DNA from: Cellulomonas sp. APG4
GTDB lineage: Bacteria > Actinomycetota > Actinomycetes > Actinomycetales > Cellulomonadaceae
Assembly: GCF_009996735.1 (NCBI RefSeq)
Contig: NZ_JAACYI010000001.1
Location: 8,522-72,521 of the forward strand
Reading direction: 5' to 3'
DNA length: 64,000 bases
Under the pieces are notes generated by a model. It was given only the letters and a program-made list of their open reading frames with translations. It ran no database searches and had not been told where the DNA came from. The position numbers and the translations under genes are program-made. Shown in pieces: positions 1-64,000 of this stretch (position 1 is the stretch's first letter; every line of letters starts with the position of its first letter).

Positions 1-360
1 CCCCGAACCGCCCGTGCTCGGCGTCTCGCCCTGGGTCCACCAGCGCGCCTCCCAGTGCCGGCCACCGTGCGAGACCTTCGCCCCGCCGTTGTAGACCGCC
101 CCGGCCGACCACGCGTCGTACGTGCACGCGCCCGGCTCACCCGTGCCCGGGTCCGTCGGGTCGGTCGGGTCCGTCGGGTCCGTGGCGCACGCACCCAGGT
201 CCTTCCACACCCCCGAACCGCCCGTGCTCGGCGTCTCGCCCTGGGTCCACCAGCGCGCCTCCCAGTGCCGGCCACCGTGCGAGACCTTCGCCCCGCCGTT
301 GTAGACCGCCCCGGCCGACCACGCGTCGTACGTGCACGCCCCCGGCTCACCCGTCCCCGG
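1..360. repeat. 210-bp-period direct repeat encoding CBM5 modules
   Basis: Bases 1-129 are identical to 211-339, and over 150 aligned bases only two differ (130/340 and 145/355). The unit covers the CBM5-type module and linker of the AA10 gene. The near-absence even of silent differences points to recent duplication or ongoing gene conversion. The array may continue beyond the left edge. A short GGGTCnGTC linker repeat lies at about 148-182. Confidence 0.95.
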
Positions 361-909
361 GTCGCCCGGGTCCGGGTCGGTGGGCGTGCTCGTGCCGCCG
401 ACGTTGACGTCGACGCAGCTGTAGAAGGCCATCTCGGTGTTGGAGACGTTCCAGCGCGCCAGGATCGTGTGCTCACCCGCCGGGAGGTCGGTGAGCGTGT
501 GCGAGACGGTCGACGGCGGCTGCTGGCCGCCCTGGTCGAAGGTGCGGTGGAGCACGCCGTCGACGAAGTACTCCCACGTGCTCGTGTTGTGAGCGGCCGT
601 GAGGTTCCAGCGCAGCGTGACCGAGCTGCCCACGCCGGTCACGGGCCACGCACGGCTGTCGTCGTCGAGCACCGCGAAGCGCTCGTTGCCGCCGCTGCAC
701 TCGAGCGAGCCCTTGGGCGCCTCGACGCTCTGGGGCTCGTACTGGATCTGGCCGCAGTCGAACGCCGTCGCGCCCGAGGCGCAGTGGTCCTGCCGGCTCG
801 GTGGGGACGTCACCCACCCGTGGGCCTCGGCGCTCGGCGCACCACCGACCGGGACGGCCAGCACCGCGACGAGGGCGGCGGTCAGCACCGCCGCACGGAA
901 TCGCTTCAT
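1..909 (-). CDS. AA10 lytic polysaccharide monooxygenase with tandem CBM5-type modules (3' end cut by window edge)
   Basis: Secreted copper enzyme expected to cleave crystalline chitin (or cellulose) oxidatively. Seen: ATG at 907-909 after a GGGGAAG ribosome site; a signal peptide with an A-rich end so that mature protein would begin at His30 (HGWVTSPPSRQDHC), and a second histidine near residue 107 in the AAHNTSTWEYF context, the two ligands of the AA10 histidine brace. The catalytic domain ends near residue 170 (FYSCVDVNVGG), followed by Thr/Pro/Asp/Gly linkers and CBM5/12-like modules (YDAWSAGAVYNGGAKVSHGG, HWEARWWTQGETPSTGGSG). One full module and most of a second are visible, and the frame is still open at base 1. 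Family known: AA10 (formerly CBM33). The neighbouring GlcNAc genes favour chitin as substrate; that is inference. Confidence 0.93.
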   Translation of the reverse strand, partial: MKRFRAAVLTAALVAVLAVPVGGAPSAEAHGWVTSPPSRQDHCASGATAFDCGQIQYEPQSVEAPKGSLECSGGNERFAVLDDDSRAWPVTGVGSSVTLRWNLTAAHNTSTWEYFVDGVLHRTFDQGGQQPPSTVSHTLTDLPAGEHTILARWNVSNTEMAFYSCVDVNVGGTSTPTDPDPGDPGTGEPGACTYDAWSAGAVYNGGAKVSHGGRHWEARWWTQGETPSTGGSGVWKDLGACATDPTDPTDPTDPGTGEPGACTYDAWSAGAVYNGGAKVSHGGRHWEARWWTQGETPSTGGSG

Positions 910-967
910 CGAGACTTCCCCCTCTGCTCCGCCGGGCGGCACGCCGACCGGGTGGACGTTGCGTCGC

Positions 968-995
968 ACGCTAGGGCGGACGAGGGCCGGTGTAA
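968..995 (-). promoter_or_regulatory. Candidate promoter of the AA10 gene
   Basis: On the minus strand a TTACAC box (990-995) is followed 16 bp later by TAGCGT (968-973). The same -10 hexamer recurs before many genes in this window. It would give a leader of about 50 nt before the ATG at 909. Inference from motif and spacing only. Confidence 0.45.
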
Positions 996-1070
996 CTCGT
1001 GGCTTTCACGTGCCGGGCGGCCGACGCCGCACGTCGCGCACGGCGGCGACCGGCACCTACGGGTTTTCCC

Positions 1071-3776
1071 TCAGGGGGCGGGCCGGGGCCCGCCGGTGAG
1101 CACGCGGAGCGCGAGCTCGGTGCGTGAGCGCACGCCCACCTTGCGGAAGATGCTCGTCAGGTGGACCTCGACCGTGCGCACCGAGAGCCCGAGCACGCGA
1201 GCCACGTCCCGGTTGGACCCACCCGCGGCGACCGTGCGTGCGACCTCGAGCTCCCGCTCGGTGAGCGGCGCGGCCCATCCCGGGCGCCCGCAGCCGCCGT
1301 CCCCACCGGGCGGCTCCCGCCGTGCACCGGCGTCCTGCCCTCCGCCCCGCCGCGCGGGCACGCCCAGCGGCGCCGGGGCACCGGGCCGCACGTCCTCGCC
1401 GCGTGCGGTGCGCGCTCCCGGCGGCACCGCCCTCGCGGCGTGTGCCATGCGTCTCACGGGTGTCGCCGTCGCCGCACGGCGGTCGGAGGTCGCCCTGCGT
1501 CGCTCGACGGCCACCGCACCGGCTCCGTGGACCTCCCCGATGCCCGGGAGCCACAGCTCGAGCGGGCACGGATCGGGGCGTGCGGCGACCGCCGGCACCG
1601 TGCGGTGCCCGAGGACGCCCGGGCCGCCGTCCCCGTGCTGGGGCACGTGCCCGAACGATGCGGCCCGCAGCCGCGCCGTCGCCGCCAGACCCGCACGGAT
1701 GCCTCGCGGCGGGCGCGCGGGCAGCAACCGTTCGAGCGCGGCGGCGAGCGCGTCGGGCCGCCCGTCCCGCAGCGTCGCGAGTCGACCCGCGACCAGCGCC
1801 GCGGCGCCCTCCCAGCACAGGGTCACGGGCGTGCGGCAGGCCGCGACGCGCACGGCGGTGAGCGCGGCGTCGAGCTCGTCGGCGCGCGCCTCGACCAGGG
1901 CCTCGGCGAGCTCGGTGCACGCCCGCGCGAGAGGGGGGAGGACGCCCGGGCCGGCGTGGTCGACGTCGGGCTCGAGGTCCGTCCAGGCCCCCTGGCCGGC
2001 CACGGGACCACGTGCGGCGCGCAACCGGGCGAGCACCGCGCGCGCCTCGTCCGTGCGGCGTGCCGCGCTGAGCGCGAGGGCCGCGACCGTCGCCGCCGCG
2101 GCGGCGAGCAGCGGGTCGTCGACGGGCACCGGGTCGAGCGTCGCGGCACGGTCGGGTCGACCGGACGCGAGCTCGACCACGGCGCGCGCGAGCTCGCCCG
2201 CGACGCCGTCGTCGGGCAGGTCGAGGCGGTGACCGCAGGGCGCGGACTCGTGCGCGCAGCGCTCGACGTGCAGCAGCACCGCGAGTGCGCGTCCGACGGC
2301 ACCACCGGGGGCCGCGGGGACGTCCTGCCCCGTGACCAGCCTCGTCGCGAGGCCGAGGTCGTCGAGCACGGCAGGACGCGGTTCGGTGTGCAGGCGTGCG
2401 GCCCGGCGCAGCGCGGACTCGGCGTCGGCCACGTGCCCGGCGTGCAGCGCGGCGCGGCCCGCGAGCGCGAGCGCCTCGGCGCGTGTCTGGGCCGAGGCGT
2501 GGCTCGCGGCCTCGAGCGCCACCCGCTGCGCCCAGACGGCCTCACCGCGCTCGAGCATGCGTCCCGCGACGGCGAGCAGCGGCGGGACGAGCTCGACGTC
2601 GCCCGCGAGCGCGCTCAGCGCGCGGTGCCACGTCGCGGCCGCCACGTCACCGCTCTCGGTGCGCTCCTGGGCCAGGGCACGGTGCACCTCGGTGCGCTCC
2701 TTGAGGCTCGCGCGGGCGTGCACCACGGCGCGCACCCGCGGGTCGCGCACGCGCACGCGGCCCGCCACGAGGTGCAGCAGCGGCGCGGCCGGGCTCTCGA
2801 GGAGGGCGGCCATGTCGGTCGCGCACGCCCGCAGCACGGTCTCGGCCGAGTGGCCCACGTCGACCGCCGCCGTCAGGAGCAGTCGCAGGTCGCCGTCGGT
2901 GAGCGCGGTGAGCAGCGGGTCGACCGCGCGTCGCACGCTCGGCGCCACGGGGAGCGGGTCCGGGAGCAGGGCGAGCCCACGCAGCTGGGCGGGCTCGAGC
3001 AGCGTGGCCGTCTCGAGCAGCGCCCCCGGGGCGCCGTCGAGCTGCTCGACGAGGTGGACGGCGACGTGCGGAGCGACCGGGTGGGTGGCGTACAGGTGCA
3101 GCAGCTCGACCCCCTCGAGGGGCGTGAGCGGGACGAGCGGTCGCTCGACGAGGCCCGGCACGGCGCTGCGCAGGCCTTCCTCCGCGCCGGTGGCGAGCAC
3201 CACGACGCGCCGCCCGCAGGTGAGCACCGCGTCGACGACAGCGTCGCGCACGGGTGGGGTGAGGGTGTCGACGTCGTCGACGGCGAGCACGACGACGCTT
3301 CCGGGTGGCCTGCTCGCGAGCAGCTCGAGCAGCCCGCGCCGCACTCCGGCCGGGGTCGAGCGCGCGTCCTCGGCGCGGCGGGTGGGTGGGGCCCCTCGGG
3401 GTCCCGGTACGTCACCTGCGTCGACGGCGACGACGGGTCGCCACGGGGCATGGGCGCCCGCTGCGCCCGACCACGCGCTCGGCGGGAGCCGGACGACGTC
3501 GGCCCCGGCGATCGCCGCGAGGTCGAGCACGTGCGCGAGGAGCCGGGTGCGACCCGATCCCGGACCACCGACCCACAGCACCCCGCCGGCGCCCGTGCGC
3601 ACCGCGTCGAGGGCCGCCGCGATGTCGTCGGCACGACCCACCAGGCCGGGCCCGCCGGGCTCCGGGCCGCGTGTGCGGACGTCGACCTCGTCGGGATGTG
3701 CCTGCGGTGCTCGCACGGGACCTCCGGTGCCGGGTTCGGGCGCCGTGGCCTCGTGCACCGCATGCGCCCCCTGCAT
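1071..3776 (-). CDS. Large LuxR-family (LAL-type) transcriptional regulator
   Basis: Probable transcription factor with an ATPase-like N-terminal half. Seen: P-loop-like GGPGSGRT at residues 70-77, where the usual Walker lysine is arginine; Walker B-like VVVLAVDDVD at 161-170; a long alpha-helical Ala/Leu-rich middle resembling TPR-like repeats; and a clear C-terminal LuxR helix-turn-helix at about 838-893 (LTERELEVA, GLSVRTVEVHL). Residues of about 700-835 are Arg/Gly/Pro-rich and look unlike a folded domain. It lies between the AA10 gene and nagB, all on one strand, so a role in chitin use is plausible but not shown. A 15-bp operator-like site lies 86 bp upstream. The ligand is unknown. Confidence 0.8.
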   Translation of the reverse strand: MQGAHAVHEATAPEPGTGGPVRAPQAHPDEVDVRTRGPEPGGPGLVGRADDIAAALDAVRTGAGGVLWVGGPGSGRTRLLAHVLDLAAIAGADVVRLPPSAWSGAAGAHAPWRPVVAVDAGDVPGPRGAPPTRRAEDARSTPAGVRRGLLELLASRPPGSVVVLAVDDVDTLTPPVRDAVVDAVLTCGRRVVVLATGAEEGLRSAVPGLVERPLVPLTPLEGVELLHLYATHPVAPHVAVHLVEQLDGAPGALLETATLLEPAQLRGLALLPDPLPVAPSVRRAVDPLLTALTDGDLRLLLTAAVDVGHSAETVLRACATDMAALLESPAAPLLHLVAGRVRVRDPRVRAVVHARASLKERTEVHRALAQERTESGDVAAATWHRALSALAGDVELVPPLLAVAGRMLERGEAVWAQRVALEAASHASAQTRAEALALAGRAALHAGHVADAESALRRAARLHTEPRPAVLDDLGLATRLVTGQDVPAAPGGAVGRALAVLLHVERCAHESAPCGHRLDLPDDGVAGELARAVVELASGRPDRAATLDPVPVDDPLLAAAAATVAALALSAARRTDEARAVLARLRAARGPVAGQGAWTDLEPDVDHAGPGVLPPLARACTELAEALVEARADELDAALTAVRVAACRTPVTLCWEGAAALVAGRLATLRDGRPDALAAALERLLPARPPRGIRAGLAATARLRAASFGHVPQHGDGGPGVLGHRTVPAVAARPDPCPLELWLPGIGEVHGAGAVAVERRRATSDRRAATATPVRRMAHAARAVPPGARTARGEDVRPGAPAPLGVPARRGGGQDAGARREPPGGDGGCGRPGWAAPLTERELEVARTVAAGGSNRDVARVLGLSVRTVEVHLTSIFRKVGVRSRTELALRVLTGGPRPAP

Positions 3777-3861
3777 GGCCCGAGCCCCCGTCGTCGTCGA
3801 CGGCGTCCCGTGAGGGGCCCGACCCGTGACCGCTGGATCCGTGACCGCCTGATGGACGTTC

Positions 3862-3876
3862 GTAAGGACTCTTTAC
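3862..3876. promoter_or_regulatory. Operator-like palindrome upstream of the LuxR gene
   Basis: GTAAGGACTCTTTAC is a near-palindrome in a short AT-richer island between the nagB stop and the LuxR start. It matches 13 of 15 bases of the reverse complement of the site at 9336-9350 in the nagA/binding-protein promoter region. The binding protein is not known. Confidence 0.5.
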
Positions 3877-3943
3877 TGATCCTGCCGCGCCTGCCCCGTC
3901 CGCGCAACCACCCTGCGCGCCCGCCGTTGCCGTCCGTGCGCGC

Positions 3944-4729
3944 TCAGATCCCCTGCCACGCGGGCTTGTCCGCCCACGTCTCGCGGTAGTAGCCCGCGAG
4001 CTGCAGCCGGCTCGCGGCCGCCTCGTCGACGAGCACCGTGACGTGGGGGTGGTGCTGCAGCACCGTCGCGGGCCACATCGCGCTCACGGGCCCCTCGACG
4101 AGCTGGTGCACGGCCTCGGCCTTCGCGCGCCCGCTCGCGAGGAGCACCAGGTGCCGAGCGCCCATGATCGTCGCGAGACCCTGGGTCAGCACGTGGCGGG
4201 GCACGTCGTCGCGCCTGCCCTCGAAGAACCGCGCGTTGTCCTCGCGGGTCTGTGCCGTGAGCGTCTTGATGCGGGTGCGCGACCCGAGCGACGAGCCCGG
4301 CTCGTTGAACGCGACGTGACCGTCGGTGCCGATGCCGAGGATCTGCAGGTCGACGCCCCCGGCGGCGGCGATCGCGTCCTCGTACCCCGCGCACGCGGAG
4401 GCGAGGTCCGCCGCGTTGCCGTCGGGCCCGCGCACCGCCCCGGGCGCGAAGTCGACGTGCGCGACCAGCTCGCGGTCGATCACCCGCCGGTAGCTCTCGG
4501 GGTGGTCCGGGGGCAGGCCCACGTACTCGTCGAGCAGGAACGCCCGGCTCCGCGCGAACGAGACCGCGCCCGCCCGGTGGCGACGCACGAGCTCGTCGTA
4601 CACGCGCAGCGGGCTCGAGCCCGTGGCGAGGCCCAGCACCGCGTCCGGCCGGCGCGTGAGCAGACGCTCGACGGCGTCGGCCGCGACACGTGCGAGCGCG
4701 TCGGGCGAAGGATCGATCACGACCTCCAT
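3944..4729 (-). CDS. nagB: Glucosamine-6-phosphate deaminase
   Basis: Converts glucosamine-6-phosphate to fructose-6-phosphate and ammonia, the last step of GlcNAc catabolism. The protein is 261 residues, normal for NagB. Seen: phosphate-binding GLATGSSP near residue 36, the LLDEYVGL motif with the catalytic acid, GIGTDGHVAFNEPG with the active-site histidine, and SLGSRTRIKTL. The ATG at 4727-4729 overlaps the stop of the kinase gene by one base, so translation is probably coupled. It is the last gene of the minus-strand operon that starts with the binding protein at 9109. Confidence 0.96.
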   Translation of the reverse strand: MEVVIDPSPDALARVAADAVERLLTRRPDAVLGLATGSSPLRVYDELVRRHRAGAVSFARSRAFLLDEYVGLPPDHPESYRRVIDRELVAHVDFAPGAVRGPDGNAADLASACAGYEDAIAAAGGVDLQILGIGTDGHVAFNEPGSSLGSRTRIKTLTAQTREDNARFFEGRRDDVPRHVLTQGLATIMGARHLVLLASGRAKAEAVHQLVEGPVSAMWPATVLQHHPHVTVLVDEAAASRLQLAGYYRETWADKPAWQGI

Positions 4730-5730
4730 CAGGCGGGCACCTCCGTCACGGTGGGCAGCACGACGGCGTCCTGCGCGAGGCGCGCGGCGCCGACCGCCGC
4801 GACGTGGCCCTCGCGCGGCGCGAGCAGCACACGCTCGTCGAGGCGCAGGCTGCGCAGGAACGGCGACCCGGCCTCGGCCTCGCGCAGCACGCCGACGACG
4901 GCGTCGAGCAGCGGGGTGCCCAGCGCGCTGACTCCCCCGCCGAGCACCACGGTCCGCACCCCGGTCGTCAGGACCAGCACGCGGACGCACATGGCCACCG
5001 CCTCGGCGTGCTCGTCGCGGATCCGCACGGCACCAGGGTCCCCCGCGGCCGCGGCCTCGTACAGCTCGACCGGGGCGGGACGCCCCCGGCCGCTCGGCCA
5101 GGCGGCCCCGATCGCCGAGCCGGACGCGTAGAGCTCGAGGCACCCGCGCTGCCCGCACGGGCACTGCCGCCCGCGGTCACCCCAGGGCACGTGCCCGATC
5201 TCGCCCGCGACGCCGAGGTGACCGCGCCGCAGCCGACCGTCCAGGATGAGCCCCGCGGCCACCCCCGTGCCGAGGGCCAGGTACGCGAGGTCGCCCTCGA
5301 TCCGCAGCACGTCGGCGGCCCCGAGCGCCGCGACGTTGACGTCGTTCTCGACGCGCACGACGTCGACCCCGAGCCGCTGCTCGAGCAGGCTCGCGAGCGG
5401 CACGGGGGCCTCGCCGAGCCCCAGGTTGACGGCGTGCGAGACCACGCCGCTCGCGCCGTCGACCATCCCGGGCACTCCCACGCCCACGCACGACAGCCCG
5501 GTCGGCGTGAGCCCGACCCCGGCGCACAGCCGTTCGACAGCCTCGACCACCGAGGTCACGACCCCGTCCACGCCGCGCCGGGTGAGCGTGCGGACGGCGG
5601 CACGCACCCGACCGTCCTCGTCGAGCAACGCGGCGTCGACCTTGGTCCCTCCCACGTCGACGCCCGCCGACCACGTCGCGCTCTCGACAGCCTGTGCGGT
5701 GGCCTGCGCGAGCGGCCGCACGCCGCTCAT
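4729..5730 (-). CDS. ROK-family sugar kinase, probably N-acetylglucosamine kinase
   Basis: ATP-dependent hexose kinase of 333 residues with no DNA-binding N-terminus, so an enzyme and not a ROK repressor. Seen: ATP-binding GVDVGGTKVDAALLDEDG, the ENDVNVAALG motif, EIGHVPWG, and the ROK zinc motif CPCGQRGCLELYASG. It sits between nagB and the sugar permeases, with a 1-bp overlap to nagB and a 4-bp overlap to the permease, which makes imported GlcNAc the likely substrate. Glucokinase activity cannot be excluded from sequence. Confidence 0.88.
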   Translation of the reverse strand: MSGVRPLAQATAQAVESATWSAGVDVGGTKVDAALLDEDGRVRAAVRTLTRRGVDGVVTSVVEAVERLCAGVGLTPTGLSCVGVGVPGMVDGASGVVSHAVNLGLGEAPVPLASLLEQRLGVDVVRVENDVNVAALGAADVLRIEGDLAYLALGTGVAAGLILDGRLRRGHLGVAGEIGHVPWGDRGRQCPCGQRGCLELYASGSAIGAAWPSGRGRPAPVELYEAAAAGDPGAVRIRDEHAEAVAMCVRVLVLTTGVRTVVLGGGVSALGTPLLDAVVGVLREAEAGSPFLRSLRLDERVLLAPREGHVAAVGAARLAQDAVVLPTVTEVPA

Positions 5731-6671
5731 CCCTTCACCGCGCCGGCGACGAGCCCCGCCGTCATGCGGTGCTGGACGAACAGGAAGAACACGATCACGG
5801 GGACGGCCACGAGCGTGGCCCCCGCCATGACGACGCCCCAGTCGGTCGCGCGGTTCGTCTCGACCAGGCCCTGGAGCCACAGCGGGAGCGTGCGCTGCGC
5901 CGGGTCGGTCATGACCACGAGCGCGAGCGTGTACTCGTTCCACGCCTGGAGGAACCCGTACACACCCGACGCGACCAGCCCGGGGGCGAGCAGCGGGAAC
6001 GTGATCCGGAAGAACGCGCCCACACGCGAGAGGCCGTCGACCATCGCGGCCTCCTCGAGCTCGATCGGCACACCCGCGACGAACCCGCGCAGCATCCAGA
6101 TCGTGAAGGGCAGGATCGCCGCGACGTAGACGATCGTCAGACCGAGCACCACGTTCACCAGGCCCCAGCCGTCGAGCATCTGGTACTGGGAGATGAAGAG
6201 CCCCTCGGCCGGGATCATCTGCACCACGAGCACCGCGACGATGAAGCTCTTGCGGCCCCGGAACCGGAAGCGCGAGACGGCCACCGCGGCGACGAACGCG
6301 AAGACGATCGCCACGAGCAGGGTCAGGCCCGTCACCGCGAGCGAGACGCGGAAGGAGGCGTAGAAGCCGGGATCGGCGAGCACGCGCCGGAAGTTCGACA
6401 GCGTGCCGTCGACCGGGAAGAACGTGGGCGTCGGGGTGCGCAGCCGGTTGGTCGGCAGGAACGCGCTCGCGACCATCCAGTAGATCGGGAACGCCCACGC
6501 GACGGCGACGACCACCGCGAGCGCACCGAGCAGACGCGACCGCCAGCGGGCGCCGTCGGGCCGCCTGCGACCGCGACCCCCGGCCGGTTCGGCGCCCGCG
6601 GGCACCACCCCGCCACCGGGCAGCTGACCCTCCGACCGCCCCGGGGCGGTCGCCGTGCCCGCGGCGCTCAC
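5727..6671 (-). CDS. ABC sugar permease, MalG type (Das-like)
   Basis: Inner-membrane subunit of a CUT1 carbohydrate importer. 314 residues with a charged cytosolic N-terminus, about six membrane helices and the permease EAA loop (ELEEAAMVDGLSRVGAFFRITFPLLAP) that contacts the ATPase. It ends with the family-typical GLVAGAVKG tail. It overlaps both neighbours by 4 bp. No ATPase gene is nearby; in actinobacteria such importers usually share a distant MsiK-type ATPase. Context with GlcNAc enzymes suggests chitobiose or GlcNAc as substrate. Confidence 0.92.
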   Translation of the reverse strand: MSAAGTATAPGRSEGQLPGGGVVPAGAEPAGGRGRRRPDGARWRSRLLGALAVVVAVAWAFPIYWMVASAFLPTNRLRTPTPTFFPVDGTLSNFRRVLADPGFYASFRVSLAVTGLTLLVAIVFAFVAAVAVSRFRFRGRKSFIVAVLVVQMIPAEGLFISQYQMLDGWGLVNVVLGLTIVYVAAILPFTIWMLRGFVAGVPIELEEAAMVDGLSRVGAFFRITFPLLAPGLVASGVYGFLQAWNEYTLALVVMTDPAQRTLPLWLQGLVETNRATDWGVVMAGATLVAVPVIVFFLFVQHRMTAGLVAGAVKG

Positions 6672-7627
6672 AGCTCCTCCGCCCTGAGCATGCGACGGAT
6701 GTAGAACGCCGTGACCACGAGGGTCAGGACGAGCATGATCGTGGCCATGGCACCGGCCATCGAGAACTCCTCGGCGAGCGAGTAGATGTAGGTCCCCAGC
6801 AGGTGGGTGTCACGCGTGGGGGCGCCCGCGCGCTGGAGCACGTAGATCTGTGTGAACACGCGCAGGTCCCAGATCACCTGGAGCAGGATCACCACGAACA
6901 GCACGGGCTTGATCATCGGCACCGTGATCCGCCAGAAGCGCTGCCACGCCCCCGCACCGTCGAGCTGGGCGGCCTCCATGGTCTCGGCGGGCACCTGGAG
7001 CAGGCCCGCGTAGACGGTGAAGACCACGAAGGGCACGCTCATCCAGACCACGATCACCGTCGCGACCAGGTAGAACGACGTCGGCTCGATGAGCCACGAG
7101 TGGTAGCGCATGCCCTCCATGCCGAGCGGCTCGGCGAGCAGCCAGTTGATGACGCCGTACTGCGAGTCGAACAACCACTGCCACACGGTGAGCGTCGCGA
7201 GCACGGGCGTGCCCCACGCCAGGAGCATGCCCACCTGCAGCGTGATGCGCGCGGCCCGGCCCACGCGCGCCATGAGCACCGCGAGCGACATGCCGATCGC
7301 GACCGTGAGCCCGGCGTTGACCGCGCAGAAGAGCAGCGAGCGCCCGATCACGCCCCACACGTACGGGTCGGTGAGCAGTGCGACGTAGTTGTCCAGGCCC
7401 ACCCACTCGGCCGGGCGCCCGAACTGCTGGGCGAGCCCGTACTCCTGGAACGAGAGGACGAACTGCCGCACGAGCGGGTAGCCGAGGCCCAGCGCGATCG
7501 CGCCGACGGCGGGGACGAGCAGCAGGTAGGCGGCCCAGCGCGACCACGGTCGCCGGCGGGGGCGCCGGGCGGGGGCCGCGGGACCCGGGACGGCGGGTGT
7601 GCGCACCGGGGTGCGGGAGACGGACAT
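6668..7627 (-). CDS. ABC sugar permease, MalF type (Das-like)
   Basis: Partner permease of the preceding MalG-type subunit. 319 residues, six predicted membrane spans, with the EAA loop ETMEAAQLDGAGAWQRFWRITVP. A proline- and arginine-rich N-terminal stretch precedes the first helix. It is separated from the upstream binding-protein gene by 120 bp that contain a strong hairpin at 7708-7738, and it overlaps the next permease by 4 bp. Confidence 0.92.
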   Translation of the reverse strand: MSVSRTPVRTPAVPGPAAPARRPRRRPWSRWAAYLLLVPAVGAIALGLGYPLVRQFVLSFQEYGLAQQFGRPAEWVGLDNYVALLTDPYVWGVIGRSLLFCAVNAGLTVAIGMSLAVLMARVGRAARITLQVGMLLAWGTPVLATLTVWQWLFDSQYGVINWLLAEPLGMEGMRYHSWLIEPTSFYLVATVIVVWMSVPFVVFTVYAGLLQVPAETMEAAQLDGAGAWQRFWRITVPMIKPVLFVVILLQVIWDLRVFTQIYVLQRAGAPTRDTHLLGTYIYSLAEEFSMAGAMATIMLVLTLVVTAFYIRRMLRAEEL

Positions 7628-7707
7628 CGGGGCTCCGGTCGATCAGGGGACGACGGCGCGGCAGGGCGTGCAGGCGTGGCGTGCCGGCGTGGCGCCCGGC
7701 CCGGTCC

Positions 7708-7738
7708 GCACGGGGCGCGGCAGTGCCGCGCCCCGTGC
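7708..7738 (-). terminator. Intercistronic hairpin after the sugar-binding-protein gene
   Basis: Arms GCACGGGGCGCGGCA (7708-7722) and TGCCGCGCCCCGTGC (7724-7738) are perfectly complementary, starting about 10 bp after the binding-protein stop. No U-tract follows. The position suggests partial termination or mRNA stabilisation that keeps binding protein in excess over permeases. Confidence 0.7.
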
Positions 7739-7747
7739 GTCCGTGCG

Positions 7748-9109
7748 TCAGTTCAGCGTGTCCGCGATGAGCTGGTCGGTCGTCGCGGCGGCCTCGGCGA
7801 TGTCCGCCCCGGCCGCGACCTGCTGGAAGAAGTCCTCGAGCAGGCGCTCACCCTCGACCGCGGCCCAGTTCTCGGCCGCCGGCGTCAGCTTGGCGTCGAG
7901 CGCCGCGGCGACGGCCGTGGTCGCGTAGACGTCGTCGCCCATCGCGCTCGCGTAGGTGCTGTTGCCCGGGATGAGCCCGTTGGACGCCAGCATCGTCTGG
8001 TACTCCTCGCTGAAGATGATCCGCAGCAGGCTCTCGGCGAGCTCGGGGTGCTGGGACTTCGCGGGGATCGCGATGTTGGAGCCGCCGGCGAACACCGTGG
8101 CGACCTCGCCCTCGGTCATGCCGGGGAGGGCGAAGATGCCCGTCTTCTCCTCGTTGCACGCCTGCTGCTCGGCGCGGAGCGCGGTCGCCTCCTCCGAGGT
8201 GTCCTCGGGGTCCACGCCCTTGTTGCACTCGGGCAGGTCGATGCTCCAGCGCGCCCAGGTGGGGGCCGAGAACATCGCGGCCTCACCGTTGTTGAAGGGC
8301 ACCCAGGGCTCGTTGGAGTCGGCGTCGACGGGCGCGTTGGTGGCCTCGGTGAACAGCCGCTGCACCTCGGCCAGACCCTCCTGCGCCTCGGGGGCGGACA
8401 GGGCACCGACCCACTGGTCGCCCTCCTGGACGGCGAGGTCGCCGCCGTGGCTGTAGACCCAGGCGGTGCCGTTGTACCAGTCCTGCCCGGGGAACCAGAA
8501 GCCCGAGAAGTTCTCGGTGCCGTTCGGGTTCGCCTCCTGCATCGCGATGGCCGTCTCGGTGAACTCCGCGAGCGTCGTCGGCACCTCGAGCCCGGCCGCC
8601 TCGAACAGGTCCTTGCGGTAGAAGACGGCACGCGCGCCCGAGTAGTAGGGCACCGCGTACACGGTGTCGTCGGCCGTGCCGGCCTGGACGAAGCCCTCGA
8701 GCAGGTCGTCGCCGCCGAGCTCCTCGTAGAGCCCGTCGAGCGGGCGGAACGCACCCGCGTAGGTGAACGTGGGCGCCTGGGTGTTGCCGATCTCGACCAC
8801 GTCGGGGGTCTGCGACTCGGAGGCGAGCGCGGTCTGCAGGCGCGGCACGAGGCCGTTCCAGTCCTGCTCCTCGATCACGAGGGTCGAGCCGGGGTTCTCG
8901 TCCTCGAACGTCGAGACGAGGTAGTCCCGCAGGTCCTGGGGCGTGTCGCCGCCGTTGATCCACAGGCGGATCTCGGCGGCCTCGGTCTCACCGGACGTGT
9001 CGTCGCCCTCGGCCTCCGGGGACGCCGTGCCGCCGCCACCGCTGCAGGCCGCGAGCGCGAGGACGCCGACGAGGGACGCGGCGACGCCGCTCTTTCGCAC
9101 ACTCTTCAC
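7748..9109 (-). CDS. Sugar ABC transporter substrate-binding lipoprotein (Das-like)
   Basis: Extracellular binding protein of the chito-oligosaccharide importer. GTG start with ribosome site GGAAGGA; lipoprotein signal ending LALAAC with lipidated Cys22, then a Ser/Gly/Glu linker; the body is a family-1 (SBP_bac_1) fold of 453 residues in total. It heads the minus-strand operon binding protein, two permeases, ROK kinase, nagB. Chitobiose/GlcNAc specificity is inferred from these partners and from nagA plus GH20 across the divergent promoter; DasA and NgcE are known examples. A candidate promoter at 9333-9363 would leave a long leader of about 215 nt. Confidence 0.9.
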   Translation of the reverse strand: MKSVRKSGVAASLVGVLALAACSGGGGTASPEAEGDDTSGETEAAEIRLWINGGDTPQDLRDYLVSTFEDENPGSTLVIEEQDWNGLVPRLQTALASESQTPDVVEIGNTQAPTFTYAGAFRPLDGLYEELGGDDLLEGFVQAGTADDTVYAVPYYSGARAVFYRKDLFEAAGLEVPTTLAEFTETAIAMQEANPNGTENFSGFWFPGQDWYNGTAWVYSHGGDLAVQEGDQWVGALSAPEAQEGLAEVQRLFTEATNAPVDADSNEPWVPFNNGEAAMFSAPTWARWSIDLPECNKGVDPEDTSEEATALRAEQQACNEEKTGIFALPGMTEGEVATVFAGGSNIAIPAKSQHPELAESLLRIIFSEEYQTMLASNGLIPGNSTYASAMGDDVYATTAVAAALDAKLTPAAENWAAVEGERLLEDFFQQVAAGADIAEAAATTDQLIADTLN

Positions 9110-9446
9110 TGGGGGTTCCTTCCCGATCCGTGGGCGGCGCCGGTCAGCGTCGTCACTGGGGTGCGCCCCGGGCCACCGACCGCCCGGGGATGGTGCTGCA
9201 GCGTGCGGAGGGGCGCATCGACCCGCCCGCGGACGAGGGCACGCGAGTTGCTCGCGCCGGCGACGCGCTGCTCGCCGTCCGTGCGGGGCCTCGTCGTCGA
9301 GACCCGGGCCGTCGTCCGTGGCTGCATATTTGTTAGTAGAGCGTCCTTACTATCCTGTGTCAAGGTGTTCGCACGGTCCCGCACGACGCTCGGACGCGTC
9401 GGCGCGGCCGTCCCTCGCGAGCCCGCACGTCCGCACGGAGGTCCCG
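9110..9446. other. Divergent intergenic region of the GlcNAc locus
   Basis: 337 bp between the binding-protein gene (minus) and nagA (plus). It holds a minus-strand TTGACA at 9358-9363 with a weak -10 near 9333-9340, a plus-strand candidate (TTGTTA at 9330-9335 with TATCCT at 9351-9356), and an operator-like palindrome lying between them. The stretch from 9110 to about 9320 has no recognised element and would be untranslated leader of the binding-protein mRNA. Confidence 0.6.
9336..9350. promoter_or_regulatory. Operator-like site within the divergent nag promoters
   Basis: Forward GTAGAGCGTCCTTAC; reverse complement GTAAGGACGCTCTAC matches the 3862-3876 site at 13 of 15 positions. It is flanked by TTAGT on the left and ACTAT on the right, similar to the TTAGT/ACTAA half-sites bound by ROK repressors. 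It lies between the -35 and -10 candidates of both divergent promoters, a natural place for a repressor. Confidence 0.6.
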
Positions 9447-10655
9447 ATGGAGCCGCACCCCACCCCGACGCTCGCGCTGCGCGGTCGCGTCGTGACACCT
9501 GACGCGACCCTGCCCGACGGCGTCGTCGTGGTCCACGGGAGCATGCTCGCCTGGGTGGGGCCCGCCGACGACGCCCCGCTCCCCCACCTGCCGGCGCCCA
9601 GCGACCGGACGCTCCTCCCGGGCCTCGTCGACGTGCACTGCCACGGCGGCGGGGGCGCCGGGTTCCCCGAGGCGACCCAGCTCGCGCAGGTCCGCACCGC
9701 CGCCACCGAGCACCGCCGGCACGGGACGACGACGCTCGTGGCCTCCCTCGTGACCGCCGACCCGGCGACGCTCGAGGCGCGCACGGCCCTGCTCGCCGAG
9801 GCCGCCGACGCGGGCGTGATCGACGGCATCCACCTCGAGGGGCCGTTCCTCTCCGCGGCACGCTGCGGCGCGCAGGACCCTTCGCTCATGCAGCCCGGCT
9901 CGGCCGAGCTCGTGCGCCGGCTCGCGCGCACCGCCCACGGGCACCTGGTGAGCATGACGCTCGCCCCGGAGGTCCCGGGCGTCACCGGGCCCGACGGCGT
10001 GGTCGCGGCGCTCGCCGCTGCGGGGGCGCTGCCGTCGATCGGGCACACCGACGCCGCCGCGGGGGTGGTCGAGGCCGCGCTCGCCGAGGCGCGCGCGGCA
10101 CTCGCGGGCCCCGGGGGGCGCTCGGCACTCCCCACCGCCACGCACCTGTTCAACGGCATGCCGCCGCTGCACCACCGCGCGCCGGGGCCGGTGGCCGCGC
10201 TGCTCACCGCCGCCTCGCACGGCGACGCCGTGCTCGAGCTCGTCGCCGACGGCGTCCACCTCGACCCGTTCACCGTGCGCACCGTCCTGGACCTCGTGGG
10301 CCCCGACCACGTGCTGCTCGTCACGGACGCGATGGCCGCGACCGGCATGCCCGACGGCGCCTACGAGCTCGGTTCGCTGAACGTCGAGGTCAGCGGCGGG
10401 ACCGCGCACCTCGCGGGCACCACGACCATCGCGGGCAGCACCGCGCACCTGCTCGACGTGGTGCGGACGACCGTCGCCGGCGGGGTGCCCCTCGAGGTCG
10501 CCGTCCGCTGCGCCTCGCTCACCCCCGCGCGCGTGCTCGGCCGCGACGACGTCGGCGCCCTCGTCGCGGGCAGGCGCGCCGACGTGGTCGAGACCGATGC
10601 CGCACTCACCCCGCTACGCGTGCTGCGCGCGGGCCGCTGGACGGAGGACGCATGA
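9447..10655 (+). CDS. nagA: N-acetylglucosamine-6-phosphate deacetylase
   Basis: Removes acetate from GlcNAc-6-phosphate to give glucosamine-6-phosphate for NagB. 402 residues. The ATG at 9447 follows GGAGG. Seen in order: metal-binding DVHCHGGGG, the metal-ligand glutamate in IHLEGPFLS, SIGHTDA, THLFNGMPPLHHR substrate motif, and catalytic aspartate in LLVTDAMAATG, all typical of the amidohydrolase superfamily. Its stop overlaps the hexosaminidase start by 4 bp. It is transcribed away from the importer operon. Confidence 0.95.
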   Translation: MEPHPTPTLALRGRVVTPDATLPDGVVVVHGSMLAWVGPADDAPLPHLPAPSDRTLLPGLVDVHCHGGGGAGFPEATQLAQVRTAATEHRRHGTTTLVASLVTADPATLEARTALLAEAADAGVIDGIHLEGPFLSAARCGAQDPSLMQPGSAELVRRLARTAHGHLVSMTLAPEVPGVTGPDGVVAALAAAGALPSIGHTDAAAGVVEAALAEARAALAGPGGRSALPTATHLFNGMPPLHHRAPGPVAALLTAASHGDAVLELVADGVHLDPFTVRTVLDLVGPDHVLLVTDAMAATGMPDGAYELGSLNVEVSGGTAHLAGTTTIAGSTAHLLDVVRTTVAGGVPLEVAVRCASLTPARVLGRDDVGALVAGRRADVVETDAALTPLRVLRAGRWTEDA

Positions 10656-12235
10656 CCCCCACGCTCGTCCCGCTCCCGCTCGAGCTGCGGCCGGGCGACG
10701 GCGCGCCCTTCGTGCTCGGCGACCGGCTCGACGTCGTGGTGGACGCAGGGCTCGGGAGAGCCCCCGACGACGCCACGTCCGCCGAGGCGGTGGCAGTCGC
10801 CGGCGCCGTCGCCGAGCGGCTCGCCGCGGCGGCACGAGCCGTCGGCACCCCGACCGACGTGCGCGTGCACCCCCGCCGTGGGTGGGAGACGCCCGCGGAC
10901 GAGGACCACGACGTGGCCGCCCGCACGCCCGACCCGGACGGCGTGGACGTGCCCGCCGTGACGCTGCGGCTCGTCGACGACGGCGTGCGGCTCGGGCTCA
11001 CCGACGACGTCGCACCCGAGCGCGCTGCCGGCGCCTACCTGCTCGAGGTGACCGCGGACGCCGTCGTCGTGACGGCGCTCGCGCCCGCGGGGCTCGCGCA
11101 CGGCGCAGCGACGCTCGTCCAGGCGCTCACCGCGGGGCCGCAGGACGTGCCGCACGTCCCCGCGATGACCGTGCGGGACGTCCCACGGTTCGGCTGGCGG
11201 GGGCTGAGCCTCGACGTCGCACGGCACTTCTTCGACGTGCCGACCGTGCTCGCGGTGCTGGACCTGATGTGGGGCCTGCGGCTCAACGTGCTGCACCTGC
11301 ACCTCACCGACGACCAGGGGTGGCGCGTCGAGGTGCCGTCACGGCCGGAGCTCACCGACGTCTCGGGCAAGACCGCCGTCGGGGGCGACCAGGGCGGCTC
11401 GTACACGGTCGCCGACCTCGCCCGGATCACCGCGCACGCGGCCGCGCGGGGCATCACGGTGGTGCCCGAGGTCGACGTGCCGGGCCACGTCAACGCCGCG
11501 CTGCACGCCTGCCCCGAGCTCACGCCGGGCGGTCGCCCGGTCGACGCCTACACGGGGATCGAGGTGGGCTTCAGCCGGCTGCACGCCGACCTGCCCACGA
11601 CCGACCCGTTCCTCGCGGAGGTGTTCGCGGCGGTGGCTGCCCAGACCCCGGGACCGTGGGTGCACGTCGGCGGGGACGAGGTGCTCGAGATGGAGCGGGA
11701 GGAGTACGTGCGGCTGGTGCAGGCCGCCGTCGGGCACGTGCACGCGGCGGGCAAGCGTGCGGTCGCGTGGCAGGAGGCCGCGCACGTCCCGCTGCCGCCC
11801 GGCACGGTGCTGCAGTACTGGACCCACGAGCAGGCCCCCGAGCCGGTGGCCGCGGCGGTCGAGGCAGGTGCGCTGCTGCTGCTGTCACCGGGCAACCGCG
11901 TCTACCTCGACATGAAGTACGACGCGGCGTCGCCGCTCGGCCTCGAGTGGGCCGGGCACATCGACCTGCGCCGGGCCTACGAGTGGGAGCCGCTCGACGT
12001 GGTGCCGGGCGTGCCGGCGTCGTCGGTGGTGGGTGTCGAGGCGGCGGTGTGGTCCGAGACCCTGCGCGACCTCGACGAGCTGTCGTGGATGCTGCTGCCC
12101 AGGCTCGCCGCCGTCGCCGAGGTCGCCTGGACCGAGCCCCGGCGGCGCGACTGGACGGACTTCCGTACGCGCGTGCGCGCCGTCGCCCCCACCTGGGCTC
12201 CCTTGAGCTGGAACGCCGACGCCCTGGACGCCTGA
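10652..12235 (+). CDS. GH20 beta-N-acetylhexosaminidase
   Basis: Releases terminal GlcNAc from chito-oligosaccharides. 527 residues, with a GH20b N-terminal domain followed by the catalytic barrel. Seen: RGLSLDVARHFF, LHLTDDQGWRVEV, the PEVDVPGH motif, and catalytic Asp342-Glu343 in HVGGDEVLEM; the C-terminal WTEPRRRDW is usual for the family. There is no signal peptide, so it is probably cytoplasmic and acts on imported oligomers, like the DasD/NagZ-type partners of other actinobacterial chitin loci. Translationally coupled to nagA by a 4-bp overlap. Confidence 0.94.
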   Translation: MTPTLVPLPLELRPGDGAPFVLGDRLDVVVDAGLGRAPDDATSAEAVAVAGAVAERLAAAARAVGTPTDVRVHPRRGWETPADEDHDVAARTPDPDGVDVPAVTLRLVDDGVRLGLTDDVAPERAAGAYLLEVTADAVVVTALAPAGLAHGAATLVQALTAGPQDVPHVPAMTVRDVPRFGWRGLSLDVARHFFDVPTVLAVLDLMWGLRLNVLHLHLTDDQGWRVEVPSRPELTDVSGKTAVGGDQGGSYTVADLARITAHAAARGITVVPEVDVPGHVNAALHACPELTPGGRPVDAYTGIEVGFSRLHADLPTTDPFLAEVFAAVAAQTPGPWVHVGGDEVLEMEREEYVRLVQAAVGHVHAAGKRAVAWQEAAHVPLPPGTVLQYWTHEQAPEPVAAAVEAGALLLLSPGNRVYLDMKYDAASPLGLEWAGHIDLRRAYEWEPLDVVPGVPASSVVGVEAAVWSETLRDLDELSWMLLPRLAAVAEVAWTEPRRRDWTDFRTRVRAVAPTWAPLSWNADALDA

Positions 12236-12256
12236 CGCCCCTACCCCACCACCACG

Positions 12257-12325
12257 CGCGAGTTCGCACGGCCGCACCGAGTTCGCACCTGTGGAGGTGC
12301 GAACCGGGTGCGCGGGTGCGAACTC
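12257..12325. repeat. Dispersed intergenic inverted repeat, family A, copy 1
   Basis: Repeated GAGTTCGCAC words pointing one way, then GTGCGAACTC-type words pointing the other way, in about 69 bp after the GH20 stop. A clearly related element is at 40911-40980. Neither copy overlaps a gene. Confidence 0.85.
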
Positions 12326-12358
12326 AGCGCTCGGGAGGCGTCGGAGCCGGACAGCGCG

Positions 12359-12389
12359 ACGGCCCGGCACCCTCGTGGTGCCGGGCCGT
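12359..12389. terminator. Bidirectional terminator-type hairpin
   Basis: A perfect 13-bp stem, ACGGCCCGGCACC (12359-12371) and GGTGCCGGGCCGT (12377-12389), with loop CTCGT. It lies between the convergent GH20 and cupin genes and ends 8 bp from the cupin stop. Confidence 0.85.
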
Positions 12390-12397
12390 CCTCGGGG

Positions 12398-12790
12398 TCA
12401 CTCGGTGGGGGGCTCGTCCTGGCCGGACTCCTCGGCCGCGTCGGCCTCCTCCTTGGTCGCGTGCACCGCGCCCTCGGCGTGCTCGGGCGGGCCGTACACC
12501 GTGTAGAGGATCAGCGGGTTCTCACCCGTGTTGACGAAGTTGTGCTTGCGCCCAGCGGGCACCACCACCAGGTCACCGGCCGCGACCTTGCGCTTCTCGC
12601 CGGAGACGATCGCCTCGCCCACGCCGCTGACGAAGCTGAGGATCTGGTCGATGTCCTCGTGCACCTCCTCGCCGATCTCGCCGCCCGGCGGGACGGTCAT
12701 GATGACGAGCTGGGTGTTCTTGCCCGTCCACAGCACCCGGCGGAAGTCCGGGCTCTGCTCGGCGACGGTCGCGATCGTGTAGTGCTCCAT
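12398..12790 (-). CDS. Small cupin-domain protein
   Basis: 130 residues forming one cupin barrel. Seen: cupin motif 1 as PGGEIGEEVHEDIDQILSFVSG, with one of the usual histidines replaced, and motif 2 as GDLVVVPAGRKHNFVN. The C-terminus is acidic and Glu/Asp-rich. Good AAGGAG ribosome site 9 bp before the ATG. Members of this cupin_2 group bind a metal, but the reaction is unknown. It follows the YihY-like gene on the same strand by about 70 bp, and has its own candidate operator in between. Confidence 0.85.
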   Translation of the reverse strand: MEHYTIATVAEQSPDFRRVLWTGKNTQLVIMTVPPGGEIGEEVHEDIDQILSFVSGVGEAIVSGEKRKVAAGDLVVVPAGRKHNFVNTGENPLILYTVYGPPEHAEGAVHATKEEADAAEESGQDEPPTE

Positions 12791-12809
12791 CGAGGGTGCT
12801 CCTTCGGTT

Positions 12810-12830
12810 GCGGTAGATCCTTGATACCGC
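12810..12830. promoter_or_regulatory. Inverted repeat before the cupin gene
   Basis: Arms GCGGTA (12810-12815) and TACCGC (12825-12830) flank 9 bp of AT-richer sequence, about 20 bp before the cupin start. Candidate operator; the regulator is unknown. Confidence 0.4.
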
Positions 12831-12859
12831 TGCGGGGACCGCCCCGCGCGGTGAACGCG

Positions 12860-13963
12860 TCACTCGTCGTCGGCGTCGTCCGTGCGGCCACGGCTGAGAC
12901 GAAGACGGCGGCCCTTGGCGACGTCCTGGGCGTGCTTCTCGAGCTTCTTGTCGCTCGCACGGGTGTCGCGGGGCGGCAGCTGGATGGTCTCCTCGGCGCG
13001 GATGCCGGCCTGGAGCTGACGGCCGCGCTCGAGCTCGGCGTCGAGCTCCGCCCCGAACAGCAGCGCGTTGTTGGTGAGCCACAGCCACAGCAGGAAGACG
13101 ATGACGCCACCGAGCGTGCCGTAGGTCTGGTCGTAGGAGCCGTAGTTGGCGACGTAGAAGCCGAAGCCCATGGTCGCGACGGCCCAGACGAGGATCGCGA
13201 CGAACGAGCCCACGCTCACCCAGCGGAACTTGGGCTGCTGCACGTTGGGCGTCGCGTAGTAGAGGATCGCGATGATCAGCGCCACCATGACCACGACGAC
13301 GGGCCACTTGGCGATGCTCCACACGGTCACGGCGACGTCGCTCAGCCCGATGACGCCGCCCACGGCCTCGGCCACCGGGCCGGACAGCACGAGGGCCGCG
13401 CACACGAGCGCGACGAGCACCAGCATCACGAGCGTGACCAGCAGCATCACGGGACGCAGCTTCCAGATGGGCCGCCCCTCGTCGATCTCGTAGATCCGGT
13501 TCATGGCCCGGCTGAACGCGTTGACGTAGCCGGACGCCGACCAGAGCGCGACCGCGAGACCGGTGACGAGGGCGAGACCCGCGCTCGGCTGGTCCGCGAG
13601 GTCCCGCACGATGGACCCGACCGCATCGAGGTCCATCCCGGACGCGGTCTCCGCCTCCTCGAGCACGTCCGCGACGATCTGGTCGCCGTCGCCGAAGACG
13701 CCGAGCAGCGAGACGAGTGCGAGGGCCGCGGGTGCCACCGCGAGCACGGCCCAGTACGTGAGCGCGGCCGCCAGGTCGGGCACCTGGTCGCGCAGGAACT
13801 CCCGGAACGTCTTGAGGAGCACGTACAGCCAGGACGGCTTGGTGAGGTCCGGCGGCGAGTCGGGCTTGCGCGGGTCCTCCGGGTCGGGTGCGTCGACCCG
13901 TGCGGACGCCGGGTCGATGCCGTCGTCGGCCGCGACGCGGTGCTTCGGCTGGTCGGTGGTCAT
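12860..13963 (-). CDS. YihY/BrkB-family inner-membrane protein
   Basis: 367-residue integral membrane protein of the YihY (virulence factor BrkB, UPF0761) family; biochemical function is not established. Seen: an N-terminal polar stretch of about 70 residues, an amphipathic FREFLRDQVPDLAAALTYWAVLAVAPAAL start of the domain, about six hydrophobic segments, the family signatures LWSASGYVNAFSRAMNRIY and ILYYATPN, and a basic-acidic C-terminal tail. ATG at 13961-13963 overlaps the upstream stop by 4 bp, so the two are coupled. Confidence 0.9.
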   Translation of the reverse strand: MTTDQPKHRVAADDGIDPASARVDAPDPEDPRKPDSPPDLTKPSWLYVLLKTFREFLRDQVPDLAAALTYWAVLAVAPAALALVSLLGVFGDGDQIVADVLEEAETASGMDLDAVGSIVRDLADQPSAGLALVTGLAVALWSASGYVNAFSRAMNRIYEIDEGRPIWKLRPVMLLVTLVMLVLVALVCAALVLSGPVAEAVGGVIGLSDVAVTVWSIAKWPVVVVMVALIIAILYYATPNVQQPKFRWVSVGSFVAILVWAVATMGFGFYVANYGSYDQTYGTLGGVIVFLLWLWLTNNALLFGAELDAELERGRQLQAGIRAEETIQLPPRDTRASDKKLEKHAQDVAKGRRLRLSRGRTDDADDE

Positions 13964-14754
13964 GCGTGACTCCTCGTCGGCGCGGGAACGGGCGGGGCGG
14001 GGACCTGCTGCGAGCGCGCGTAGGAGCGGGCACGCAGCCGGGCCACGAGCGGGTAGGTGCCGAGGCCGGTCGGGGCGTCGGCGGGGTCGAAGCGCACGTC
14101 GGGTGCGGTCTCGCCGCCGAGGGTGAGGCGCCCGACGACGTGCCACGGGCCGCGCGTCGCACCGTGCAGGAGGGCGAGCACCATCGGGCGGTGCGCGAGG
14201 CTCCGCAGCAGCGCGGCGGGGGCCGCGGGCCTGGGCACGCCGTCGACCGCGCGCGCGGCGAGCAGCACCGGGCCGCGGCGGCTCGCGAACGGGATCACCG
14301 AGCCGTAGAACGCCGTCGACGGCGACGCGTGCAGGGCCGGGACGTGCCGCAGCACGGGCGCGGCCCCCGAGCTCGAGAGCAGCACGTCACCTGCGCCGCA
14401 GCGCAGCGCGAGGCCCTGCACGTCGGGCAGCCACGTGGGCAGACCGCCACCGCGGGAGAGGCGCACGACGACGTCCTCGTCGCCCGGGGTGTCGAGCCAC
14501 GCGACGCCCGTGGCCTCGCTGCCGGCCGGCGCGCCGTGACGCTCGAGCCGGCCGCGCACCGTGACGCCGTCGGGGTGGAGCGCGCGGTCGTGGCGCATCC
14601 GGGCGACGACGCCGAAGACGCCTCCGAGGATCCGGCCGGCGGCGACGCCGACGAGTCTCGGGAGCAGGTCACCGCGACGCCGACCCCCGACGCCTCGGAC
14701 GTCGTCCGCACGCGCGGGATGCGTGGGGGCGGCGGGTGGTGCGGAGGTGCTCAC
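13960..14754 (-). CDS. Catalase-fold-like protein of unknown function
   Basis: 264 residues. Motifs such as RMRHDRALHPDGVTVRGRLE and VRLSRGGGLPTWLPDVQGLALR resemble the heme-free catalase-like proteins found in actinobacteria (often mislabelled phosphodiesterase). I do not see a convincing heme-ligand tyrosine motif, so catalase activity is not assumed. The GTG start lies 6 bp after a TAGCGT box, suggesting a leaderless mRNA. It is translationally coupled to the YihY-type gene downstream. Confidence 0.6.
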   Translation of the reverse strand: MSTSAPPAAPTHPARADDVRGVGGRRRGDLLPRLVGVAAGRILGGVFGVVARMRHDRALHPDGVTVRGRLERHGAPAGSEATGVAWLDTPGDEDVVVRLSRGGGLPTWLPDVQGLALRCGAGDVLLSSSGAAPVLRHVPALHASPSTAFYGSVIPFASRRGPVLLAARAVDGVPRPAAPAALLRSLAHRPMVLALLHGATRGPWHVVGRLTLGGETAPDVRFDPADAPTGLGTYPLVARLRARSYARSQQVPAPPVPAPTRSHA

Positions 14755-14760
14755 GCACCG

Positions 14761-14766
14761 ACGCTA
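14761..14766 (-). promoter_or_regulatory. -10 box of a probably leaderless transcript
   Basis: TAGCGT on the minus strand, 6 bp before the GTG at 14752-14754. The spacing would place the transcription start at the start codon. Confidence 0.45.
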
Positions 14767-14820
14767 GGCAGACCCACGGCTCCCCGCGACCGGAGCCGGA
14801 CCGGTCCCGTCCGCCAGCCG

Positions 14821-14896
14821 ATGTGGAGCGTTCCGGATGCGACACGCCGGGCGGGTGGGTCGGGAACGCTCCACATGGGCCGAGGACGCTCCACAT
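14821..14896. repeat. Dispersed intergenic inverted repeat, family B, copy 1
   Basis: Arms ATGTGGAGCGTTCC (14821-14834) and GGAACGCTCCACAT (14863-14876) are perfect complements, with a further GACGCTCCACAT at 14885-14896. The spacer contains GCGACACGCCGG, which is also present in the related element at 33113-33219. Confidence 0.85.
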
Positions 14897-15082
14897 CCGG
14901 GGGCGCGCCGTGCGCGGTCGCGGACCGGGGACGATCGGTGCGTGGGACCTCGGGCCCACGACCGACGGTGAGCCGTGGCGTCCGGGTGACGGTGCACCGC
15001 GGGTTACCGCCGATCGGGGTCACGGTTCGGTCACGGGAGTTGACGCCGGGACGGGGCGGGCGGGAACGTATTTGCACGGTCG

Positions 15083-15098
15083 GTGAGACCGGTCCCAC
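15083..15098. promoter_or_regulatory. Upstream LacI-type operator of the ceb operon
   Basis: GTGAGACCGGTCCCAC is a 16-bp palindrome with one mismatched pair. Its core TGAGACCGGTCCCA resembles the 15127-15144 site, and the two centres are 45 bp apart. Probably bound by the operon's own LacI regulator. Confidence 0.55.
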
Positions 15099-15126
15099 AC
15101 CTCGGCCACCGATGGCCGCGGCCAAA

Positions 15127-15144
15127 GGTGGGATCGATCCCACC
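15127..15144. promoter_or_regulatory. CebR/CelR-type operator
   Basis: GGTGGGATCGATCCCACC is a perfect 18-bp palindrome. Its core TGGGATCGATCCCA differs from the known CebR/CelR site TGGGAGCGCTCCCA only in the centre. It lies about 75 bp before the binding-protein start, as expected for autoregulated cellobiose operons. Confidence 0.85.
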
Positions 15145-15219
15145 GCCGAGGGTCTCCCTCCCCGGCGGGCCCGGCACCCGGACGGCACCGAGGCCGTCCC
15201 TGAGACGAAGGAGTCAGAC

Positions 15220-16530
15220 GTGCGCTCGACTAGGACCTGGCTCGGCCTCACGGCCGGGATGGCCGGAGTGGCGCTCGCCCTCACCGGCTGCGCGAGCGAC
15301 GCCGGTGACGGCGGCGACGGTGGCGACGGCGGGAGCGGTGGCAGCAGCGACGAGAAGATCACCCTCACGGTCGCGACCTTCAACGAGTTCGGCTACGAGG
15401 AGCTCGTGAAGGAGTACATGGAGCTCAACCCGAACATCACGGTCGAGCACAAGAAGGCCGCGACCGCCGACGAGGCGCGCGACAACCTCAACACCCGCCT
15501 GGCTGCCGGCTCGGGCCTGTCCGACATCGAGGCGCTCGAGGTCGACTGGCTCGCCGAGCTCATGCAGTACTCGGACAACTTCAACGACCTGTCCTCGGCC
15601 GAGGTCGACGGGCGCTGGCTCGACTGGAAGACCGAGGCCGCCACCACGGCCGACGGCAAGCTCATCGGCTACGGCACGGACATCGGCCCCGAGGCCATCT
15701 GCTACCGCGCCGACCTGTTCGAGGCGGCCGGCCTGCCGACCGACCGTGCCGAGGTCGCCACCCTGCTCGAGGGCGACTGGGACCGCTACTTCGAGGTCGG
15801 CAAGGAGTTCGTCGCGAACTCCGACGCCGCGTGGTTCGACTCGGCCGGCGCCACCTACCAGGCGATGATCAACCAGGTCGAGAACGCCTACGAGGAGGAC
15901 GACGGCACGGTCATCGGCATCGAGCACGCGACCGTCAAGGACATCTACGACGACGTCCTGACCGCGAGCGTGGACGACGAGCTCTCGGCCGGCCTCGGCC
16001 AGTGGAGCGACGACTGGAACGCCGCGTTCCAGAACGGTGCGTTCGCGACGATGGCCTGCCCCGGCTGGATGCTCGGCATCATCGAGGGCAACGCGGCCGG
16101 CGTCGAGGGCTGGGACATCGCCGACGTCTTCCCCGGCGGTGGCGGCAACTGGGGCGGCTCGTACCTCACGGTGCCGACCCACACCGAGCACCCCGAGGAG
16201 GCCATCGCGCTGGCCCAGTGGCTGACCGCCCCTGAGCAGCAGATCAAGGCCTTCAAGTCGAAGGGCACGTTCCCGAGCCAGATCGAGGCGCAGGAGAGCG
16301 ACGAGCTCCTCTCGACCACCAACGCGTTCTTCAACGACGCGCCGACGGGCGAGATCCTCGTCAACCGCGCCGAGGCCGTCACGGCCACGCCGTTCAAGGG
16401 TCCGAACTACTTCGCGATCCACCAGACCGTCGCGGACGCGCTGACCCGCGTGGACGTCGACGAGACCGACGACGCGAACTCGTCGTGGGACAAGGCCGTC
16501 CAGGCGTTCAAGGACCTCGGCCTCGAGTGA
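15220..16530 (+). CDS. cebE: Cello-oligosaccharide ABC transporter binding lipoprotein
   Basis: Extracellular receptor of the importer. 436 residues. The GTG at 15220 follows GAAGGAG at suitable spacing and gives a clean lipoprotein signal ending ALALTGC (Cys24), then an Asp/Gly/Ser linker and an SBP_bac_1 fold. The upstream palindrome, following permeases, GH1 enzyme and LacI gene reproduce the cebEFG-bglC-cebR set known from Streptomyces, which supports cellobiose or cellotriose as ligand. Confidence 0.9.
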   Translation: MRSTRTWLGLTAGMAGVALALTGCASDAGDGGDGGDGGSGGSSDEKITLTVATFNEFGYEELVKEYMELNPNITVEHKKAATADEARDNLNTRLAAGSGLSDIEALEVDWLAELMQYSDNFNDLSSAEVDGRWLDWKTEAATTADGKLIGYGTDIGPEAICYRADLFEAAGLPTDRAEVATLLEGDWDRYFEVGKEFVANSDAAWFDSAGATYQAMINQVENAYEEDDGTVIGIEHATVKDIYDDVLTASVDDELSAGLGQWSDDWNAAFQNGAFATMACPGWMLGIIEGNAAGVEGWDIADVFPGGGGNWGGSYLTVPTHTEHPEEAIALAQWLTAPEQQIKAFKSKGTFPSQIEAQESDELLSTTNAFFNDAPTGEILVNRAEAVTATPFKGPNYFAIHQTVADALTRVDVDETDDANSSWDKAVQAFKDLGLE

Positions 16531-16535
16531 CGAGT

Positions 16536-16570
16536 ACCGGCCGGGTCGCCCTCGTGGCGGCCCGGCCGGT
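16536..16570 (+). terminator. Intercistronic hairpin after cebE
   Basis: Stem ACCGGCCGGG (16536-16545) with CCCGGCCGGT (16561-16570), extended by CGCC/GGCG around loop CTCGT. It starts 5 bp after the cebE stop and has no U-tract. It mirrors the hairpin at 7708-7738 in the other sugar operon. Confidence 0.7.
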
Positions 16571-16599
16571 CCCCTCCCCTTCCCACGCAGGAGCAACCC

Positions 16600-17637
16600 A
16601 TGGCCGTGACCCCAGCACCTGCGCCGCCCACGTCGGCCGCGCGGACCAGCACTCCCCCTCCCCCGCAGCGGCGGTCGTTCCGCGACCTGCGCGGCAAGCT
16701 CGACGTCAAGCTCTCGCCCTACCTCTACATCTCGCCGTTCTTCATCGTGTTCGCGGTCGTGGGCCTGTTCCCGCTCGCGTACACGGCGTTCGTGTCGGTG
16801 CACGAGTGGCACCTCATCGGTGGCCAGGGCGAGTTCGTCGGGCTCGGCAACTTCATCGACGTGATCCAGCAGCCGACCTTCGCGACGGCGCTGCGCAACA
16901 CGTTCAGCATCTTCCTGCTGTCGTCGGTGCCCCAGGTGATCGCCGCCATCATCATCGCGGCGGTGCTCGACGCGAACCTGCGCGCCCGCACCTTCTGGCG
17001 CATGGGCGTGCTGCTGCCCTACGTGGTCATGCCCGTCGCCGCGGCGCTGATCTTCTCGCGCCTGTTCGCCGACGACGCCGGCCTGGTCAACACGCTGCTG
17101 GGCGGGATCGGCATCGACCCGATCCGCTGGCACGCCGACGTCATCCCCAGCCACGTGGCCATCGCGACGATGGTCAACTTCCGCTGGACGGGCTACAACG
17201 CCCTCATCTTCCTCGCGGCCATGCAGGCGATCCCGCGTGACCTGTACGAGGCCGCGGTGCTCGACGGCGCGAGCCGGGTGCGCCAGTTCCTCTCGATCAC
17301 GGTGCCCATGCTGCGCCCGACGATCATCTTCGTGGTCATCACCTCGACCATCGGCGGTCTGCAGATCTTCGACGAGCCGCGCATGTTCGACCAGTTCGGC
17401 CGCGGTGGCTCCGACAAGCAGTGGATGACCGTGACGCTGTTCCTGTACGACCTGGGCTGGGGTGCCCAGAAGAGCTTCGGTCGCGCCGCGGCCGTCGCCT
17501 GGCTGCTGTTCCTGATCATCGTGGTCATCGGCCTGCTCAACTTCGCCCTCACGCGACGCATCGCCTCGGCGGGAACCGCCCTCGAGACCAAGAAGCGCCG
17601 TCGTCCCGGGGCCCGCAGCAACGGAGGTGCGCGATGA
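16600..17637 (+). CDS. cebF: Cello-oligosaccharide ABC permease, MalF type
   Basis: 345-residue CUT1 permease. A Pro/Thr-rich N-terminus is followed by about six membrane helices, with the EAA loop DLYEAAVLDGASRVRQFLSITVPML contacting the ATPase. A GCAGGAG ribosome site lies before the ATG. The stop overlaps cebG by 4 bp. No ATPase is encoded locally, as usual for MsiK-energised importers. Confidence 0.92.
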   Translation: MAVTPAPAPPTSAARTSTPPPPQRRSFRDLRGKLDVKLSPYLYISPFFIVFAVVGLFPLAYTAFVSVHEWHLIGGQGEFVGLGNFIDVIQQPTFATALRNTFSIFLLSSVPQVIAAIIIAAVLDANLRARTFWRMGVLLPYVVMPVAAALIFSRLFADDAGLVNTLLGGIGIDPIRWHADVIPSHVAIATMVNFRWTGYNALIFLAAMQAIPRDLYEAAVLDGASRVRQFLSITVPMLRPTIIFVVITSTIGGLQIFDEPRMFDQFGRGGSDKQWMTVTLFLYDLGWGAQKSFGRAAAVAWLLFLIIVVIGLLNFALTRRIASAGTALETKKRRRPGARSNGGAR

Positions 17638-18542
17638 GCGTGTCCGTCCCCATGATCCGGCAGACCGCCGGACCCGCGGCCGCACGCGCGGCCGGACGCA
17701 AGCGCGGGATCGGCGGCCCCAACCGGCGCCCCGGCTGGGTCAGCTACACGCTGCTCGGCCTCGTGATCGCCCTGTCGTTCTACCCGATCTACTACTCGTT
17801 CCTGCTCGCGTCGTCGGACTCGGCGACCATCGCGCAGAACCCGGTGCCGTCGCTCATCCCCGGCCCGCACTTCTTCGACAACATCGGTCGCGTCGTCGGT
17901 GCGGACATCAAGTTCTGGGAGGCCGTGGGCAACAGCGTCATCGTCTCCGTGGTGACGGCGGCGTCGGTCGTGTTCTTCTCGACCCTCGCGGGCTTCGCGT
18001 TCGCGCGGCTGCACTTCCGCGGGCGCCGTCAGCTGCTCGTCTTCATCATCGCCACGATGGCCGTCCCGGCCCAGCTGGGCGTGGTCCCGCTGTTCATCGT
18101 GATGTCGAAGCTCGAGTGGACGGGCAAGCTCATCGGCGTGATCGTGCCCGGCATGGTCACCGCCTTCGGGGTGTTCTGGATGACCCAGTACCTCGAGAGC
18201 GCCCTGCCGCACGAGCTCATCGAGGCCGCGCGCGTGGACGGCTGCTCGATGATGCAGACGTTCTGGCACGTCGCCGCCCCGGCGGCGCGGCCGGCGGCCG
18301 CGATGCTCGCGCTCTTCACGTTCGTCTCGTCGTGGACGAACTTCTTCTGGCCGTTCATCGTGCTCGGGTCGTCGAACCCGACGCTGCCCGTGGCGCTCCA
18401 GCTGCTCCAGGCGTCCTACTTCAAGGACTACGCGCTCATCATGGCCGGTGTCGTCATCGCCACCGTCCCGCTGCTCGTGCTCTTCGTGGTCGCCGGTCGG
18501 CACCTGGTGTCCGGGATCATGCAGGGAGCGGTCAAGGGATGA
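17634..18542 (+). CDS. cebG: Cello-oligosaccharide ABC permease, MalG type
   Basis: 302-residue partner permease with six spans, the EAA loop ELIEAARVDGCSMMQTFWHVAAP, and the typical C-terminal GIMQGAVKG. The ATG at 17634 follows GGAGG and overlaps the cebF stop. Its own stop overlaps the GH1 start by 4 bp, so uptake and hydrolysis genes are translationally linked. Confidence 0.92.
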   Translation: MSVSVPMIRQTAGPAAARAAGRKRGIGGPNRRPGWVSYTLLGLVIALSFYPIYYSFLLASSDSATIAQNPVPSLIPGPHFFDNIGRVVGADIKFWEAVGNSVIVSVVTAASVVFFSTLAGFAFARLHFRGRRQLLVFIIATMAVPAQLGVVPLFIVMSKLEWTGKLIGVIVPGMVTAFGVFWMTQYLESALPHELIEAARVDGCSMMQTFWHVAAPAARPAAAMLALFTFVSSWTNFFWPFIVLGSSNPTLPVALQLLQASYFKDYALIMAGVVIATVPLLVLFVVAGRHLVSGIMQGAVKG

Positions 18543-19963
18543 GCCTCCCGAAGGACTTCGTCTGGGGGGCCGCCACGGCGGCCTTCCAGATCGAGGGAGC
18601 GAGCCACGAGGACGGCCGCACGGACTCGATCTGGGACACCTTCTGCCGCGTCCCGGGCGCCGTGGCGAACGGCGACGACGGCACGGTGGCGTGCGACCAC
18701 TACCACCGCGTGGACGAGGACGTCGCGCTCATGGCCGAGCTGGGCCTGGACGCGTACCGTTTCTCGGTCGCGTGGCCGCGCGTGCTGCCCGAGCCCGGTG
18801 TCGTCAACCAGAAGGGCCTGGACTTCTACGGGCGCCTCGTGGACCGGCTGCTCGAGCGCGGCATCACGCCGTGGCTCACGCTGTACCACTGGGACCTCCC
18901 CCAGTACCTCGAGGACCGCGGCGGCTGGGCCTCGCGGGACGTCGTCGGCCGGTTCACCGACTACGCGCTGACCGTCCAGGAGGCGCTCGGGGACCGCGTG
19001 CGGCACTGGACCACGCTCAACGAGCCCTGGTGCTCGGCGTTCCTCGGCTACGGGGGCGGCCAGCACGCCCCCGGCCGCCAGGAGCCGCAGGCCGCGGTCT
19101 CGGCGGCGCACCACCTGCTGCTCGCGCACGGCCAGGCCGTGCGGGCGCTGCGCTCGGTGCGTCCGACGGCCCAGCTGGGCATCACGCTCAACATGGCCGT
19201 CTTCGACCCGGCGGACCCGGACGACGCGGCCGACCTGCGGGCCGCCGACCGCTCCGACGCGGCGCTCAACCGGGTGTTCGCCGAACCGCTGTTCCGCGGC
19301 ACCTACCCGCAGGCGGCGGTCGACGCCTTCGCCTCGGCGGGCGCCGAGCTCCCGGTGCACGACGGCGACCTCGAGATCATCGCGGCCCCGCTCGACTTCC
19401 TGGGGATCAACTACTACACGGGCCACCTGGTCACGGGGCACTCCCCCGAGGCCGCGGACCGGCTGACGGCGACGGCCCCGGTCGAGCGCGTGACCTCGAA
19501 CCCCAACGTGGGGGTCGACGACGTCGTCACGCTCTCGCGGTCGCTCCCCCGCACGGCGATGGACTGGGAGGTCCAGCCCGAGGGTCTGCGGCGCGTGCTC
19601 GAGCGCGTCCAGCGCGACTGGAGCGGTCCGGCCGGTGTGGCGCTGTACGTGACGGAGAACGGCTCCGCCTACGACGACGTCGTCGGGCCCGACGGCGAGG
19701 TCGAGGACGAGGAGCGCACGCGTTACCTGCTCGACCACCTCGACGCCGTCGAGCGCGCCCACGAGGCGGGCGTCGACGTGCGCGGCTACTTCGCGTGGTC
19801 GCTGCTGGACAACTTCGAGTGGGCGTACGGCTACGCGAAGCGGTTCGGGATCGTGCACGTGGACTTCGACACGCTCGAGCGCACGCCCAAGCGCAGCGCC
19901 CAGGTGTTCTCGCAGATCGCCCGGACCGGCAGCCTCCCGGTCGGCGGTACGGTCGGCGTGTGA
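18539..19963 (+). CDS. bglC: GH1 beta-glucosidase
   Basis: Hydrolyses imported cello-oligosaccharides to glucose inside the cell; there is no signal peptide. 474 residues. Seen: N-terminal FVWGAATAAFQIEGA, acid/base Glu162 in TTLNEPW, nucleophile Glu373 in YVTENGSAYDD, and the C-terminal YFAWSLLDNFEWAYGYAKRFG, all GH1 hallmarks. Coupled to cebG upstream and the LacI gene downstream by 4-bp overlaps. Confidence 0.95.
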   Translation: MSLPKDFVWGAATAAFQIEGASHEDGRTDSIWDTFCRVPGAVANGDDGTVACDHYHRVDEDVALMAELGLDAYRFSVAWPRVLPEPGVVNQKGLDFYGRLVDRLLERGITPWLTLYHWDLPQYLEDRGGWASRDVVGRFTDYALTVQEALGDRVRHWTTLNEPWCSAFLGYGGGQHAPGRQEPQAAVSAAHHLLLAHGQAVRALRSVRPTAQLGITLNMAVFDPADPDDAADLRAADRSDAALNRVFAEPLFRGTYPQAAVDAFASAGAELPVHDGDLEIIAAPLDFLGINYYTGHLVTGHSPEAADRLTATAPVERVTSNPNVGVDDVVTLSRSLPRTAMDWEVQPEGLRRVLERVQRDWSGPAGVALYVTENGSAYDDVVGPDGEVEDEERTRYLLDHLDAVERAHEAGVDVRGYFAWSLLDNFEWAYGYAKRFGIVHVDFDTLERTPKRSAQVFSQIARTGSLPVGGTVGV

Positions 19964-20979
19964 CCACCACAGCCCCACGCCCGGGGCCGCCGACGATCCG
20001 CCAGGTCGCGGCGGCCGCCGGGGTGTCGAGGGCCACTGCGTCGCGGGTCATCAACGGCGGTCACCTGGTGAGCCCGCAGGCGCGCGCCGCTGTGGAGGCC
20101 GCGATCGCCGAGCTCGGGTTCACGCCCAACCCGGCGGCACGCAGCCTCGCGACCCGGCGCACCGGCACGGTGGCGCTCGTCGTGCCCGAGCCCAACTCGC
20201 GGCTGCTGACCGACCCGTTCTTCGGCGGGATCATCAACGGGCTCTCGCTCGCGCTCGACGACTCCGACCTGCAGATGGTCCTGCTGATCGCGCGCCCCGG
20301 GGCGAGCACCGAGCGCGTGGTGCGGTACGTCACCACCGGTCACGTCGACGGGGCGGTGGTCGCCTCGCACCACCGTGACGACTCGCTCAACCGACGGCTG
20401 CTCGACGCGGACCTCCCGCTCGTCTTCATCGGCCGCGCGCTTGAGGACCCCACGGCCCTGCACGTCGACCTCGACAACACGACCGGCGCACGCCTCGCGA
20501 CCGAGCACCTGATCTCGACCGGGCGGCGACGCATCGGGACGATCGCGGGGCCGCCCGACATGACGGCGGGCCTCGACCGGTTCGAGGGCTGGCGGGGAGC
20601 GATGGAGGCCGCCGGCCTCGCGACCGACGTCGTGGGCCACGGCGACTTCACCGTGCGCAGCGGGGCCACCGCAGCCGCCGAGCTGCTCGACGCCCACCCG
20701 GACGTCGACGCGCTGTTCGTCGCGTCGGACGCGATGGCGTCGGGTGCGCTGAGCGTCCTCGCGGCGCGCAAGCTGCTGGTGCCCGACGACGTCGCCGTGT
20801 TCGGCTTCGACGACCTGGGCGTCGCCGAGACCACCGATCCCCCGCTCAGCACGGTGCGCCAGCCGGTGAGCGAGATGGCGTCCGCGGCCGGCCGCCTGCT
20901 CCAGTCCGTGCTCGCGGGCGAGGACCCGGGCGACCCCGTGCTGTTCTCGCCCCAGCTCACGCTGCGCGAGTCGGCCTAG
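19960..20979 (+). CDS. cebR: LacI-family repressor of the cello-oligosaccharide operon
   Basis: 339 residues. The N-terminal helix-turn-helix TIRQVAAAAGVSRATASRVINGG and hinge NPAARSLATRRTG are canonical LacI; the C-terminal effector domain includes VFGFDDLGVAETTDPPLSTVRQP. The GTG overlaps the GH1 stop by 4 bp. As the last gene of the operon it would be autoregulated through the palindromes at 15083-15144. Cellobiose as inducer is known for CebR/CelR and inferred here. It ends 1 bp from the convergent VIT-family gene. Confidence 0.9.
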   Translation: MTTTAPRPGPPTIRQVAAAAGVSRATASRVINGGHLVSPQARAAVEAAIAELGFTPNPAARSLATRRTGTVALVVPEPNSRLLTDPFFGGIINGLSLALDDSDLQMVLLIARPGASTERVVRYVTTGHVDGAVVASHHRDDSLNRRLLDADLPLVFIGRALEDPTALHVDLDNTTGARLATEHLISTGRRRIGTIAGPPDMTAGLDRFEGWRGAMEAAGLATDVVGHGDFTVRSGATAAAELLDAHPDVDALFVASDAMASGALSVLAARKLLVPDDVAVFGFDDLGVAETTDPPLSTVRQPVSEMASAAGRLLQSVLAGEDPGDPVLFSPQLTLRESA

Positions 20980-20980
20980 G

Positions 20981-21730
20981 TCACACCACCGTCGCGCCGA
21001 GCGCGGCCCCGATCGCCCAGGTGGTCGCCATCGCGAGCGCACCACCGAGCACGAGCCGCGCCACGGCGCGCAGCCGGTTCGCCTTGCCCAGCCGGGCGCT
21101 GATCGACCCGGTGAGCGCGAGCGCGACCACCACGGCCACGAACGTGACCGGCTCGCGCGCCGTCGGCGGCGCGAGGACCACCGCGAGCAGCGGCAGCAGC
21201 GCTCCCACGGTGAAGGCGACGGCCGAGGCGAGCGCGGCGTGCCACGGGTTGGTGCGCTCGTCGGGGTCGAGCCCGAGCTCGGCCTTGACGTGCGCCGCGA
21301 GCGGGTCCTTCGCCGTGAGCTCGCGCGCGACCTGCATCGCGGTGGCCGGCGTGAGGCCCTGGTCCTCGTAGATCTGGGCGAGCTGGAGCAGCTCGCCCTG
21401 CGGGTCCTCGGCGAGCTCGCGCATCTCCTCGGCGATGAGGGCGTGCTCGGTGTCGCGCTGGCTGCTCACCGACACGTACTCCCCGAGCGCCATCGAGACG
21501 GCCCCCGCGACGAGCGCTGCGATGCCCGCGACCAGGATCGCCGTCGCGTCGGACGTCGCGGCGGCCACGCCGAGCACGAGGCCCGCGGTCGAGATGATGC
21601 CGTCGTTCGCACCGAGCACACCCGCGCGCAGCCAGTTGAGACGCGCCTGGAGACCCACCCCGCCGTTGCGCGCGGGGACCGGCGCTGCGCCCGTGGGCGC
21701 GGTCACCACCGGGACGTCCTGCGGCTCCAT
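20981..21730 (-). CDS. VIT1/CCC1-family iron/manganese transporter
   Basis: 249-residue membrane protein of the VIT family, which moves Fe2+ or Mn2+ (known for plant and yeast members). Seen: the signature LRAGVLGANDGIISTAGLVLGVAAA, GAVSMALGEYVSVSSQRDTEHALI, a cytosolic Glu-rich segment (EEMRELAEDPQGELLQLAQIYED) that corresponds to the metal-binding domain, and five membrane helices. The ATG lies 7 bp after TAGCGT, suggesting a leaderless transcript. It converges with cebR without a visible terminator. Confidence 0.88.
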   Translation of the reverse strand: MEPQDVPVVTAPTGAAPVPARNGGVGLQARLNWLRAGVLGANDGIISTAGLVLGVAAATSDATAILVAGIAALVAGAVSMALGEYVSVSSQRDTEHALIAEEMRELAEDPQGELLQLAQIYEDQGLTPATAMQVARELTAKDPLAAHVKAELGLDPDERTNPWHAALASAVAFTVGALLPLLAVVLAPPTAREPVTFVAVVVALALTGSISARLGKANRLRAVARLVLGGALAMATTWAIGAALGATVV

Positions 21731-21737
21731 GGGTCCG

Positions 21738-21743
21738 ACGCTA
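21738..21743 (-). promoter_or_regulatory. -10 box of the VIT-family gene
   Basis: TAGCGT on the minus strand, 7 bp before the ATG at 21728-21730. Confidence 0.45.
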
Positions 21744-21793
21744 GGCCTGCGCCGGCGCCCCCGCCAGCAAGGCAGGACTCAGCAAGGTGAGGC

Positions 21794-22468
21794 TCAGCGA
21801 ACCTCGGCGAGCACCCCGCGCACCACGTCGAGCAGTCGCGGGTCGGCGAGCACCCGGAAGTGCCCCGGCGTGGACAGGCGCACGTTCATCGCGCCCTCGA
21901 GCTCGCTGCCCGCGGGCACGTGCGGGTCGAACACGCTGCCCACCGACGTGATGCGCGCGTTGACCTCGCGCTCGGCCGCGAGGCCGACCAGCGTCGCGTC
22001 GGTCGGCAGGAACGCGCGGACGGCCCGCACGGGCACCAGGCGTGCGTAGACCGAGCCGGCGAAGGGCGTGCTGACCGCGACCATCGCCCGCAGACGCCCG
22101 TCCGGGTCCTCGGCGAGCATCGCGAGCTTGCCCACCAGGCCGCCCTTGCTGTGGGCCACGACGACGACGTCGTGCAGGTCGTGCGTACGCAGGTGCTCCC
22201 CCACGAGCCGTGCGGTCTCGGCCACGGGTGCGCGGTTGTAGCCCAGCACGGGCAGCACGTGCACCGGGTGGCCGTCGTCGTGCAGGGCGTTCGCGAGCGG
22301 CCACATGAACCCCCACGGCTCGTAGACCCCGGGGAGCACGACGACGGGCGTCCGGTCACCGGTGCGCAGGTCCGCCGGGTCCGCGCGTGCGACCAGGGCG
22401 CCGAGCTGCCGGGCGGTCACGTAGAGGTAGTCCAGCGCCCACCACCAGGCGCGGCGGATCACACCCAC
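21794..22468 (-). CDS. Alpha/beta hydrolase, lipase-like
   Basis: 224 residues. Seen: oxyanion-region VVVLPGVYEPWGF, nucleophile elbow VVVAHSKGG with the catalytic serine, and a late His in STPGHFRVL as a possible triad member. The start region MGVIRRAWWWALDYLYV could be a membrane or surface anchor. Best described as a PGAP1/lipase-type hydrolase; the substrate is unknown. It overlaps the upstream hydrolase gene by 10 bp in another frame, indicating coupled translation of two related folds. Confidence 0.8.
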   Translation of the reverse strand: MGVIRRAWWWALDYLYVTARQLGALVARADPADLRTGDRTPVVVLPGVYEPWGFMWPLANALHDDGHPVHVLPVLGYNRAPVAETARLVGEHLRTHDLHDVVVVAHSKGGLVGKLAMLAEDPDGRLRAMVAVSTPFAGSVYARLVPVRAVRAFLPTDATLVGLAAEREVNARITSVGSVFDPHVPAGSELEGAMNVRLSTPGHFRVLADPRLLDVVRGVLAEVR

Positions 22469-23193
22469 CGGGCCACCAGCTCGGGCCGGCGCAGCATCGC
22501 GACGTGCCCCTCTCCGGGTACCTCGGCGAGCACCGGCTCCGGGTGCTCCGCCGCCCAGCGGGCCAGCACCTCGCGCGGTGTCACCGGGTCGTGCTCGCCC
22601 CGCAGCAGCGTGACCGGCGGTCGCACCTGCGCGAGCCGGTCACCGAGCGGGTAGTCGACCATCGGGCCGAGGCTGGCGGCGTACCAGCGCGGTCCGCACC
22701 GCAGCCAGTCGCGCAGCATGAGGACGTTCGCAGCCACGGACTCGCGACGCACGTCCCGGAGCAGCCGCCGGGCCTGCCGGCCGGCGCTGCGCGCCGCAGG
22801 GTCCGTCACGGGGCCGAGCAGCACGAGGCTGCGGACGAGGTCGGGTCGCACGAGCGCGAGCTCGGTCGCCACCTGTGCGCCCATGGAGTGCCCGAGCACG
22901 GTCGCGGGGCGGGACGGGTCGAGCAGCGGGTCGAGCAGCTCGGCGAGGACGCGTGCGTGCTCCTCGATCGTGAGGGGGCGGCGAGGCCTCGGGCTCCGGC
23001 CGAAGCCGGGCAGGTCGGGCGCGAGCACTCCCCGCCCCTCGCGTGCGAGGTGGGCCGCGAGCGGGCGGAAGTAGCGGTGCGAGACCCCGATCCCGTGCAC
23101 CAGCACGACGTCGGGCTCGCCACCCCAGCGGTGCAGCGCGACCTCGTGGCCCCGCACGGTCACCTCCGAGGTCCGAGGTTCGACGGCGAGCAT
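22459..23193 (-). CDS. Alpha/beta hydrolase
   Basis: 244 residues from the ATG at 23191-23193. Seen: oxyanion motif VLVHGIGVSHRYF, APDLPGFGRS, nucleophile elbow VLGHSMGAQVATELA, acid RGEHDPVTP and catalytic His in VPGEGHVAML, a complete triad. I chose the ATG because TAGCGT lies exactly 7 bp upstream; a GTG 9 bp further upstream lies inside that box and is less likely. Substrate unknown. Confidence 0.85.
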   Translation of the reverse strand: MLAVEPRTSEVTVRGHEVALHRWGGEPDVVLVHGIGVSHRYFRPLAAHLAREGRGVLAPDLPGFGRSPRPRRPLTIEEHARVLAELLDPLLDPSRPATVLGHSMGAQVATELALVRPDLVRSLVLLGPVTDPAARSAGRQARRLLRDVRRESVAANVLMLRDWLRCGPRWYAASLGPMVDYPLGDRLAQVRPPVTLLRGEHDPVTPREVLARWAAEHPEPVLAEVPGEGHVAMLRRPELVARWV

Positions 23194-23200
23194 GGCTCGC

Positions 23201-23206
23201 ACGCTA
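23201..23206 (-). promoter_or_regulatory. -10 box for the two-hydrolase operon
   Basis: TAGCGT on the minus strand, 7 bp before the ATG at 23191-23193; candidate leaderless promoter. Confidence 0.45.
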
Positions 23207-23217
23207 CGGGGCGGCGC

Positions 23218-25530
23218 TCACGACCGCTCCTCGGCCCCACCGGTCACGACCGGTGCGGGCTCACGCGGGCCGGACCTCTGCGAGGGGACGTCGGCCGCGA
23301 GGACCTGCGGCACGCGACTCTCGATGTCAGCCACCTGATCGGGCACGCGCTCGGCCGGCACCGGCCGTCCGATGCCGTAGCCCTGGGCCGCGAAGCAGTT
23401 GAGCTCCTGCAGCGCGAGCAGGGTCGGTGCGTCCTCGACGCCCTCGGCGACCACGTCCAGCCCGAGGTGCCGGGCGAGCTCGATCGTCGAGCGGACGATG
23501 GCGGTGCTCGCCCCGCCCTGGGCGAGGTCGGCGACGAACGAGCGGTCGATCTTGAGTCGTCGCAGGGGCAGCCGCTGCAGGTACGCGAGCGAGCTGTAGC
23601 CGGTGCCGTAGTCGTCGACCGAGACCGTGATCCCCAGCCGGTCGAGCTCGCCCAGCACCTGGACGGCGCGCGTCGGGTCGAGCATCGCCATCGTCTCCGT
23701 GAGCTCGAGCTCGAGCATGGAGGCGGGCACGGCGTGGCGCTCGAGACAGGCCCGGACCTGCTCGACGAAGTGCGGATCGAGCAGGTCGCGCGCCGAGAGG
23801 TTCACCGAGACCGTCAGGTCGGACCCGGCGGCGCGCCACGCCGCCGCCTGCGCCACGGAGCGGTCGAGCACGTGCAGGGTGAGTAGCCGGATCAGGCCCG
23901 TCCGCTCGGCAGCCGGGACGAACGCGACGGGCGGGAGCAGGCCGAGCTCGGGGTGCTGCCACCGCACCAGCGCCTCGACGCCGAGCACGCGGCCGGTGCT
24001 CAGGCTCACCTGGGGCTGGTAGTGCAGCACCAGCTCCTCGTGCTCGATCGCACGCACGAGCTCGCTCATCAGCCGCGACGCGGTCGCGCCGTCGCGGTCC
24101 ATGTCCCCCGCGTAGCGCGCGACGCGCTCGGGATGCTCACGCGCGGCCGCGAGCGCGACCACCGCGCGGTCGAGCAGCTCGTCCGACGTGGCGGCGTCGT
24201 CCGGGGCCCCCGCGACACCCACGGCGACGTCCACGGTGAGCGTCACCTCGCTCAGCGCGAACTGAGCGGCGAGCAGGTCACGCACGACGTGCGCCCTGCG
24301 GCAGGTCGCCTCGTCGGCCGCGGCCGGCAGGAGCACGCCGAAGGCCTCGGCGTCGATGCGCGCGACCACGCCGTCAGGTGCCGTGGCCTCGACCAGCCGA
24401 TCGGCGATGGCCCGGACGAGCTCGGTCCCGGCGCGCTCGCCCAGGGTGTCGTTGATCTCGCGCAACCGGTCGACCCCCACCACCAGGAGGGTCACGGGCT
24501 CGTCGTCGTCGATCCGCTCGTCGAGCCGCTGCGCGAGGCGGCGCCGGTTCTCGAGGCCCGAGCGCGGGTCGGTCGCCGCGATCACCTCGAGCCGCCGCGC
24601 CTGCTCGTGCAGGTGCCTGACCACGTCGAACATCCGCATCATCACGAGCCCGATCAGCGCCACGGCGGCGAACGAGACCGCCGTGGTGTGGGTGGGCAGG
24701 CCGAGCGCCGACTCGACGAGGATCGTGCCGGGCAGGATGCACACCGCCACCGCCAGCAGCGCGACGCGACCCAGGGTGAGGGAGCCGGTGACCGAGCGTG
24801 GGTGGCCGTGGTCGGCCATCGTCGGGTGCAGGGCGGCGGTGCCCCACACCACGTAGGCCACGAGCCACGGGAGGTCGAGCCACAGCACGTGCTCGTCGAG
24901 GGCCGGGACGTAGGCGCTCGCCTGGAACAGGGTGTCGGCCACCAGCACGCCCACGAAGCCCGTGGTCAGCAGGCGCAGCGTGAGGGTGCGGCCCGTGGAC
25001 GTCGCGGCGAGGTGGAGCAGCAGCGTCAGCAGGGCGGCGTCGCCGAGCGGGTAGGCCACCCCCACGAGGCGTGTGACCAGGTCGCCCTCCGCGGCCGTCC
25101 ACGTGGGTTCGATGAACACCACCCACAGCACGAGCCCGAAGCAGCTCGCGGCGATGAGCGGGTCGAGGATGCTCGAGCGCCCGACGACACGCCGGTGGTC
25201 GGCGGACATGCGCCACACCGCCAGCACGAACAGCGGGTACCCGGCCAGGTAGGCGACGTCGGCGGCCGAGGGGAACGGGTCGATCCCGACGACGTGGTCG
25301 AACCACCACCACAGCAGGTCGCCCACGGCCCACGAACCGATGCCGGCGGCGAGCAGGTACCAGCCGGTGCGCTCGCGCGGGCGGTGGAGCCGCACGCCGA
25401 TGAGCACGGCGACGACGGCGGCGACCGCGACCGTGAGGTACACGAGGTCGCGGGCGGAACCGCCGGGCATGGCGAGCTCCACGCCGGTGAGCAGGCCGAC
25501 ACCGACGGCGAACACGGCCCACGGCTTCAT
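23218..25530 (-). CDS. Membrane GGDEF-EAL protein, probable c-di-GMP phosphodiesterase
   Basis: 770 residues. The N-terminal 300 residues form about nine membrane helices (a possible sensor), then a GGDEF-like domain (about 330-470) in which the signature is replaced by DAEAF, so it is unlikely to make c-di-GMP. The EAL domain (about 510-750) keeps the catalytic set: VEALVRW, SVNLSARDL, ELELTETMAM, DDYGTGYSSL, LKIDRSFV, AEGVED and QGYGIGRP. Expected to degrade c-di-GMP to pGpG. Monocistronic by spacing. Confidence 0.88.
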   Translation of the reverse strand: MKPWAVFAVGVGLLTGVELAMPGGSARDLVYLTVAVAAVVAVLIGVRLHRPRERTGWYLLAAGIGSWAVGDLLWWWFDHVVGIDPFPSAADVAYLAGYPLFVLAVWRMSADHRRVVGRSSILDPLIAASCFGLVLWVVFIEPTWTAAEGDLVTRLVGVAYPLGDAALLTLLLHLAATSTGRTLTLRLLTTGFVGVLVADTLFQASAYVPALDEHVLWLDLPWLVAYVVWGTAALHPTMADHGHPRSVTGSLTLGRVALLAVAVCILPGTILVESALGLPTHTTAVSFAAVALIGLVMMRMFDVVRHLHEQARRLEVIAATDPRSGLENRRRLAQRLDERIDDDEPVTLLVVGVDRLREINDTLGERAGTELVRAIADRLVEATAPDGVVARIDAEAFGVLLPAAADEATCRRAHVVRDLLAAQFALSEVTLTVDVAVGVAGAPDDAATSDELLDRAVVALAAAREHPERVARYAGDMDRDGATASRLMSELVRAIEHEELVLHYQPQVSLSTGRVLGVEALVRWQHPELGLLPPVAFVPAAERTGLIRLLTLHVLDRSVAQAAAWRAAGSDLTVSVNLSARDLLDPHFVEQVRACLERHAVPASMLELELTETMAMLDPTRAVQVLGELDRLGITVSVDDYGTGYSSLAYLQRLPLRRLKIDRSFVADLAQGGASTAIVRSTIELARHLGLDVVAEGVEDAPTLLALQELNCFAAQGYGIGRPVPAERVPDQVADIESRVPQVLAADVPSQRSGPREPAPVVTGGAEERS

Positions 25531-25582
25531 CGAGAGGTCACCACGATCACCTCATCGGCCGGGCGGACGCTCTGTGAAGCAG

Positions 25583-26605
25583 TCAGACCACCCCGCCGTG
25601 CTCGTCCTCGTCACGCCCCGGGAGCAGCTCGACCGGCAGCTGCGCGACGGGTACCACGACGACGTCCTGCACCTTCCAGTCGACGTCCGCGGCCGCACGT
25701 CGCGCCTCCTCGAGGTGCTCGAGCCTCAGCCCACCGCGGGGAACCACGAAGCACTCGACGTGGAACACGTGCCCCTCGTCGCGGACGCGCGACTGGGCGT
25801 CGGCGACCCACGGGAGCGCGCGCAGGCGCTCGTCGACCTGCTCGTCGAGCGGGTGCGGTTCCCCGTCGACCGTCAGCCCGCGCGCGTCCATGAGGGCCGT
25901 GACCGCGATCCGCAGGTTGCGCACGCCGTCGTGCAGGATGCTGCCGGAGATGAAGAGCGCGGCCGCCGCGTCAGCCCACCACAGCCCGAGGCCGATGCCG
26001 AGCACACCGACGATCCCGCCCGCCGCCGTCATCCAGTCGGCCTTGTTCATGTCCGCGTCGGCGTGGAGCACCCTGTCGTGCAGCGCCACGGCGAGCGGCA
26101 GCTTCGCGCGGCCGAGCAGCACCGGCGGCACCGCGGTGTACGCCAGCACCGCGATCATGAGCCAGCCCGACCAGACGGGCTGGCCCGCGAGCACCACGAG
26201 ACCCACGGGCGGGTGCTCGGCGGCCAGCAGTCCCGAGGCCGAGTCCCACACCATGAACGTGCCCATGATGACCAGCGAGGTCGCGGCGACGAGGTGCCCG
26301 ATCCCGACCGAGCGGTGGAACCCGTAGGGGTGCTTCGCGCTCGGCCGACGCCCCGCGATCCGGACCGCCACGAGGAACGTGACCGGGGGGATGAACGACA
26401 GCATGTCCTCGGCCCACGCGGCCTTCATCGCCTGCGAGCTGCCCATCGCCAGGTAGACCGCCACGACGGCCGTGACGAGGAAGCCGATGGTCCACCACGC
26501 GAGGTGCTCGGCCCTGCGCAGGGCTTCCTGCTGCTCGTCGGGCAGCGAGGTGTGCCCGAAGCTCGAGGGCCGACGCGTGAGCGACCGTCGTGCGGTGCGC
26601 GTCAT
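25583..26605 (-). CDS. Cation diffusion facilitator (CDF) family transporter
   Basis: 340 residues; CDF proteins export divalent metals in exchange for protons. Seen: membrane helix with AAWAEDMLSFIPPVTFLV (acidic metal residue), HPYGFHRS loop, HADADMNKADW (the His/Asp metal site of later helices), and a C-terminal soluble domain beginning near residue 245. The start at 26603-26605 overlaps the substrate-binding-like gene by 4 bp, which is an unusual partnership. The metal is not predictable from sequence. Confidence 0.85.
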   Translation of the reverse strand: MTRTARRSLTRRPSSFGHTSLPDEQQEALRRAEHLAWWTIGFLVTAVVAVYLAMGSSQAMKAAWAEDMLSFIPPVTFLVAVRIAGRRPSAKHPYGFHRSVGIGHLVAATSLVIMGTFMVWDSASGLLAAEHPPVGLVVLAGQPVWSGWLMIAVLAYTAVPPVLLGRAKLPLAVALHDRVLHADADMNKADWMTAAGGIVGVLGIGLGLWWADAAAALFISGSILHDGVRNLRIAVTALMDARGLTVDGEPHPLDEQVDERLRALPWVADAQSRVRDEGHVFHVECFVVPRGGLRLEHLEEARRAAADVDWKVQDVVVVPVAQLPVELLPGRDEDEHGGVV

Positions 26606-27129
26606 CCCCGCTCCCGGTGCTCGAGGAGGAACCTGTCGACCTCGACGAGGAAGGCGTTCTCGCCCATGGGGGCTGCCCACACGTGCAGCTCGTCCTCGCC
26701 CCGGGGGCCGCGCACGGTCGCGAAGGCGGCGGTCAGCGCTGCCTTCTGCGACCACGGCGACGTCGACGTCAACCCGCCGACGACGAGGTCCAGGTCGCCC
26801 TCCTCGAGGGATGCGATCAGGCTGCCCTCACCGCCGACCGTCCACTCGACCTCGGCGTCGAGCCGGGTCGCGAGCTCCTCCACGAGCTCGACCTCGATCC
26901 CCGCGGGCTGCAGCCCGATCCCGGCGGGCCGCACGTCGTCCGACGTCGGTCCCGGCTCGAGGACCACCCAGGGCTCGTCGAGCGAGACCCCCACGGCGAG
27001 GGTCCCGCCCGTGACCCTGTCGAGCGTCCCCTCGGGGTCCGACGGGATCGTCGCGCCGCACCCCGCGAGCACGAGGGCCGCCGCAAGTCCCACGAGCGCC
27101 TGCGCCCCACCGCGGCCCTGCACCACCAT
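26602..27129 (-). CDS. Short family-3 substrate-binding-like lipoprotein
   Basis: 175 residues with a lipoprotein signal ending ALVLAGC and a fragment of an amino-acid-type (SBP_bac_3) binding fold: GGTLAVGVSLDEPWVV, PAGIEVELVEELATRLDAEVEWTVG, SLEEGDLDLVVGGLTSTSPW. It is much shorter than the usual 240-280 residues and lacks most of the second lobe, ending ALTAAFATVRGP followed by about 30 residues. No ABC permease or ATPase is near; it is instead coupled to the CDF transporter by a 4-bp overlap. It may be an extracytoplasmic metal or ligand sensor for that transporter, or a decayed receptor. Confidence 0.7.
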   Translation of the reverse strand: MVVQGRGGAQALVGLAAALVLAGCGATIPSDPEGTLDRVTGGTLAVGVSLDEPWVVLEPGPTSDDVRPAGIGLQPAGIEVELVEELATRLDAEVEWTVGGEGSLIASLEEGDLDLVVGGLTSTSPWSQKAALTAAFATVRGPRGEDELHVWAAPMGENAFLVEVDRFLLEHRERG

Positions 27130-27199
27130 GGAGCCATTGAAGCCCGCGTCCGCAGATCCGCATCCCGAGCCGGCGCGGGCGGCGTGCGAGCGGCGGCGG

Positions 27200-27892
27200 T
27201 CAGACCTCGCCGGCTCGCACGGCTCTGCGGTGAGCGACGACGTAGCGCCGGCCGGTCCACAGCCAGGCGAAGAGGACCACCACGAGGACGACGACGGCGA
27301 CCAGGGCGGGGTGCGTCATCGTGGGCACCGTCCCGGGGCGCTCGAGGTCGAGGCCGGACGCCACGGCCCACACCGTGAGGACGAAGGCGGGGGCGGACAC
27401 GACGAGCACCCCGAGCAGCAGACCCCACGCACGCGCGAGCCACACGTGGCCGCGGTGCTCGGTGGCGCGGACGGTCCGACCGAGCCGGAGCGCGGTGAGC
27501 ACCACGGCGACGAGCACGAGGGCCGCCGCGAGCAGCGTCGCCACGAGCGGGTCCCCCTCACCTCGCGCGGTCGTGACGATGCCGAGGTCCCCGGGCATCG
27601 CCTCGAGGAACCCGCGCACCGGTGCACCGAGCACCACGAACCAGTCGAGCACCACGACCAGCGCCACGACCGGCACGCCGATCACCACGAGGAGGAAGGC
27701 GAGGCTGCCGAGCCCGCGGATCGTCCCGCCCACGCCGACACCTGCGCCGGGACCGCCCGCACCCGCCGGGCCGCGCGCGCCGGCGGCGACGTGGCCGGCA
27801 CCACCGCACCTGTCGCACCAGACCGCGTCCTCGCGCCCGAACATCCGGCCGGAACCCCCGCACGCGGGGCACGTCGTCCTGGTGTCGGGCAC
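27200..27892 (-). CDS. Zinc-ribbon membrane protein of unknown function
   Basis: 230 residues. The N-terminus carries two CxxC pairs (CPACGGSGRMF and CDRCGGAGHV) similar to the DnaJ zinc-finger CxxCxGxG repeats, then a Gly-rich linker and about four membrane helices with an Arg-rich C-terminus. No enzymatic motif is visible. It stands alone between the SBP-like gene and the divergent EamA gene. Confidence 0.7.
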   Translation of the reverse strand: MPDTRTTCPACGGSGRMFGREDAVWCDRCGGAGHVAAGARGPAGAGGPGAGVGVGGTIRGLGSLAFLLVVIGVPVVALVVVLDWFVVLGAPVRGFLEAMPGDLGIVTTARGEGDPLVATLLAAALVLVAVVLTALRLGRTVRATEHRGHVWLARAWGLLLGVLVVSAPAFVLTVWAVASGLDLERPGTVPTMTHPALVAVVVLVVVLFAWLWTGRRYVVAHRRAVRAGEV

Positions 27893-27993
27893 GGTCGCCT
27901 CCCCTTCGCGCGACCGGGGGCGCCGCGCGTCCGTGCGACCGACCGTAGCGAAGGGCGCTCACCCTGCGCCGTCACCCGTTCGGGTGGTCGCCC

Positions 27994-27999
27994 TATGCT
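27994..27999 (+). promoter_or_regulatory. -10 box of the EamA-USP-CrcB operon
   Basis: TATGCT lies 6 bp before the GTG at 28006, in the leaderless arrangement seen before several genes here. No ribosome site precedes the GTG. No fluoride-riboswitch consensus was seen in 27893-28005. Confidence 0.5.
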
Positions 28000-28005
28000 C
28001 GACAC

Positions 28006-29025
28006 GTGCGCCGAGGAATCACCCGTGCCGGGCTCGCAGCCCTCCTCTTCGGTGCGTCGACCCCGTTCGCCGCACCGCTCGCGCGCGAGACGAACCCCTT
28101 CATGCTCGCGGGCCTGCTGTACCTGGGCGCCGCGCTCGCGGTCCTGCCGAGTGCCGTGCATCGCCCACCGGACCCTGCGGCGCTGCGTCGCGGGGGTGGG
28201 CGCCTGGTGGTCGCCGTCGTGCTGGGCGGGGCCGTCGGCCCGGTGCTGCTCGCCCTCGGCCTGCGCCGCACGTCGGCGGCCGACGCCTCGCTGCTGCTCA
28301 ACCTCGAGCTCGTGCTCACGGTGGTGGTCGCGGCGCTCGTCTTCCGTGAGCACGTCGGACGGCGCGTCGTGGCCGGGGCCGCACTCGTCACGGTCGGGGC
28401 GCTCGTCCTCACCGGGCCCGGTGCGGCGCCCGAGATGCGGGTCGGCGCCCTCCTGATCGCGGCGGCGTGCCTGTGCTGGGCGCTCGACAACAGCGTGACG
28501 GCCGAGCTCGACGAGCTCGCACCCGCGCACCTGACCCTCGCGAAGGGCCTGGTCGCCGGTGGCGCCAACACCGCGATCGGCCTGGCTGCGGGAGCGTCGC
28601 CCAGCACGGGCACCGTCGCGGCGGCCCTGGTGATCGGCGCCCTCGGCTACGGCGCCTCGATCACGCTGTGGGTCGCCGGTGCCCGGGAGCTCGGCGCCGC
28701 GCGCGCCCAGGTCGTGTTCGCGACCGCGCCGTTCCTGGGCGCCGTGATCGCGTGGACGCTGTTCGGCGAGCCCGTCACCGCCGCCGCCGTCGCCGCCGTC
28801 CTCGCGGCCGGCGCGGGCGTCGCCCTCGTGACGCGTTCCGACCACGCCCACGAGCACGTGCACCCCGCCCTGGTGCACGACCACGAGCACACCCACGACG
28901 ACGGCCACCACGACCACGAGCACCCCGACGGCTTCCGTGGGCGCCACCAGCACCCGCACGAGCACCGTGAGCTCGTGCACGCCCACCCGCACGTGCCCGA
29001 CGTCCACCACCGGCACGAGCACTGA
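28006..29025 (+). CDS. EamA/DMT-family transporter with histidine-rich C-terminal tail
   Basis: 339 residues. The first about 275 residues form ten membrane helices with two EamA repeats (LLFGASTPFAAPLARETNPF; LLIAAACLCWALDNSVTAEL). The last about 60 residues contain 23 histidines interspersed with Asp and Glu and would lie in the cytosol. Such tails bind Zn, Ni or Co in other proteins, so metal transport or storage is plausible but unproven. The next gene (USP) starts 5 bp after its stop and two CrcB genes follow, forming one operon. Confidence 0.85.
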   Translation: MRRGITRAGLAALLFGASTPFAAPLARETNPFMLAGLLYLGAALAVLPSAVHRPPDPAALRRGGGRLVVAVVLGGAVGPVLLALGLRRTSAADASLLLNLELVLTVVVAALVFREHVGRRVVAGAALVTVGALVLTGPGAAPEMRVGALLIAAACLCWALDNSVTAELDELAPAHLTLAKGLVAGGANTAIGLAAGASPSTGTVAAALVIGALGYGASITLWVAGARELGAARAQVVFATAPFLGAVIAWTLFGEPVTAAAVAAVLAAGAGVALVTRSDHAHEHVHPALVHDHEHTHDDGHHDHEHPDGFRGRHQHPHEHRELVHAHPHVPDVHHRHEH

Positions 29026-29029
29026 CGAC

Positions 29030-29548
29030 ATGACCACGTCGCTGCCCCGGGCCTGGCACGGGACCCACCTGCCCGGGACCCCCGTCGTCGTGCTCGGCGT
29101 GACGCCGGGACTACCGGCCTCGGTGGTCCGGGCGGCCGCCGACCTCTCCGTACGCATGGGCGCCGATCTCGTCTGCGTGTGGGCCGACCCGAGCCGCGTG
29201 GCCGTCGGGCAGGACGACGACGGCACCCTGCGCTCGGTCCCGCTCGACCCGGACGCGGTCGACGAGGACGCGGTCGTGCCCGAGGAGGAGCGCACGATCG
29301 ACGAGCTCGAGCACGCGCTCGCGGGCCGCAGCCTCGCGTGGCGGTTCGTCTACGCGGTCGGTGACCCGGCACGCGCCCTTGACGAGGTGGCGCACCGCAC
29401 CGACGCCCTGCTGATCGCCGTCGGGCCGCGCCGGCCCGGCCTCGCGGGGTGGATGGACCGTCTGGTGGGAGGCACGGTCGCCGGCCACCTGGTGCACACC
29501 CAGCACCGCCCGGTCCTCGTGGTCCCGCCCGCGCGGCCCGACGCATGA
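29030..29548 (+). CDS. Universal stress protein (USP) family protein
   Basis: 172 residues with one UspA fold: VVVLGVTPGLPASVVRAAADLSV, and the C-terminal ATP-binding-type motif (GPRRPGLAGWMDRLVGGTV followed by HRPVLVVPP). It is placed between the His-tailed EamA transporter and the first CrcB gene, with a 4-bp overlap to the latter. It may tune the adjacent transport proteins, but the sequence does not show how. Confidence 0.82.
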   Translation: MTTSLPRAWHGTHLPGTPVVVLGVTPGLPASVVRAAADLSVRMGADLVCVWADPSRVAVGQDDDGTLRSVPLDPDAVDEDAVVPEEERTIDELEHALAGRSLAWRFVYAVGDPARALDEVAHRTDALLIAVGPRRPGLAGWMDRLVGGTVAGHLVHTQHRPVLVVPPARPDA

Positions 29549-30069
29549 CGCGGCCGGCCCACCTCTCCGCGCCGCTCGTCGCCGTCGTCGCCCTGGGCGG
29601 CGCGCTCGGGACCGCGCTCCGGTACGCGACCACCGCGCAACTCGGCGCGCCCGGCGGATGGCCGGTCGGGACCCTCGTCGAGAACCTGCTCGGAGCGTTC
29701 CTGCTCGGGGCGCTGCTCGAGGTGCTCGTGCGCCGGGGCGACGAGTCACGCCGCGGCACCCTCGTGCGCCTCGCGCTCGGCACCGGCGTGCTCGGGGGCT
29801 TCACGACGTTCAGCAGCCTCGCGATCGAGCTCGAGCGCCTCCTGGCCGACGGCACGGTGGTGCAGGCCGTCGCGTACGCGACCGTGTCCGTGGTCGCCGG
29901 TGTGACCGCTGCGTTCGCGGGGGTGGTCGTCGGGGCACGCCATCACCGGTGGCGCCGAGACCGCGCACAGCCCGGTGCCGAGGCTCCCGCCCCGCGGCCG
30001 CAGCGCGCCGCGCCCGAGGCCTCCGGGCGCACACCCCCCGTCCCGACCCGAGAGGAACCCCCGCGATGA
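29545..30069 (+). CDS. crcB: CrcB/Fluc fluoride channel subunit 1
   Basis: Exports fluoride as a dimeric channel. 174 residues: four membrane helices with the family motifs GGALGTALRY, VGTLVENLLGAFLLG and GFTTFSSLAIE, then a hydrophilic tail of about 45 residues (Arg/Pro/Ala-rich) not usual for Fluc. Paired with a second subunit immediately downstream (4-bp overlap), the arrangement known for heterodimeric Fluc channels. Confidence 0.92.
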   Translation: MTRPAHLSAPLVAVVALGGALGTALRYATTAQLGAPGGWPVGTLVENLLGAFLLGALLEVLVRRGDESRRGTLVRLALGTGVLGGFTTFSSLAIELERLLADGTVVQAVAYATVSVVAGVTAAFAGVVVGARHHRWRRDRAQPGAEAPAPRPQRAAPEASGRTPPVPTREEPPR

Positions 30070-30440
30070 CCGAGCTGCTCCTGGTCGCGCTGCTCGGCGG
30101 GGTGGGTGCGGCGACGCGGTTCGTCGTGGACGGCGCCATCCGGGCCCGCCGCGCGAGCGCGCTCCCGCTCGCGACCCTCCTGATCAACGTCAGCGGATCC
30201 GCCGTCATCGGCGCCCTCACGGGCGCCCACCTGTTCCACGGCCTCCACGACGGCGTGTTCACGGCCGCCGCGGTCGGGTTCTGCGGCGGCTACACGACGT
30301 TCTCGACCGCGATGGTCGAGACCGTCCGCCTCGTCCAAGGTGAGGAGTACCGCCGGGCGGCCGTCTACGTGCTGGGGTCCCTCGCGCTGAGCCTCGCGGC
30401 CGCTGCGCTCGGTGTCCTGGCCCTCTGGCTCACGCGCTGA
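30066..30440 (+). CDS. crcB: CrcB/Fluc fluoride channel subunit 2
   Basis: 124 residues, the classic Fluc length. Seen: GGVGAATRFVVD, TLLINVSGSAVIGALTG (with the pore Asn) and GFCGGYTTFSTAMVE (the break helix with Thr/Ser lining). Together with subunit 1 it should form the fluoride channel. The stop codon lies inside a 26-bp tandem duplication (30427-30478). Confidence 0.93.
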   Translation: MTELLLVALLGGVGAATRFVVDGAIRARRASALPLATLLINVSGSAVIGALTGAHLFHGLHDGVFTAAAVGFCGGYTTFSTAMVETVRLVQGEEYRRAAVYVLGSLALSLAAAALGVLALWLTR

Positions 30441-30478
30441 GCCGCACGGCGCGGCTCACGCGCTGACCCGCACGGCGC
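30427..30478. repeat. 26-bp tandem duplication spanning the crcB stop
   Basis: Units 30427-30452 and 30453-30478 differ at one base. The first contains the last codons and TGA of the second crcB gene; the second repeats that tail outside the gene. The remaining bases to 30640 show no gene. Confidence 0.9.
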
Positions 30479-30640
30479 GGCCGCCGCGGGTGCCACGCCC
30501 GTCGCCTCGTACCTGCCGCGCAGCTCGCGCGTCCCGCCCCCCGCGCCCGGACGTGCGACCTGTGCGACGGTGGCAGCACCCCGTCGTCGGCGCCTCCACG
30601 ACGCGTCGTCCGCGCCGCCCGCACGTCGGAAGGAGCAGCC

Positions 30641-32701
30641 GTGCCGAACCGCCTCGCCCGGAGCACGAGCCCCTACCTGCAGCAGCATGCCGAGAACCCC
30701 GTCGACTGGTACGAGTGGGGCGAGGAGGCGTTCGCCGCCGCCCGTGAGCGCGACGTCCCGCTCCTCATCTCCGTCGGCTACGCCGCGTGCCACTGGTGCC
30801 ACGTGATGGCGCACGAGTCGTTCGAGGACGAGGCCACGGCGGCGTTCATGAACGAGCACTTCGTCAACGTCAAGGTGGACCGCGAGGAGCGGCCCGACGT
30901 CGACGCCGTCTACATGGAGGCCACCCAGGCCACCACGGGGCGCGGCGGGTGGCCCATGACCGTGGTCGCGACCCCCGACGGTCAGCCGTTCTACTGCGGC
31001 ACGTACTTCCCGCCCGTCCCTGCGCACGGCATGCCGTCGTTCGGGCAGGTGCTCGCCGCCCTCGCCCAGGCGTGGCAGGCCGAGCGCGCCGAGGTCGAGC
31101 GGAGCGCGCACGGGCTGCGCGACGCCCTCGCACGCCGTGCCGGCCCCCTCGTCCCGCACGCGGGCGACCAGGCCGCGCCCCTCGACGACGGCATCCTCGC
31201 GACCGCTCTCGGCAGCCTCGCGCACGCGTTCGACACCACGCGGGGCGGGTTCGGCGGCGCCCCCAAGTTCCCGCCGTCGATGCTGCTCGAGTGGCTGCTG
31301 CGGCACCACGCGCGCACCGGTGAGCCCCAGCCCCTCACGATGGCCGAGCGCACGCTCGCGGCGATGGCACGCGGCGGCCTGCACGACCAGCTCGCGGGCG
31401 GGTTCGCGCGCTACTCGGTCGACGCCGGCTGGGTGGTGCCGCACTTCGAGAAGATGCTGTACGACAACGCGCTGCTGCTGCGGGTCTACGCGCACTGGTG
31501 GCGCCTCGCCCCGCCCGGGTCGCCCGAGCGCGAGCTGGCCCGGCGCGTCGTCGTCGGCACGGCCGACTGGATGTCGCGGGAGCTGCGCACGCCCGAGGGC
31601 GGCTTCGCCTCGGCCCTCGACGCCGACAGCCCCGGGCCGGACGGCGTGCCGCACGAGGGGGCGTTCTACGTGTGGACCCCTGCGCAGCTCGCCGAGGTGC
31701 TCGGCGACGACGACGGCGCGTGGGCGGCCGAGGTGCTCGCGGTCACTCCCGAGGGCACGTTCGAGCACGGCACGTCGGTGCTGCAGATGCCGCTCGACCC
31801 GGACCCCGCGCGCTGGGAGCGCGTGCGCGCGGCCCTGCTCACCGCGCGCGACCGGCGGGCCCGGCCCGCACGCGACGACAAGGTGGTCGCGGCCTGGAAC
31901 GGGCTCGCCGTCGCTGCCCTCGCCGAGGCCGGTGACCTGCTCCAACGGCCCGACTGGGTCGCCGCCGCAGTCGGTGCGGCCGAGCTGCTGCGCACGCACC
32001 TCGACGGCGGACGCGTCGCGCGGGCCTCGCGCGACGGTGTGGTGGGCGCGGCGGCGGGCGTGCTCGAGGACCACGCGCACGTCGCCGACGGCTTCCTCAC
32101 GCTGCTCCAGGTGACCGGGGACGCGAGCTGGCTCGAGCCCGCCCGCGCGGTGCTCGACGAGGTGCTCTCGCAGTTCCGGGCCGACGACGGCGGCTTCTTC
32201 GACACCGCGGCGGACCGCACCGACCCGGTGCTCGCCCGGATCCGCCGTCCGCGCGAGCTCGCGGACGGCCCCACCCCGGCCGGGCAGACCGCGGCCGCCG
32301 GGGCGCTGCTGACGTACGCGGCGCTCACCGGATCGGCACGGCACCGTGAGGCGGCCGAGCGGGCGCTCGTCGGGCCGTTGCGCCTCGCCGTCGAGGTGCC
32401 GCGCGCCGCCGGCTGGGCCCTCGCGGTCGCCGAGGCGCTCGCGGACGGGCCGCGCGAGATCGCCGTCGTCGGGCCCGACGGCGAGCGCGAAGAGCTGTGG
32501 CGCGTCGCGGCGCTCTCCCCCGCACCGGGTGCCGTGCGGGTCGCGGGTGCGCCCGAGGCCGACGGCGTCGCGCTGCTGGCCGACCGGCCGGCGCTGGACG
32601 GCCGCCCGACGGCGTACGTGTGCCGCGGCTTCACGTGCGACCGGCCCACGACCGATCCCGTCGAGCTCGCGGCGCAGCTCGCGGGGCCGCCCTCCCGATG
32701 A
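30641..32701 (+). CDS. YyaL/SSP411-type thioredoxin-domain protein (DUF255)
   Basis: 686 residues. N-terminal DUF255 thioredoxin-like domain with [21 protein letters not shown] and the redox-type motif [11 protein letters not shown], followed by [13 protein letters not shown]; the C-terminal part is an alpha/alpha toroid like those of sugar-binding epimerases and hydrolases ([44 protein letters not shown]). The family is widely conserved, with unsettled function. GTG start after AAGGAG. Confidence 0.9.
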
Positions 32702-32759
32702 GTTCCGCGTGGTCGGCGGGTCGGTACCTTCATCGCAACCCGCCACGAGAGGACCGCGC

Positions 32760-33056
32760 ATGTCGTTCCAGGCCTACCTCGACGCCGTCGAGAAGAAGAC
32801 GGGGCTGACCCCGCGCGAGTTGCTCGCCGTCGCGCGGCAGAAGGGCTTCGACGCGCCGTCGACCAAGGCCGGCGAGGTGGTCGCGTGGCTCGCGGAGGAC
32901 TACGGCGTGGGTCGCGGGCACGCGATGGCGTTCTGGCACGTGCTGCGCAACGGCGCGCAGATCAGCACGAAGCACGTGGGCTCCGCGGGCTCGCACCGTG
33001 ACGAGTCCGACACCCTGTGGCTCGACGGCGCCGCGAACCGCCCCGCGGGTTCCTGA
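32760..33056 (+). CDS. Small DUF4287-type protein
   Basis: 98 residues beginning MSFQAYLDAVEKKTGLTPRE, with a helical body (VAWLAEDYGVGRGHAMAFWHVL) typical of the DUF4287 group of small proteins with unknown role. The ATG at 32760 follows GAGAGGA. The region after about residue 65 is polar and probably disordered. Its closest neighbour on the same strand is the YyaL-type gene, 58 bp upstream. Confidence 0.85.
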   Translation: MSFQAYLDAVEKKTGLTPRELLAVARQKGFDAPSTKAGEVVAWLAEDYGVGRGHAMAFWHVLRNGAQISTKHVGSAGSHRDESDTLWLDGAANRPAGS

Positions 33057-33112
33057 GCCCACACCACCGCCACGCCCTGAACCCGCACCACCGGTCCACC
33101 GTGGACCCAGCC

Positions 33113-33219
33113 CGGTGTGGAGCGTTTCCGGGGGCGACACGCCGGTGGACCCGGCGGGAACGCTCCACACCGGCCGGGAACGCTCCACTCAGGTCGAGAA
33201 CACTCCACACCGGCCAGGA
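33113..33219. repeat. Dispersed intergenic inverted repeat, family B, copy 2
   Basis: CGGTGTGGAGCGTTTCC, spacer with GCGACACGCCGG, then GGGAACGCTCCACACCGG, followed by two or three more degenerate direct copies of the right arm (to about 33219). It matches the element at 14821-14896 in arms, spacer word and layout. It fills most of the 33057-33282 gap; the rest shows nothing. Confidence 0.85.
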
Positions 33220-33282
33220 ACACCCCGCACGCCGCCGACGGTCCACACAGCGCAGGCAGCAGAGGGCTGACAGAGTGGTGGG

Positions 33283-34053
33283 ATGAGCAGCGCGGGGGTC
33301 GTGGCACCGTCCTGGAACCTCGCGATCGCCGTCGTCGTCCTGGTGCTCGTGGCCGTGGCTGCGGTCGGCGCGGCACGGCTCGACCTGCGCCGCGCGATCC
33401 TCACCGCGGCCGGCCGGGCGACCGTCCAGCTCGCCGTGATCTCGGCGCTGCTGGTCGCGGTGCTCGGCTCGGTGTGGCTCACGTTCGCCTACCTCGCCGT
33501 GATGCTGACCGTGGCCGCCCTGACCGCCGCGGGCAGGCTGGGCCTGCCTCGCGTGCGCCCGTGGACCGTGCTGCCGATCGCGGCGGGCGCCCTGCCCACG
33601 GCCGCCGTCGTGCTCGCGTCGGGCGCCGTGCCGTGGGCACCCGAGAGCATCCTGCCGGTGGTGGGCATCCTGCTGGGCGGCGCGATGACCGCGACCACGC
33701 TCGCCGGCCGGCGCATGACCGACACCCTCGAGCAGCGGCACGGTGAGTACGAGGCCGCGCTCGCCGTCGGCCTCGAGCCGTGCCCCGCCGCGCTCGAGAT
33801 CGCCCGGCCCTCCGCGGGCCTCGCGCTCGTCCCGCCGCTCGACCAGACCCGCACGGTCGGCCTCGTCACGCTGCCCGGCGCGTTCGTCGGTGTGCTGCTG
33901 GGCGGCGGCTCGCCCGCCGAGGCGGGGGCCGCACAGCTGCTCGTGCTCGTGGGCCTGCTCGCGGCCGAGGCCCTCGCGGTGCTCGTGACGATCCAGCTGG
34001 TCGCGCGGCGCCGCCTGCTCTCGCCCTCGCTCGTGGCGCGCCTGCCCACCTGA
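33283..34053 (+). CDS. UPF0014 (FetB/YbbM-type) ABC permease
   Basis: 256 residues, about seven membrane helices. Signatures of the UPF0014 family: GRATVQLAVISALLV, VGILLGGAMTATTLAGRRM, GLEPCPAALEIARPSAGLALVPPLDQTRTVGLVTLPGAFVG. In E. coli FetAB the homologue exports iron with the ATPase FetA. No ATPase gene is visible on either side, so the partner must lie elsewhere. A CAGAGT box 6 bp before the ATG suggests a leaderless transcript. Confidence 0.88.
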   Translation: MSSAGVVAPSWNLAIAVVVLVLVAVAAVGAARLDLRRAILTAAGRATVQLAVISALLVAVLGSVWLTFAYLAVMLTVAALTAAGRLGLPRVRPWTVLPIAAGALPTAAVVLASGAVPWAPESILPVVGILLGGAMTATTLAGRRMTDTLEQRHGEYEAALAVGLEPCPAALEIARPSAGLALVPPLDQTRTVGLVTLPGAFVGVLLGGGSPAEAGAAQLLVLVGLLAAEALAVLVTIQLVARRRLLSPSLVARLPT

Positions 34054-34066
34054 GCCTCCTGCGGCC

Positions 34067-34108
34067 GTTCTCACAGCGCCCGACGACGCTGTTCTCACAG
34101 CGCCCGAC
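34067..34108. repeat. 18-bp direct repeat in 24-bp period
   Basis: GTTCTCACAGCGCCCGAC occurs at 34067-34084 and again at 34091-34108, just after the UPF0014 permease stop. No function is apparent. Confidence 0.85.
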
Positions 34109-34138
34109 AGCGCGGCGTGCGGACAAGGTTCCGTGGCG

Positions 34139-34181
34139 GTAACACCGGCCGTCGCCGGGTGAAACACCCGCTTCCTAGCGT
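34139..34181 (+). promoter_or_regulatory. Candidate narK promoter with GlnR-like half-sites
   Basis: GTAAC at 34139-34143 and GAAAC at 34161-34165 are 22 bp apart, followed by a TAGCGT -10 at 34176-34181 and the ATG at 34216. GlnR boxes in actinobacteria use GTnAC and GAAAC half-sites, but the 11-bp-spaced middle half-site is missing, so this is tentative. Confidence 0.3.
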
Positions 34182-34215
34182 CGGGGCACCCGCTCGCCAG
34201 GACGCAGGAGGCACC

Positions 34216-35610
34216 ATGACCGTCACCCGACCAGGCACAACGACGACGACGTCGGCCCCGCCCACCGCGCCTGCGGGCACGACCGAGACCGCGACCGCAC
34301 CGCACGTCGTCGTCCGCCGGGGTCGGTGGATCGACCGGTGGGACCCCGAGGACGTCGCGACCTGGGAGGCCGAGGGCCGGCGGATCGCGCGCCGCAACCT
34401 CTACCCCTCGATCTTCGCCGAGTTCCTGGGCTTCGCGGTGTGGGCGTCGTGGAGCATCGTCGTGCCGCAGCTGTCACGCGTGGGCTTCGCGCTCACCGTC
34501 GACCAGCAGTTCTGGCTCATCGCGATCCCGGCGCTCGTCGGCGCCACCCTGCGGATCCCGTACACGTTCGCCGTCCCGCGCTTCGGCGGGCGCAACTGGA
34601 CGATCGTCTCGGCCCTGCTGCTCCTGCTGCCGGCGAGCGCGCTCGCCTACGTGGTGACCGACCCGACCACGCCGTTCGGGATGCTCCTGGTGGTCGCGGC
34701 GCTCGCCGGGCTGGGCGGGGGCAACTTCGCCTCGTCGATGGCCAACATCTCGTTCTTCTACCCCGAGCGCGAGAAGGGCAAGGCGCTGGGCCTCAACGCC
34801 GCGGGCGGCAACATCGGCACGGCCGCCGTGCAGCTCGCGGTGCCGCTGGTGATCGTCGCGGGCGCCGGTCTGGCCCTCGAGCGCGCCGGGCTGATGTTCA
34901 TCCCGCTGATCCTGCTCGCGGCGTTCCTCGCGGCCACGCGCATGCACAACCTGAGCGGCGCCCGCGCGGACTACAAGGCGTTCGGCGCCGCCGTGCACAA
35001 CCGGCACACCTGGATCATCTCGTTCCTCTACATCGGGACGTTCGGCAGCTTCATCGGCTACTCGGGCGCGTTCCCGACGCTGCTCGCGGGGCAGTTCCCG
35101 CAGGTCACGCTCTCGCTCGCGTTCCTCGGCGCGCTCGTGGGCTCGCTCGCCCGTCCCGCGGGCGGGATCCTCGCCGACAAGCTGGGCGGTGCACGCGTGA
35201 CCATCGCGTCCTTCGCGACCATGGCGTTGGGCGCCGTCGGCGCGGTGCTCGCGCTCCAGCGCGGCAGCTTCGCGCTGTTCTTCGGTTCGTTCCTGGTGCT
35301 GTTCGTCGCGACGGGCGTGGGCAACGGCTCGACCTACCGGATGATCCCCGCGGTCTTCCAGGTGGGCGCGACGACGCCCGAGCGCGCCGCGCGGGCCCGC
35401 AAGGCCGCGGCGGGATGCATCGGGATCGCCGGCGCGATCGGTGCCTTCGGCGGGTTCCTCATCCCGCGCGGCTTCGCGGTCTCGAACAGCGCCGCCGGGT
35501 CGCTCGAGCCGGCGCTGTGGGCGTTCGTCGGGATGTACGTGCTCATGGGCGCCGTCACCTGGTGGGTCTACCGCCGCCGCGGCGCTGTGCTGAGCGCGGC
35601 GGGCATCTGA
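34216..35610 (+). CDS. narK: NarK-type nitrate/nitrite transporter (MFS)
   Basis: 464 residues. A Thr/Ala-rich N-terminal extension of about 40 residues precedes WDPEDVATWEAEGRRIARRNLYPSIFAEFLGFAVW, the start of NarK-family proteins, and 12 membrane helices. The two nitrate signature motifs are present: GLGGGNFASSMANISFFYPEREKG and the later GVGNGSTYRMIP. It is followed 1 bp later by the nitrate reductase gene, so nitrate uptake for assimilation is the likely role. A good CAGGAGG ribosome site precedes the ATG. Confidence 0.94.
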   Translation: MTVTRPGTTTTTSAPPTAPAGTTETATAPHVVVRRGRWIDRWDPEDVATWEAEGRRIARRNLYPSIFAEFLGFAVWASWSIVVPQLSRVGFALTVDQQFWLIAIPALVGATLRIPYTFAVPRFGGRNWTIVSALLLLLPASALAYVVTDPTTPFGMLLVVAALAGLGGGNFASSMANISFFYPEREKGKALGLNAAGGNIGTAAVQLAVPLVIVAGAGLALERAGLMFIPLILLAAFLAATRMHNLSGARADYKAFGAAVHNRHTWIISFLYIGTFGSFIGYSGAFPTLLAGQFPQVTLSLAFLGALVGSLARPAGGILADKLGGARVTIASFATMALGAVGAVLALQRGSFALFFGSFLVLFVATGVGNGSTYRMIPAVFQVGATTPERAARARKAAAGCIGIAGAIGAFGGFLIPRGFAVSNSAAGSLEPALWAFVGMYVLMGAVTWWVYRRRGAVLSAAGI

Positions 35611-35611
35611 C

Positions 35612-37794
<2,183 letters not shown>

Positions 37795-37795
<1 letters not shown>

Positions 37796-39423
37796 TGCGT
37801 GTCGTCGTCGTCGGGAACGGCATGGTCGGGTCGAGGTTCGTGGAGGATCTGCGGGCGCGTGCACCCCAGGCCGAGATCACGGTGGTGGGCGCCGAGGAGT
37901 ACGAGCCGTACAACCGCGTGCTGCTGAGCGAGGTGGTCGCGGGTGCCGTGGGAGTCGCATCGATCACCCTGCCCACCTCCGACGTCGACGGTGTGCGGGT
38001 GCTGCGCGGGACCAGCGCGACCGCGCTCGACCGCACGCGCCGCGTGCTCGTCCTCGACTCAGGCGAGGAGCTCCCCTACGACCACCTGGTCCTCGCCACC
38101 GGGGCGCGGGCACGCATCCCGTCGGTCCCCGGTCTCGAGCGGCTCCCCGCCGGCGTGCATCCGCTGCGCTCCCTGGACGACGCCCGCGAGATCGTGGCGG
38201 CGACCGTCAACACGCGCCGGGCGCTGGTGCTGGGCGGCGGGGTGCTCGGGCTCGAGGTCGCGTGCGGACTCCGGCGCCGCGGCCTCGCCGTGACGCTCGT
38301 GCACGGCGGCCCGCACGTCATGGACCGGCAGCTGGGCGACGGTGCGGGCGCGGCGGCGCTCGCCGGGCTCACGCGGCTCGGGATCGAGCAGCGCACCGGC
38401 GTCGTCGCGGCGGAGGTGCACGTGTCGACCTTCGGGACGGCGGCCACGTGGGGCGCCCCGGACGGAGCGACGGCGGACGTGGCGACGACGGACACCGGTG
38501 CTGTCTCCCGGCGCGTGACCGGCGTGCGCCTGACCGACGGCAGCACCGTCGCCGCAGACCTGCTCATCCTGACGGCGGGCACGGTGCCCGACGTCGACCT
38601 TGCCGAGCGCGCGGGCCTCGAGGTGCGCCGGGGCGTCGTCGTCGACGCGGACCTGACCACGGCGGACCGGGCGGTCCACGCGATCGGCGACTGCGCCGAG
38701 CCGCCCGAGGGCGGCACCGGGCTGATCGCGCAGGGTTGGGAGCAGTCGCGCAGGCTCGCCGCGGTGCTCGCGGGCGCCGACGCACCGACGTCGTCGCCCC
38801 TCGGCGGCACCGACGTCGTGCGGCTCAAGGCCCACGGCCTCGACGTCGTCGCCATGGGCGCGCCGGTGGCCGGGGCACGCACCGTGACGCTGAGCGACCC
38901 CGCCGCGGGCCGGCACGTCGAGGTGTCCGTGGCGGACGGCGCCGTCGTCGCGGTCGCCTGCGTCGGGGCCCCCGAGGTGGGAGCCGACCTGACCACCGCC
39001 TACACCCGGGCCACGCCCGTCCCGGCCGACCCCGCGCAGCTGCTCCTCCGGCCCGTCCGCGGCGCGGCGACGACGGCCGAGCCGTCACCCACCCTCATGC
39101 CGGACCGCGCCACCGTCTGCCGCTGCAACGGCGTCACCAAGGGTGACATCGTCCGCTGCTGGGAGCACGGCGCGCGCTCGACGGACGACGTCGCCCGGGC
39201 CACACGGGCCACCACCGGCTGCGGCGGCTGCACCGAGGCGGTCTGCGGCCTCGTCGACTGGCTCGCCAAGGCGTCGCCCGACCCGTCGGCCGGGGCGCCT
39301 CACTCCAGGACGGCGAACGGCGCCCAGCCTGCGAGCACGTCACCCGCGGCGGTCACGTTGAGCGAGCCCGTGCCGTCGGGCAGCGGCACGGCCCAGCGGC
39401 GCGTGCCGTCGTCGAGGTCGTAG
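37795..39423 (+). CDS. nasB: FAD/[2Fe-2S] electron-transfer subunit of nitrate reductase (NasB/NirB-N type)
   Basis: 542 residues. N-terminal pyridine-nucleotide disulphide oxidoreductase fold: FAD motif VVVVGNGMVGSRFVE, NAD motif ALVLGGGVLGLEVACGLRRRG, and FAD motif AVHAIGDCAE; C-terminal BFD-like [2Fe-2S] domain with CRCNGVTKGDIV and CGGC. This is the NirB/NasB N-terminal part without siroheme domains, so it probably passes NAD(P)H electrons to the adjacent reductase and is not a nitrite reductase. The last about 41 codons (from 39300) overlap the convergent PQQ-like gene and look like read-through tail. Confidence 0.88.
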
Positions 39424-40805
39424 GCGGCGGCGCGGTAGCCGTCCGCCGCGTCGTACTCGAGCAGGGCGACACGGACGCCGTCGGTCACCGGCACCAGGTC
39501 GTGGAGGCTGAGCAGCGGGTCACGCGGCAGGCTCCACGCCTGCGCACCGGTGCGCAGGTCGACCGCGACGTGCGCGTCCTCGGTCTCGAGCAGCAGCCGG
39601 TCGCCCAGGCGCAGCAGCGCGCGGGAGACGGCCGGGCGCTCCCACAGCGTGCGGCCCGCGCGCACGTCGACCGCCCGCAGCCGATCCGCGTCCGTGACGA
39701 GCACGACGCCGTCACCCGCCGACGCGCCGACCGACGCCGAGCCGTCAGCAGCGACCGAGTCGTCGACGAGGACGGGCACGGGCCCGCCGGGGAGCTCGGC
39801 GCCCGCCCGCCCCGCGGCGTCGAACCACGTCGACGAGCGCTGCGACGTCGCGAGCACGAACCCTCCGGCGGCCGGTGCCGCGATCGCCTCCGCACCTGGC
39901 TCGCCGCCGCGCGCGGCCAGCACCGCGCCGTCGTCGGCGTCGAGCGCGGCGGCCACCGAGCCGCCCACCAGCACGAGGTCGCCGTGCGCACCGACGCGTA
40001 CGCCGCGCGCACCCTCGGCGGGCACGACGTCGCGGAGCTCGGCACTCCAGCGCACCTCGCCGGTCGCCGTGTCGGAACGCCGCACGAGCACGTCGGAGCC
40101 GTCGACCGCTGCCCGCACCAGGTCGTCGTCGACCATGGTCCACGCGTCGCCCGCACCGACCTCGCGCACCGTCGTGCCGTCGTCCGCGTCGAGCACCAGC
40201 AGGCCGGCGCGCACCTCGCACACCAGCAGTGCGCCGTCACGCGTCGCGTGGGGGCAGCTCGCGTAGCCGTCGGGCACGGCCCGGGTCCACCGCAGCGCGC
40301 CGTCGGCGAGGGCACGCGCCTCGATCGTGTCGGACGACGCCGCGGGGCGCGCGATCACGACGTCGCCCGCCCACGAGACAAGCAGCCCGCCGCGCCACCG
40401 CTCGACCGGCGGCTCACGCAGCGGGCCGGCGACGTACGGCACGTCGTCGTACGCGGCCACCCGCGCGTCGTAGCGAGCGGCCTGCGCCCACTCGACCAGC
40501 CCACCTCCGCCGATGAGGGCCACCAGAAGCGCAAGCGCGACGAGCGTCCCGCGTCGCGGGCGGGGCCATGGGCGCCTCGTCGAACGGCCCGGATCGCCCG
40601 GGCGCGGATCCCCGTCCGCGTTCGGCCTGCCGTCCGGCTGCGGCGCGCCACCCCGGCCCGTCCAGCCCTGGCCCGCCCGGCCTCGGCCTGCGCCGCCTCG
40701 GCCTGCGTCGCCCCGGTCTGCGTCCTGCTCGCCGACCGCGACCGGTCCGGATCCCGCAGGGGCGCGCGCGTCGCCGTCGTCGTCGACCAGCTCGACGCCG
40801 ACCAT
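39300..40805 (-). CDS. Membrane-anchored PQQ-like beta-propeller protein
   Basis: About 501 residues from an ATG at 40803-40805 (a longer frame runs upstream but crosses an intergenic repeat). A polar Gly/Arg-rich cytosolic stretch of about 80 residues is followed by one membrane helix (GTLVALALLVALIGGGGLVEW) and then outward-facing beta-propeller repeats with blade motifs such as DADDGTTVREVG, DTATGEVRWSAEL, DVRAGRTLWERP and DLRTGAQAWSLP. No quinone-dehydrogenase catalytic residues are seen. Similar proteins are scaffold or BamB-like. Its 3' end overlaps the nitrate electron-transfer gene by 124 bp. Confidence 0.78.
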   Translation of the reverse strand: MVGVELVDDDGDARAPAGSGPVAVGEQDADRGDAGRGGAGRGRAGQGWTGRGGAPQPDGRPNADGDPRPGDPGRSTRRPWPRPRRGTLVALALLVALIGGGGLVEWAQAARYDARVAAYDDVPYVAGPLREPPVERWRGGLLVSWAGDVVIARPAASSDTIEARALADGALRWTRAVPDGYASCPHATRDGALLVCEVRAGLLVLDADDGTTVREVGAGDAWTMVDDDLVRAAVDGSDVLVRRSDTATGEVRWSAELRDVVPAEGARGVRVGAHGDLVLVGGSVAAALDADDGAVLAARGGEPGAEAIAAPAAGGFVLATSQRSSTWFDAAGRAGAELPGGPVPVLVDDSVAADGSASVGASAGDGVVLVTDADRLRAVDVRAGRTLWERPAVSRALLRLGDRLLLETEDAHVAVDLRTGAQAWSLPRDPLLSLHDLVPVTDGVRVALLEYDAADGYRAAAYDLDDGTRRWAVPLPDGTGSLNVTAAGDVLAGWAPFAVLE

Positions 40806-41107
40806 CTCACCCGTCTCGCCCGACCCGCGCCCCACACCTGACCCTAAGCCGCCCACTCCCCCGCGTCCTCGGCTCGCCCCCACCCCGGGCCCGCCCCGAC
40901 CCCCAACCACCGCGAGTTCGCACCGGCGCACCGAGTTCGCATCCGCCCAGGTGCGAACTCGGTGCGCGAGTGCGAACTCGGCGGGCGGGCGCTTGGGGGG
41001 CCCGGGTGGGGGTGGGCGTGGGGCTGCGCGTGCCATTCGTCCCAGGTGTGGTGACGCTGGCCCGCCGATGATGGGGTGGGCAGCGAGCCCGACCTGGGAG
41101 GGGTGGC
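40806..41107. other. Intergenic region with family A repeat
   Basis: 302 bp between the divergent PQQ-like and flavoprotein genes. It contains the inverted repeat at 40911-40980 and a GGGAGGGG ribosome site just before the ATG at 41108. No convincing -10/-35 pair was recognised. Confidence 0.6.
40911..40980. repeat. Dispersed intergenic inverted repeat, family A, copy 2
   Basis: CGCGAGTTCGCACCGGCGC and CACCGAGTTCGCA on the left mirror GGTGCGAACTCGGTGCGCG and GTGCGAACTCG on the right. The left half is nearly identical to 12257-12290, and the full layout matches that element. Confidence 0.85.
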
Positions 41108-42199
41108 ATGGGACAGCGTGTAGTGGTCGTGGGTGGCGGGTACGGCGGGGCGAGCCTCGCACGGCGGCTCGACGAGCACGTCGAGGTGGTGCTGGTCGAG
41201 CCCAAGGACGCGTTCGTGCACGCGTCGGCCGCGCTGCGCGTCGTCGTCGACCCCGCGTGGGAGGAGCGCGTCTTCCTCCCGCTCGACCGGCTGCTCACCC
41301 ACGGCCGGGTGGTCCACGACTGGGCGCGCCTGGTGACCGACGGTCGCGTGCACCTGTCGGCGGGCGAGGCGATCGACGCCGACGTCCTGGTGCTCGCGAC
41401 CGGCACCGGCTACCCGTTCCCCGCCAAGTTCCTCGAGGACAGGACCGACCTCGCGCAGGCCCGCCTGGCACGCCTGCGCGCGGACCTCGAGCGCTGCGAG
41501 CGCGTGATGATCGTGGGCGGCGGTCCCGTGGGCCTCGAGCTCGCGGGCGAGCTCACCGCGGCGGTCCCCGGGTTGGGCGTCACGGTGGTCGACCGCGAGC
41601 CCGACGTGCTGATGGCGGGCGACTACCTGCCCGAGCTGCGCACCACCGTCCGCGAACAGCTCGCGGCTCGCGGCGTGGACTTCGTGCTCGGCGCACCTCT
41701 GGGCTACCTGCCCATGCAGGACGTCGGCCTGTACGCACCGTTCTCGGTCGAGACGACGGCGGGCACGCGGATCGACGCGCAGATGTGGTTCCGGGCGTAC
41801 GGGTCGCGCGCCCAGACCGACTACCTCGACACGCGCCTCGCGTCGCTGCGGCACTACGACGGCACGCTGCCGGTGACCGAGCACCTGACCGTGCGCGGCT
41901 ACGACAGGCTGTTCGCGATCGGCGACATCAGCGACGTGCGCGAGTCCAAGCGTGCGAGCGCCGCGATGGACCACGCCGAGGTGGTCGCGACGAACGTCCT
42001 CGACGTCCTCGCCGGGCGGGCCCCGAGCGCGACCTACACGCCCGCCCGCGAGCGCATCGTGCTGCCTCTCGGCCCCGAGGGCGGCGCGTCGCAGCTCGAG
42101 GGAGAGCACGGTCGCGTCGTCGTCGGCCCCGTGCAGACGAGCGAGATCAAGGGCCGCGACCTGTTCAGCACCGCGATCGCGGAGCTCTTCAACCGCTGA
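41108..42199 (+). CDS. FAD-dependent NAD(P)H oxidoreductase (NDH-2/AIF-like)
   Basis: 363 residues. FAD-binding VVVVGGGYGGASLARRLDE, NAD-binding VMIVGGGPVGLELAGELTA, and FAD motif RLFAIGDISDV; fold of type II NADH dehydrogenases and AIFM2/FSP1-like proteins. No C-terminal membrane helix is obvious, though the tail EIKGRDLFSTAIAELF could be amphipathic. The electron acceptor is unknown, probably quinone by family analogy. Confidence 0.85.
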   Translation: MGQRVVVVGGGYGGASLARRLDEHVEVVLVEPKDAFVHASAALRVVVDPAWEERVFLPLDRLLTHGRVVHDWARLVTDGRVHLSAGEAIDADVLVLATGTGYPFPAKFLEDRTDLAQARLARLRADLERCERVMIVGGGPVGLELAGELTAAVPGLGVTVVDREPDVLMAGDYLPELRTTVREQLAARGVDFVLGAPLGYLPMQDVGLYAPFSVETTAGTRIDAQMWFRAYGSRAQTDYLDTRLASLRHYDGTLPVTEHLTVRGYDRLFAIGDISDVRESKRASAAMDHAEVVATNVLDVLAGRAPSATYTPARERIVLPLGPEGGASQLEGEHGRVVVGPVQTSEIKGRDLFSTAIAELFNR

Positions 42200-42222
42200 G
42201 GACCAGCCGCTGCCGCCGCTCG

Positions 42223-43350
42223 TCAGATGGTCGGGAGCGCTGCCCGGGCCGGACCCGGCTCTTCGTCGGCCGCCTCGAGGAGGTCGACGACCACCGAGCG
42301 GAGCAGGAGCACGAGGCCCTGCGCCTGCAGGTCCGCCGAGTCGACGCGGTAGGGGTCCATGCCGCCCGCCACGCTACGGAGGTGCTCGCGTGCGACCGCG
42401 GTGTCGGCACCCGACGACAGCGCGCGCCCGAGGCGGTCGACACCGTCGGCCAGGTCCTCGAGGAGCTCCGGGAGCGGGTCGAGCGCGGGCGTGCCGACCA
42501 CGAGCTGCGCCCGACGAGCCACGACCCGGGCCGTGCGCATCGCCCGGTCCACCGCGACGGCCGACGCGAGCAGCCGGGCGAGCTCGGGCAGGCGACGGCG
42601 GTGCGACGCGGAGACGCGCGCCGCGTGACGGGCGTCCTGCGCGACCGACCGCCAACGGTCGAGGGCGGGCCCCGACGTCCGCCCCCGCAGGAGCGCCTCC
42701 TCGACCTCCCCGGCGTCCGCCTCCCGCAGCCCGTGCCCGGTGAGCCGCAGCACCTGGGCCAGGGCGGAGCAGGACTCCCCGGCCAGTGCGTGCACCTCGC
42801 GGCGCGGGTCCTGCGGCGAGAGCGCCGCGACGACGAGCGCGACGGCGCCACCGACGAGGGCGTCGGTCCAGCGGGTGACCGCCGAGCCGACCTGCGCCGC
42901 GGGCAGCCCGACGATGACGATCGCCTGCACGCCGGCCTGCGTCGCGAGCAGGTCGCCCCGGTCGACGACGCGCGCGACGAGCGCCGCGACGGCCAGGACG
43001 AGGCCGACCTGGAGCGCCCCGGCGCCGATGAGGTGCACGAGGAGGTCACCGAGGAGCACGCCGACGGCGACCCCGACCGCGAGCTCGCCGACCCGGCGCG
43101 GGCGGCGGTTGGCGCTGAAGCCGAGCGCCACCCACGCCGACACCGGCGCGAAGAACGGCGACGGGTGTCCGAGCACGTCGGCGGCCAGGAACCAGGCCGC
43201 CCCGGCTGCCAGCGAGGCGAGCAGCACCGGGACGAGAGCCACGCGCGCCCGTGCGAGCCCGTCACGCGCAGCGACGGCGACGCGGCGACGCATCACCGTC
43301 CACCGCCGCGGGACGGTGGACGCGGACGGGGGCGAGGAGCTGACACGCAC
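42223..43350 (-). CDS. FUSC-family (aromatic acid exporter-like) membrane protein
   Basis: 375 residues. N-terminal half has about six helices with the family motif FFAPVSAWVALGFSANRRPRRVGELAVGVAVGVLLGDLLVHLIG; the C-terminal half is a soluble helical domain. The FUSC family includes AaeB-like exporters of aromatic acids; the substrate here is unknown. The start is uncertain: GTG at 43350 or the ATG at 43293. Confidence 0.85.
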   Translation of the reverse strand: MRVSSSPPSASTVPRRWTVMRRRVAVAARDGLARARVALVPVLLASLAAGAAWFLAADVLGHPSPFFAPVSAWVALGFSANRRPRRVGELAVGVAVGVLLGDLLVHLIGAGALQVGLVLAVAALVARVVDRGDLLATQAGVQAIVIVGLPAAQVGSAVTRWTDALVGGAVALVVAALSPQDPRREVHALAGESCSALAQVLRLTGHGLREADAGEVEEALLRGRTSGPALDRWRSVAQDARHAARVSASHRRRLPELARLLASAVAVDRAMRTARVVARRAQLVVGTPALDPLPELLEDLADGVDRLGRALSSGADTAVAREHLRSVAGGMDPYRVDSADLQAQGLVLLLRSVVVDLLEAADEEPGPARAALPTI

Positions 43351-43475
43351 GGCCCCAGTCTCCCGCGCCGGCGTCTCCTGTGCCGACGACCGGGCACGTG
43401 CCCCGCCGGGATGACGATCGCCTGCGGCGAGGCGCCGGAGGGACCGCCGTCGCGACAGCGGGTCGGCGGGCTCGG

Positions 43476-44114
43476 TCAGGTGTCGCCGCGCAGCAGCTGG
43501 TCGAAGGGGGTCGGGTCGGCGAACGGGTCAGCGACCTGGCGCGGCTCGCGTGCCGCCACGAGCCCCGCGAGCTCCTCGGCCGCACGGTCGACGCGCGCCG
43601 CGAGGGGCGGGGTGCCGTCGCTCGCCGCGCGCCCGGCCGTGGCCCCGAAGTCCTCGGTCGCGCCGAACACAGCGGTCGGCACGGTCACCGCGCGCAGGTA
43701 GCTCAGCAGGGGCCGGACGGCGTGCTCGAGCGCGAGGGAGTGCCGCGGCGTCCCGGCCGTGGCCGCGATCAGCGTCGGCACCCCCGCGAGCGCGCCGTCG
43801 TCGATCACGTCGAAGAACGTCTTGAACAGGCCCGTGTACGAACCGCTGTAGACCGGGGTCACGGCGACGATCCCGTCGGCCGCCACCGTCGCGTCGAGCA
43901 CGCGCTGGAGCTCGGGCGTCGCGAATCCCGTGAGCAGCATGTTCGTGAGGTCGTGCGCGTGCTCGCGCAGCTCGACGACCGTGACCTCGACGGGCACCGA
44001 CCGGCTCGTGAGCGCCGCGACCGTGGCCTCGGTCAGGCGGTCGGCGAGCAGCCGCGTCGAGGACGGCTGGCTCATGCCGGCCGAGACGACGACGAGCCGG
44101 CGTGGGGCGCTCAT
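43476..44114 (-). CDS. FMN reductase partner of a luciferase-like monooxygenase (CE1759 type)
   Basis: 212 residues of the NADPH-dependent FMN reductase fold: VVVSAGMSQPSSTRLLADRLTEA, and the flavodoxin-like TPVYSGSYTGLFKTFFDVID. The gene overlaps the upstream luciferase-like monooxygenase by 4 bp, which is the known CE1758/CE1759 two-component arrangement: the reductase supplies FMNH2 to the oxygenase. The substrate of the pair is not known. Confidence 0.88.
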   Translation of the reverse strand: MSAPRRLVVVSAGMSQPSSTRLLADRLTEATVAALTSRSVPVEVTVVELREHAHDLTNMLLTGFATPELQRVLDATVAADGIVAVTPVYSGSYTGLFKTFFDVIDDGALAGVPTLIAATAGTPRHSLALEHAVRPLLSYLRAVTVPTAVFGATEDFGATAGRAASDGTPPLAARVDRAAEELAGLVAAREPRQVADPFADPTPFDQLLRGDT

Positions 44115-45319
44115 CGCGTCACCGGCGCGGGTGCGCGGCCCGTGACGCCGTCGGCGTCCGCGTAGACGGTCGCGTCGCGGCCGCCACCCGCGGCCTCGAC
44201 GCGGGCGGCGTGCGTGGGCGCGTCGGGCACGCGCGCGGGGCGTCCGACGGCGAGCTCCTTGCGCAGCACGGGCACCACCTCGGTGCCGAGGATCTCGATC
44301 TGCTCGAGTACCGTCTCGAGCGGCAGGCCGGCGTGGTCGATGAGGAACAGCTGGCGCTGGTAGTCGCCCACGTGGTCACGCATCGCGGCGTAGCGGTCGA
44401 TGACCTGCTGGGGCGAGCCCACGGTGAGCGGGGTCATCTCGCTGAACTCCTCGAGCGACGGGCCGTGCCCGTAGACGGGCGCGTTGTCGAAGTAGGGTCG
44501 GAACTCCCGCACGGCGTCCTGCGAGCTCTTGCGCATGAACACCTGCCCGCCGAGCCCCACGATCGCCTGGTCGGCGCTGCCGTGGCCGTAGTGCTCGAAG
44601 CGGCGACGGTAGAGCTGGACCATCTGCTTGGTGTGGTGGATCGGCCAGAAGATGTTGTTGTGGAAGAAGCCGTCGCCGTAGTAGGCCGCCTGCTCGGCGA
44701 TCTCGGGGCTGCGGATCGACCCGTGCCACACGAACGGGGGCACACCGTCGAGCGGACGCGGGGTCGAGGTGAACGACTGCAGCGGCGTGCGGAAGCGGCC
44801 CTCCCAGTCGACGACGTCCTCGCGCCACAGCCGGTGCAGCAGCGCGTAGTTCTCGACGGCGAGCGGGATGCCGTTGCGGATGTCCTGGCCGAACCACGGG
44901 TAGACGGGGCCGGTGTTCCCGCGACCCATCATCAGGTCCATGCGCCCCTCGGACAGGTGCTGGAGCATCGCGTAGTCCTCGGCGATCTTCACCGGGTCGT
45001 TGGTGGTGATCAGCGTGGTCGCGGTCGAGAGCGTGAGCCGCTCGGTCTGCGCGGCGACGTACGCGAGCGTCGTGGTGGGCGAGGACGAGAAGAACGGCGG
45101 GTTGTGGTGCTCACCCAGGGCGAAGACGTCGAGGCCCACCTCCTCGACCTTCTTCGCGATCGCGACGGCGGCGCGGATGCGCTCGTGCTCGCTCGGCGTG
45201 CGGCCCGTGGTCGGGTCCTGCGTGAGGTCGCTGACGGTGAACACGCCGAACTGCATCTGGGGTGCGGGCGCGGCACCCTGGGACGGGTGGGTGCTGGCGC
45301 TGGCCGGCTGGTCGCTCAT
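44111..45319 (-). CDS. Luciferase-like FMN-dependent monooxygenase (CE1758 type)
   Basis: 402 residues from the ATG at 45317-45319, with GAGGAG ribosome site. Bacterial-luciferase barrel motifs: FGVFTVSDL, VGLDVFALGEHHNPPF, LMMGRGNTGPVYPWFGQ, PPFVWHGSIRSPEIAEQAAYYGDG. It uses FMNH2 from the coupled reductase to oxidise an unknown substrate. An AT-rich palindrome lies 16 bp upstream, suggesting repression, possibly by a MarR-type protein; no such regulator is adjacent. Confidence 0.9.
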   Translation of the reverse strand: MSDQPASASTHPSQGAAPAPQMQFGVFTVSDLTQDPTTGRTPSEHERIRAAVAIAKKVEEVGLDVFALGEHHNPPFFSSSPTTTLAYVAAQTERLTLSTATTLITTNDPVKIAEDYAMLQHLSEGRMDLMMGRGNTGPVYPWFGQDIRNGIPLAVENYALLHRLWREDVVDWEGRFRTPLQSFTSTPRPLDGVPPFVWHGSIRSPEIAEQAAYYGDGFFHNNIFWPIHHTKQMVQLYRRRFEHYGHGSADQAIVGLGGQVFMRKSSQDAVREFRPYFDNAPVYGHGPSLEEFSEMTPLTVGSPQQVIDRYAAMRDHVGDYQRQLFLIDHAGLPLETVLEQIEILGTEVVPVLRKELAVGRPARVPDAPTHAARVEAAGGGRDATVYADADGVTGRAPAPVTR

Positions 45320-45334
45320 CGTCACTCCTCGGTG

Positions 45335-45353
45335 TTGATAGTGAAACATTCAA
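45335..45353. promoter_or_regulatory. Operator-like palindrome before the monooxygenase pair
   Basis: TTGATAGTGAAACATTCAA pairs at 13 of 19 positions (TTGA..GT...AC..TCAA). It is strikingly AT-rich against the background and would overlap the promoter or leader of the monooxygenase gene. Confidence 0.55.
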
Positions 45354-45416
45354 CCATCTGACTCCGAGAACCGCATCCGCCTCGCGGCTATTCCGCGCAC
45401 ACCCGTCCGCCTGTGC

Positions 45417-45484
45417 CCGGCTCGCTCACCCCACACGTGCGGCTCGCTCACCCCCACACGTGCGGCTCGCTCACCCCCACACGT
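45417..45484. repeat. Three tandem copies of a 22-23-bp unit at a gene's 3' end
   Basis: Units at 45417-45438 (one base shorter), 45439-45461 and 45462-45484 share GCGGCTCGCTCACCCCCACA. The third copy contains the stop codon and last codons (His-Val-Trp-Gly) of the DUF6390-like gene, so the tail of the gene was copied twice downstream. Confidence 0.9.
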
Positions 45485-46277
45485 GCGCGAGGGTCTGCGC
45501 GGCGTTGACCGCACGCAGCTGTCGCCGGCTCCACGCGCACAGCGCGGCGAGCCGCCGCGGCTCGACGACCTCGCACACCCAGTCCCAGTGCATCGTGCAC
45601 CAGTCGCCGGGACGCAGGTCGCCCGCGAGGGCACGCCCGAAGGCCGCGACCCGCACCGTCTCGGGCCGCAGCGCCCCCTCGACCACCCGGTGCCCGTCCC
45701 ACTCGAGCGGCCGCGAGCGCACGACGGCGTGCTCGGGCCCCACCGCGAGCACCTCGCCCCAGCGCACGCGACAGCGGTCGAGCACCTCGAGCGGGCGGTC
45801 GACGACGCCCGTGCGCAGCAGCCCGAGCCACGGCGACAGCGCGAGCACGTGCGCGCTGTGGTGCGGCGCCATCGTCGGCAGGGGCGCGGCCATGCGCTCC
45901 CACGCGGGGCCCAGCCGCGGCAGGCGGCTGCGGAACCGCTCCTCGGCCGCGCGCAGCAGCGCGCCGGGCGGCAGGCGCAACAGCTCGTTGCCCACCCAGT
46001 AGGCCTCGACCACGCGCTCGTCGAGCGGGTCGTCGATCCCGTGGGCCCCTGCGATGAGCTCGAGGTAGGGCCAGGCCCCGGCGAACCCGCGCGCGAGCGC
46101 CCGCAGCTCGCCGCCGTCCGGGCCCGACGGAGCCCGAGCCCCTCCGGTCGGCCGGGGGCCCTGCGTCGACGCCACGCTCGACACGCTCTCGAGCAGCTCG
46201 GCCGCGGCGTCGGGGCCGCAGTAGCCGCGCTCGTTGGGTGGGTACGCGTAGCGCGCGAAGAGGACGGGGCCGCTCAC
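45471..46277 (-). CDS. DUF6390-like protein, probable hydrogenase-operon relic
   Basis: 268 residues from a GTG at 46275-46277; starts SGPVLFARYAYPPNERGYCGPDAAAELLE and contains a conserved core LIAGAHGIDDPLDERVVEAYWVGNELL. I recall this family (DUF6390) mostly beside group 3 [NiFe]-hydrogenase genes of actinobacteria, but its function is unknown. No membrane segment or metal motif. It starts 2 bp after the stop of the EamA-type gene. Its only hydrogenase-type neighbour is the fragment at 47054-47167. Confidence 0.65.
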   Translation of the reverse strand: MSGPVLFARYAYPPNERGYCGPDAAAELLESVSSVASTQGPRPTGGARAPSGPDGGELRALARGFAGAWPYLELIAGAHGIDDPLDERVVEAYWVGNELLRLPPGALLRAAEERFRSRLPRLGPAWERMAAPLPTMAPHHSAHVLALSPWLGLLRTGVVDRPLEVLDRCRVRWGEVLAVGPEHAVVRSRPLEWDGHRVVEGALRPETVRVAAFGRALAGDLRPGDWCTMHWDWVCEVVEPRRLAALCAWSRRQLRAVNAAQTLAHVWG

Positions 46278-46278
46278 G

Positions 46279-47067
46279 TCACGTCGCGGCCTCCTCGAGC
46301 GAGCGGGACGCCGCGTGGGTGTCCCGCAGCACCGACCACGTGAGCACCGCGCCACCCAGGCCCACCACTCCGAGCCACAGCAGGTCGGTGGCCGCGACCT
46401 GTCCCGTGCGCACACCCGCGAGCGTCGCGGTCACGAGTGCGGCGAGCACCAGCACCGCCGTCACGTCGACCGCCTGGGCGCGCGCGAGCGCCGCGAACCA
46501 CGTGCCGACGTACGCCGCGAGGACCACGCCGGTCAGCAGCACCCAGCGCAGCTGCTCGCCCGTCATCGCGAGCAGCGCACCCGCCTGGCCCTGCACCGCG
46601 AGCCAGCCCACGAGCACCGCGGAGCCCACGCCCATGCGCACCAGCGCCACGGTCCACGACGACACCGACGCGAGCAGCCGCTTGGCCACGACCACCTCGA
46701 CCGACCAGAGCAGGGTCGCGGCGAGGATCATCGCCTCACCCGAGCCGAACCCGCGCGGCACGCCGCCCGACAGGCCGAGCTGCCCGAGCACGAGCAGCGC
46801 GACCGCCAGCGCGTGCCACCGGCCGAACCGCTCGCCGAGCAGCGGGACGGCCAGCAGCGCGACCCACACCACGAGCGTCTTGTGCAGGAAGGCCGACTGC
46901 GCGGACGACGCCCGCGCGAGACCTTCGAAGAACAGCACGAAGGGCACGCTGCCGCCGAGCACCCCGACGACGGCGAGACCTGCCCAGCCCCGGACGTCGT
47001 GCGGCCAGGTGAGGCGCGCGCGCCCGCCCGCGCCGAGGACGACGAGCCCCGCCGTGCACCACCGCAC
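46279..47067 (-). CDS. EamA-family transporter lacking its N-terminal helices
   Basis: 262 residues, shorter than the usual 290-320. It begins at a GTG inside the hydrogenase-type fragment, with only RWCTAGLVVLGAGGRARLTWPHDVRGW before the second half of repeat 1 (VPFVLFFEGLARASSAQSAFLHKTLVVWVALLAVPLLGERF); the first one or two helices are missing. The second EamA repeat is intact. Probably a deletion product; whether it is functional is uncertain. The frame differs from the upstream fragment. Confidence 0.75.
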   Translation of the reverse strand: MRWCTAGLVVLGAGGRARLTWPHDVRGWAGLAVVGVLGGSVPFVLFFEGLARASSAQSAFLHKTLVVWVALLAVPLLGERFGRWHALAVALLVLGQLGLSGGVPRGFGSGEAMILAATLLWSVEVVVAKRLLASVSSWTVALVRMGVGSAVLVGWLAVQGQAGALLAMTGEQLRWVLLTGVVLAAYVGTWFAALARAQAVDVTAVLVLAALVTATLAGVRTGQVAATDLLWLGVVGLGGAVLTWSVLRDTHAASRSLEEAAT

Positions 47068-47167
47068 CGTCGCGGACCGTCGGTCCGACGACCGTGTACC
47101 CGCGCGCCGCGAGGGCGTCGATCAACCCTTGCAGCCCGTCGAGGTCGAGCACCCGCGTCACACCCAT
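47054..47167 (-). pseudogene. N-terminal fragment of a 4Fe-4S hydrogenase (HydB/sulfhydrogenase-beta-like) subunit
   Basis: ATG at 47165-47167 with an intact GGAGG ribosome site, then about 38 codons: RVLDLDGLQGLIDALAARGYTVVGPT followed by VRDGAVVH. This matches the start of the 4Fe-4S dicluster protein of actinobacterial group 3 hydrogenase operons as I remember it. Downstream the frame becomes Arg/Gly-rich nonsense while the EamA-type gene takes over in another frame. All cysteine motifs of the subunit are gone. Confidence 0.6.
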
Positions 47168-47353
47168 GGGACGCCTCCAGCGGCGAGGTCACCTCCCACG
47201 CTGCTCCCGCGCCCCGGAGGGGACCAGGGACCAAGGTCGCGGACCGGGACGAGACGGGCGGCTCGACCGAGGTCGCCGACCGGGCGAGAGGGGCGGCAAC
47301 CCGTGCGCGTACCCCCTCCCGCGGCCGGGGCGTCGTCCGGCAGGATGGCGCGC

Positions 47354-48535
47354 GTGATCGACGACGACGGGGGCGCCCCGGTCAGGACCGCGGTACGCAC
47401 GGCACCTCTCGCACCCCGACCAGCGTCGCTCGCGAGCTGGACGCAGCGCGTGGTCGCGTCGGTGCTCGACAACCTGCTGCTCGGGGGTGTCGTCTTCCTC
47501 GCGGTGCCGGTCCAGCCCACGGCGGCGCCGGACATGCTCGGTCCGGGTCTCCCCGCCGACGGCAGCGTGGTGTGGAACGACCCGTGGGTGCTCTCGGTCT
47601 TCGCCGCGATGCTCGTGATGCAGGCGTACCTCGGCTCGTCACCGGGCAAGCTGCTGCTCGGTATCGCCGTGGTGGACGCGGACCGCGGCCGCCCCGTGGG
47701 CCTGCTCCGCACGCTGGCCCGCTGGGTGCTGCACGTGCTCGACGCGATCCTGCTCGTCGGCTTCCTGCGGCCGTTGTGGCACCCGTGGCGGCAGACCTTC
47801 GCCGACTCGCTCGTCTCGACCGTCGCGCTCAGCACGCGCTCACCGCTGCCGCACCGCGGCCTCGAGCGCCTCGTCTCCCGCCGACGCGGAACGCAGGCCG
47901 TACCCGCGCACCCCGTCGCGACGCAGGCCGACCTCGCACCCGAGGTCGAGCTGCGGCGCCGCCCCCGGCCCGCCCCGGGTGCGGTGCTGCGCAACGTCGA
48001 CGACCGGTCGCCGCGCTGGCGCCGGCTCACGACCCTCGGGTCGGCCGTCGTGGTGACGGCGGGCGCCGCGTTCGCGATCGGCCCCACCACCGGGACGAGC
48101 GCCCCGCAGACCTACTCGTGGTGCGAGGTCGCCGACCCACCGGACGCACCGTTGCGGCTCGTCCACGGCTCGGTGAGCACGTGGCCCGAGCCGTGGACCG
48201 AGAGCCGCTGGGGTGTCGAGCGCGTGCGCCTCACCGACCAGCCCCGCGGGCTGCACGTCGCCTGGGGGTGGGACGGCGAGGTGCCCCAGGAGGACGTCGT
48301 CATGCGCCTGCGGCTGCGCGACGCCGACGGCGGCACGCGCACGATCGACCACGTCTCACGCGGGGGCCAGATCCAGGACGGGCTCGGCACACCGGTGGGC
48401 GACACGAGCACCGAGGTGCTGCTGCCGCTGTCGGTCCTCGACGACGTGGGCGAGGAGTGGGGCTGGGAGCTCTCGATGGTCGTCGACGGCGAGGAGCTCC
48501 CGGGCTGCGGCGCGAGCGCCCCACCACCCGCCTGA
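47354..48535 (+). CDS. RDD-family membrane protein
   Basis: 393 residues. N-terminal RDD domain of about three helices (PASLASWTQRVVASVLDNLLLGGVVFLAVPV, GSSPGKLLLGIAVVDADRGRPVGLLRTLARW), a basic linker (RRGTQAVPAH), one further helix (VVVTAGAAFAIGP) and an exported-type C-terminal domain of about 150 residues. Function unknown. Start: GTG at 47354 lies 7 bp after CAGGAT, fitting a leaderless transcript; the in-frame ATG at 47345 overlaps that box. Confidence 0.8.
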   Translation: MIDDDGGAPVRTAVRTAPLAPRPASLASWTQRVVASVLDNLLLGGVVFLAVPVQPTAAPDMLGPGLPADGSVVWNDPWVLSVFAAMLVMQAYLGSSPGKLLLGIAVVDADRGRPVGLLRTLARWVLHVLDAILLVGFLRPLWHPWRQTFADSLVSTVALSTRSPLPHRGLERLVSRRRGTQAVPAHPVATQADLAPEVELRRRPRPAPGAVLRNVDDRSPRWRRLTTLGSAVVVTAGAAFAIGPTTGTSAPQTYSWCEVADPPDAPLRLVHGSVSTWPEPWTESRWGVERVRLTDQPRGLHVAWGWDGEVPQEDVVMRLRLRDADGGTRTIDHVSRGGQIQDGLGTPVGDTSTEVLLPLSVLDDVGEEWGWELSMVVDGEELPGCGASAPPPA

Positions 48536-48575
48536 GACCGGCGACCGCCGCGCCACCCTGGCGACCGGCCCCGCT

Positions 48576-49865
48576 TCAGGGCAGCGGGTCACGCTTCGTC
48601 GGGCACGTCATGCAGCGCGCGCCGCCGCGTCCCTTGCCGAGCTCGAAGCCCTCGATCTCGAGCACCTCGACGCCGTGCTCGGCGATGGTGCGGTTGGTCC
48701 AGACGTTCTTGTGGTATCCGACGACGACGCCCGGCTCGAGCGCGAGGAAGTTGTTGGCCGAGCCCCACTGCTCACGCGCCTGCTGGTCGTCGTCGCCGCC
48801 CGTCGGGACCACGACCAGCTCGGGCACGCCGAGTGCGTCGGCGAACGCCGCGAACACGTCGTCCTCGGGGAGCACCTCGAGGGAGCCGTCGCGGTCCCCA
48901 GGGCGCAGGGAGTACGCGCGCGCCGAGCCCATGACGGGCATGAACGCGGTCGCGGTGCCCACGTCGAGCAGCGTGAAGACCGTGTCGAGGTGCATGTACG
49001 CGCGGCTCGGCGGCAGGTCGACCACGAGCACACGGTCGGCCGCGTCGGCGCGGAACAGCTCGAGCGCGAGCTTCTCGACCATGGGCGCCGTCGAGCGCTC
49101 GCCGATGCCGATCGCGACCGCGCGGTTGCCGAGGGGCATCATGTCGCCGCCCTCGATCGAGGCACGACCGAAGTCCTCCTCGTCGAGCCCGCCGTCGTCG
49201 CCGAGCGGCGGGTACCAGTACTGCAGGCCCGCGTCGGCGAAGCGCGGGTGGTAGCGGTAGATGAGCGACTGGTTGACGGTCTCGAGGCGGCGCGCGTGCC
49301 AGAAGACGGGGTTGAGGCACACCCCGCCGTACAGCCAGGCCGCTGGGTCGCGCTGGAAGAGCGAGTTGGGCAGCGGCGGCAGGATGAAGTCGCGGCGGCG
49401 GGTCAGCGACGCCACGAGCGAGTCCGCGGGGGTCGCCCCCACACCGCCCGGCAGCCCGATGCCGAGCTCGTCCTTGGTGAGCCCGCCGATGAGGTGCCGC
49501 GCGAGCCGCGGCCCGTCCCAGGACGTGAGCTCGGCGCGCACCTCGTCCACGAGCACGGGCCCCACCGTCAGGTGGCTGACGGTGCGTTCGACGGCGTGCT
49601 CCTTGGCCTCGGGGCTCGCGTCGAGGGCCTCGGCGAGCAGCTCGTGGTGGTAGAGCACCTCGATGCCGCGCTCGCGCATGAGCGCGACGAACGCGTCGTG
49701 CTCCTTCTGCGCGTGCTCGACCCACAGCACGTCGTCGAACAGCAGGTCGTCGTGGTTGAAGGGCGTCAGCCGCTCGAGCGAGAGGTCGGGACGGTGGACG
49801 ATCACCTGCCGCAGCCGACCGACCTCCGAGTGCACGCCGTAGCCGCTCACGTGGACCTCCCTCAC
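48576..49865 (-). CDS. arcA: Arginine deiminase
   Basis: Converts arginine to citrulline and ammonia. 429 residues. Seen: VHSEVGRLRQVIVHRP, the LLFDDVLWVEHAQKEHD motif, FQRDPAAWLYGG (catalytic acid region), EGGDMMPLG, MHLDTVFTLLD (catalytic His) and the nucleophile Cys418 in GGARCMTCP near the C-terminus, so the active site is complete. No arcB, arcC or antiporter gene is beside it, so it stands alone here, perhaps for acid defence or arginine use. Confidence 0.95.
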   Translation of the reverse strand: MREVHVSGYGVHSEVGRLRQVIVHRPDLSLERLTPFNHDDLLFDDVLWVEHAQKEHDAFVALMRERGIEVLYHHELLAEALDASPEAKEHAVERTVSHLTVGPVLVDEVRAELTSWDGPRLARHLIGGLTKDELGIGLPGGVGATPADSLVASLTRRRDFILPPLPNSLFQRDPAAWLYGGVCLNPVFWHARRLETVNQSLIYRYHPRFADAGLQYWYPPLGDDGGLDEEDFGRASIEGGDMMPLGNRAVAIGIGERSTAPMVEKLALELFRADAADRVLVVDLPPSRAYMHLDTVFTLLDVGTATAFMPVMGSARAYSLRPGDRDGSLEVLPEDDVFAAFADALGVPELVVVPTGGDDDQQAREQWGSANNFLALEPGVVVGYHKNVWTNRTIAEHGVEVLEIEGFELGKGRGGARCMTCPTKRDPLP

Positions 49866-49944
49866 CGCGGAGCCGACGTCCGCGCCGGACCCACCCCATC
49901 GCGTGGCCGCGGCGGACGCAAGACGGCCGCGACGGCCGATGGCC

Positions 49945-51870
49945 TCAGAGCCGGGCCGCCACCAGGAACGCCGTCCGGACCGCGTCGGCCACCTTGCCCG
50001 GTTCGACGCAGTCGCCCACGCGGTGCACGTGCGGGTCCTCGCCCACCGAGGCGCCCGTGAGCATCGCGTTGGGACGCATGCCGAACGCGGTCACCACGGT
50101 GTCCGCCTCGAGCCGCACCAGGCCGTCGTCGCCGCGGATCACCACGCCGTGCTCGTCGACCGACGTCACGCCGTGCTCGGTGATCACGCGCACACCCACC
50201 CCGGCGAGATGACGCAGCAGCGCCGCACGGTTCATCGGCACGGCGTCACGTGCGACCTCCTCGCGCTCCTCGACCACCGTGACCTCGTGCCCGCGCCGCG
50301 CGAGGTCGAGCGCGAGGTCGCAGCCCGAGAGCCCGCCGCCCGCGATCACCACGCGCCTCCCCACGTGTGCGCCGCGGTGCACCTCGATCACGTCGAGCAC
50401 GCCCGCGCGCCCCTGCCCCCCGACCTCGACGGGGTGCGCGGGGCGTGCACCTGTCGCCACGACCACCTCGTCGGCGCGCGTCAGCACCCCCGACGCCGCG
50501 GAGATCGTGTGCCGGTAGTGCACCGTGACCTCGAGCTCGACCAGGCGGTGCCGGTACCAGTCGACCAGCTCGCGCAGCTCGTGCTTGAACTCCGGCGTGC
50601 CGGCCTGGGTGAGCACGCCGCCCAGGCGGTCGGTGCTCTCGTAGAGGTCGACCGTGTGGCCGCGCAGCGCCGCGACCCGCGCGGCCTCGAGGCCCGCGGG
50701 CCCACCTCCCACGACGACGACGTGCTTGTGCCGCCGCGCGCGCGTCACGGTGCGCGCCGCCTCGTGGCCGGCCTGGGGGTTGACCGCGCAGGTCACCGTC
50801 CCGCCGTCGAGCACCGCGGCGATGCACTGGTTGCAGCGGATGCACGGGCGCACGCTCGCGGGGCGGCCCGCGGCGAGGTGTCGGGGCAGGTCGGGGTCGG
50901 CGAGCAGCGCGCGTCCCATCCCGGCGAAGTCGATCGCGCCCGCCGCGAGGGCCTTCTCGGCGGTCTCCGGGGTCAGGTTGCCCACGGCCATCACGGGGAT
51001 CCGCACCGCACGGCGCACCGCCGCGGCGTGGTCGAGGGAGGGCGCGTCGCCGTCGTACGCGGACGGGAACAGCCGGTCCGCGGTCTCGGCCGCACCCTCG
51101 TCGAGCACCAGCAGGTCCACCCCGGCGGCCTCGAGGAGCTCGGCGATCTGCACGGCCTCGACCAGGGACCGACCGCCCGGGACGTGGTGCGACGTCGCGA
51201 GGCGGAACGTCACGGCGAGGCCGGGCGCCGCGTCGCGTACCGCGCTCACGAGCCGCGTCGCGAACCGCACCCGGTTCTCGAGCGCGCCGCCGTACTCGTC
51301 GGGACGCCGGTTCCACACCGGCGTGAGGAACTGGTCGATCAGGTGGCCGCCGTGCCCGTGGAGGTCGATCGCGTCGAAACCGGCCGCGGCGAGGCGGGCG
51401 GCAGCGGCCCCGGTGGCCTCGACGAGGCGGTCGATCTCGTCGACGGACAGCGGACGGCAGAGCTGCTCGGGGTCGCGCAGCCACGGCGTGTCGGAGGACG
51501 AGACGGCCACGGTGCCGCCGGGCTCGGCCGGCCCCACGCGACCGCTGCCCGGCGAGAGCTGTGCGCCGATCCGGCCGCCCGCGGCGTGCACGGCGGAGGT
51601 GAGCCGCGCGAGGCCCGGGACGAACGCGTCGTCGTCCACGCGGGTCATGAGCGCACGCGGACGCTCGTGCTCGACGCTCGCGAGCATCGCACCCGTCATC
51701 ACCAGGCCGGCTCCGCCGCGCGCGCGTGCCACGTGGTACGCGATCTCCTGGTCGCTCGAGCCGCCGTCGTGCGCGGCCGTGTGGGAGCGGACGGGAGGCA
51801 TCACGATGCGGTTCGGCAGCTCGAGGCCGCCGATCCGTCCGGGTGCGAGCAGGTGCGGGTGAGCGCTCAT
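49945..51870 (-). CDS. Old-yellow-enzyme-type NADH:flavin oxidoreductase / 2,4-dienoyl-CoA reductase-like
   Basis: 641 residues with three parts: an FMN barrel (residues 1 to about 340; NRIVMPPVRSHTA, HGHGGHLIDQFLTPVWNRR), a four-cysteine [4Fe-4S] motif (CIRCNQCIAAV, then TCAVNP), and an FAD/NAD(P) module (VVVVGGGPAGLEAARVAALRG; VVIAGGGLSGCDLALDLARRG; GDCVEPGKVADAVR). This is the architecture of 2,4-dienoyl-CoA reductase and trimethylamine dehydrogenase relatives. Substrate unknown. Divergent from the DUF885 gene. Confidence 0.9.
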   Translation of the reverse strand: MSAHPHLLAPGRIGGLELPNRIVMPPVRSHTAAHDGGSSDQEIAYHVARARGGAGLVMTGAMLASVEHERPRALMTRVDDDAFVPGLARLTSAVHAAGGRIGAQLSPGSGRVGPAEPGGTVAVSSSDTPWLRDPEQLCRPLSVDEIDRLVEATGAAAARLAAAGFDAIDLHGHGGHLIDQFLTPVWNRRPDEYGGALENRVRFATRLVSAVRDAAPGLAVTFRLATSHHVPGGRSLVEAVQIAELLEAAGVDLLVLDEGAAETADRLFPSAYDGDAPSLDHAAAVRRAVRIPVMAVGNLTPETAEKALAAGAIDFAGMGRALLADPDLPRHLAAGRPASVRPCIRCNQCIAAVLDGGTVTCAVNPQAGHEAARTVTRARRHKHVVVVGGGPAGLEAARVAALRGHTVDLYESTDRLGGVLTQAGTPEFKHELRELVDWYRHRLVELEVTVHYRHTISAASGVLTRADEVVVATGARPAHPVEVGGQGRAGVLDVIEVHRGAHVGRRVVIAGGGLSGCDLALDLARRGHEVTVVEEREEVARDAVPMNRAALLRHLAGVGVRVITEHGVTSVDEHGVVIRGDDGLVRLEADTVVTAFGMRPNAMLTGASVGEDPHVHRVGDCVEPGKVADAVRTAFLVAARL

Positions 51871-52060
51871 CGACAGCCTCCTGGGTCGAGCGCGGGCCGA
51901 CCCGCCGCGACGGTGCGGCCCGAGGACCAACCCATCATCTGCAGCGGACGGCCGCCCGCCCCGGGCCCATGGTCCCGAGCGCGCACTCCCCGCCCCGTCT
52001 CCCTCCCCCACCCGACCCCGTCTGCCTCACGCCCCTCCACCCGGCCCGCATCCCCGCCCA

Positions 52061-52112
52061 GATCAGCCTTTCCGTCGCTCTCCGCCCCGGGAAGGCGACG
52101 GAAGGGCCGATC
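52061..52112. promoter_or_regulatory. 18-bp inverted repeat in a divergent intergenic region
   Basis: GATCAGCCTTTCCGTCGC (52061-52078) pairs with GCGACGGAAGGGCCGATC (52095-52112), two mismatches, 16-bp spacer. It lies between the OYE-type gene (minus) and the DUF885 gene (plus), 24 bp before the -10 box of the latter. A terminator is unlikely at this position; an operator or structured leader is possible. Confidence 0.6.
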
Positions 52113-52135
52113 TCGGGCGGGTCGGGGCCAAGGGG

Positions 52136-52141
52136 TAGCGT
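52136..52141 (+). promoter_or_regulatory. -10 box of the DUF885 gene
   Basis: TAGCGT ends 7 bp before the GTG at 52149, the leaderless arrangement. Confidence 0.5.
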
Positions 52142-52148
52142 GCGGCGG

Positions 52149-53867
52149 GTGAGTGACGAGCGCGCCCCGAGCCCCTCCGACCCCCGACCCACGGCGCGCG
52201 CAGTCGCCGACCAATGGGTCGAGACGTTGGCGGACCTCGACCCGGTGGTGGGCACCGTGCTGGGCATCCGACCCGACGACACGCGGATGCCCGACCACTC
52301 CCCCGACGCACTCGCGGCCGAGGCCGACGCGATGCGCGCCGTGCTGACGGAGCTCGACGCCGCCGTGGTGCTCGACGAGGACGACCGGCGCTGCGCGACG
52401 CTCGTGCGCGAGCGGCTCGGCGCACGGCTGCTGGTCCACGAGTCCGACGAGGACCTCGTGAGCCTGCGTCCGATCGCGTCGCCCGTGCACACGCTTCAGT
52501 CGATCTTCCTCATGATGCCCACCGCGACCGACGACCACTGGTCGGCCGTCGCGGCCCGCATGGCACAGGTGCCGGCCTCGGCCGCGTCGTACCGCCACGC
52601 GCTCGAGGCCGGTCTCGAGCGCGACGCCCTGAGCGCACCACGCCAGGCCGAGGCCGTCGTCGGGCAGCTCACGGCATGGCTCGAGGGGGACGACGGCGTG
52701 GGCTGGCACCGCGGGTTCGTCACGTCGCCCGCGACCGAGCACCTGCCTGCGAGCCTGCGCGGTGACCTGCTGCGCGCCGCGGAGGCCGCCGAGCAGGGCG
52801 TGGCCGGGCTGCGCGACTGGATCGCGGGCACCTACCTGCCCGCCGTGGCGCACGTGCCCGACGGCGTGGGGCGCGAGCGCTACCTCGTCGCGGCGCGGCT
52901 GCACCTGGGTGCGCGCCTCGACCCCGACGAGGCCTACGCGTGGGGCTGGGAGGAGCTCGCGCGGATCGAGGCCGAGATGGCGCGCGAGGCCGACCGCGTG
53001 CTGCCGGGTGCGACGCCGGCCGAGGCGTTCGCGCACCTCGACGTCCACGGTCCCGCGGTCGAGGGCGTGGAAGAGGTGCGCGCGTGGCTCCAGACGATGA
53101 TGGATCGCGCGATCGCCGACCTGGACGGCTCGGTCGTCGACGTGGCGGAGCCGGTCAAGCGGGTCGAGGCGATGATCGCGCCGCCGGGCGCGGCCGCCGC
53201 CCCGTACTACACGCGCCCGTCGCTCGACTTCTCGCGCCCGGGCCGCACGTGGCTGCCGACGCTGGGCCGCACGCGCTTCCCGACCTGGGACCTGATCAGC
53301 ACCTGGTACCACGAGGGCGTGCCGGGCCATCACCTGCAGCTCGGCCAGTGGGCCTACCGCGCGGCGGAGCTGTCGCGCTTCCAGGTGAGCGTGGGCTCGG
53401 TCGCGGCGAACACCGAGGGCTGGGCGCTGTACGCCGAGCGCCTGGTCGACGAGCTCGGCTACCTCGAGGACGCGGGCGCCCGCCTCGGCTACCTGGACGG
53501 GCAGCGCATGCGGGCCGTGCGGGTCGTCGTCGACCTCGGCATGCACCTGGGCCTGCCGATCCCCGCGTCGTCACCCTTCCGCCCGGGCGGCACGTGGTCG
53601 GCCGAGGCCGGCGAGGAGTTCTTCGCGGCGCGCAGCGGGTCCCCACGTGAGTTCGTGAGCAGCGAGATCGTGCGGTACCTGGGCTGGCCCGGACAGGCCA
53701 TCAGCTACAAGCTCGGCGAGCGCGCGTGGCTCGCGGGCCGGGCCGCGGCGCGGGCACGCCACGAGGCCGACGGCGGCACGTTCGACCTCCGCGACTGGCA
53801 CACGGCCGCCCTCTCGCTCGGCTCGCTGGGCCTCGACGACCTCGAACGCGAGCTCGGCGCGCTCTGA
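52149..53867 (+). CDS. DUF885-family putative metallopeptidase
   Basis: 572 residues. The metal motif STWYHEGVPGHHLQLGQW (HExxPGHH) at about residue 385 and the downstream NTEGWALYAERLVDELGYLED (second Glu ligand region) match DUF885 proteins, which are predicted zinc peptidases. No signal peptide, so it is intracellular. GTG start directly downstream of a -10 box. It is followed on the opposite strand by the SDR gene, about 30 bp away. Confidence 0.87.
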   Translation: MSDERAPSPSDPRPTARAVADQWVETLADLDPVVGTVLGIRPDDTRMPDHSPDALAAEADAMRAVLTELDAAVVLDEDDRRCATLVRERLGARLLVHESDEDLVSLRPIASPVHTLQSIFLMMPTATDDHWSAVAARMAQVPASAASYRHALEAGLERDALSAPRQAEAVVGQLTAWLEGDDGVGWHRGFVTSPATEHLPASLRGDLLRAAEAAEQGVAGLRDWIAGTYLPAVAHVPDGVGRERYLVAARLHLGARLDPDEAYAWGWEELARIEAEMAREADRVLPGATPAEAFAHLDVHGPAVEGVEEVRAWLQTMMDRAIADLDGSVVDVAEPVKRVEAMIAPPGAAAAPYYTRPSLDFSRPGRTWLPTLGRTRFPTWDLISTWYHEGVPGHHLQLGQWAYRAAELSRFQVSVGSVAANTEGWALYAERLVDELGYLEDAGARLGYLDGQRMRAVRVVVDLGMHLGLPIPASSPFRPGGTWSAEAGEEFFAARSGSPREFVSSEIVRYLGWPGQAISYKLGERAWLAGRAAARARHEADGGTFDLRDWHTAALSLGSLGLDDLERELGAL

Positions 53868-53899
53868 CGGGGTCGAGCGGGCCGCGGGAGGAGCTCACC

Positions 53900-54889
53900 T
53901 CAGACGCGGAAGCGCGCCGCCAGGCGGTCGTGGAGGGCGTCGAAGCGCTCGTCGACGACCTTGCGGGCCGGGTCCGCGTCGAACCACTCGACGATCTCGC
54001 GCGCACCCTGCTCGAACCGCACGTGCGTCGTGAAGTCCGGAACCACGCTGCGCAGCTTGCTCGTGTCGAAGACCGCGCAGTGGGCCTTGTCGCCCAGCAG
54101 CCACGGCCCCCACTCCGGGTCCTCGGCGGCGATCACGTCGGACGGCACGTGCACGATCCGCGCCTCGGCGCCGGCGGCGGCCGCGAGCGTGTGCGCGATC
54201 TGGTCCCAGGTCAGCACGTCGTCGCCGGTGATGTGGAACGCCTCGCCGAGCGTGCGCGGGTTGCCGAGCAGCGGCACGAGGCCCCGTGCGACGTCCGTGT
54301 GGTGGGTCAGGGTCCACAGCGAGGTGCCGTCACCGTGGATGACGACCTCCTTGCCCTGGCGCATGCGCTCGACCGCCGTCCAGCCGCCGTCGATGGGCAC
54401 GAGCGTGCGGTCGTAGGTGTGCGACGGCCGCACCACCGTCGCGGGGAACGCGTGCTCCCGGTAGGCGCGCACCAGCAGGTCCTCGCACGCGATCTTGTCG
54501 CGCGAGTACTGCCAGTAGGGGTTGCGCAGCGGCGTCGACTCGGTGATGGGCAGGCGTGCGGGCGGCGTCTGGTACGCCGAGGCCGACGAGATGAAGACGT
54601 ACTGGCCCGTGCGCCCGGTGAACAGGTCGAGGTCCGTCTGCACGTGCTCGGGGGTGAAGGCGACCCAGTCGACGACGGCGTCGAACTCGTGGTCCCCCAG
54701 GGCGGCCCGGGCCGACTCCGGGTCCCGGATGTCGCCGTGCAGCACGGTCGCGCCCTCGGGTGCAGGCCGCGTGGTCGAGGCGCCGCGGTTGAGCAGGTAG
54801 AGGTCGTAGCCGCGCTCGACCGCGAGGGCCGACGACGCCGAGCTGATGATGCCCGTGCCGCCGATGAACAGGACCTTGGGTGCGCTCAT
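53900..54889 (-). CDS. NAD(P)-dependent epimerase/dehydratase (extended SDR)
   Basis: 329 residues. Rossmann motif VLFIGGTGIISSASSALAVERGY (GGTGIIS at residues 10-16), active site SSASAYQ and YSRDK with Tyr and Lys, VVRPSHTYD, and substrate-domain LTHHTDVARGLV. Typical NAD-dependent epimerase/dehydratase; the natural substrate is unknown. The ATG lies 6 bp after TAGCGT, suggesting a leaderless mRNA. Confidence 0.88.
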   Translation of the reverse strand: MSAPKVLFIGGTGIISSASSALAVERGYDLYLLNRGASTTRPAPEGATVLHGDIRDPESARAALGDHEFDAVVDWVAFTPEHVQTDLDLFTGRTGQYVFISSASAYQTPPARLPITESTPLRNPYWQYSRDKIACEDLLVRAYREHAFPATVVRPSHTYDRTLVPIDGGWTAVERMRQGKEVVIHGDGTSLWTLTHHTDVARGLVPLLGNPRTLGEAFHITGDDVLTWDQIAHTLAAAAGAEARIVHVPSDVIAAEDPEWGPWLLGDKAHCAVFDTSKLRSVVPDFTTHVRFEQGAREIVEWFDADPARKVVDERFDALHDRLAARFRV

Positions 54890-54895
54890 GCACCC

Positions 54896-54901
54896 ACGCT
54901 A
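54896..54901 (-). promoter_or_regulatory. -10 box of the SDR gene
   Basis: TAGCGT on the minus strand, 6 bp before the ATG at 54887-54889. Confidence 0.45.
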
Positions 54902-54952
54902 GCGTCGAATCGATCCGACGCCAGTGCTCACCTCTGCCCCACCCCGCTGCCT

Positions 54953-57058
54953 CTACCCCGCTGTCTCCGGCGGTGCCGCGAGCCAGGCCTCGACGTACGC
55001 GCGCGACGTCGCACCGTCGAGCACGTCGTCGGTCACCTGGGTGTAGGCCTCGCGCGCGGCCGCGGGGTCCACGAGCGCGAGGTACATCGCGAGGTACTCG
55101 CCGAACTGGACGCCGAACCCGCCCGGCGTGGCCTCGGCGACCGCCGCGCGCACGTGCGCGGCGTCGGCCGCGAGCGCTCCGTCGACCGGGACCATCGGGA
55201 TGAGCTGGATCCCGAGGATCGCGTGCGGCTCGGCCGAGAACCAGGTGGCGTGGTCGCGCTTGGCCGACCAGACGATCGAGAACGTCTCACGCTCGAAGCC
55301 GACGAGCGACGGGTCGTCGAGGTCCGGCTCGGTCCAGTACGCGCGCGCGGTCGCCGCCTCGGTCGACAGCAGCCAGCGCGCCTGGGTCTCGAGCGCGTCG
55401 TCACCCGTGGCGCGCGCCCACAGCGCGAGCCCGTTCCACGCGGCGACCGCCTCCGACGTCGACTCCTGGTTGTTCCCGTCCGCGAACGGCGCGGTCCCCG
55501 AGGCCCACGAGTGCCCGCGGTACGCGTCGAACCCGCGCAGCGCGGGCAGCAGGTCGCTCGCGGTTCCCGAGGCGATGTCGGCGGCCACCGCGTCGAGCAC
55601 GGGCGCGAGGTCGGCCGCGAGCTCAGGGTCGTCGGCCGCGAGGATCCCCGCCGCGCTCAGCAGGTAGCCGTGGTGGAAATGGTGGTCGTTGAGCTCCTCC
55701 GAGCCGAACGACGCCTCGAGCCCGACGACGGCGTGGGCGACCGGGTCGTGGACGAAGCACCGCACGTCGCGTACGACGCACCCGTCCGGCTCGGCCCACT
55801 CGCGCAGTGCCGTCTCGAGGCGATCCGCCTCGGGGGCGACGACGTCGTCCGCACCCAGCTCGCGCCCGAGCGCGACCAACGTCGCGGAGCGGTGCAGCGC
55901 CTTGGTCCCGAAGTACGTGTCGGACGGGTACGGCGGCGCCGCGGCGACGTCGGCCCGCAGCTGCTCGACCAGCCCGGCGCGCACCTCGTCGCCCAACCCG
56001 TCGAGATCGGGCACGACGGCGGCCTCGAGCGCGGGCGCCTCGGTCACGAGCGGTCCGGGGCAGAGCGCGAGCGTCCCGTGCACGCTCGGGTAGGTCCCGA
56101 GGCAGCCCTCGGGCCGCTCGTGGTGCGGCATCGCGACGACCAGGCCCGGCTCGTCGTCGTCGGTGCGCAGGTCGAGCGTCGTGCGCGCCACGTCGCCGAG
56201 CTCCCAGCCCACGTGCGCACGGACGACGGCGTGCTCGGCCGCCCGCGCGAGAGCAGCGCGCGTCGCCTCGGTCGCGTCGTCGGGCACGAGCGCGAGCGTG
56301 ACGTGCTCGTCCGCCTCGAGCCGCACACCGCCGGCATCCTTGGACGTCCCGTCGGTCCACAGCCCGAAGGTGTGTCCTTCCGCCTCGAGCTCCGCACCCT
56401 CGGGCTCTCCCGCGGCGCCCAGGCCATCCCGGGCACCGGCGACCTCGACCTCGAGCCCCCCGCTCGCGACGAGGGTCACGAACGGCGACCCCTGCGCGAG
56501 CTCGAGGCGCGCGACCTCGCCGTCGGCACCCGTCAGCGCGACGGTCACCGAGGCGGCGTCGTAGGCGACGACCACGGGCTCGAGGGGCAGGCCGAGGTCG
56601 AGGGTGAGCGCCGCGACGTGCGGCCCGACCACGGCTGCGGGCGAGGCCGTGGGACGCGGCGCCCCCACCTCGACACCCGAACCCGTCACCGCGACCGAGA
56701 GCGGCAGCGGGAACACCGGCTGCGGTGCGTCACCGAACACCAGTCCGGTGAACCACCGGTTCGTGGGCGGGACGAGGCCGTGCGCGAGCCGCATCTCACC
56801 GAGGTCACCCGGTGAGGCCTCGGGGAGCTGGGCCAGGAGCTCCGCGTGGTCGTCCAGGCGCGTCGCGGCCGCCTGAGCGACCTCGCCCGGTGAGCGGGCA
56901 GGCCCCGCTCCCACGTCGTCGCCTCCCCCACCGGGCGTGCACGCGAGGAGCCCGCCGAGCGCGACGACGGTCGCCGTGGTGAGCAGCCCGGGTCGCGACG
57001 TCTGCCGCAGCGCCGGTCGCCGTGTACGTCGCCGGTCCCGCCCGGCTCGCGTCCTCAT
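54953..57058 (-). CDS. GH81 endo-beta-1,3-glucanase lipoprotein
   Basis: Cleaves beta-1,3-glucan such as curdlan or laminarin. 701 residues with a lipoprotein-type signal ending VVALGGLLAC, so probably anchored outside the membrane. GH81 hallmarks: LVPPTNRWFTGLVFG, LNDHHFHHGYLLSAAGILA (catalytic Asp458), YRGHSWASG and [22 protein letters not shown] (Glu532 and Glu536). It overlaps the adaptor gene by 4 bp and lies in one operon with a GT2 polysaccharide synthase, which suggests a product-trimming role in glucan export, not only in nutrition. Confidence 0.93.
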   Translation of the reverse strand: MRTRAGRDRRRTRRPALRQTSRPGLLTTATVVALGGLLACTPGGGGDDVGAGPARSPGEVAQAAATRLDDHAELLAQLPEASPGDLGEMRLAHGLVPPTNRWFTGLVFGDAPQPVFPLPLSVAVTGSGVEVGAPRPTASPAAVVGPHVAALTLDLGLPLEPVVVAYDAASVTVALTGADGEVARLELAQGSPFVTLVASGGLEVEVAGARDGLGAAGEPEGAELEAEGHTFGLWTDGTSKDAGGVRLEADEHVTLALVPDDATEATRAALARAAEHAVVRAHVGWELGDVARTTLDLRTDDDEPGLVVAMPHHERPEGCLGTYPSVHGTLALCPGPLVTEAPALEAAVVPDLDGLGDEVRAGLVEQLRADVAAAPPYPSDTYFGTKALHRSATLVALGRELGADDVVAPEADRLETALREWAEPDGCVVRDVRCFVHDPVAHAVVGLEASFGSEELNDHHFHHGYLLSAAGILAADDPELAADLAPVLDAVAADIASGTASDLLPALRGFDAYRGHSWASGTAPFADGNNQESTSEAVAAWNGLALWARATGDDALETQARWLLSTEAATARAYWTEPDLDDPSLVGFERETFSIVWSAKRDHATWFSAEPHAILGIQLIPMVPVDGALAADAAHVRAAVAEATPGGFGVQFGEYLAMYLALVDPAAAREAYTQVTDDVLDGATSRAYVEAWLAAPPETAG

Positions 57059-57783
57059 CCGAGCACCCGGGCGAGGAGGTCCTCGAGCGTGTCAGCGACA
57101 GTCGTCACCACGCCGTCGTTGCGCAGGTGCAGCACGGTACGCACCGGGGTCCCCGTGGCGGCGACGGCCGTGTCGTCAGCCGCGAGCACGGGCGTCGCGA
57201 CCGTCACGGTCACGTCGGCGACCCCGCCCGCCGTGGTCACGACCGTCTCCTCGACCCGTCCGGTGACGGTGCTCGAGTCCGGCAGGGTGACGGTCACGCG
57301 CGCCTGGGGTTCGAGCCGTGCGAGCTGCTCGGGCGTGAGCCGGTGCTCGGCGCGTACGTGCCTCGTGCCGGCCCGCTCGATGCTCGCGAGCGTCGTCCCG
57401 GCCTGCACGAAGGTCCCGGCCTGCGCCGCGACCTCGCTCACGGTGCCGTCCCCGGTCGCGGTCAGGGTGAGCGTGCCGTCGTCCGCGACGAGGGCCCCCG
57501 CGGCGTCGTCGGTGACGAGCCCGATCTGGACGTCGTGCCGCAGCGTCGCGCTGTCGACCACGAACAACGGATCACCCGTGCGCACCTCGTCGCCCACCTC
57601 GACGAGCTGCGTGCGCACAAGGCCTGCGTAGGCCGAGCCCACGTCGTACGTCTCGGCCGCGACGGCGGCCGAGACGCTGTGGACCGTCCCCTTGCGCGCG
57701 TTGAGGTTCAGCGTGAGCCCACCCGTGACGAGGAGCACGAGCACGAGCCCGCCGACCAGCCGTGCCCGGGTGCGCCAGCTCAT
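57055..57783 (-). CDS. Membrane-anchored HlyD-like adaptor protein
   Basis: 242 residues: one N-terminal helix (RLVGGLVLVLLVTGGLTLNLNA), then an extracytoplasmic part with two half-lipoyl-like segments (RTQLVEVGDEVRTGDPLFVVDS and GTVSEVAAQAGTFVQAGTTLASI), a beta-barrel-like stretch and a short helical tail. Resembles HlyD/membrane-fusion proteins without a long coiled coil. Coupled by 4-bp overlaps to the GT2 gene upstream and GH81 gene downstream, so it probably assists passage of the polysaccharide across the envelope. Confidence 0.8.
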   Translation of the reverse strand: MSWRTRARLVGGLVLVLLVTGGLTLNLNARKGTVHSVSAAVAAETYDVGSAYAGLVRTQLVEVGDEVRTGDPLFVVDSATLRHDVQIGLVTDDAAGALVADDGTLTLTATGDGTVSEVAAQAGTFVQAGTTLASIERAGTRHVRAEHRLTPEQLARLEPQARVTVTLPDSSTVTGRVEETVVTTAGGVADVTVTVATPVLAADDTAVAATGTPVRTVLHLRNDGVVTTVADTLEDLLARVLG

Positions 57784-59507
57784 CGCACACCCCCAGGGAC
57801 GAGGACGCCGACGGGTCGTACGGGCTCGCGCACCGCGGGGCGCACCTCACCCGCGTCGGCGCGATGCCTGGCCTCGCGACCGCGCCGTCGTCCCTCGCGC
57901 ACCGCCGTGACGACGAACGCACCCAGCACGACGGCGTTCGTCGTGTTCCAGGCGAGCGCGAGGCTCACGTAGCCCTCGCCGACGGCGCGCCACGCCCCCA
58001 CCACCGAGGTGAGCACGAGGAAGACGAAGAAGAGCACCTGCGGCACGACGAAGGTGAGCGGCGAGGTCACGGCGCCGCGTCGGCCCGTGACGTGCCAGGC
58101 CTGCTCACGCCGCAGCAGGGCGTTGACCAGGGCGCGGGTGTAGATCGGGAACGAGGCGGTGGCGAGCATGAGCACCTCCCAGCGGAACGAGCCGAGCGTG
58201 TAGAACGCCAGCACGATCTGCATGACGTAGAAGCCGGCGTAGTACACGAGCCACATGGCGGGTGAGATCTGCAGGTCGATCGGGCTCAGGTCGAGGTAGA
58301 CGTGCAGCGGCGGCACCAGGAGCAGCAGCAGGGGGCAGATGCCCGTGAGGTAGTGGGTCGCCGTGACCGTGTACTGGAGCCGCTGGTCGAGCGTGAGCCT
58401 GCGTCGCCGCGACAGGGGGTTGTGCTGCAGCATGATCTCGAAGCCGCCGGTCGCCCAGCGCAGCTGCTGCTTGGTGTAGGCCTCGACGGTCTCCGGGGTG
58501 TCGCCCACGGCGAGCGTCGTGGGGATGTAGATGCTGCGCCAGCCGCGCTCGTGCAGCATGAGCGAGGTCCACACGTCCTCCGACTTGGAGTCGGTGTACA
58601 TGCCGCCGATCTGGTCGATCGCACCGCGCCGGAAGATGACGTTGGTGCCGACGCAGAAGGCCGCGTTGAACCGGTTCCGGCCCGGCTGGACGAACCTGTA
58701 GAAAACCGCCTGCATGTACCCCGCGCCGCGCGCGACGAGGCCGTGCAGGTTGCCGTAGGTCTGCGGCGTCTGGACGAACGCGACGTCGTCGGCCGCGAAG
58801 AACGGCACGGTCTCGCGCAGGAACGCCGGCATCACGACGAAGTCGGCGTCGAGCACCACGAACAGCTCGCCGCGCGCGAGGGTGAGGGCGTGGTTGAGGT
58901 TGCCCGCCTTGGCGCCCCCGCCGCTCAACCTGCGCACGTAGCGGACGCCGAGCTCGGCCGCGAGCTCACGCACCTCGTCCGAGCGGCCGTCGTCGAGCAC
59001 CCACGTGACGTGCGCGCCGTCCATGTCACGGGCCGCGACCACCGTGCGCCGGATCGTCGCGAGGTCCTCGCCGTAGGTCGTGACGAAGACGTCGACGGTC
59101 ACGGGTCGGTCCCGCAGGTGCAACGCCCAGCGCCAGGGCTCGCGCTCGGCACCGTCGCGGATGATCTGCGGCACGTCGAACAGCCGCTCCTGCGCGTGGT
59201 GGAACGTGAAGCCGCGCGGGTCGTGCCCCGCCGAGAGGATGGTCCACATCGCCAGCAGCGCGTGCACCACGAGCACGGTCTCGGCGGTCATGACGAGCAC
59301 GTACGGCAGCAGGTCGCCGCGGTTGGCCGGGTTGAGCAGGAACGCGGCGTAGGCGAGCACGCCGATGCTCGCGAGCAGCACGAGGAGCATGAGCGACGGT
59401 GACTCGGCGGTCGCGTTCTCGGCACGGGTCGCGGGTCTGGCCCGCGGGTCGTCGGTGCGGCGGGGCTCGACGAGCAGGCGGTCGAGGTCGGTCGTGGGTG
59501 AGGACAT
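57780..59507 (-). CDS. GT2 cellulose-synthase-like glycosyltransferase (candidate beta-1,3-glucan/curdlan synthase)
   Basis: 575 residues; ATG at 59505-59507 preceded by GGAG. Two N-terminal helices, a cytosolic GT-A domain with VFVTTYGEDLATIRRTV, VLDDGRSDEV, FVVLDADFV, YTDSKSEDVWTSL and KQQLRWATGG (the D, DxD, ED, QxxRW set of processive synthases), then about five helices. No PilZ domain is seen. Related enzymes make cellulose or curdlan. Cellulomonas strains are known to make curdlan, and the linked GH81 gene acts on beta-1,3-glucan, so curdlan-type product is inferred. Confidence 0.85.
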   Translation of the reverse strand: MSSPTTDLDRLLVEPRRTDDPRARPATRAENATAESPSLMLLVLLASIGVLAYAAFLLNPANRGDLLPYVLVMTAETVLVVHALLAMWTILSAGHDPRGFTFHHAQERLFDVPQIIRDGAEREPWRWALHLRDRPVTVDVFVTTYGEDLATIRRTVVAARDMDGAHVTWVLDDGRSDEVRELAAELGVRYVRRLSGGGAKAGNLNHALTLARGELFVVLDADFVVMPAFLRETVPFFAADDVAFVQTPQTYGNLHGLVARGAGYMQAVFYRFVQPGRNRFNAAFCVGTNVIFRRGAIDQIGGMYTDSKSEDVWTSLMLHERGWRSIYIPTTLAVGDTPETVEAYTKQQLRWATGGFEIMLQHNPLSRRRRLTLDQRLQYTVTATHYLTGICPLLLLLVPPLHVYLDLSPIDLQISPAMWLVYYAGFYVMQIVLAFYTLGSFRWEVLMLATASFPIYTRALVNALLRREQAWHVTGRRGAVTSPLTFVVPQVLFFVFLVLTSVVGAWRAVGEGYVSLALAWNTTNAVVLGAFVVTAVREGRRRGREARHRADAGEVRPAVREPVRPVGVLVPGGVR

Positions 59508-59610
59508 GGCACGCTCCACGGCGGAACGGTCGGCTCTCGGGGCGCGTCGTCACGCGTGGCTCACCGGCGGCGTCAGCGGCGGCTGGGGCGGGCACGGCCC
59601 GCATCGGGCG

Positions 59611-59627
59611 GGCATGTCGGACATGCC
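59611..59627. promoter_or_regulatory. Palindrome upstream of the glucan operon
   Basis: GGCATGTCGGACATGCC is palindromic except for its central base and lies about 100 bp upstream of the GT2 start. A partial second copy (GGCATGTGTCGGG) is at about 59649-59661. Candidate operator; the protein is unknown. Confidence 0.5.
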
Positions 59628-59708
59628 TGCACTTGTGACGTTAGGCCCGGCATGTGTCGGGCGCGTGAACGCGCGCTGTGGCGCCGGTCACGTCTGGGTG
59701 GCACGTCC

Positions 59709-61340
59709 TCAGCGCCGCCTGCCCCCGAGCCACCCGTGCCACACGCGTGCCCCCGCGACCGGTGCGGGGACGTCGTCGTCGGCCGGTGCGCGCGGGGTCG
59801 GTACACCCGGGCCGGGTACCTCGCCCCGGCGCAGCGGCAGCAGCGTGTGCGGTCCGCCGGCGGGCGGGACCCGCCGCAGCAGGTGACGCGCGACGTCGTC
59901 GACGGACTGGGGCTCCTGCGTGAGGATCATCTCGAAGGCGCCCCGGGTGGCGCGCGACCGGCGGGCGACGAGCGCGACGGCGAGGTGCTCGGTCAGGATC
60001 ACCAGGAACGGCTGCTCGGCGAGCGGGTCGCTGCGCGGCACGGCGACGCCGCGGGCGTGCTCGCCCGGGTCCGGCGGGCAGGCCACGCCGAAGGCGACGG
60101 TGAGCACGGCCTTGGAGGTCAGGGGCACCATGTCGGCCAGCCGCGCGCGTCCGGCGGCGCGCCGCTCCTCGTTCTCGGGTCCGTCGCCGAGGCCCATCAG
60201 CACCACGGGGTGCGCGTCCGTCTCGACGGCGTGCGTGTAGAGCAGGCGCGCGATGGTCTCGAGCTCGGCGAGGGTCACCGTCCGGCGCTCATGGCCGGAC
60301 AGGAGGTCGAACGGTGAGGGCACCGCGGGCTCGGGCGTCCAGTCCTGGCGCAGCGGCACCAGGGCGCGCGGCGCACGCACCTCCGCGGGGAGCGGACCGG
60401 GGGTGCCCAGGTGGTGGCCCTGGCCGTAGCGGGCGCCCAGGGCGCGGGCGAGGCGCACGTCGTCGTCGCTCTCGATCCCCTTGACCACGAGCTCCGCCCC
60501 GGCGAGCTCGACGTGCTGGAGCACCGCCGCGACCACGGGCGAGAACAGGCTGCCGTCGCCGCCGCCGAACGCCCGGATGCCGACCTTGACCACGTCGGCC
60601 CGGATCATCGGCAGCACCGACAGGCAGCCGAGGCTGGTGCCGAGGTCGTCGATCGAGATGCCCCAGCCCATGGCGCGGGCGCGCTCGACCGTCGCCACCA
60701 GCCCCGCCGGGTCGGCCGCGAGGGTGCCGTCGTCGACCTCGATCAGCACCCGCAGCTGCGCCTCGGCGTGGCCGACCACGGTCAGCAGGTCCTCGGGGCA
60801 CTCGTCCAGGAGCGAGGCGATCTCGACGTTGACGAACAGCGACGCCGACGGCGGGACGTCGGCCTCGAGGAAGGCCCCGAAGGCGGCCGCCCGGCACACC
60901 CAGTCGAGCTCGGCCGTCCGCCCGAGCGCGGCGGCCCGCGCGAAGAGCTCGCCCGGGCTCTCGAACGCCGTGCCCTCGGGTCCGCGCGCGAGCGCCTCGT
61001 ACGCCACGACCTCGCCCGTGACGAGCTCGACGACGGGCTGGAAGACCGCGGATACCCGCCGCTCGGTGAGGAGCCGGAGGAAGGCCGCGTCACTGGTCTG
61101 CTCGGTGACCTCGTCGCTGGCCTGCTCGGTGACCCCGTCGCGGGTGCCGGCCCCGTCGCTGGTCTGCTCGGTGACCTCGTCGCCGGCCTGCTCGGCAGCC
61201 ACGTCGCTGGTGCCAGTCTCGCCACCGGTCTGCTCGGTGACCTCGTCGCTCGTGCCAGCGGCCCCGTCGCCCGTCCCGGGCCGCTCCGCGCCGGGCGCGC
61301 CGGTGTACCCGCGGAACGGGTCGTCGAGGTCGAGGGGCAC
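59709..61340 (-). CDS. EAL-like plus DICT-domain regulatory protein
   Basis: 543 residues from a GTG at 61338-61340 preceded by AGGAGG (a longer frame would run into the GntR gene). Order: Thr/Glu/Gln-rich repeat region (about residues 25-85), EAL-like domain (about 90-330), DICT-type sensory domain (about 335-490), Pro-rich tail. EAL motifs partly kept: YEALARG, FVNVEIAS, LIEVDDG, SIDDLGTSLGCL, YGQGHHLGTP; but the usual KID is KVG and AEGVE is VKGIE, so phosphodiesterase activity is doubtful and c-di-GMP sensing may remain. It lies 200 bp upstream of the GT2 gene on the same strand. Confidence 0.75.
   Translation of the reverse strand: MPLDLDDPFRGYTGAPGAERPGTGDGAAGTSDEVTEQTGGETGTSDVAAEQAGDEVTEQTSDGAGTRDGVTEQASDEVTEQTSDAAFLRLLTERRVSAVFQPVVELVTGEVVAYEALARGPEGTAFESPGELFARAAALGRTAELDWVCRAAAFGAFLEADVPPSASLFVNVEIASLLDECPEDLLTVVGHAEAQLRVLIEVDDGTLAADPAGLVATVERARAMGWGISIDDLGTSLGCLSVLPMIRADVVKVGIRAFGGGDGSLFSPVVAAVLQHVELAGAELVVKGIESDDDVRLARALGARYGQGHHLGTPGPLPAEVRAPRALVPLRQDWTPEPAVPSPFDLLSGHERRTVTLAELETIARLLYTHAVETDAHPVVLMGLGDGPENEERRAAGRARLADMVPLTSKAVLTVAFGVACPPDPGEHARGVAVPRSDPLAEQPFLVILTEHLAVALVARRSRATRGAFEMILTQEPQSVDDVARHLLRRVPPAGGPHTLLPLRRGEVPGPGVPTPRAPADDDVPAPVAGARVWHGWLGGRRR
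61089..61255. repeat. Imperfect minisatellite in the EAL-DICT gene
   Basis: Several units built on CTGGTCTGCTCGGTGACCTC encode variants of Glu-Val-Thr-Glu-Gln-Thr/Ala-Ser-Asp. It forms the N-terminal low-complexity region and is a likely site of copy-number change. Confidence 0.85.
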
Positions 61341-61434
61341 AGCGCCTCCTGGCCGCGCAGGGACGGCGGGGCGGCCGCCCTGCCGCTCGACCCATCGTCC
61401 GGCCGGCCCCGCTGATGAGGGACCGTTCGGGGTC

Positions 61435-62121
61435 TCAGCCCTGCGCGTGCACCGCCCGACGGCGCACCCCTGCGAGGTGGCTCCGCATCGCGTCGGCGGC
61501 CCCTTCGGCGTCACCGGCCTCGACGGCCGCCAGCACGGCGGCGTGCTCCGCGAGAGCCTCGTCGGCGTCGGTCACCACACCGCCAGGGAAGCGACGGAAC
61601 CGGTGTGCGTGCGCCGCGGTCGTCGCGAGCGCCGCCTCGAGGAACGCGTTGCCCGAGGCGTGCACCAGCACCTGGTGGAACTCGACGTCGGCGCGCAGGT
61701 ACTGCTGGACGTCGTGCGCCGAGGGGCCACGGGGCGCCGTCGCCATCCGTGCGTGCACCTCGCGCAGCCGCACGGCCACCGCGTCGTCGCCCGCGGCGCT
61801 CGCGAGCGCGGCACCGGTGGGCTCGAGCAGCGCACGCACGTCCATGAGCTGGGCGAACTGCTCCTCGGTGAGCAGCGGCGCGACCTGGAACCCGCGCAGG
61901 GGCACGCGCTCGACCAGCCCGCTCGCCGCGGCGCGGCTCAGGGCCTCCCGCACGGGTGTGGGCGAGACGCCCCAGGTGCGCGCGAGGTGGTCGATGCGCA
62001 GCGGGCTCCCGGGGGGCGCGTGACCCTCGAGCAGCAGCTCGACGAGCTGGTCGTGCACCTCGTCGACCAGGGTGCGCCGTTCGACCTTGACACCCGCCGG
62101 GGCCGTTGCTTCACTCGACAC
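61435..62121 (-). CDS. GntR/FadR-family transcriptional regulator
   Basis: 228 residues from the GTG at 62119-62121. Winged helix-turn-helix (LVDEVHDQLVELLLEG, LARTWGVSPTPVREALSRAAASGLVERVPLRG) followed by an all-helical FCD domain with likely metal ligands in ADVEFHQVLVHASGNAFLE and later histidines. Divergent from the isomerase gene, which it probably controls; effector likely a small organic acid. A TTG at 62151 would add ten residues but would overlap the opposing start codon. Confidence 0.88.
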   Translation of the reverse strand: MSSEATAPAGVKVERRTLVDEVHDQLVELLLEGHAPPGSPLRIDHLARTWGVSPTPVREALSRAAASGLVERVPLRGFQVAPLLTEEQFAQLMDVRALLEPTGAALASAAGDDAVAVRLREVHARMATAPRGPSAHDVQQYLRADVEFHQVLVHASGNAFLEAALATTAAHAHRFRRFPGGVVTDADEALAEHAAVLAAVEAGDAEGAADAMRSHLAGVRRRAVHAQG

Positions 62122-62150
62122 GAACGGAATCGTATAGGAAATAGAGGCCA
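62122..62150. promoter_or_regulatory. Compact divergent promoter of the GntR and isomerase genes
   Basis: Only about 30 bp separate the two starts. CGTATAGGAAATAGA is AT-rich; TATAGG at 62132-62137 could serve as -10 for the plus gene and TATACG (complement of the same island) for the minus gene. A GntR operator would have to overlap both. Confidence 0.5.
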
Positions 62151-63137
62151 ATGGTGGCTCCCCTGCCCTCGTCCGACACCCGTACCGAGGCCCCGTGGGG
62201 CAGTACCGACTGGCCGGTGGCGGCGGCGATGCTCCCGTTCCCGGCGAGCCAGGACGCGTCCGCGCAGACCTGGCTCGCCCAGCTCGCCGAGGTGGCCTAC
62301 GAGGGCTTCACCGAGGTCGACCTGACGGACTCCTGGGTGCGCGTGGGCGACCTCGCGCCGTCGCGGCTCACCGAGCTCGCCGACGTGCTGGGCCGTGCGG
62401 GGCTGAGGGCCGAGGCGGTCTCAGCGATCCGGCGCAGCGTCATCGACCCCGAGCACGGCGCCGAGAACCTCGCCTACTCGCACCGCGTGATCGACGCCGC
62501 GGCGAGCCTCGGCTGCTCGGTGGTGAGCGTGGGTCTGCACCGGCCACTGCTCCCGGAGCAGCAGCGGGTGCTGTGGTTCTGGACGGTCGACGGCCCGCGC
62601 GACGACGACTCGACGGAGACCTGGCGGCTCGCGGTCGCCCGGCTGCGCGAGCTGGGTGAGCACGCGGCCGACGTCGGGCTCGACCTCTCGCTCGAGATGT
62701 ACGAGGACACCCTGCTGGGCTCGTCGGCCTCGGCCGTGCGCCTGGTCGAGGACATCGCGCACCCGGCCGTGGGTCTCAACCCGGACCTGGGCAACCTGTT
62801 CCGCCTGCACCGCGACGTCGAGGACTTCCAGCAGGCCGTCGCTGCGTGCCTGCCCGTCTCGAACTACTGGCACGTCAAGAGCTACCACCGCGACCACGAC
62901 CCGCGCACCGGTGCCGTGACCGCGGTCCCGGCGCCCATGGCGCACGGGTCGGTCAACTACCGCCAGGCGATCCGCACCGCGCTGGAGGTCGGCTTCGCCG
63001 GTCCCTTCTGCGTCGAGCACTACGGCGGCGACGGACTGGCGGTGATGGCCGAGAACCACCGCTACCTGCGCCGGCTGCTCGCCGTCGCGACGGGTGAGGT
63101 CGCACGCGAGGCGAGCACACGCGGGGTGACCCCGTGA
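62151..63137 (+). CDS. Sugar phosphate isomerase/epimerase-like TIM-barrel protein
   Basis: 328 residues of the AP endonuclease 2/xylose isomerase-like fold. Metal-site segments: VGLHRPLLP, LSLEMYEDTLLG (Glu), GLNPDLGNLF (Asp), YWHVKSYHRDHD (His) and GPFCVEHYGGDG (Glu). With a beta-hydroxyacid dehydrogenase shortly downstream and a GntR regulator upstream, it could act like hydroxypyruvate or 2-oxo-tetronate isomerase. ATG at 62151; a GTG one codon later has better spacing from AGAGG. Confidence 0.85.
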   Translation: MVAPLPSSDTRTEAPWGSTDWPVAAAMLPFPASQDASAQTWLAQLAEVAYEGFTEVDLTDSWVRVGDLAPSRLTELADVLGRAGLRAEAVSAIRRSVIDPEHGAENLAYSHRVIDAAASLGCSVVSVGLHRPLLPEQQRVLWFWTVDGPRDDDSTETWRLAVARLRELGEHAADVGLDLSLEMYEDTLLGSSASAVRLVEDIAHPAVGLNPDLGNLFRLHRDVEDFQQAVAACLPVSNYWHVKSYHRDHDPRTGAVTAVPAPMAHGSVNYRQAIRTALEVGFAGPFCVEHYGGDGLAVMAENHRYLRRLLAVATGEVAREASTRGVTP

Positions 63138-63223
63138 CCGCCCGCACCGCCATCAGGGCGGCCGGGAACACCCCCGCTCGCACCACGACCACGACCACGA
63201 CCACGACAGAGGTGACCCCGTGA
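63134..63223 (+). CDS. 29-residue poly-threonine mini-ORF, copy 1
   Basis: GTG overlapping the isomerase stop by 4 bp; translation MTARTAIRAAGNTPAR, nine threonines, EVTP, stop. Its stop overlaps the next GTG. It resembles no known family. It could be a coupled leader peptide, or a side effect of repeat expansion. Confidence 0.4.
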   Translation: MTARTAIRAAGNTPARTTTTTTTTTEVTP

Positions 63224-63309
63224 TCGCCCGCACCACCGCCACGGCGGCCCTGAGCGCCCCCGCACGCACCACGACCACGACCACGACCACGACAGAGGTG
63301 ACCCGGTGA
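63220..63309 (+). CDS. 29-residue poly-threonine mini-ORF, copy 2
   Basis: Starts GTG overlapping copy 1's stop; translation MIARTTATAALSAPAR, nine threonines, EVTR, stop overlapping the dehydrogenase GTG at 63306. An in-frame GAGGTG before each junction acts as a ribosome site. Same length as copy 1, with several substitutions in the first half. Confidence 0.4.
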   Translation: MIARTTATAALSAPARTTTTTTTTTEVTR

Positions 63310-64000
63310 TCGCCGTCCTCGGCCTCGGCGCCATGGGACTGCCCATGGCCACCCACCTCGCGCGCACGTTCGAGGTCCGCGCGTTCGACGTCGCCGCGGC
63401 GCGGCTCGACCTCGCGGCCGAGGCCGGCGTCGCCGGGGCCCTCTCGCCGGTCGAGGCCGCACGCGGAGCCGACGTCGTGCTCGTGGGCGTCCGCGACGCC
63501 GCTCAGCTCGAGCAGGCGCTCTTCGCCGACGACGGCGCGGTGCACGGTCTCGCCGCGGGAGCGGTCGTGGTGCTGACGTCGACCGTCGGCGCCCCGGCCG
63601 CGCAGTCCGCGGCCGGCCGCCTCGCCGTCCACGGCGTCCACCTGGTCGACGCCCCGGTGAGCGGGGGTCCGGTGCGCGCCGGCACGGGCGACCTGCTGAT
63701 CATGGTGGGCGCGCCCGACGACGCGCTCGGGCTCGCCCGCCCGGTGCTCGAGGAGCTGTCCTCGACCCTCGCGGTCGTGGGACCGCGCGTGGGCGACGGC
63801 CAGGTGCTCAAGACCGTCAACCAGCTGCTGTGCGGGATCCACACCGCGGCGGCCGCCGAGGCGCTCGCCCTCGCGCACGCGCTGGGGCTCGACCTCGACG
63901 CGACCCTCGACGTGCTCGGTGCCGGCGCGGCCGCCTCGTTCATGCTCGCCGACCGCGGCCCACGCATCGCGGCGCGCCTCACGGGGCGCGAGCCCGAGCT
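63306..64000 (+). CDS. Beta-hydroxyacid dehydrogenase (tartronate-semialdehyde reductase / 3-hydroxyisobutyrate dehydrogenase family), 3' end cut
   Basis: First 231 codons are visible, and the frame is open at the right edge. Rossmann motif IAVLGLGAMGLPMATHLA, substrate motif DAPVSGGPVRAGTGDL (115-130) and catalytic Lys169 in LKTVNQLLCG. NAD(P)H-dependent. Next to an isomerase-like gene and GntR regulator this suggests a small sugar-acid pathway (LtnD/GarR-like), which is inference. Translationally coupled to the preceding mini-ORF. Confidence 0.88.
   Translation, partial: MIAVLGLGAMGLPMATHLARTFEVRAFDVAAARLDLAAEAGVAGALSPVEAARGADVVLVGVRDAAQLEQALFADDGAVHGLAAGAVVVLTSTVGAPAAQSAAGRLAVHGVHLVDAPVSGGPVRAGTGDLLIMVGAPDDALGLARPVLEELSSTLAVVGPRVGDGQVLKTVNQLLCGIHTAAAAEALALAHALGLDLDATLDVLGAGAAASFMLADRGPRIAARLTGREPE

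Follow-up and report, generated by a model that had tools for sequence, protein, structure and literature searches.

The mycobacterial interspersed repetitive units (MIRUs), whose description is reportedly due to Supply et al. in 1997, are among the closest described counterparts of the locus considered here. Passages of two sources describe them as units of 40-100 bp that are arranged in tandem at some loci (PMC12548453, PMC2734929), and the first of these adds that MIRUs insert at start codons, carry an inner open reading frame (ORF) coupled at -4 nt and probably affect the gene little (PMC12548453). Part of the second is devoted to the rnc-fpg MIRU-VNTR locus, which measures 279-358 bp in the listed members of the M. 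tuberculosis complex and 1-54 bp in the other mycobacteria listed, and at which the fpg mRNA level rises modestly with repeat length, the effect being one on mRNA (PMC2734929). A second relevant system is termination-reinitiation at -4 nt overlaps, for which sections of Huber et al. 2023 report that almost no coupling was left at a gap of about 20 nt in six gene pairs of E. coli and Haloferax, that the last 15 nt of the upstream gene were enough for coupling in two E. coli pairs, and that E. coli hyfH-hyfI shows 10-30% new initiation and 60% re-initiation despite a 14-nt gap (PMC10666635). An in-vitro assay, as cited in a passage of a review, found coupling to be equal at +1 and +39 nt (PMC12548453). 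Finally, short coupled leader or upstream ORFs, in which a short frame ends at the start of a gene, are described in parts of PMC4833913 and PMC12548453, the former giving a distance peak of 10-11 bp for the leader ORFs of Actinobacteria.

The present locus lies on a stretch of 64,000 nucleotides (hereafter the window, in whose coordinates all positions are given) from Cellulomonas sp. APG4, the genome of which is a 3.74 Mb draft in 48 contigs; we found no publication on the locus among the top-ranked literature results. On the plus strand, a gene for a 328-aa xylose-isomerase-like TIM barrel enzyme of the isomerase/epimerase type (62151..63137; Pfam PF01261, E 1.1e-23), to which the epimerase models of NCBIfam match weakly and below cut-off, precedes a gene for a dehydrogenase of the 3-hydroxyisobutyrate or L-threonate dehydrogenase kind (63306..64000, running past the window end; Pfam PF03446 and PF14833). 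The latter protein is 295 aa long in locus L130, and its best NCBIfam match is the L-threonate dehydrogenase model NF043037, at 221 bits and under the cut-off of 350. A GntR/FCD-family regulator gene (61435..62151, minus strand; Pfam PF00392 and PF07729) is divergent from the operon, while 3' of the dehydrogenase we observed a dihydroxyacetone-kinase-family gene and an RpiB-family gene, which reaches the cut-off of the NCBIfam RPI_actino model and matches the D-erythrulose-4-phosphate isomerase model below cut-off. Based on these downstream kinase- and RpiB-family genes, together with the threonate-dehydrogenase-like match (below cut-off as it is), the gene set suggests a role in the catabolism of a C4 sugar or sugar acid.

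Between the two enzyme genes lies an insert of 172 nt, composed of two 86-bp units (63134..63219 and 63220..63305, plus strand) and evident both from comparison of the units and from TRF, which reports a tandem repeat at 63125-63314 with a period of 86, 2.2 copies, 89% matches and a score of 303, the highest among the 135 TRF rows for the window. Two other tandem repeats of the window are a 66-bp one at 61083-61250 (2.5 copies, score 245), located inside a neighbouring 601-aa minus-strand ORF in which it encodes a repetitive EVTEQ-type protein stretch, and a 23-bp one at 45418-45487 (3.1 copies, 97% matches, score 133). Each 86-bp unit gives rise to a 29-aa frame with a GTG start, namely mini-ORF 1 (63134..63223, plus strand; MTARTAIRAAGNTPARTTTTTTTTTEVTP) and mini-ORF 2 (63220..63309, plus strand; MIARTTATAALSAPARTTTTTTTTTEVTR). 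The frames are joined to each other and to the flanking genes by three plus-strand 4-nt GTGA stop-start links, each accompanied by a Shine-Dalgarno-like sequence: at junction 1 (GGGGTGACCCCGTGA, 63123..63137) the TGA of the isomerase overlaps the GTG of mini-ORF 1, at junction 2 (GAGGTGACCCCGTGA, 63209..63223) the two mini-ORFs overlap, and at junction 3 (GAGGTGACCCGGTGA, 63295..63309) the stop of mini-ORF 2 overlaps GTG 63306, the sole ATG, GTG or TTG in the dehydrogenase frame from the preceding stop to the conserved part. With an assumed 16S tail sequence, the Shine-Dalgarno duplexes are predicted at -10.7 kcal/mol for mini-ORF 1 and at -11.5 kcal/mol for both mini-ORF 2 and the dehydrogenase, that of the isomerase itself being weaker at -7.9 kcal/mol. 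A preliminary description of this DNA had already recognized the two tandem 86-bp units between the enzyme genes, which the sequence, the ORFs and TRF all bear out, and had placed a GTG on each previous stop and a ribosome site plus GTGA at each end, which holds at every link. Its view that the overlaps alone hold the chain open is likewise sound as geometry; the nine threonines that it assigned to each 29-residue peptide correspond to the length of the run, the total being 13 in each.

In the size of its units, their tandem layout and the presence of inner short ORFs overlapping the neighbouring genes at -4 nt, the locus resembles the MIRUs; it differs from them in being found at one place in its own genome and in having a hexamer tract inside, and the likeness described here is one of layout. 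The GTGA overlaps with their upstream Shine-Dalgarno-like sequences are comparable to the -4 nt pairs presented in sections of Huber et al. 2023 (PMC10666635), although here two extra short frames stand between the enzyme genes. As in the leader ORFs treated in parts of PMC4833913 and PMC12548453, a short frame ends at the start of a gene; unlike these, the present frames are within an operon, in tandem, overlapping, and behind a full gene. Judged by its sequence, the locus is real, lineage-specific and present at a single place, and presumably a MIRU-like relay. We propose, with a probability of roughly 60%, that the mini-ORFs are tandem copies of a duplicated junction that act as passive ribosome relays and have no sensing role. 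The ancestral isomerase and dehydrogenase genes most likely shared a direct four-base overlap, like those of 15 of 20 relatives; a segment across this overlap would have been duplicated or acquired and then expanded, with an (ACCACG)n microsatellite inside it, every copy presumably contributing a further Shine-Dalgarno sequence as well as a GTG start and a TGA stop within a four-base overlap. A ribosome leaving the isomerase would accordingly restart at mini-ORF 1, then at mini-ORF 2 and then at the dehydrogenase, and the relay would preserve the coupling of the dehydrogenase despite 172 nt of inserted sequence, which by themselves would break it, with some of the ribosomes being lost at every step. 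The threonine run would be a coding by-product of the hexamer, whose gain or loss would keep the frame. Of the four-base re-initiation chain envisaged in the preliminary description, the frames and GTGA overlaps stand as geometry, and the passage of ribosomes along it is plausible in light of the published coupling data.

The comparison with relatives drew on three sets of loci. Among 22 of them (L003-L024) the flank held an adjacent dehydrogenase only in L003 and L004; among 80 contig loci a dehydrogenase was adjacent in 17, non-adjacent in one (L102) and absent at threshold within the flanks in 62; and among 28 (L185-L212) an isomerase was adjacent in four, non-adjacent in L198 and absent from the flank in 23. 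L106 and L107 coincide with L003 and L004, while L026, L186 and L187 were removed because they duplicate L003, L027 and L032, and self loci were left out; L039/L040 and L031/L032 were kept despite sharing 94% and 49% of their 31-base words, respectively. No isomerase was present in the flanks of L108 and L131. The latter, from a genome of the same genus (G017), has a 65% identical dehydrogenase and no isomerase within 12 kb, on which basis the gene pair appears to be patchy in the genus.

A mini-ORF is absent from all 20 distinct non-self loci in which the isomerase and dehydrogenase are adjacent, and the insert hence appears to be specific to the source lineage, as far as sampled. The junction in these relatives is a 4-nt ATGA or GTGA overlap in 15, a 1-nt overlap in one (L034) and a gap in four (12 nt in L037 and 2 nt in L039, L040 and L042). 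The preliminary description had named two observations that would together tell against its interpretation, direct overlap of the genes in relatives and mini-ORFs devoid of ribosome footprints; the first is what we see in most relatives (15/20). The best named relatives of the isomerase come from Cellulomonas marina (79%), an Actinomycetales MAG, Georgenia and other Cellulomonas, and because even the nearest are only about 73-79% identical in this protein, the insertion event cannot be dated. As to the origin of the units, unit 1 opens with 12 bases (GTGACCGCCCGC) that also begin the dehydrogenase gene of Cellulomonas marina (L025, MTARVAVLG), and 13 bases at junction 3 (GGTGACCCGGTGA) equal the isomerase end in L003, matches that would fit an origin by junction duplication. 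Beyond the junction motifs, similarity of unit 1 to the isomerase tail and to the 5' end of the dehydrogenase is insignificant, with 347 and 310 of 500 shuffles, respectively, scoring as well, and we accordingly rejected the unit as a wider homologue of either. Since the wider similarity does not exceed that of shuffles, it is on the short matches that junction duplication rests, and a foreign unit may instead have inserted at the locus.

The main rival to the relay, which we regard as unlikely yet deserving of serious attention, is that the insertion is neutral, with the dehydrogenase initiating anew at its own Shine-Dalgarno sequence and the chain being an unselected by-product of duplication. 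The pairing predicted 5' of the dehydrogenase is strong, and such a Shine-Dalgarno sequence could allow an independent start. Furthermore, while chance does not account for the repeat itself, an unbroken chain says little in favour of design, because 79% of the plus-strand positions of the window are open for 28 codons and because 6397 of 19400 (33%) tandem duplications simulated across the 4-nt overlaps of the window yield a relay chain, a one-third outcome that favours the neutral explanation. Another 6059 (31%) yield an in-frame extension instead. In this simulation, which used duplications of 40-120 bp and let any mechanically open frame of 100 codons or more stand in for a gene, the relay arises by construction, because a length with remainder 2 (mod 3) joins the downstream start to the upstream end, and both joined parts being open, the new short frame is therefore open as well. 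A scan of both strands, with flanking open frames of at least 100 codons that were taken mechanically and not as proven genes, recovered one or two short frames RTGA-linked between open frames at 11 further sites of the window (7 plus, 4 minus); the present chain is outside the reach of that scan, since its dehydrogenase frame extends beyond the end of the window.

The differences between the two units bear on the same question. They number 11 among 86 positions, 10 of them within the first 45 bases, whereas the last 41 bases, comprising the tract and the Shine-Dalgarno stretch, are equal in both units save for the final base, a sameness that may reflect slippage or repair between the copies, or constraint on the junction. 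By codon position, 10 of the differences fall at position 1 or 2 and one at position 3 (p = 0.075 for at most one difference at position 3 given an even spread), and the codon-position pattern of the two units compared carries no sign of purifying selection on the peptides, as the neutral explanation would have it. This pattern would suit a passive relay, but equally suits no function. Against a neutral insertion, however, the Shine-Dalgarno sequence and GTGA are intact at all three junctions despite the 11 unit differences, and the two genes overlap in most of the relatives compared.

An extension of the proposed relay, to which we attach little confidence, is that the units constitute a copy-number-tunable translational relay, serving as a heritable dial on the ratio of isomerase to dehydrogenase. 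Each 86-bp unit would be self-contained, the gain or loss of a unit would alter the number of re-initiation steps, and slippage of the hexamer would never break the frame.

We consider it improbable that a mobile MIRU-type element inserted at the locus and was then duplicated in place. The size, tandem layout and overlaps of the units do agree with the MIRUs as portrayed in passages of PMC2734929 and PMC12548453, and a junction pattern allowing up to 3 mismatches, which occurs in 11 of 19 genus genomes, was recovered at 12 places outside the own genome, always with 2-3 mismatches, compared to one place for the reversed control. However, none of these 12 places has a short frame RTGA-linked at both ends and none is near a hexamer tract. 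Within the own genome the same pattern identifies just the two known places, and in place of the dispersal typical of MIRUs we found a single match at E 0.001 (at E 0.01 there are three, one of which is among the matches listed). A tract-plus-junction pattern and a paired-junction pattern are each confined, among 220 family genomes, to the own one, without any match of the reversed control for the former or any control match for the latter. At E 0.01, matches to a 190-bp query are present in 211 of 221 family genomes, with the best three candidates per genome scored; the matches listed are for the most part short and lie on the hexamer tract, and the 11 query-matched loci inspected contain ACCACG tracts. 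A dispersed element in the own genus or family was rejected on these grounds, the family matches listed being mostly to the hexamer tract and the layout patterns occurring only in the own genome.

In a class-wide sample the paired-junction pattern occurs in 4 of 394 genomes and its reversed control in 2 of 394, and a match to it taken alone is consequently hardly informative. Besides the own genome, the pattern is present in two genomes of a single other genus (G905 and G791) and in G846, where it does not form a chain. In the genus of G905, which in our judgement is one other than mycobacterium, a 105-base query from G905 matches 39 of 49 genomes (19 times in G905 and as many as 30 times in one genome), some places being 80 bp apart in tandem. 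At the corresponding loci (L214:1431-1591, L215 and L218-L236), 15 of 21 distinct ones have a frame of 27 or 28 aa that is RTGA-linked (ATGA or GTGA) to a downstream frame of at least 115 aa; no such chain is seen at the element in L219, L220, L223, L227, L231 and L236, and away from the element the chain scan picks up unrelated chains in these loci as well. The downstream frames mostly vary by place, being common to L222 and L228 and to L215 and L234. An alignment of 14 peptides from 11 plus-strand loci revealed an invariant MSERQR, one invariant Y and one invariant E, the consensus of the 27-aa frame being MSERQRVNxxxVMPAPxYRALSTEVTA, and in a class-wide sample of 178 genomes the peptide profile matches 3, all from the genus of G905. 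To go by these features, the 80-bp element looks like a MIRU-like dispersed relay element. We rejected the 86-bp unit as its homologue, the only match being 11 bases of Shine-Dalgarno sequence with one mismatch, and the profile of the 80-bp element has no match in the own genome at E 1e-4. Publications on this element were not found among the top-ranked literature results, and it merits study of its own.

The threonine-rich character of the peptides prompts comparison to the amino-acid attenuators. The E. coli thr leader, an example of these, likewise has a short frame with a run of threonine codons. In part of a comparison of actinobacterial attenuators, threonine is included among the attenuator-controlled pathways, in other species (PMC1262725). 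In the present locus, two runs of nine threonine codons stand just upstream of the dehydrogenase, and the preliminary description had consequently suggested a brake in which scarcity of charged threonine tRNA would stall ribosomes and lower dehydrogenase expression. We hold this threonine-sensing interpretation to be very unlikely. Unlike in amino-acid attenuators, neither a terminator nor alternative hairpins were found after the short frames, there being no terminator-like and no promoter-like sites in 62100-64000, no Rfam match at E up to 1 in 61900-64000 and no fold more stable than that of shuffles (z -0.12). The pathway is also unrelated, none of the five genes examined (for the regulator and the isomerase-like, dehydrogenase, kinase-like and RpiB-like proteins) belonging to threonine synthesis. 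Moreover, the frames are positioned inside the operon, behind a full enzyme gene, and the threonine run is missing in the 20 relatives compared.

The tract behind the run tells against a sensor as well, in that it codes for other residues elsewhere. In unit 1 it is (ACCACG)n (63182..63207, plus strand; TRF period 6, 4.3 copies, 100%), which codes for most of the threonine run, and in unit 2 the same hexamer recurs in another register as (CACGAC)n (63263..63293, plus strand; period 6, 5.0 copies, 96%). (ACCACG)4 is present in 34 of 220 family genomes, the own included, and its reversed control in 38 of 220; as the two are about equally common, GC-rich hexamer tracts appear to be general in the family, and the tract as a special signal was ruled out. 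In the longest sense frame at 19 loci the tract reads as HD in 10, PR in 6 and TT in 3, the antisense frame being longer still at some of them. In one family genome (L135, near 1490-1530) an ACCACG tract follows an ATG by a few codons, resulting in a would-be poly-threonine N-terminus; growth of the hexamer near a gene start may be tolerated elsewhere too. The threonine-rich peptides seem to be a side effect of a simple DNA repeat, not a threonine sensor. Lastly, an assembly or copy-number error, which a short tandem repeat in a draft of 48 contigs might invite, is scarcely credible, as the 11 differing positions make an invented copy unlikely, although extra copies could still exist.

The relay of duplicated junctions that we favour has implications beyond this operon. 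Since duplication over a GTGA overlap leaves the chain open by construction in about one third of cases, relay units may conceivably arise repeatedly in Actinobacteria. By such duplication, short tandem repeats would have a simple way of entering operons with tight coupling while the downstream gene stays connected, and relays of the MIRU-like kind could have started in this manner. If copy number indeed tunes the ratio of the two enzymes, the locus would provide a clean natural system in which to measure the cost of each re-initiation step.
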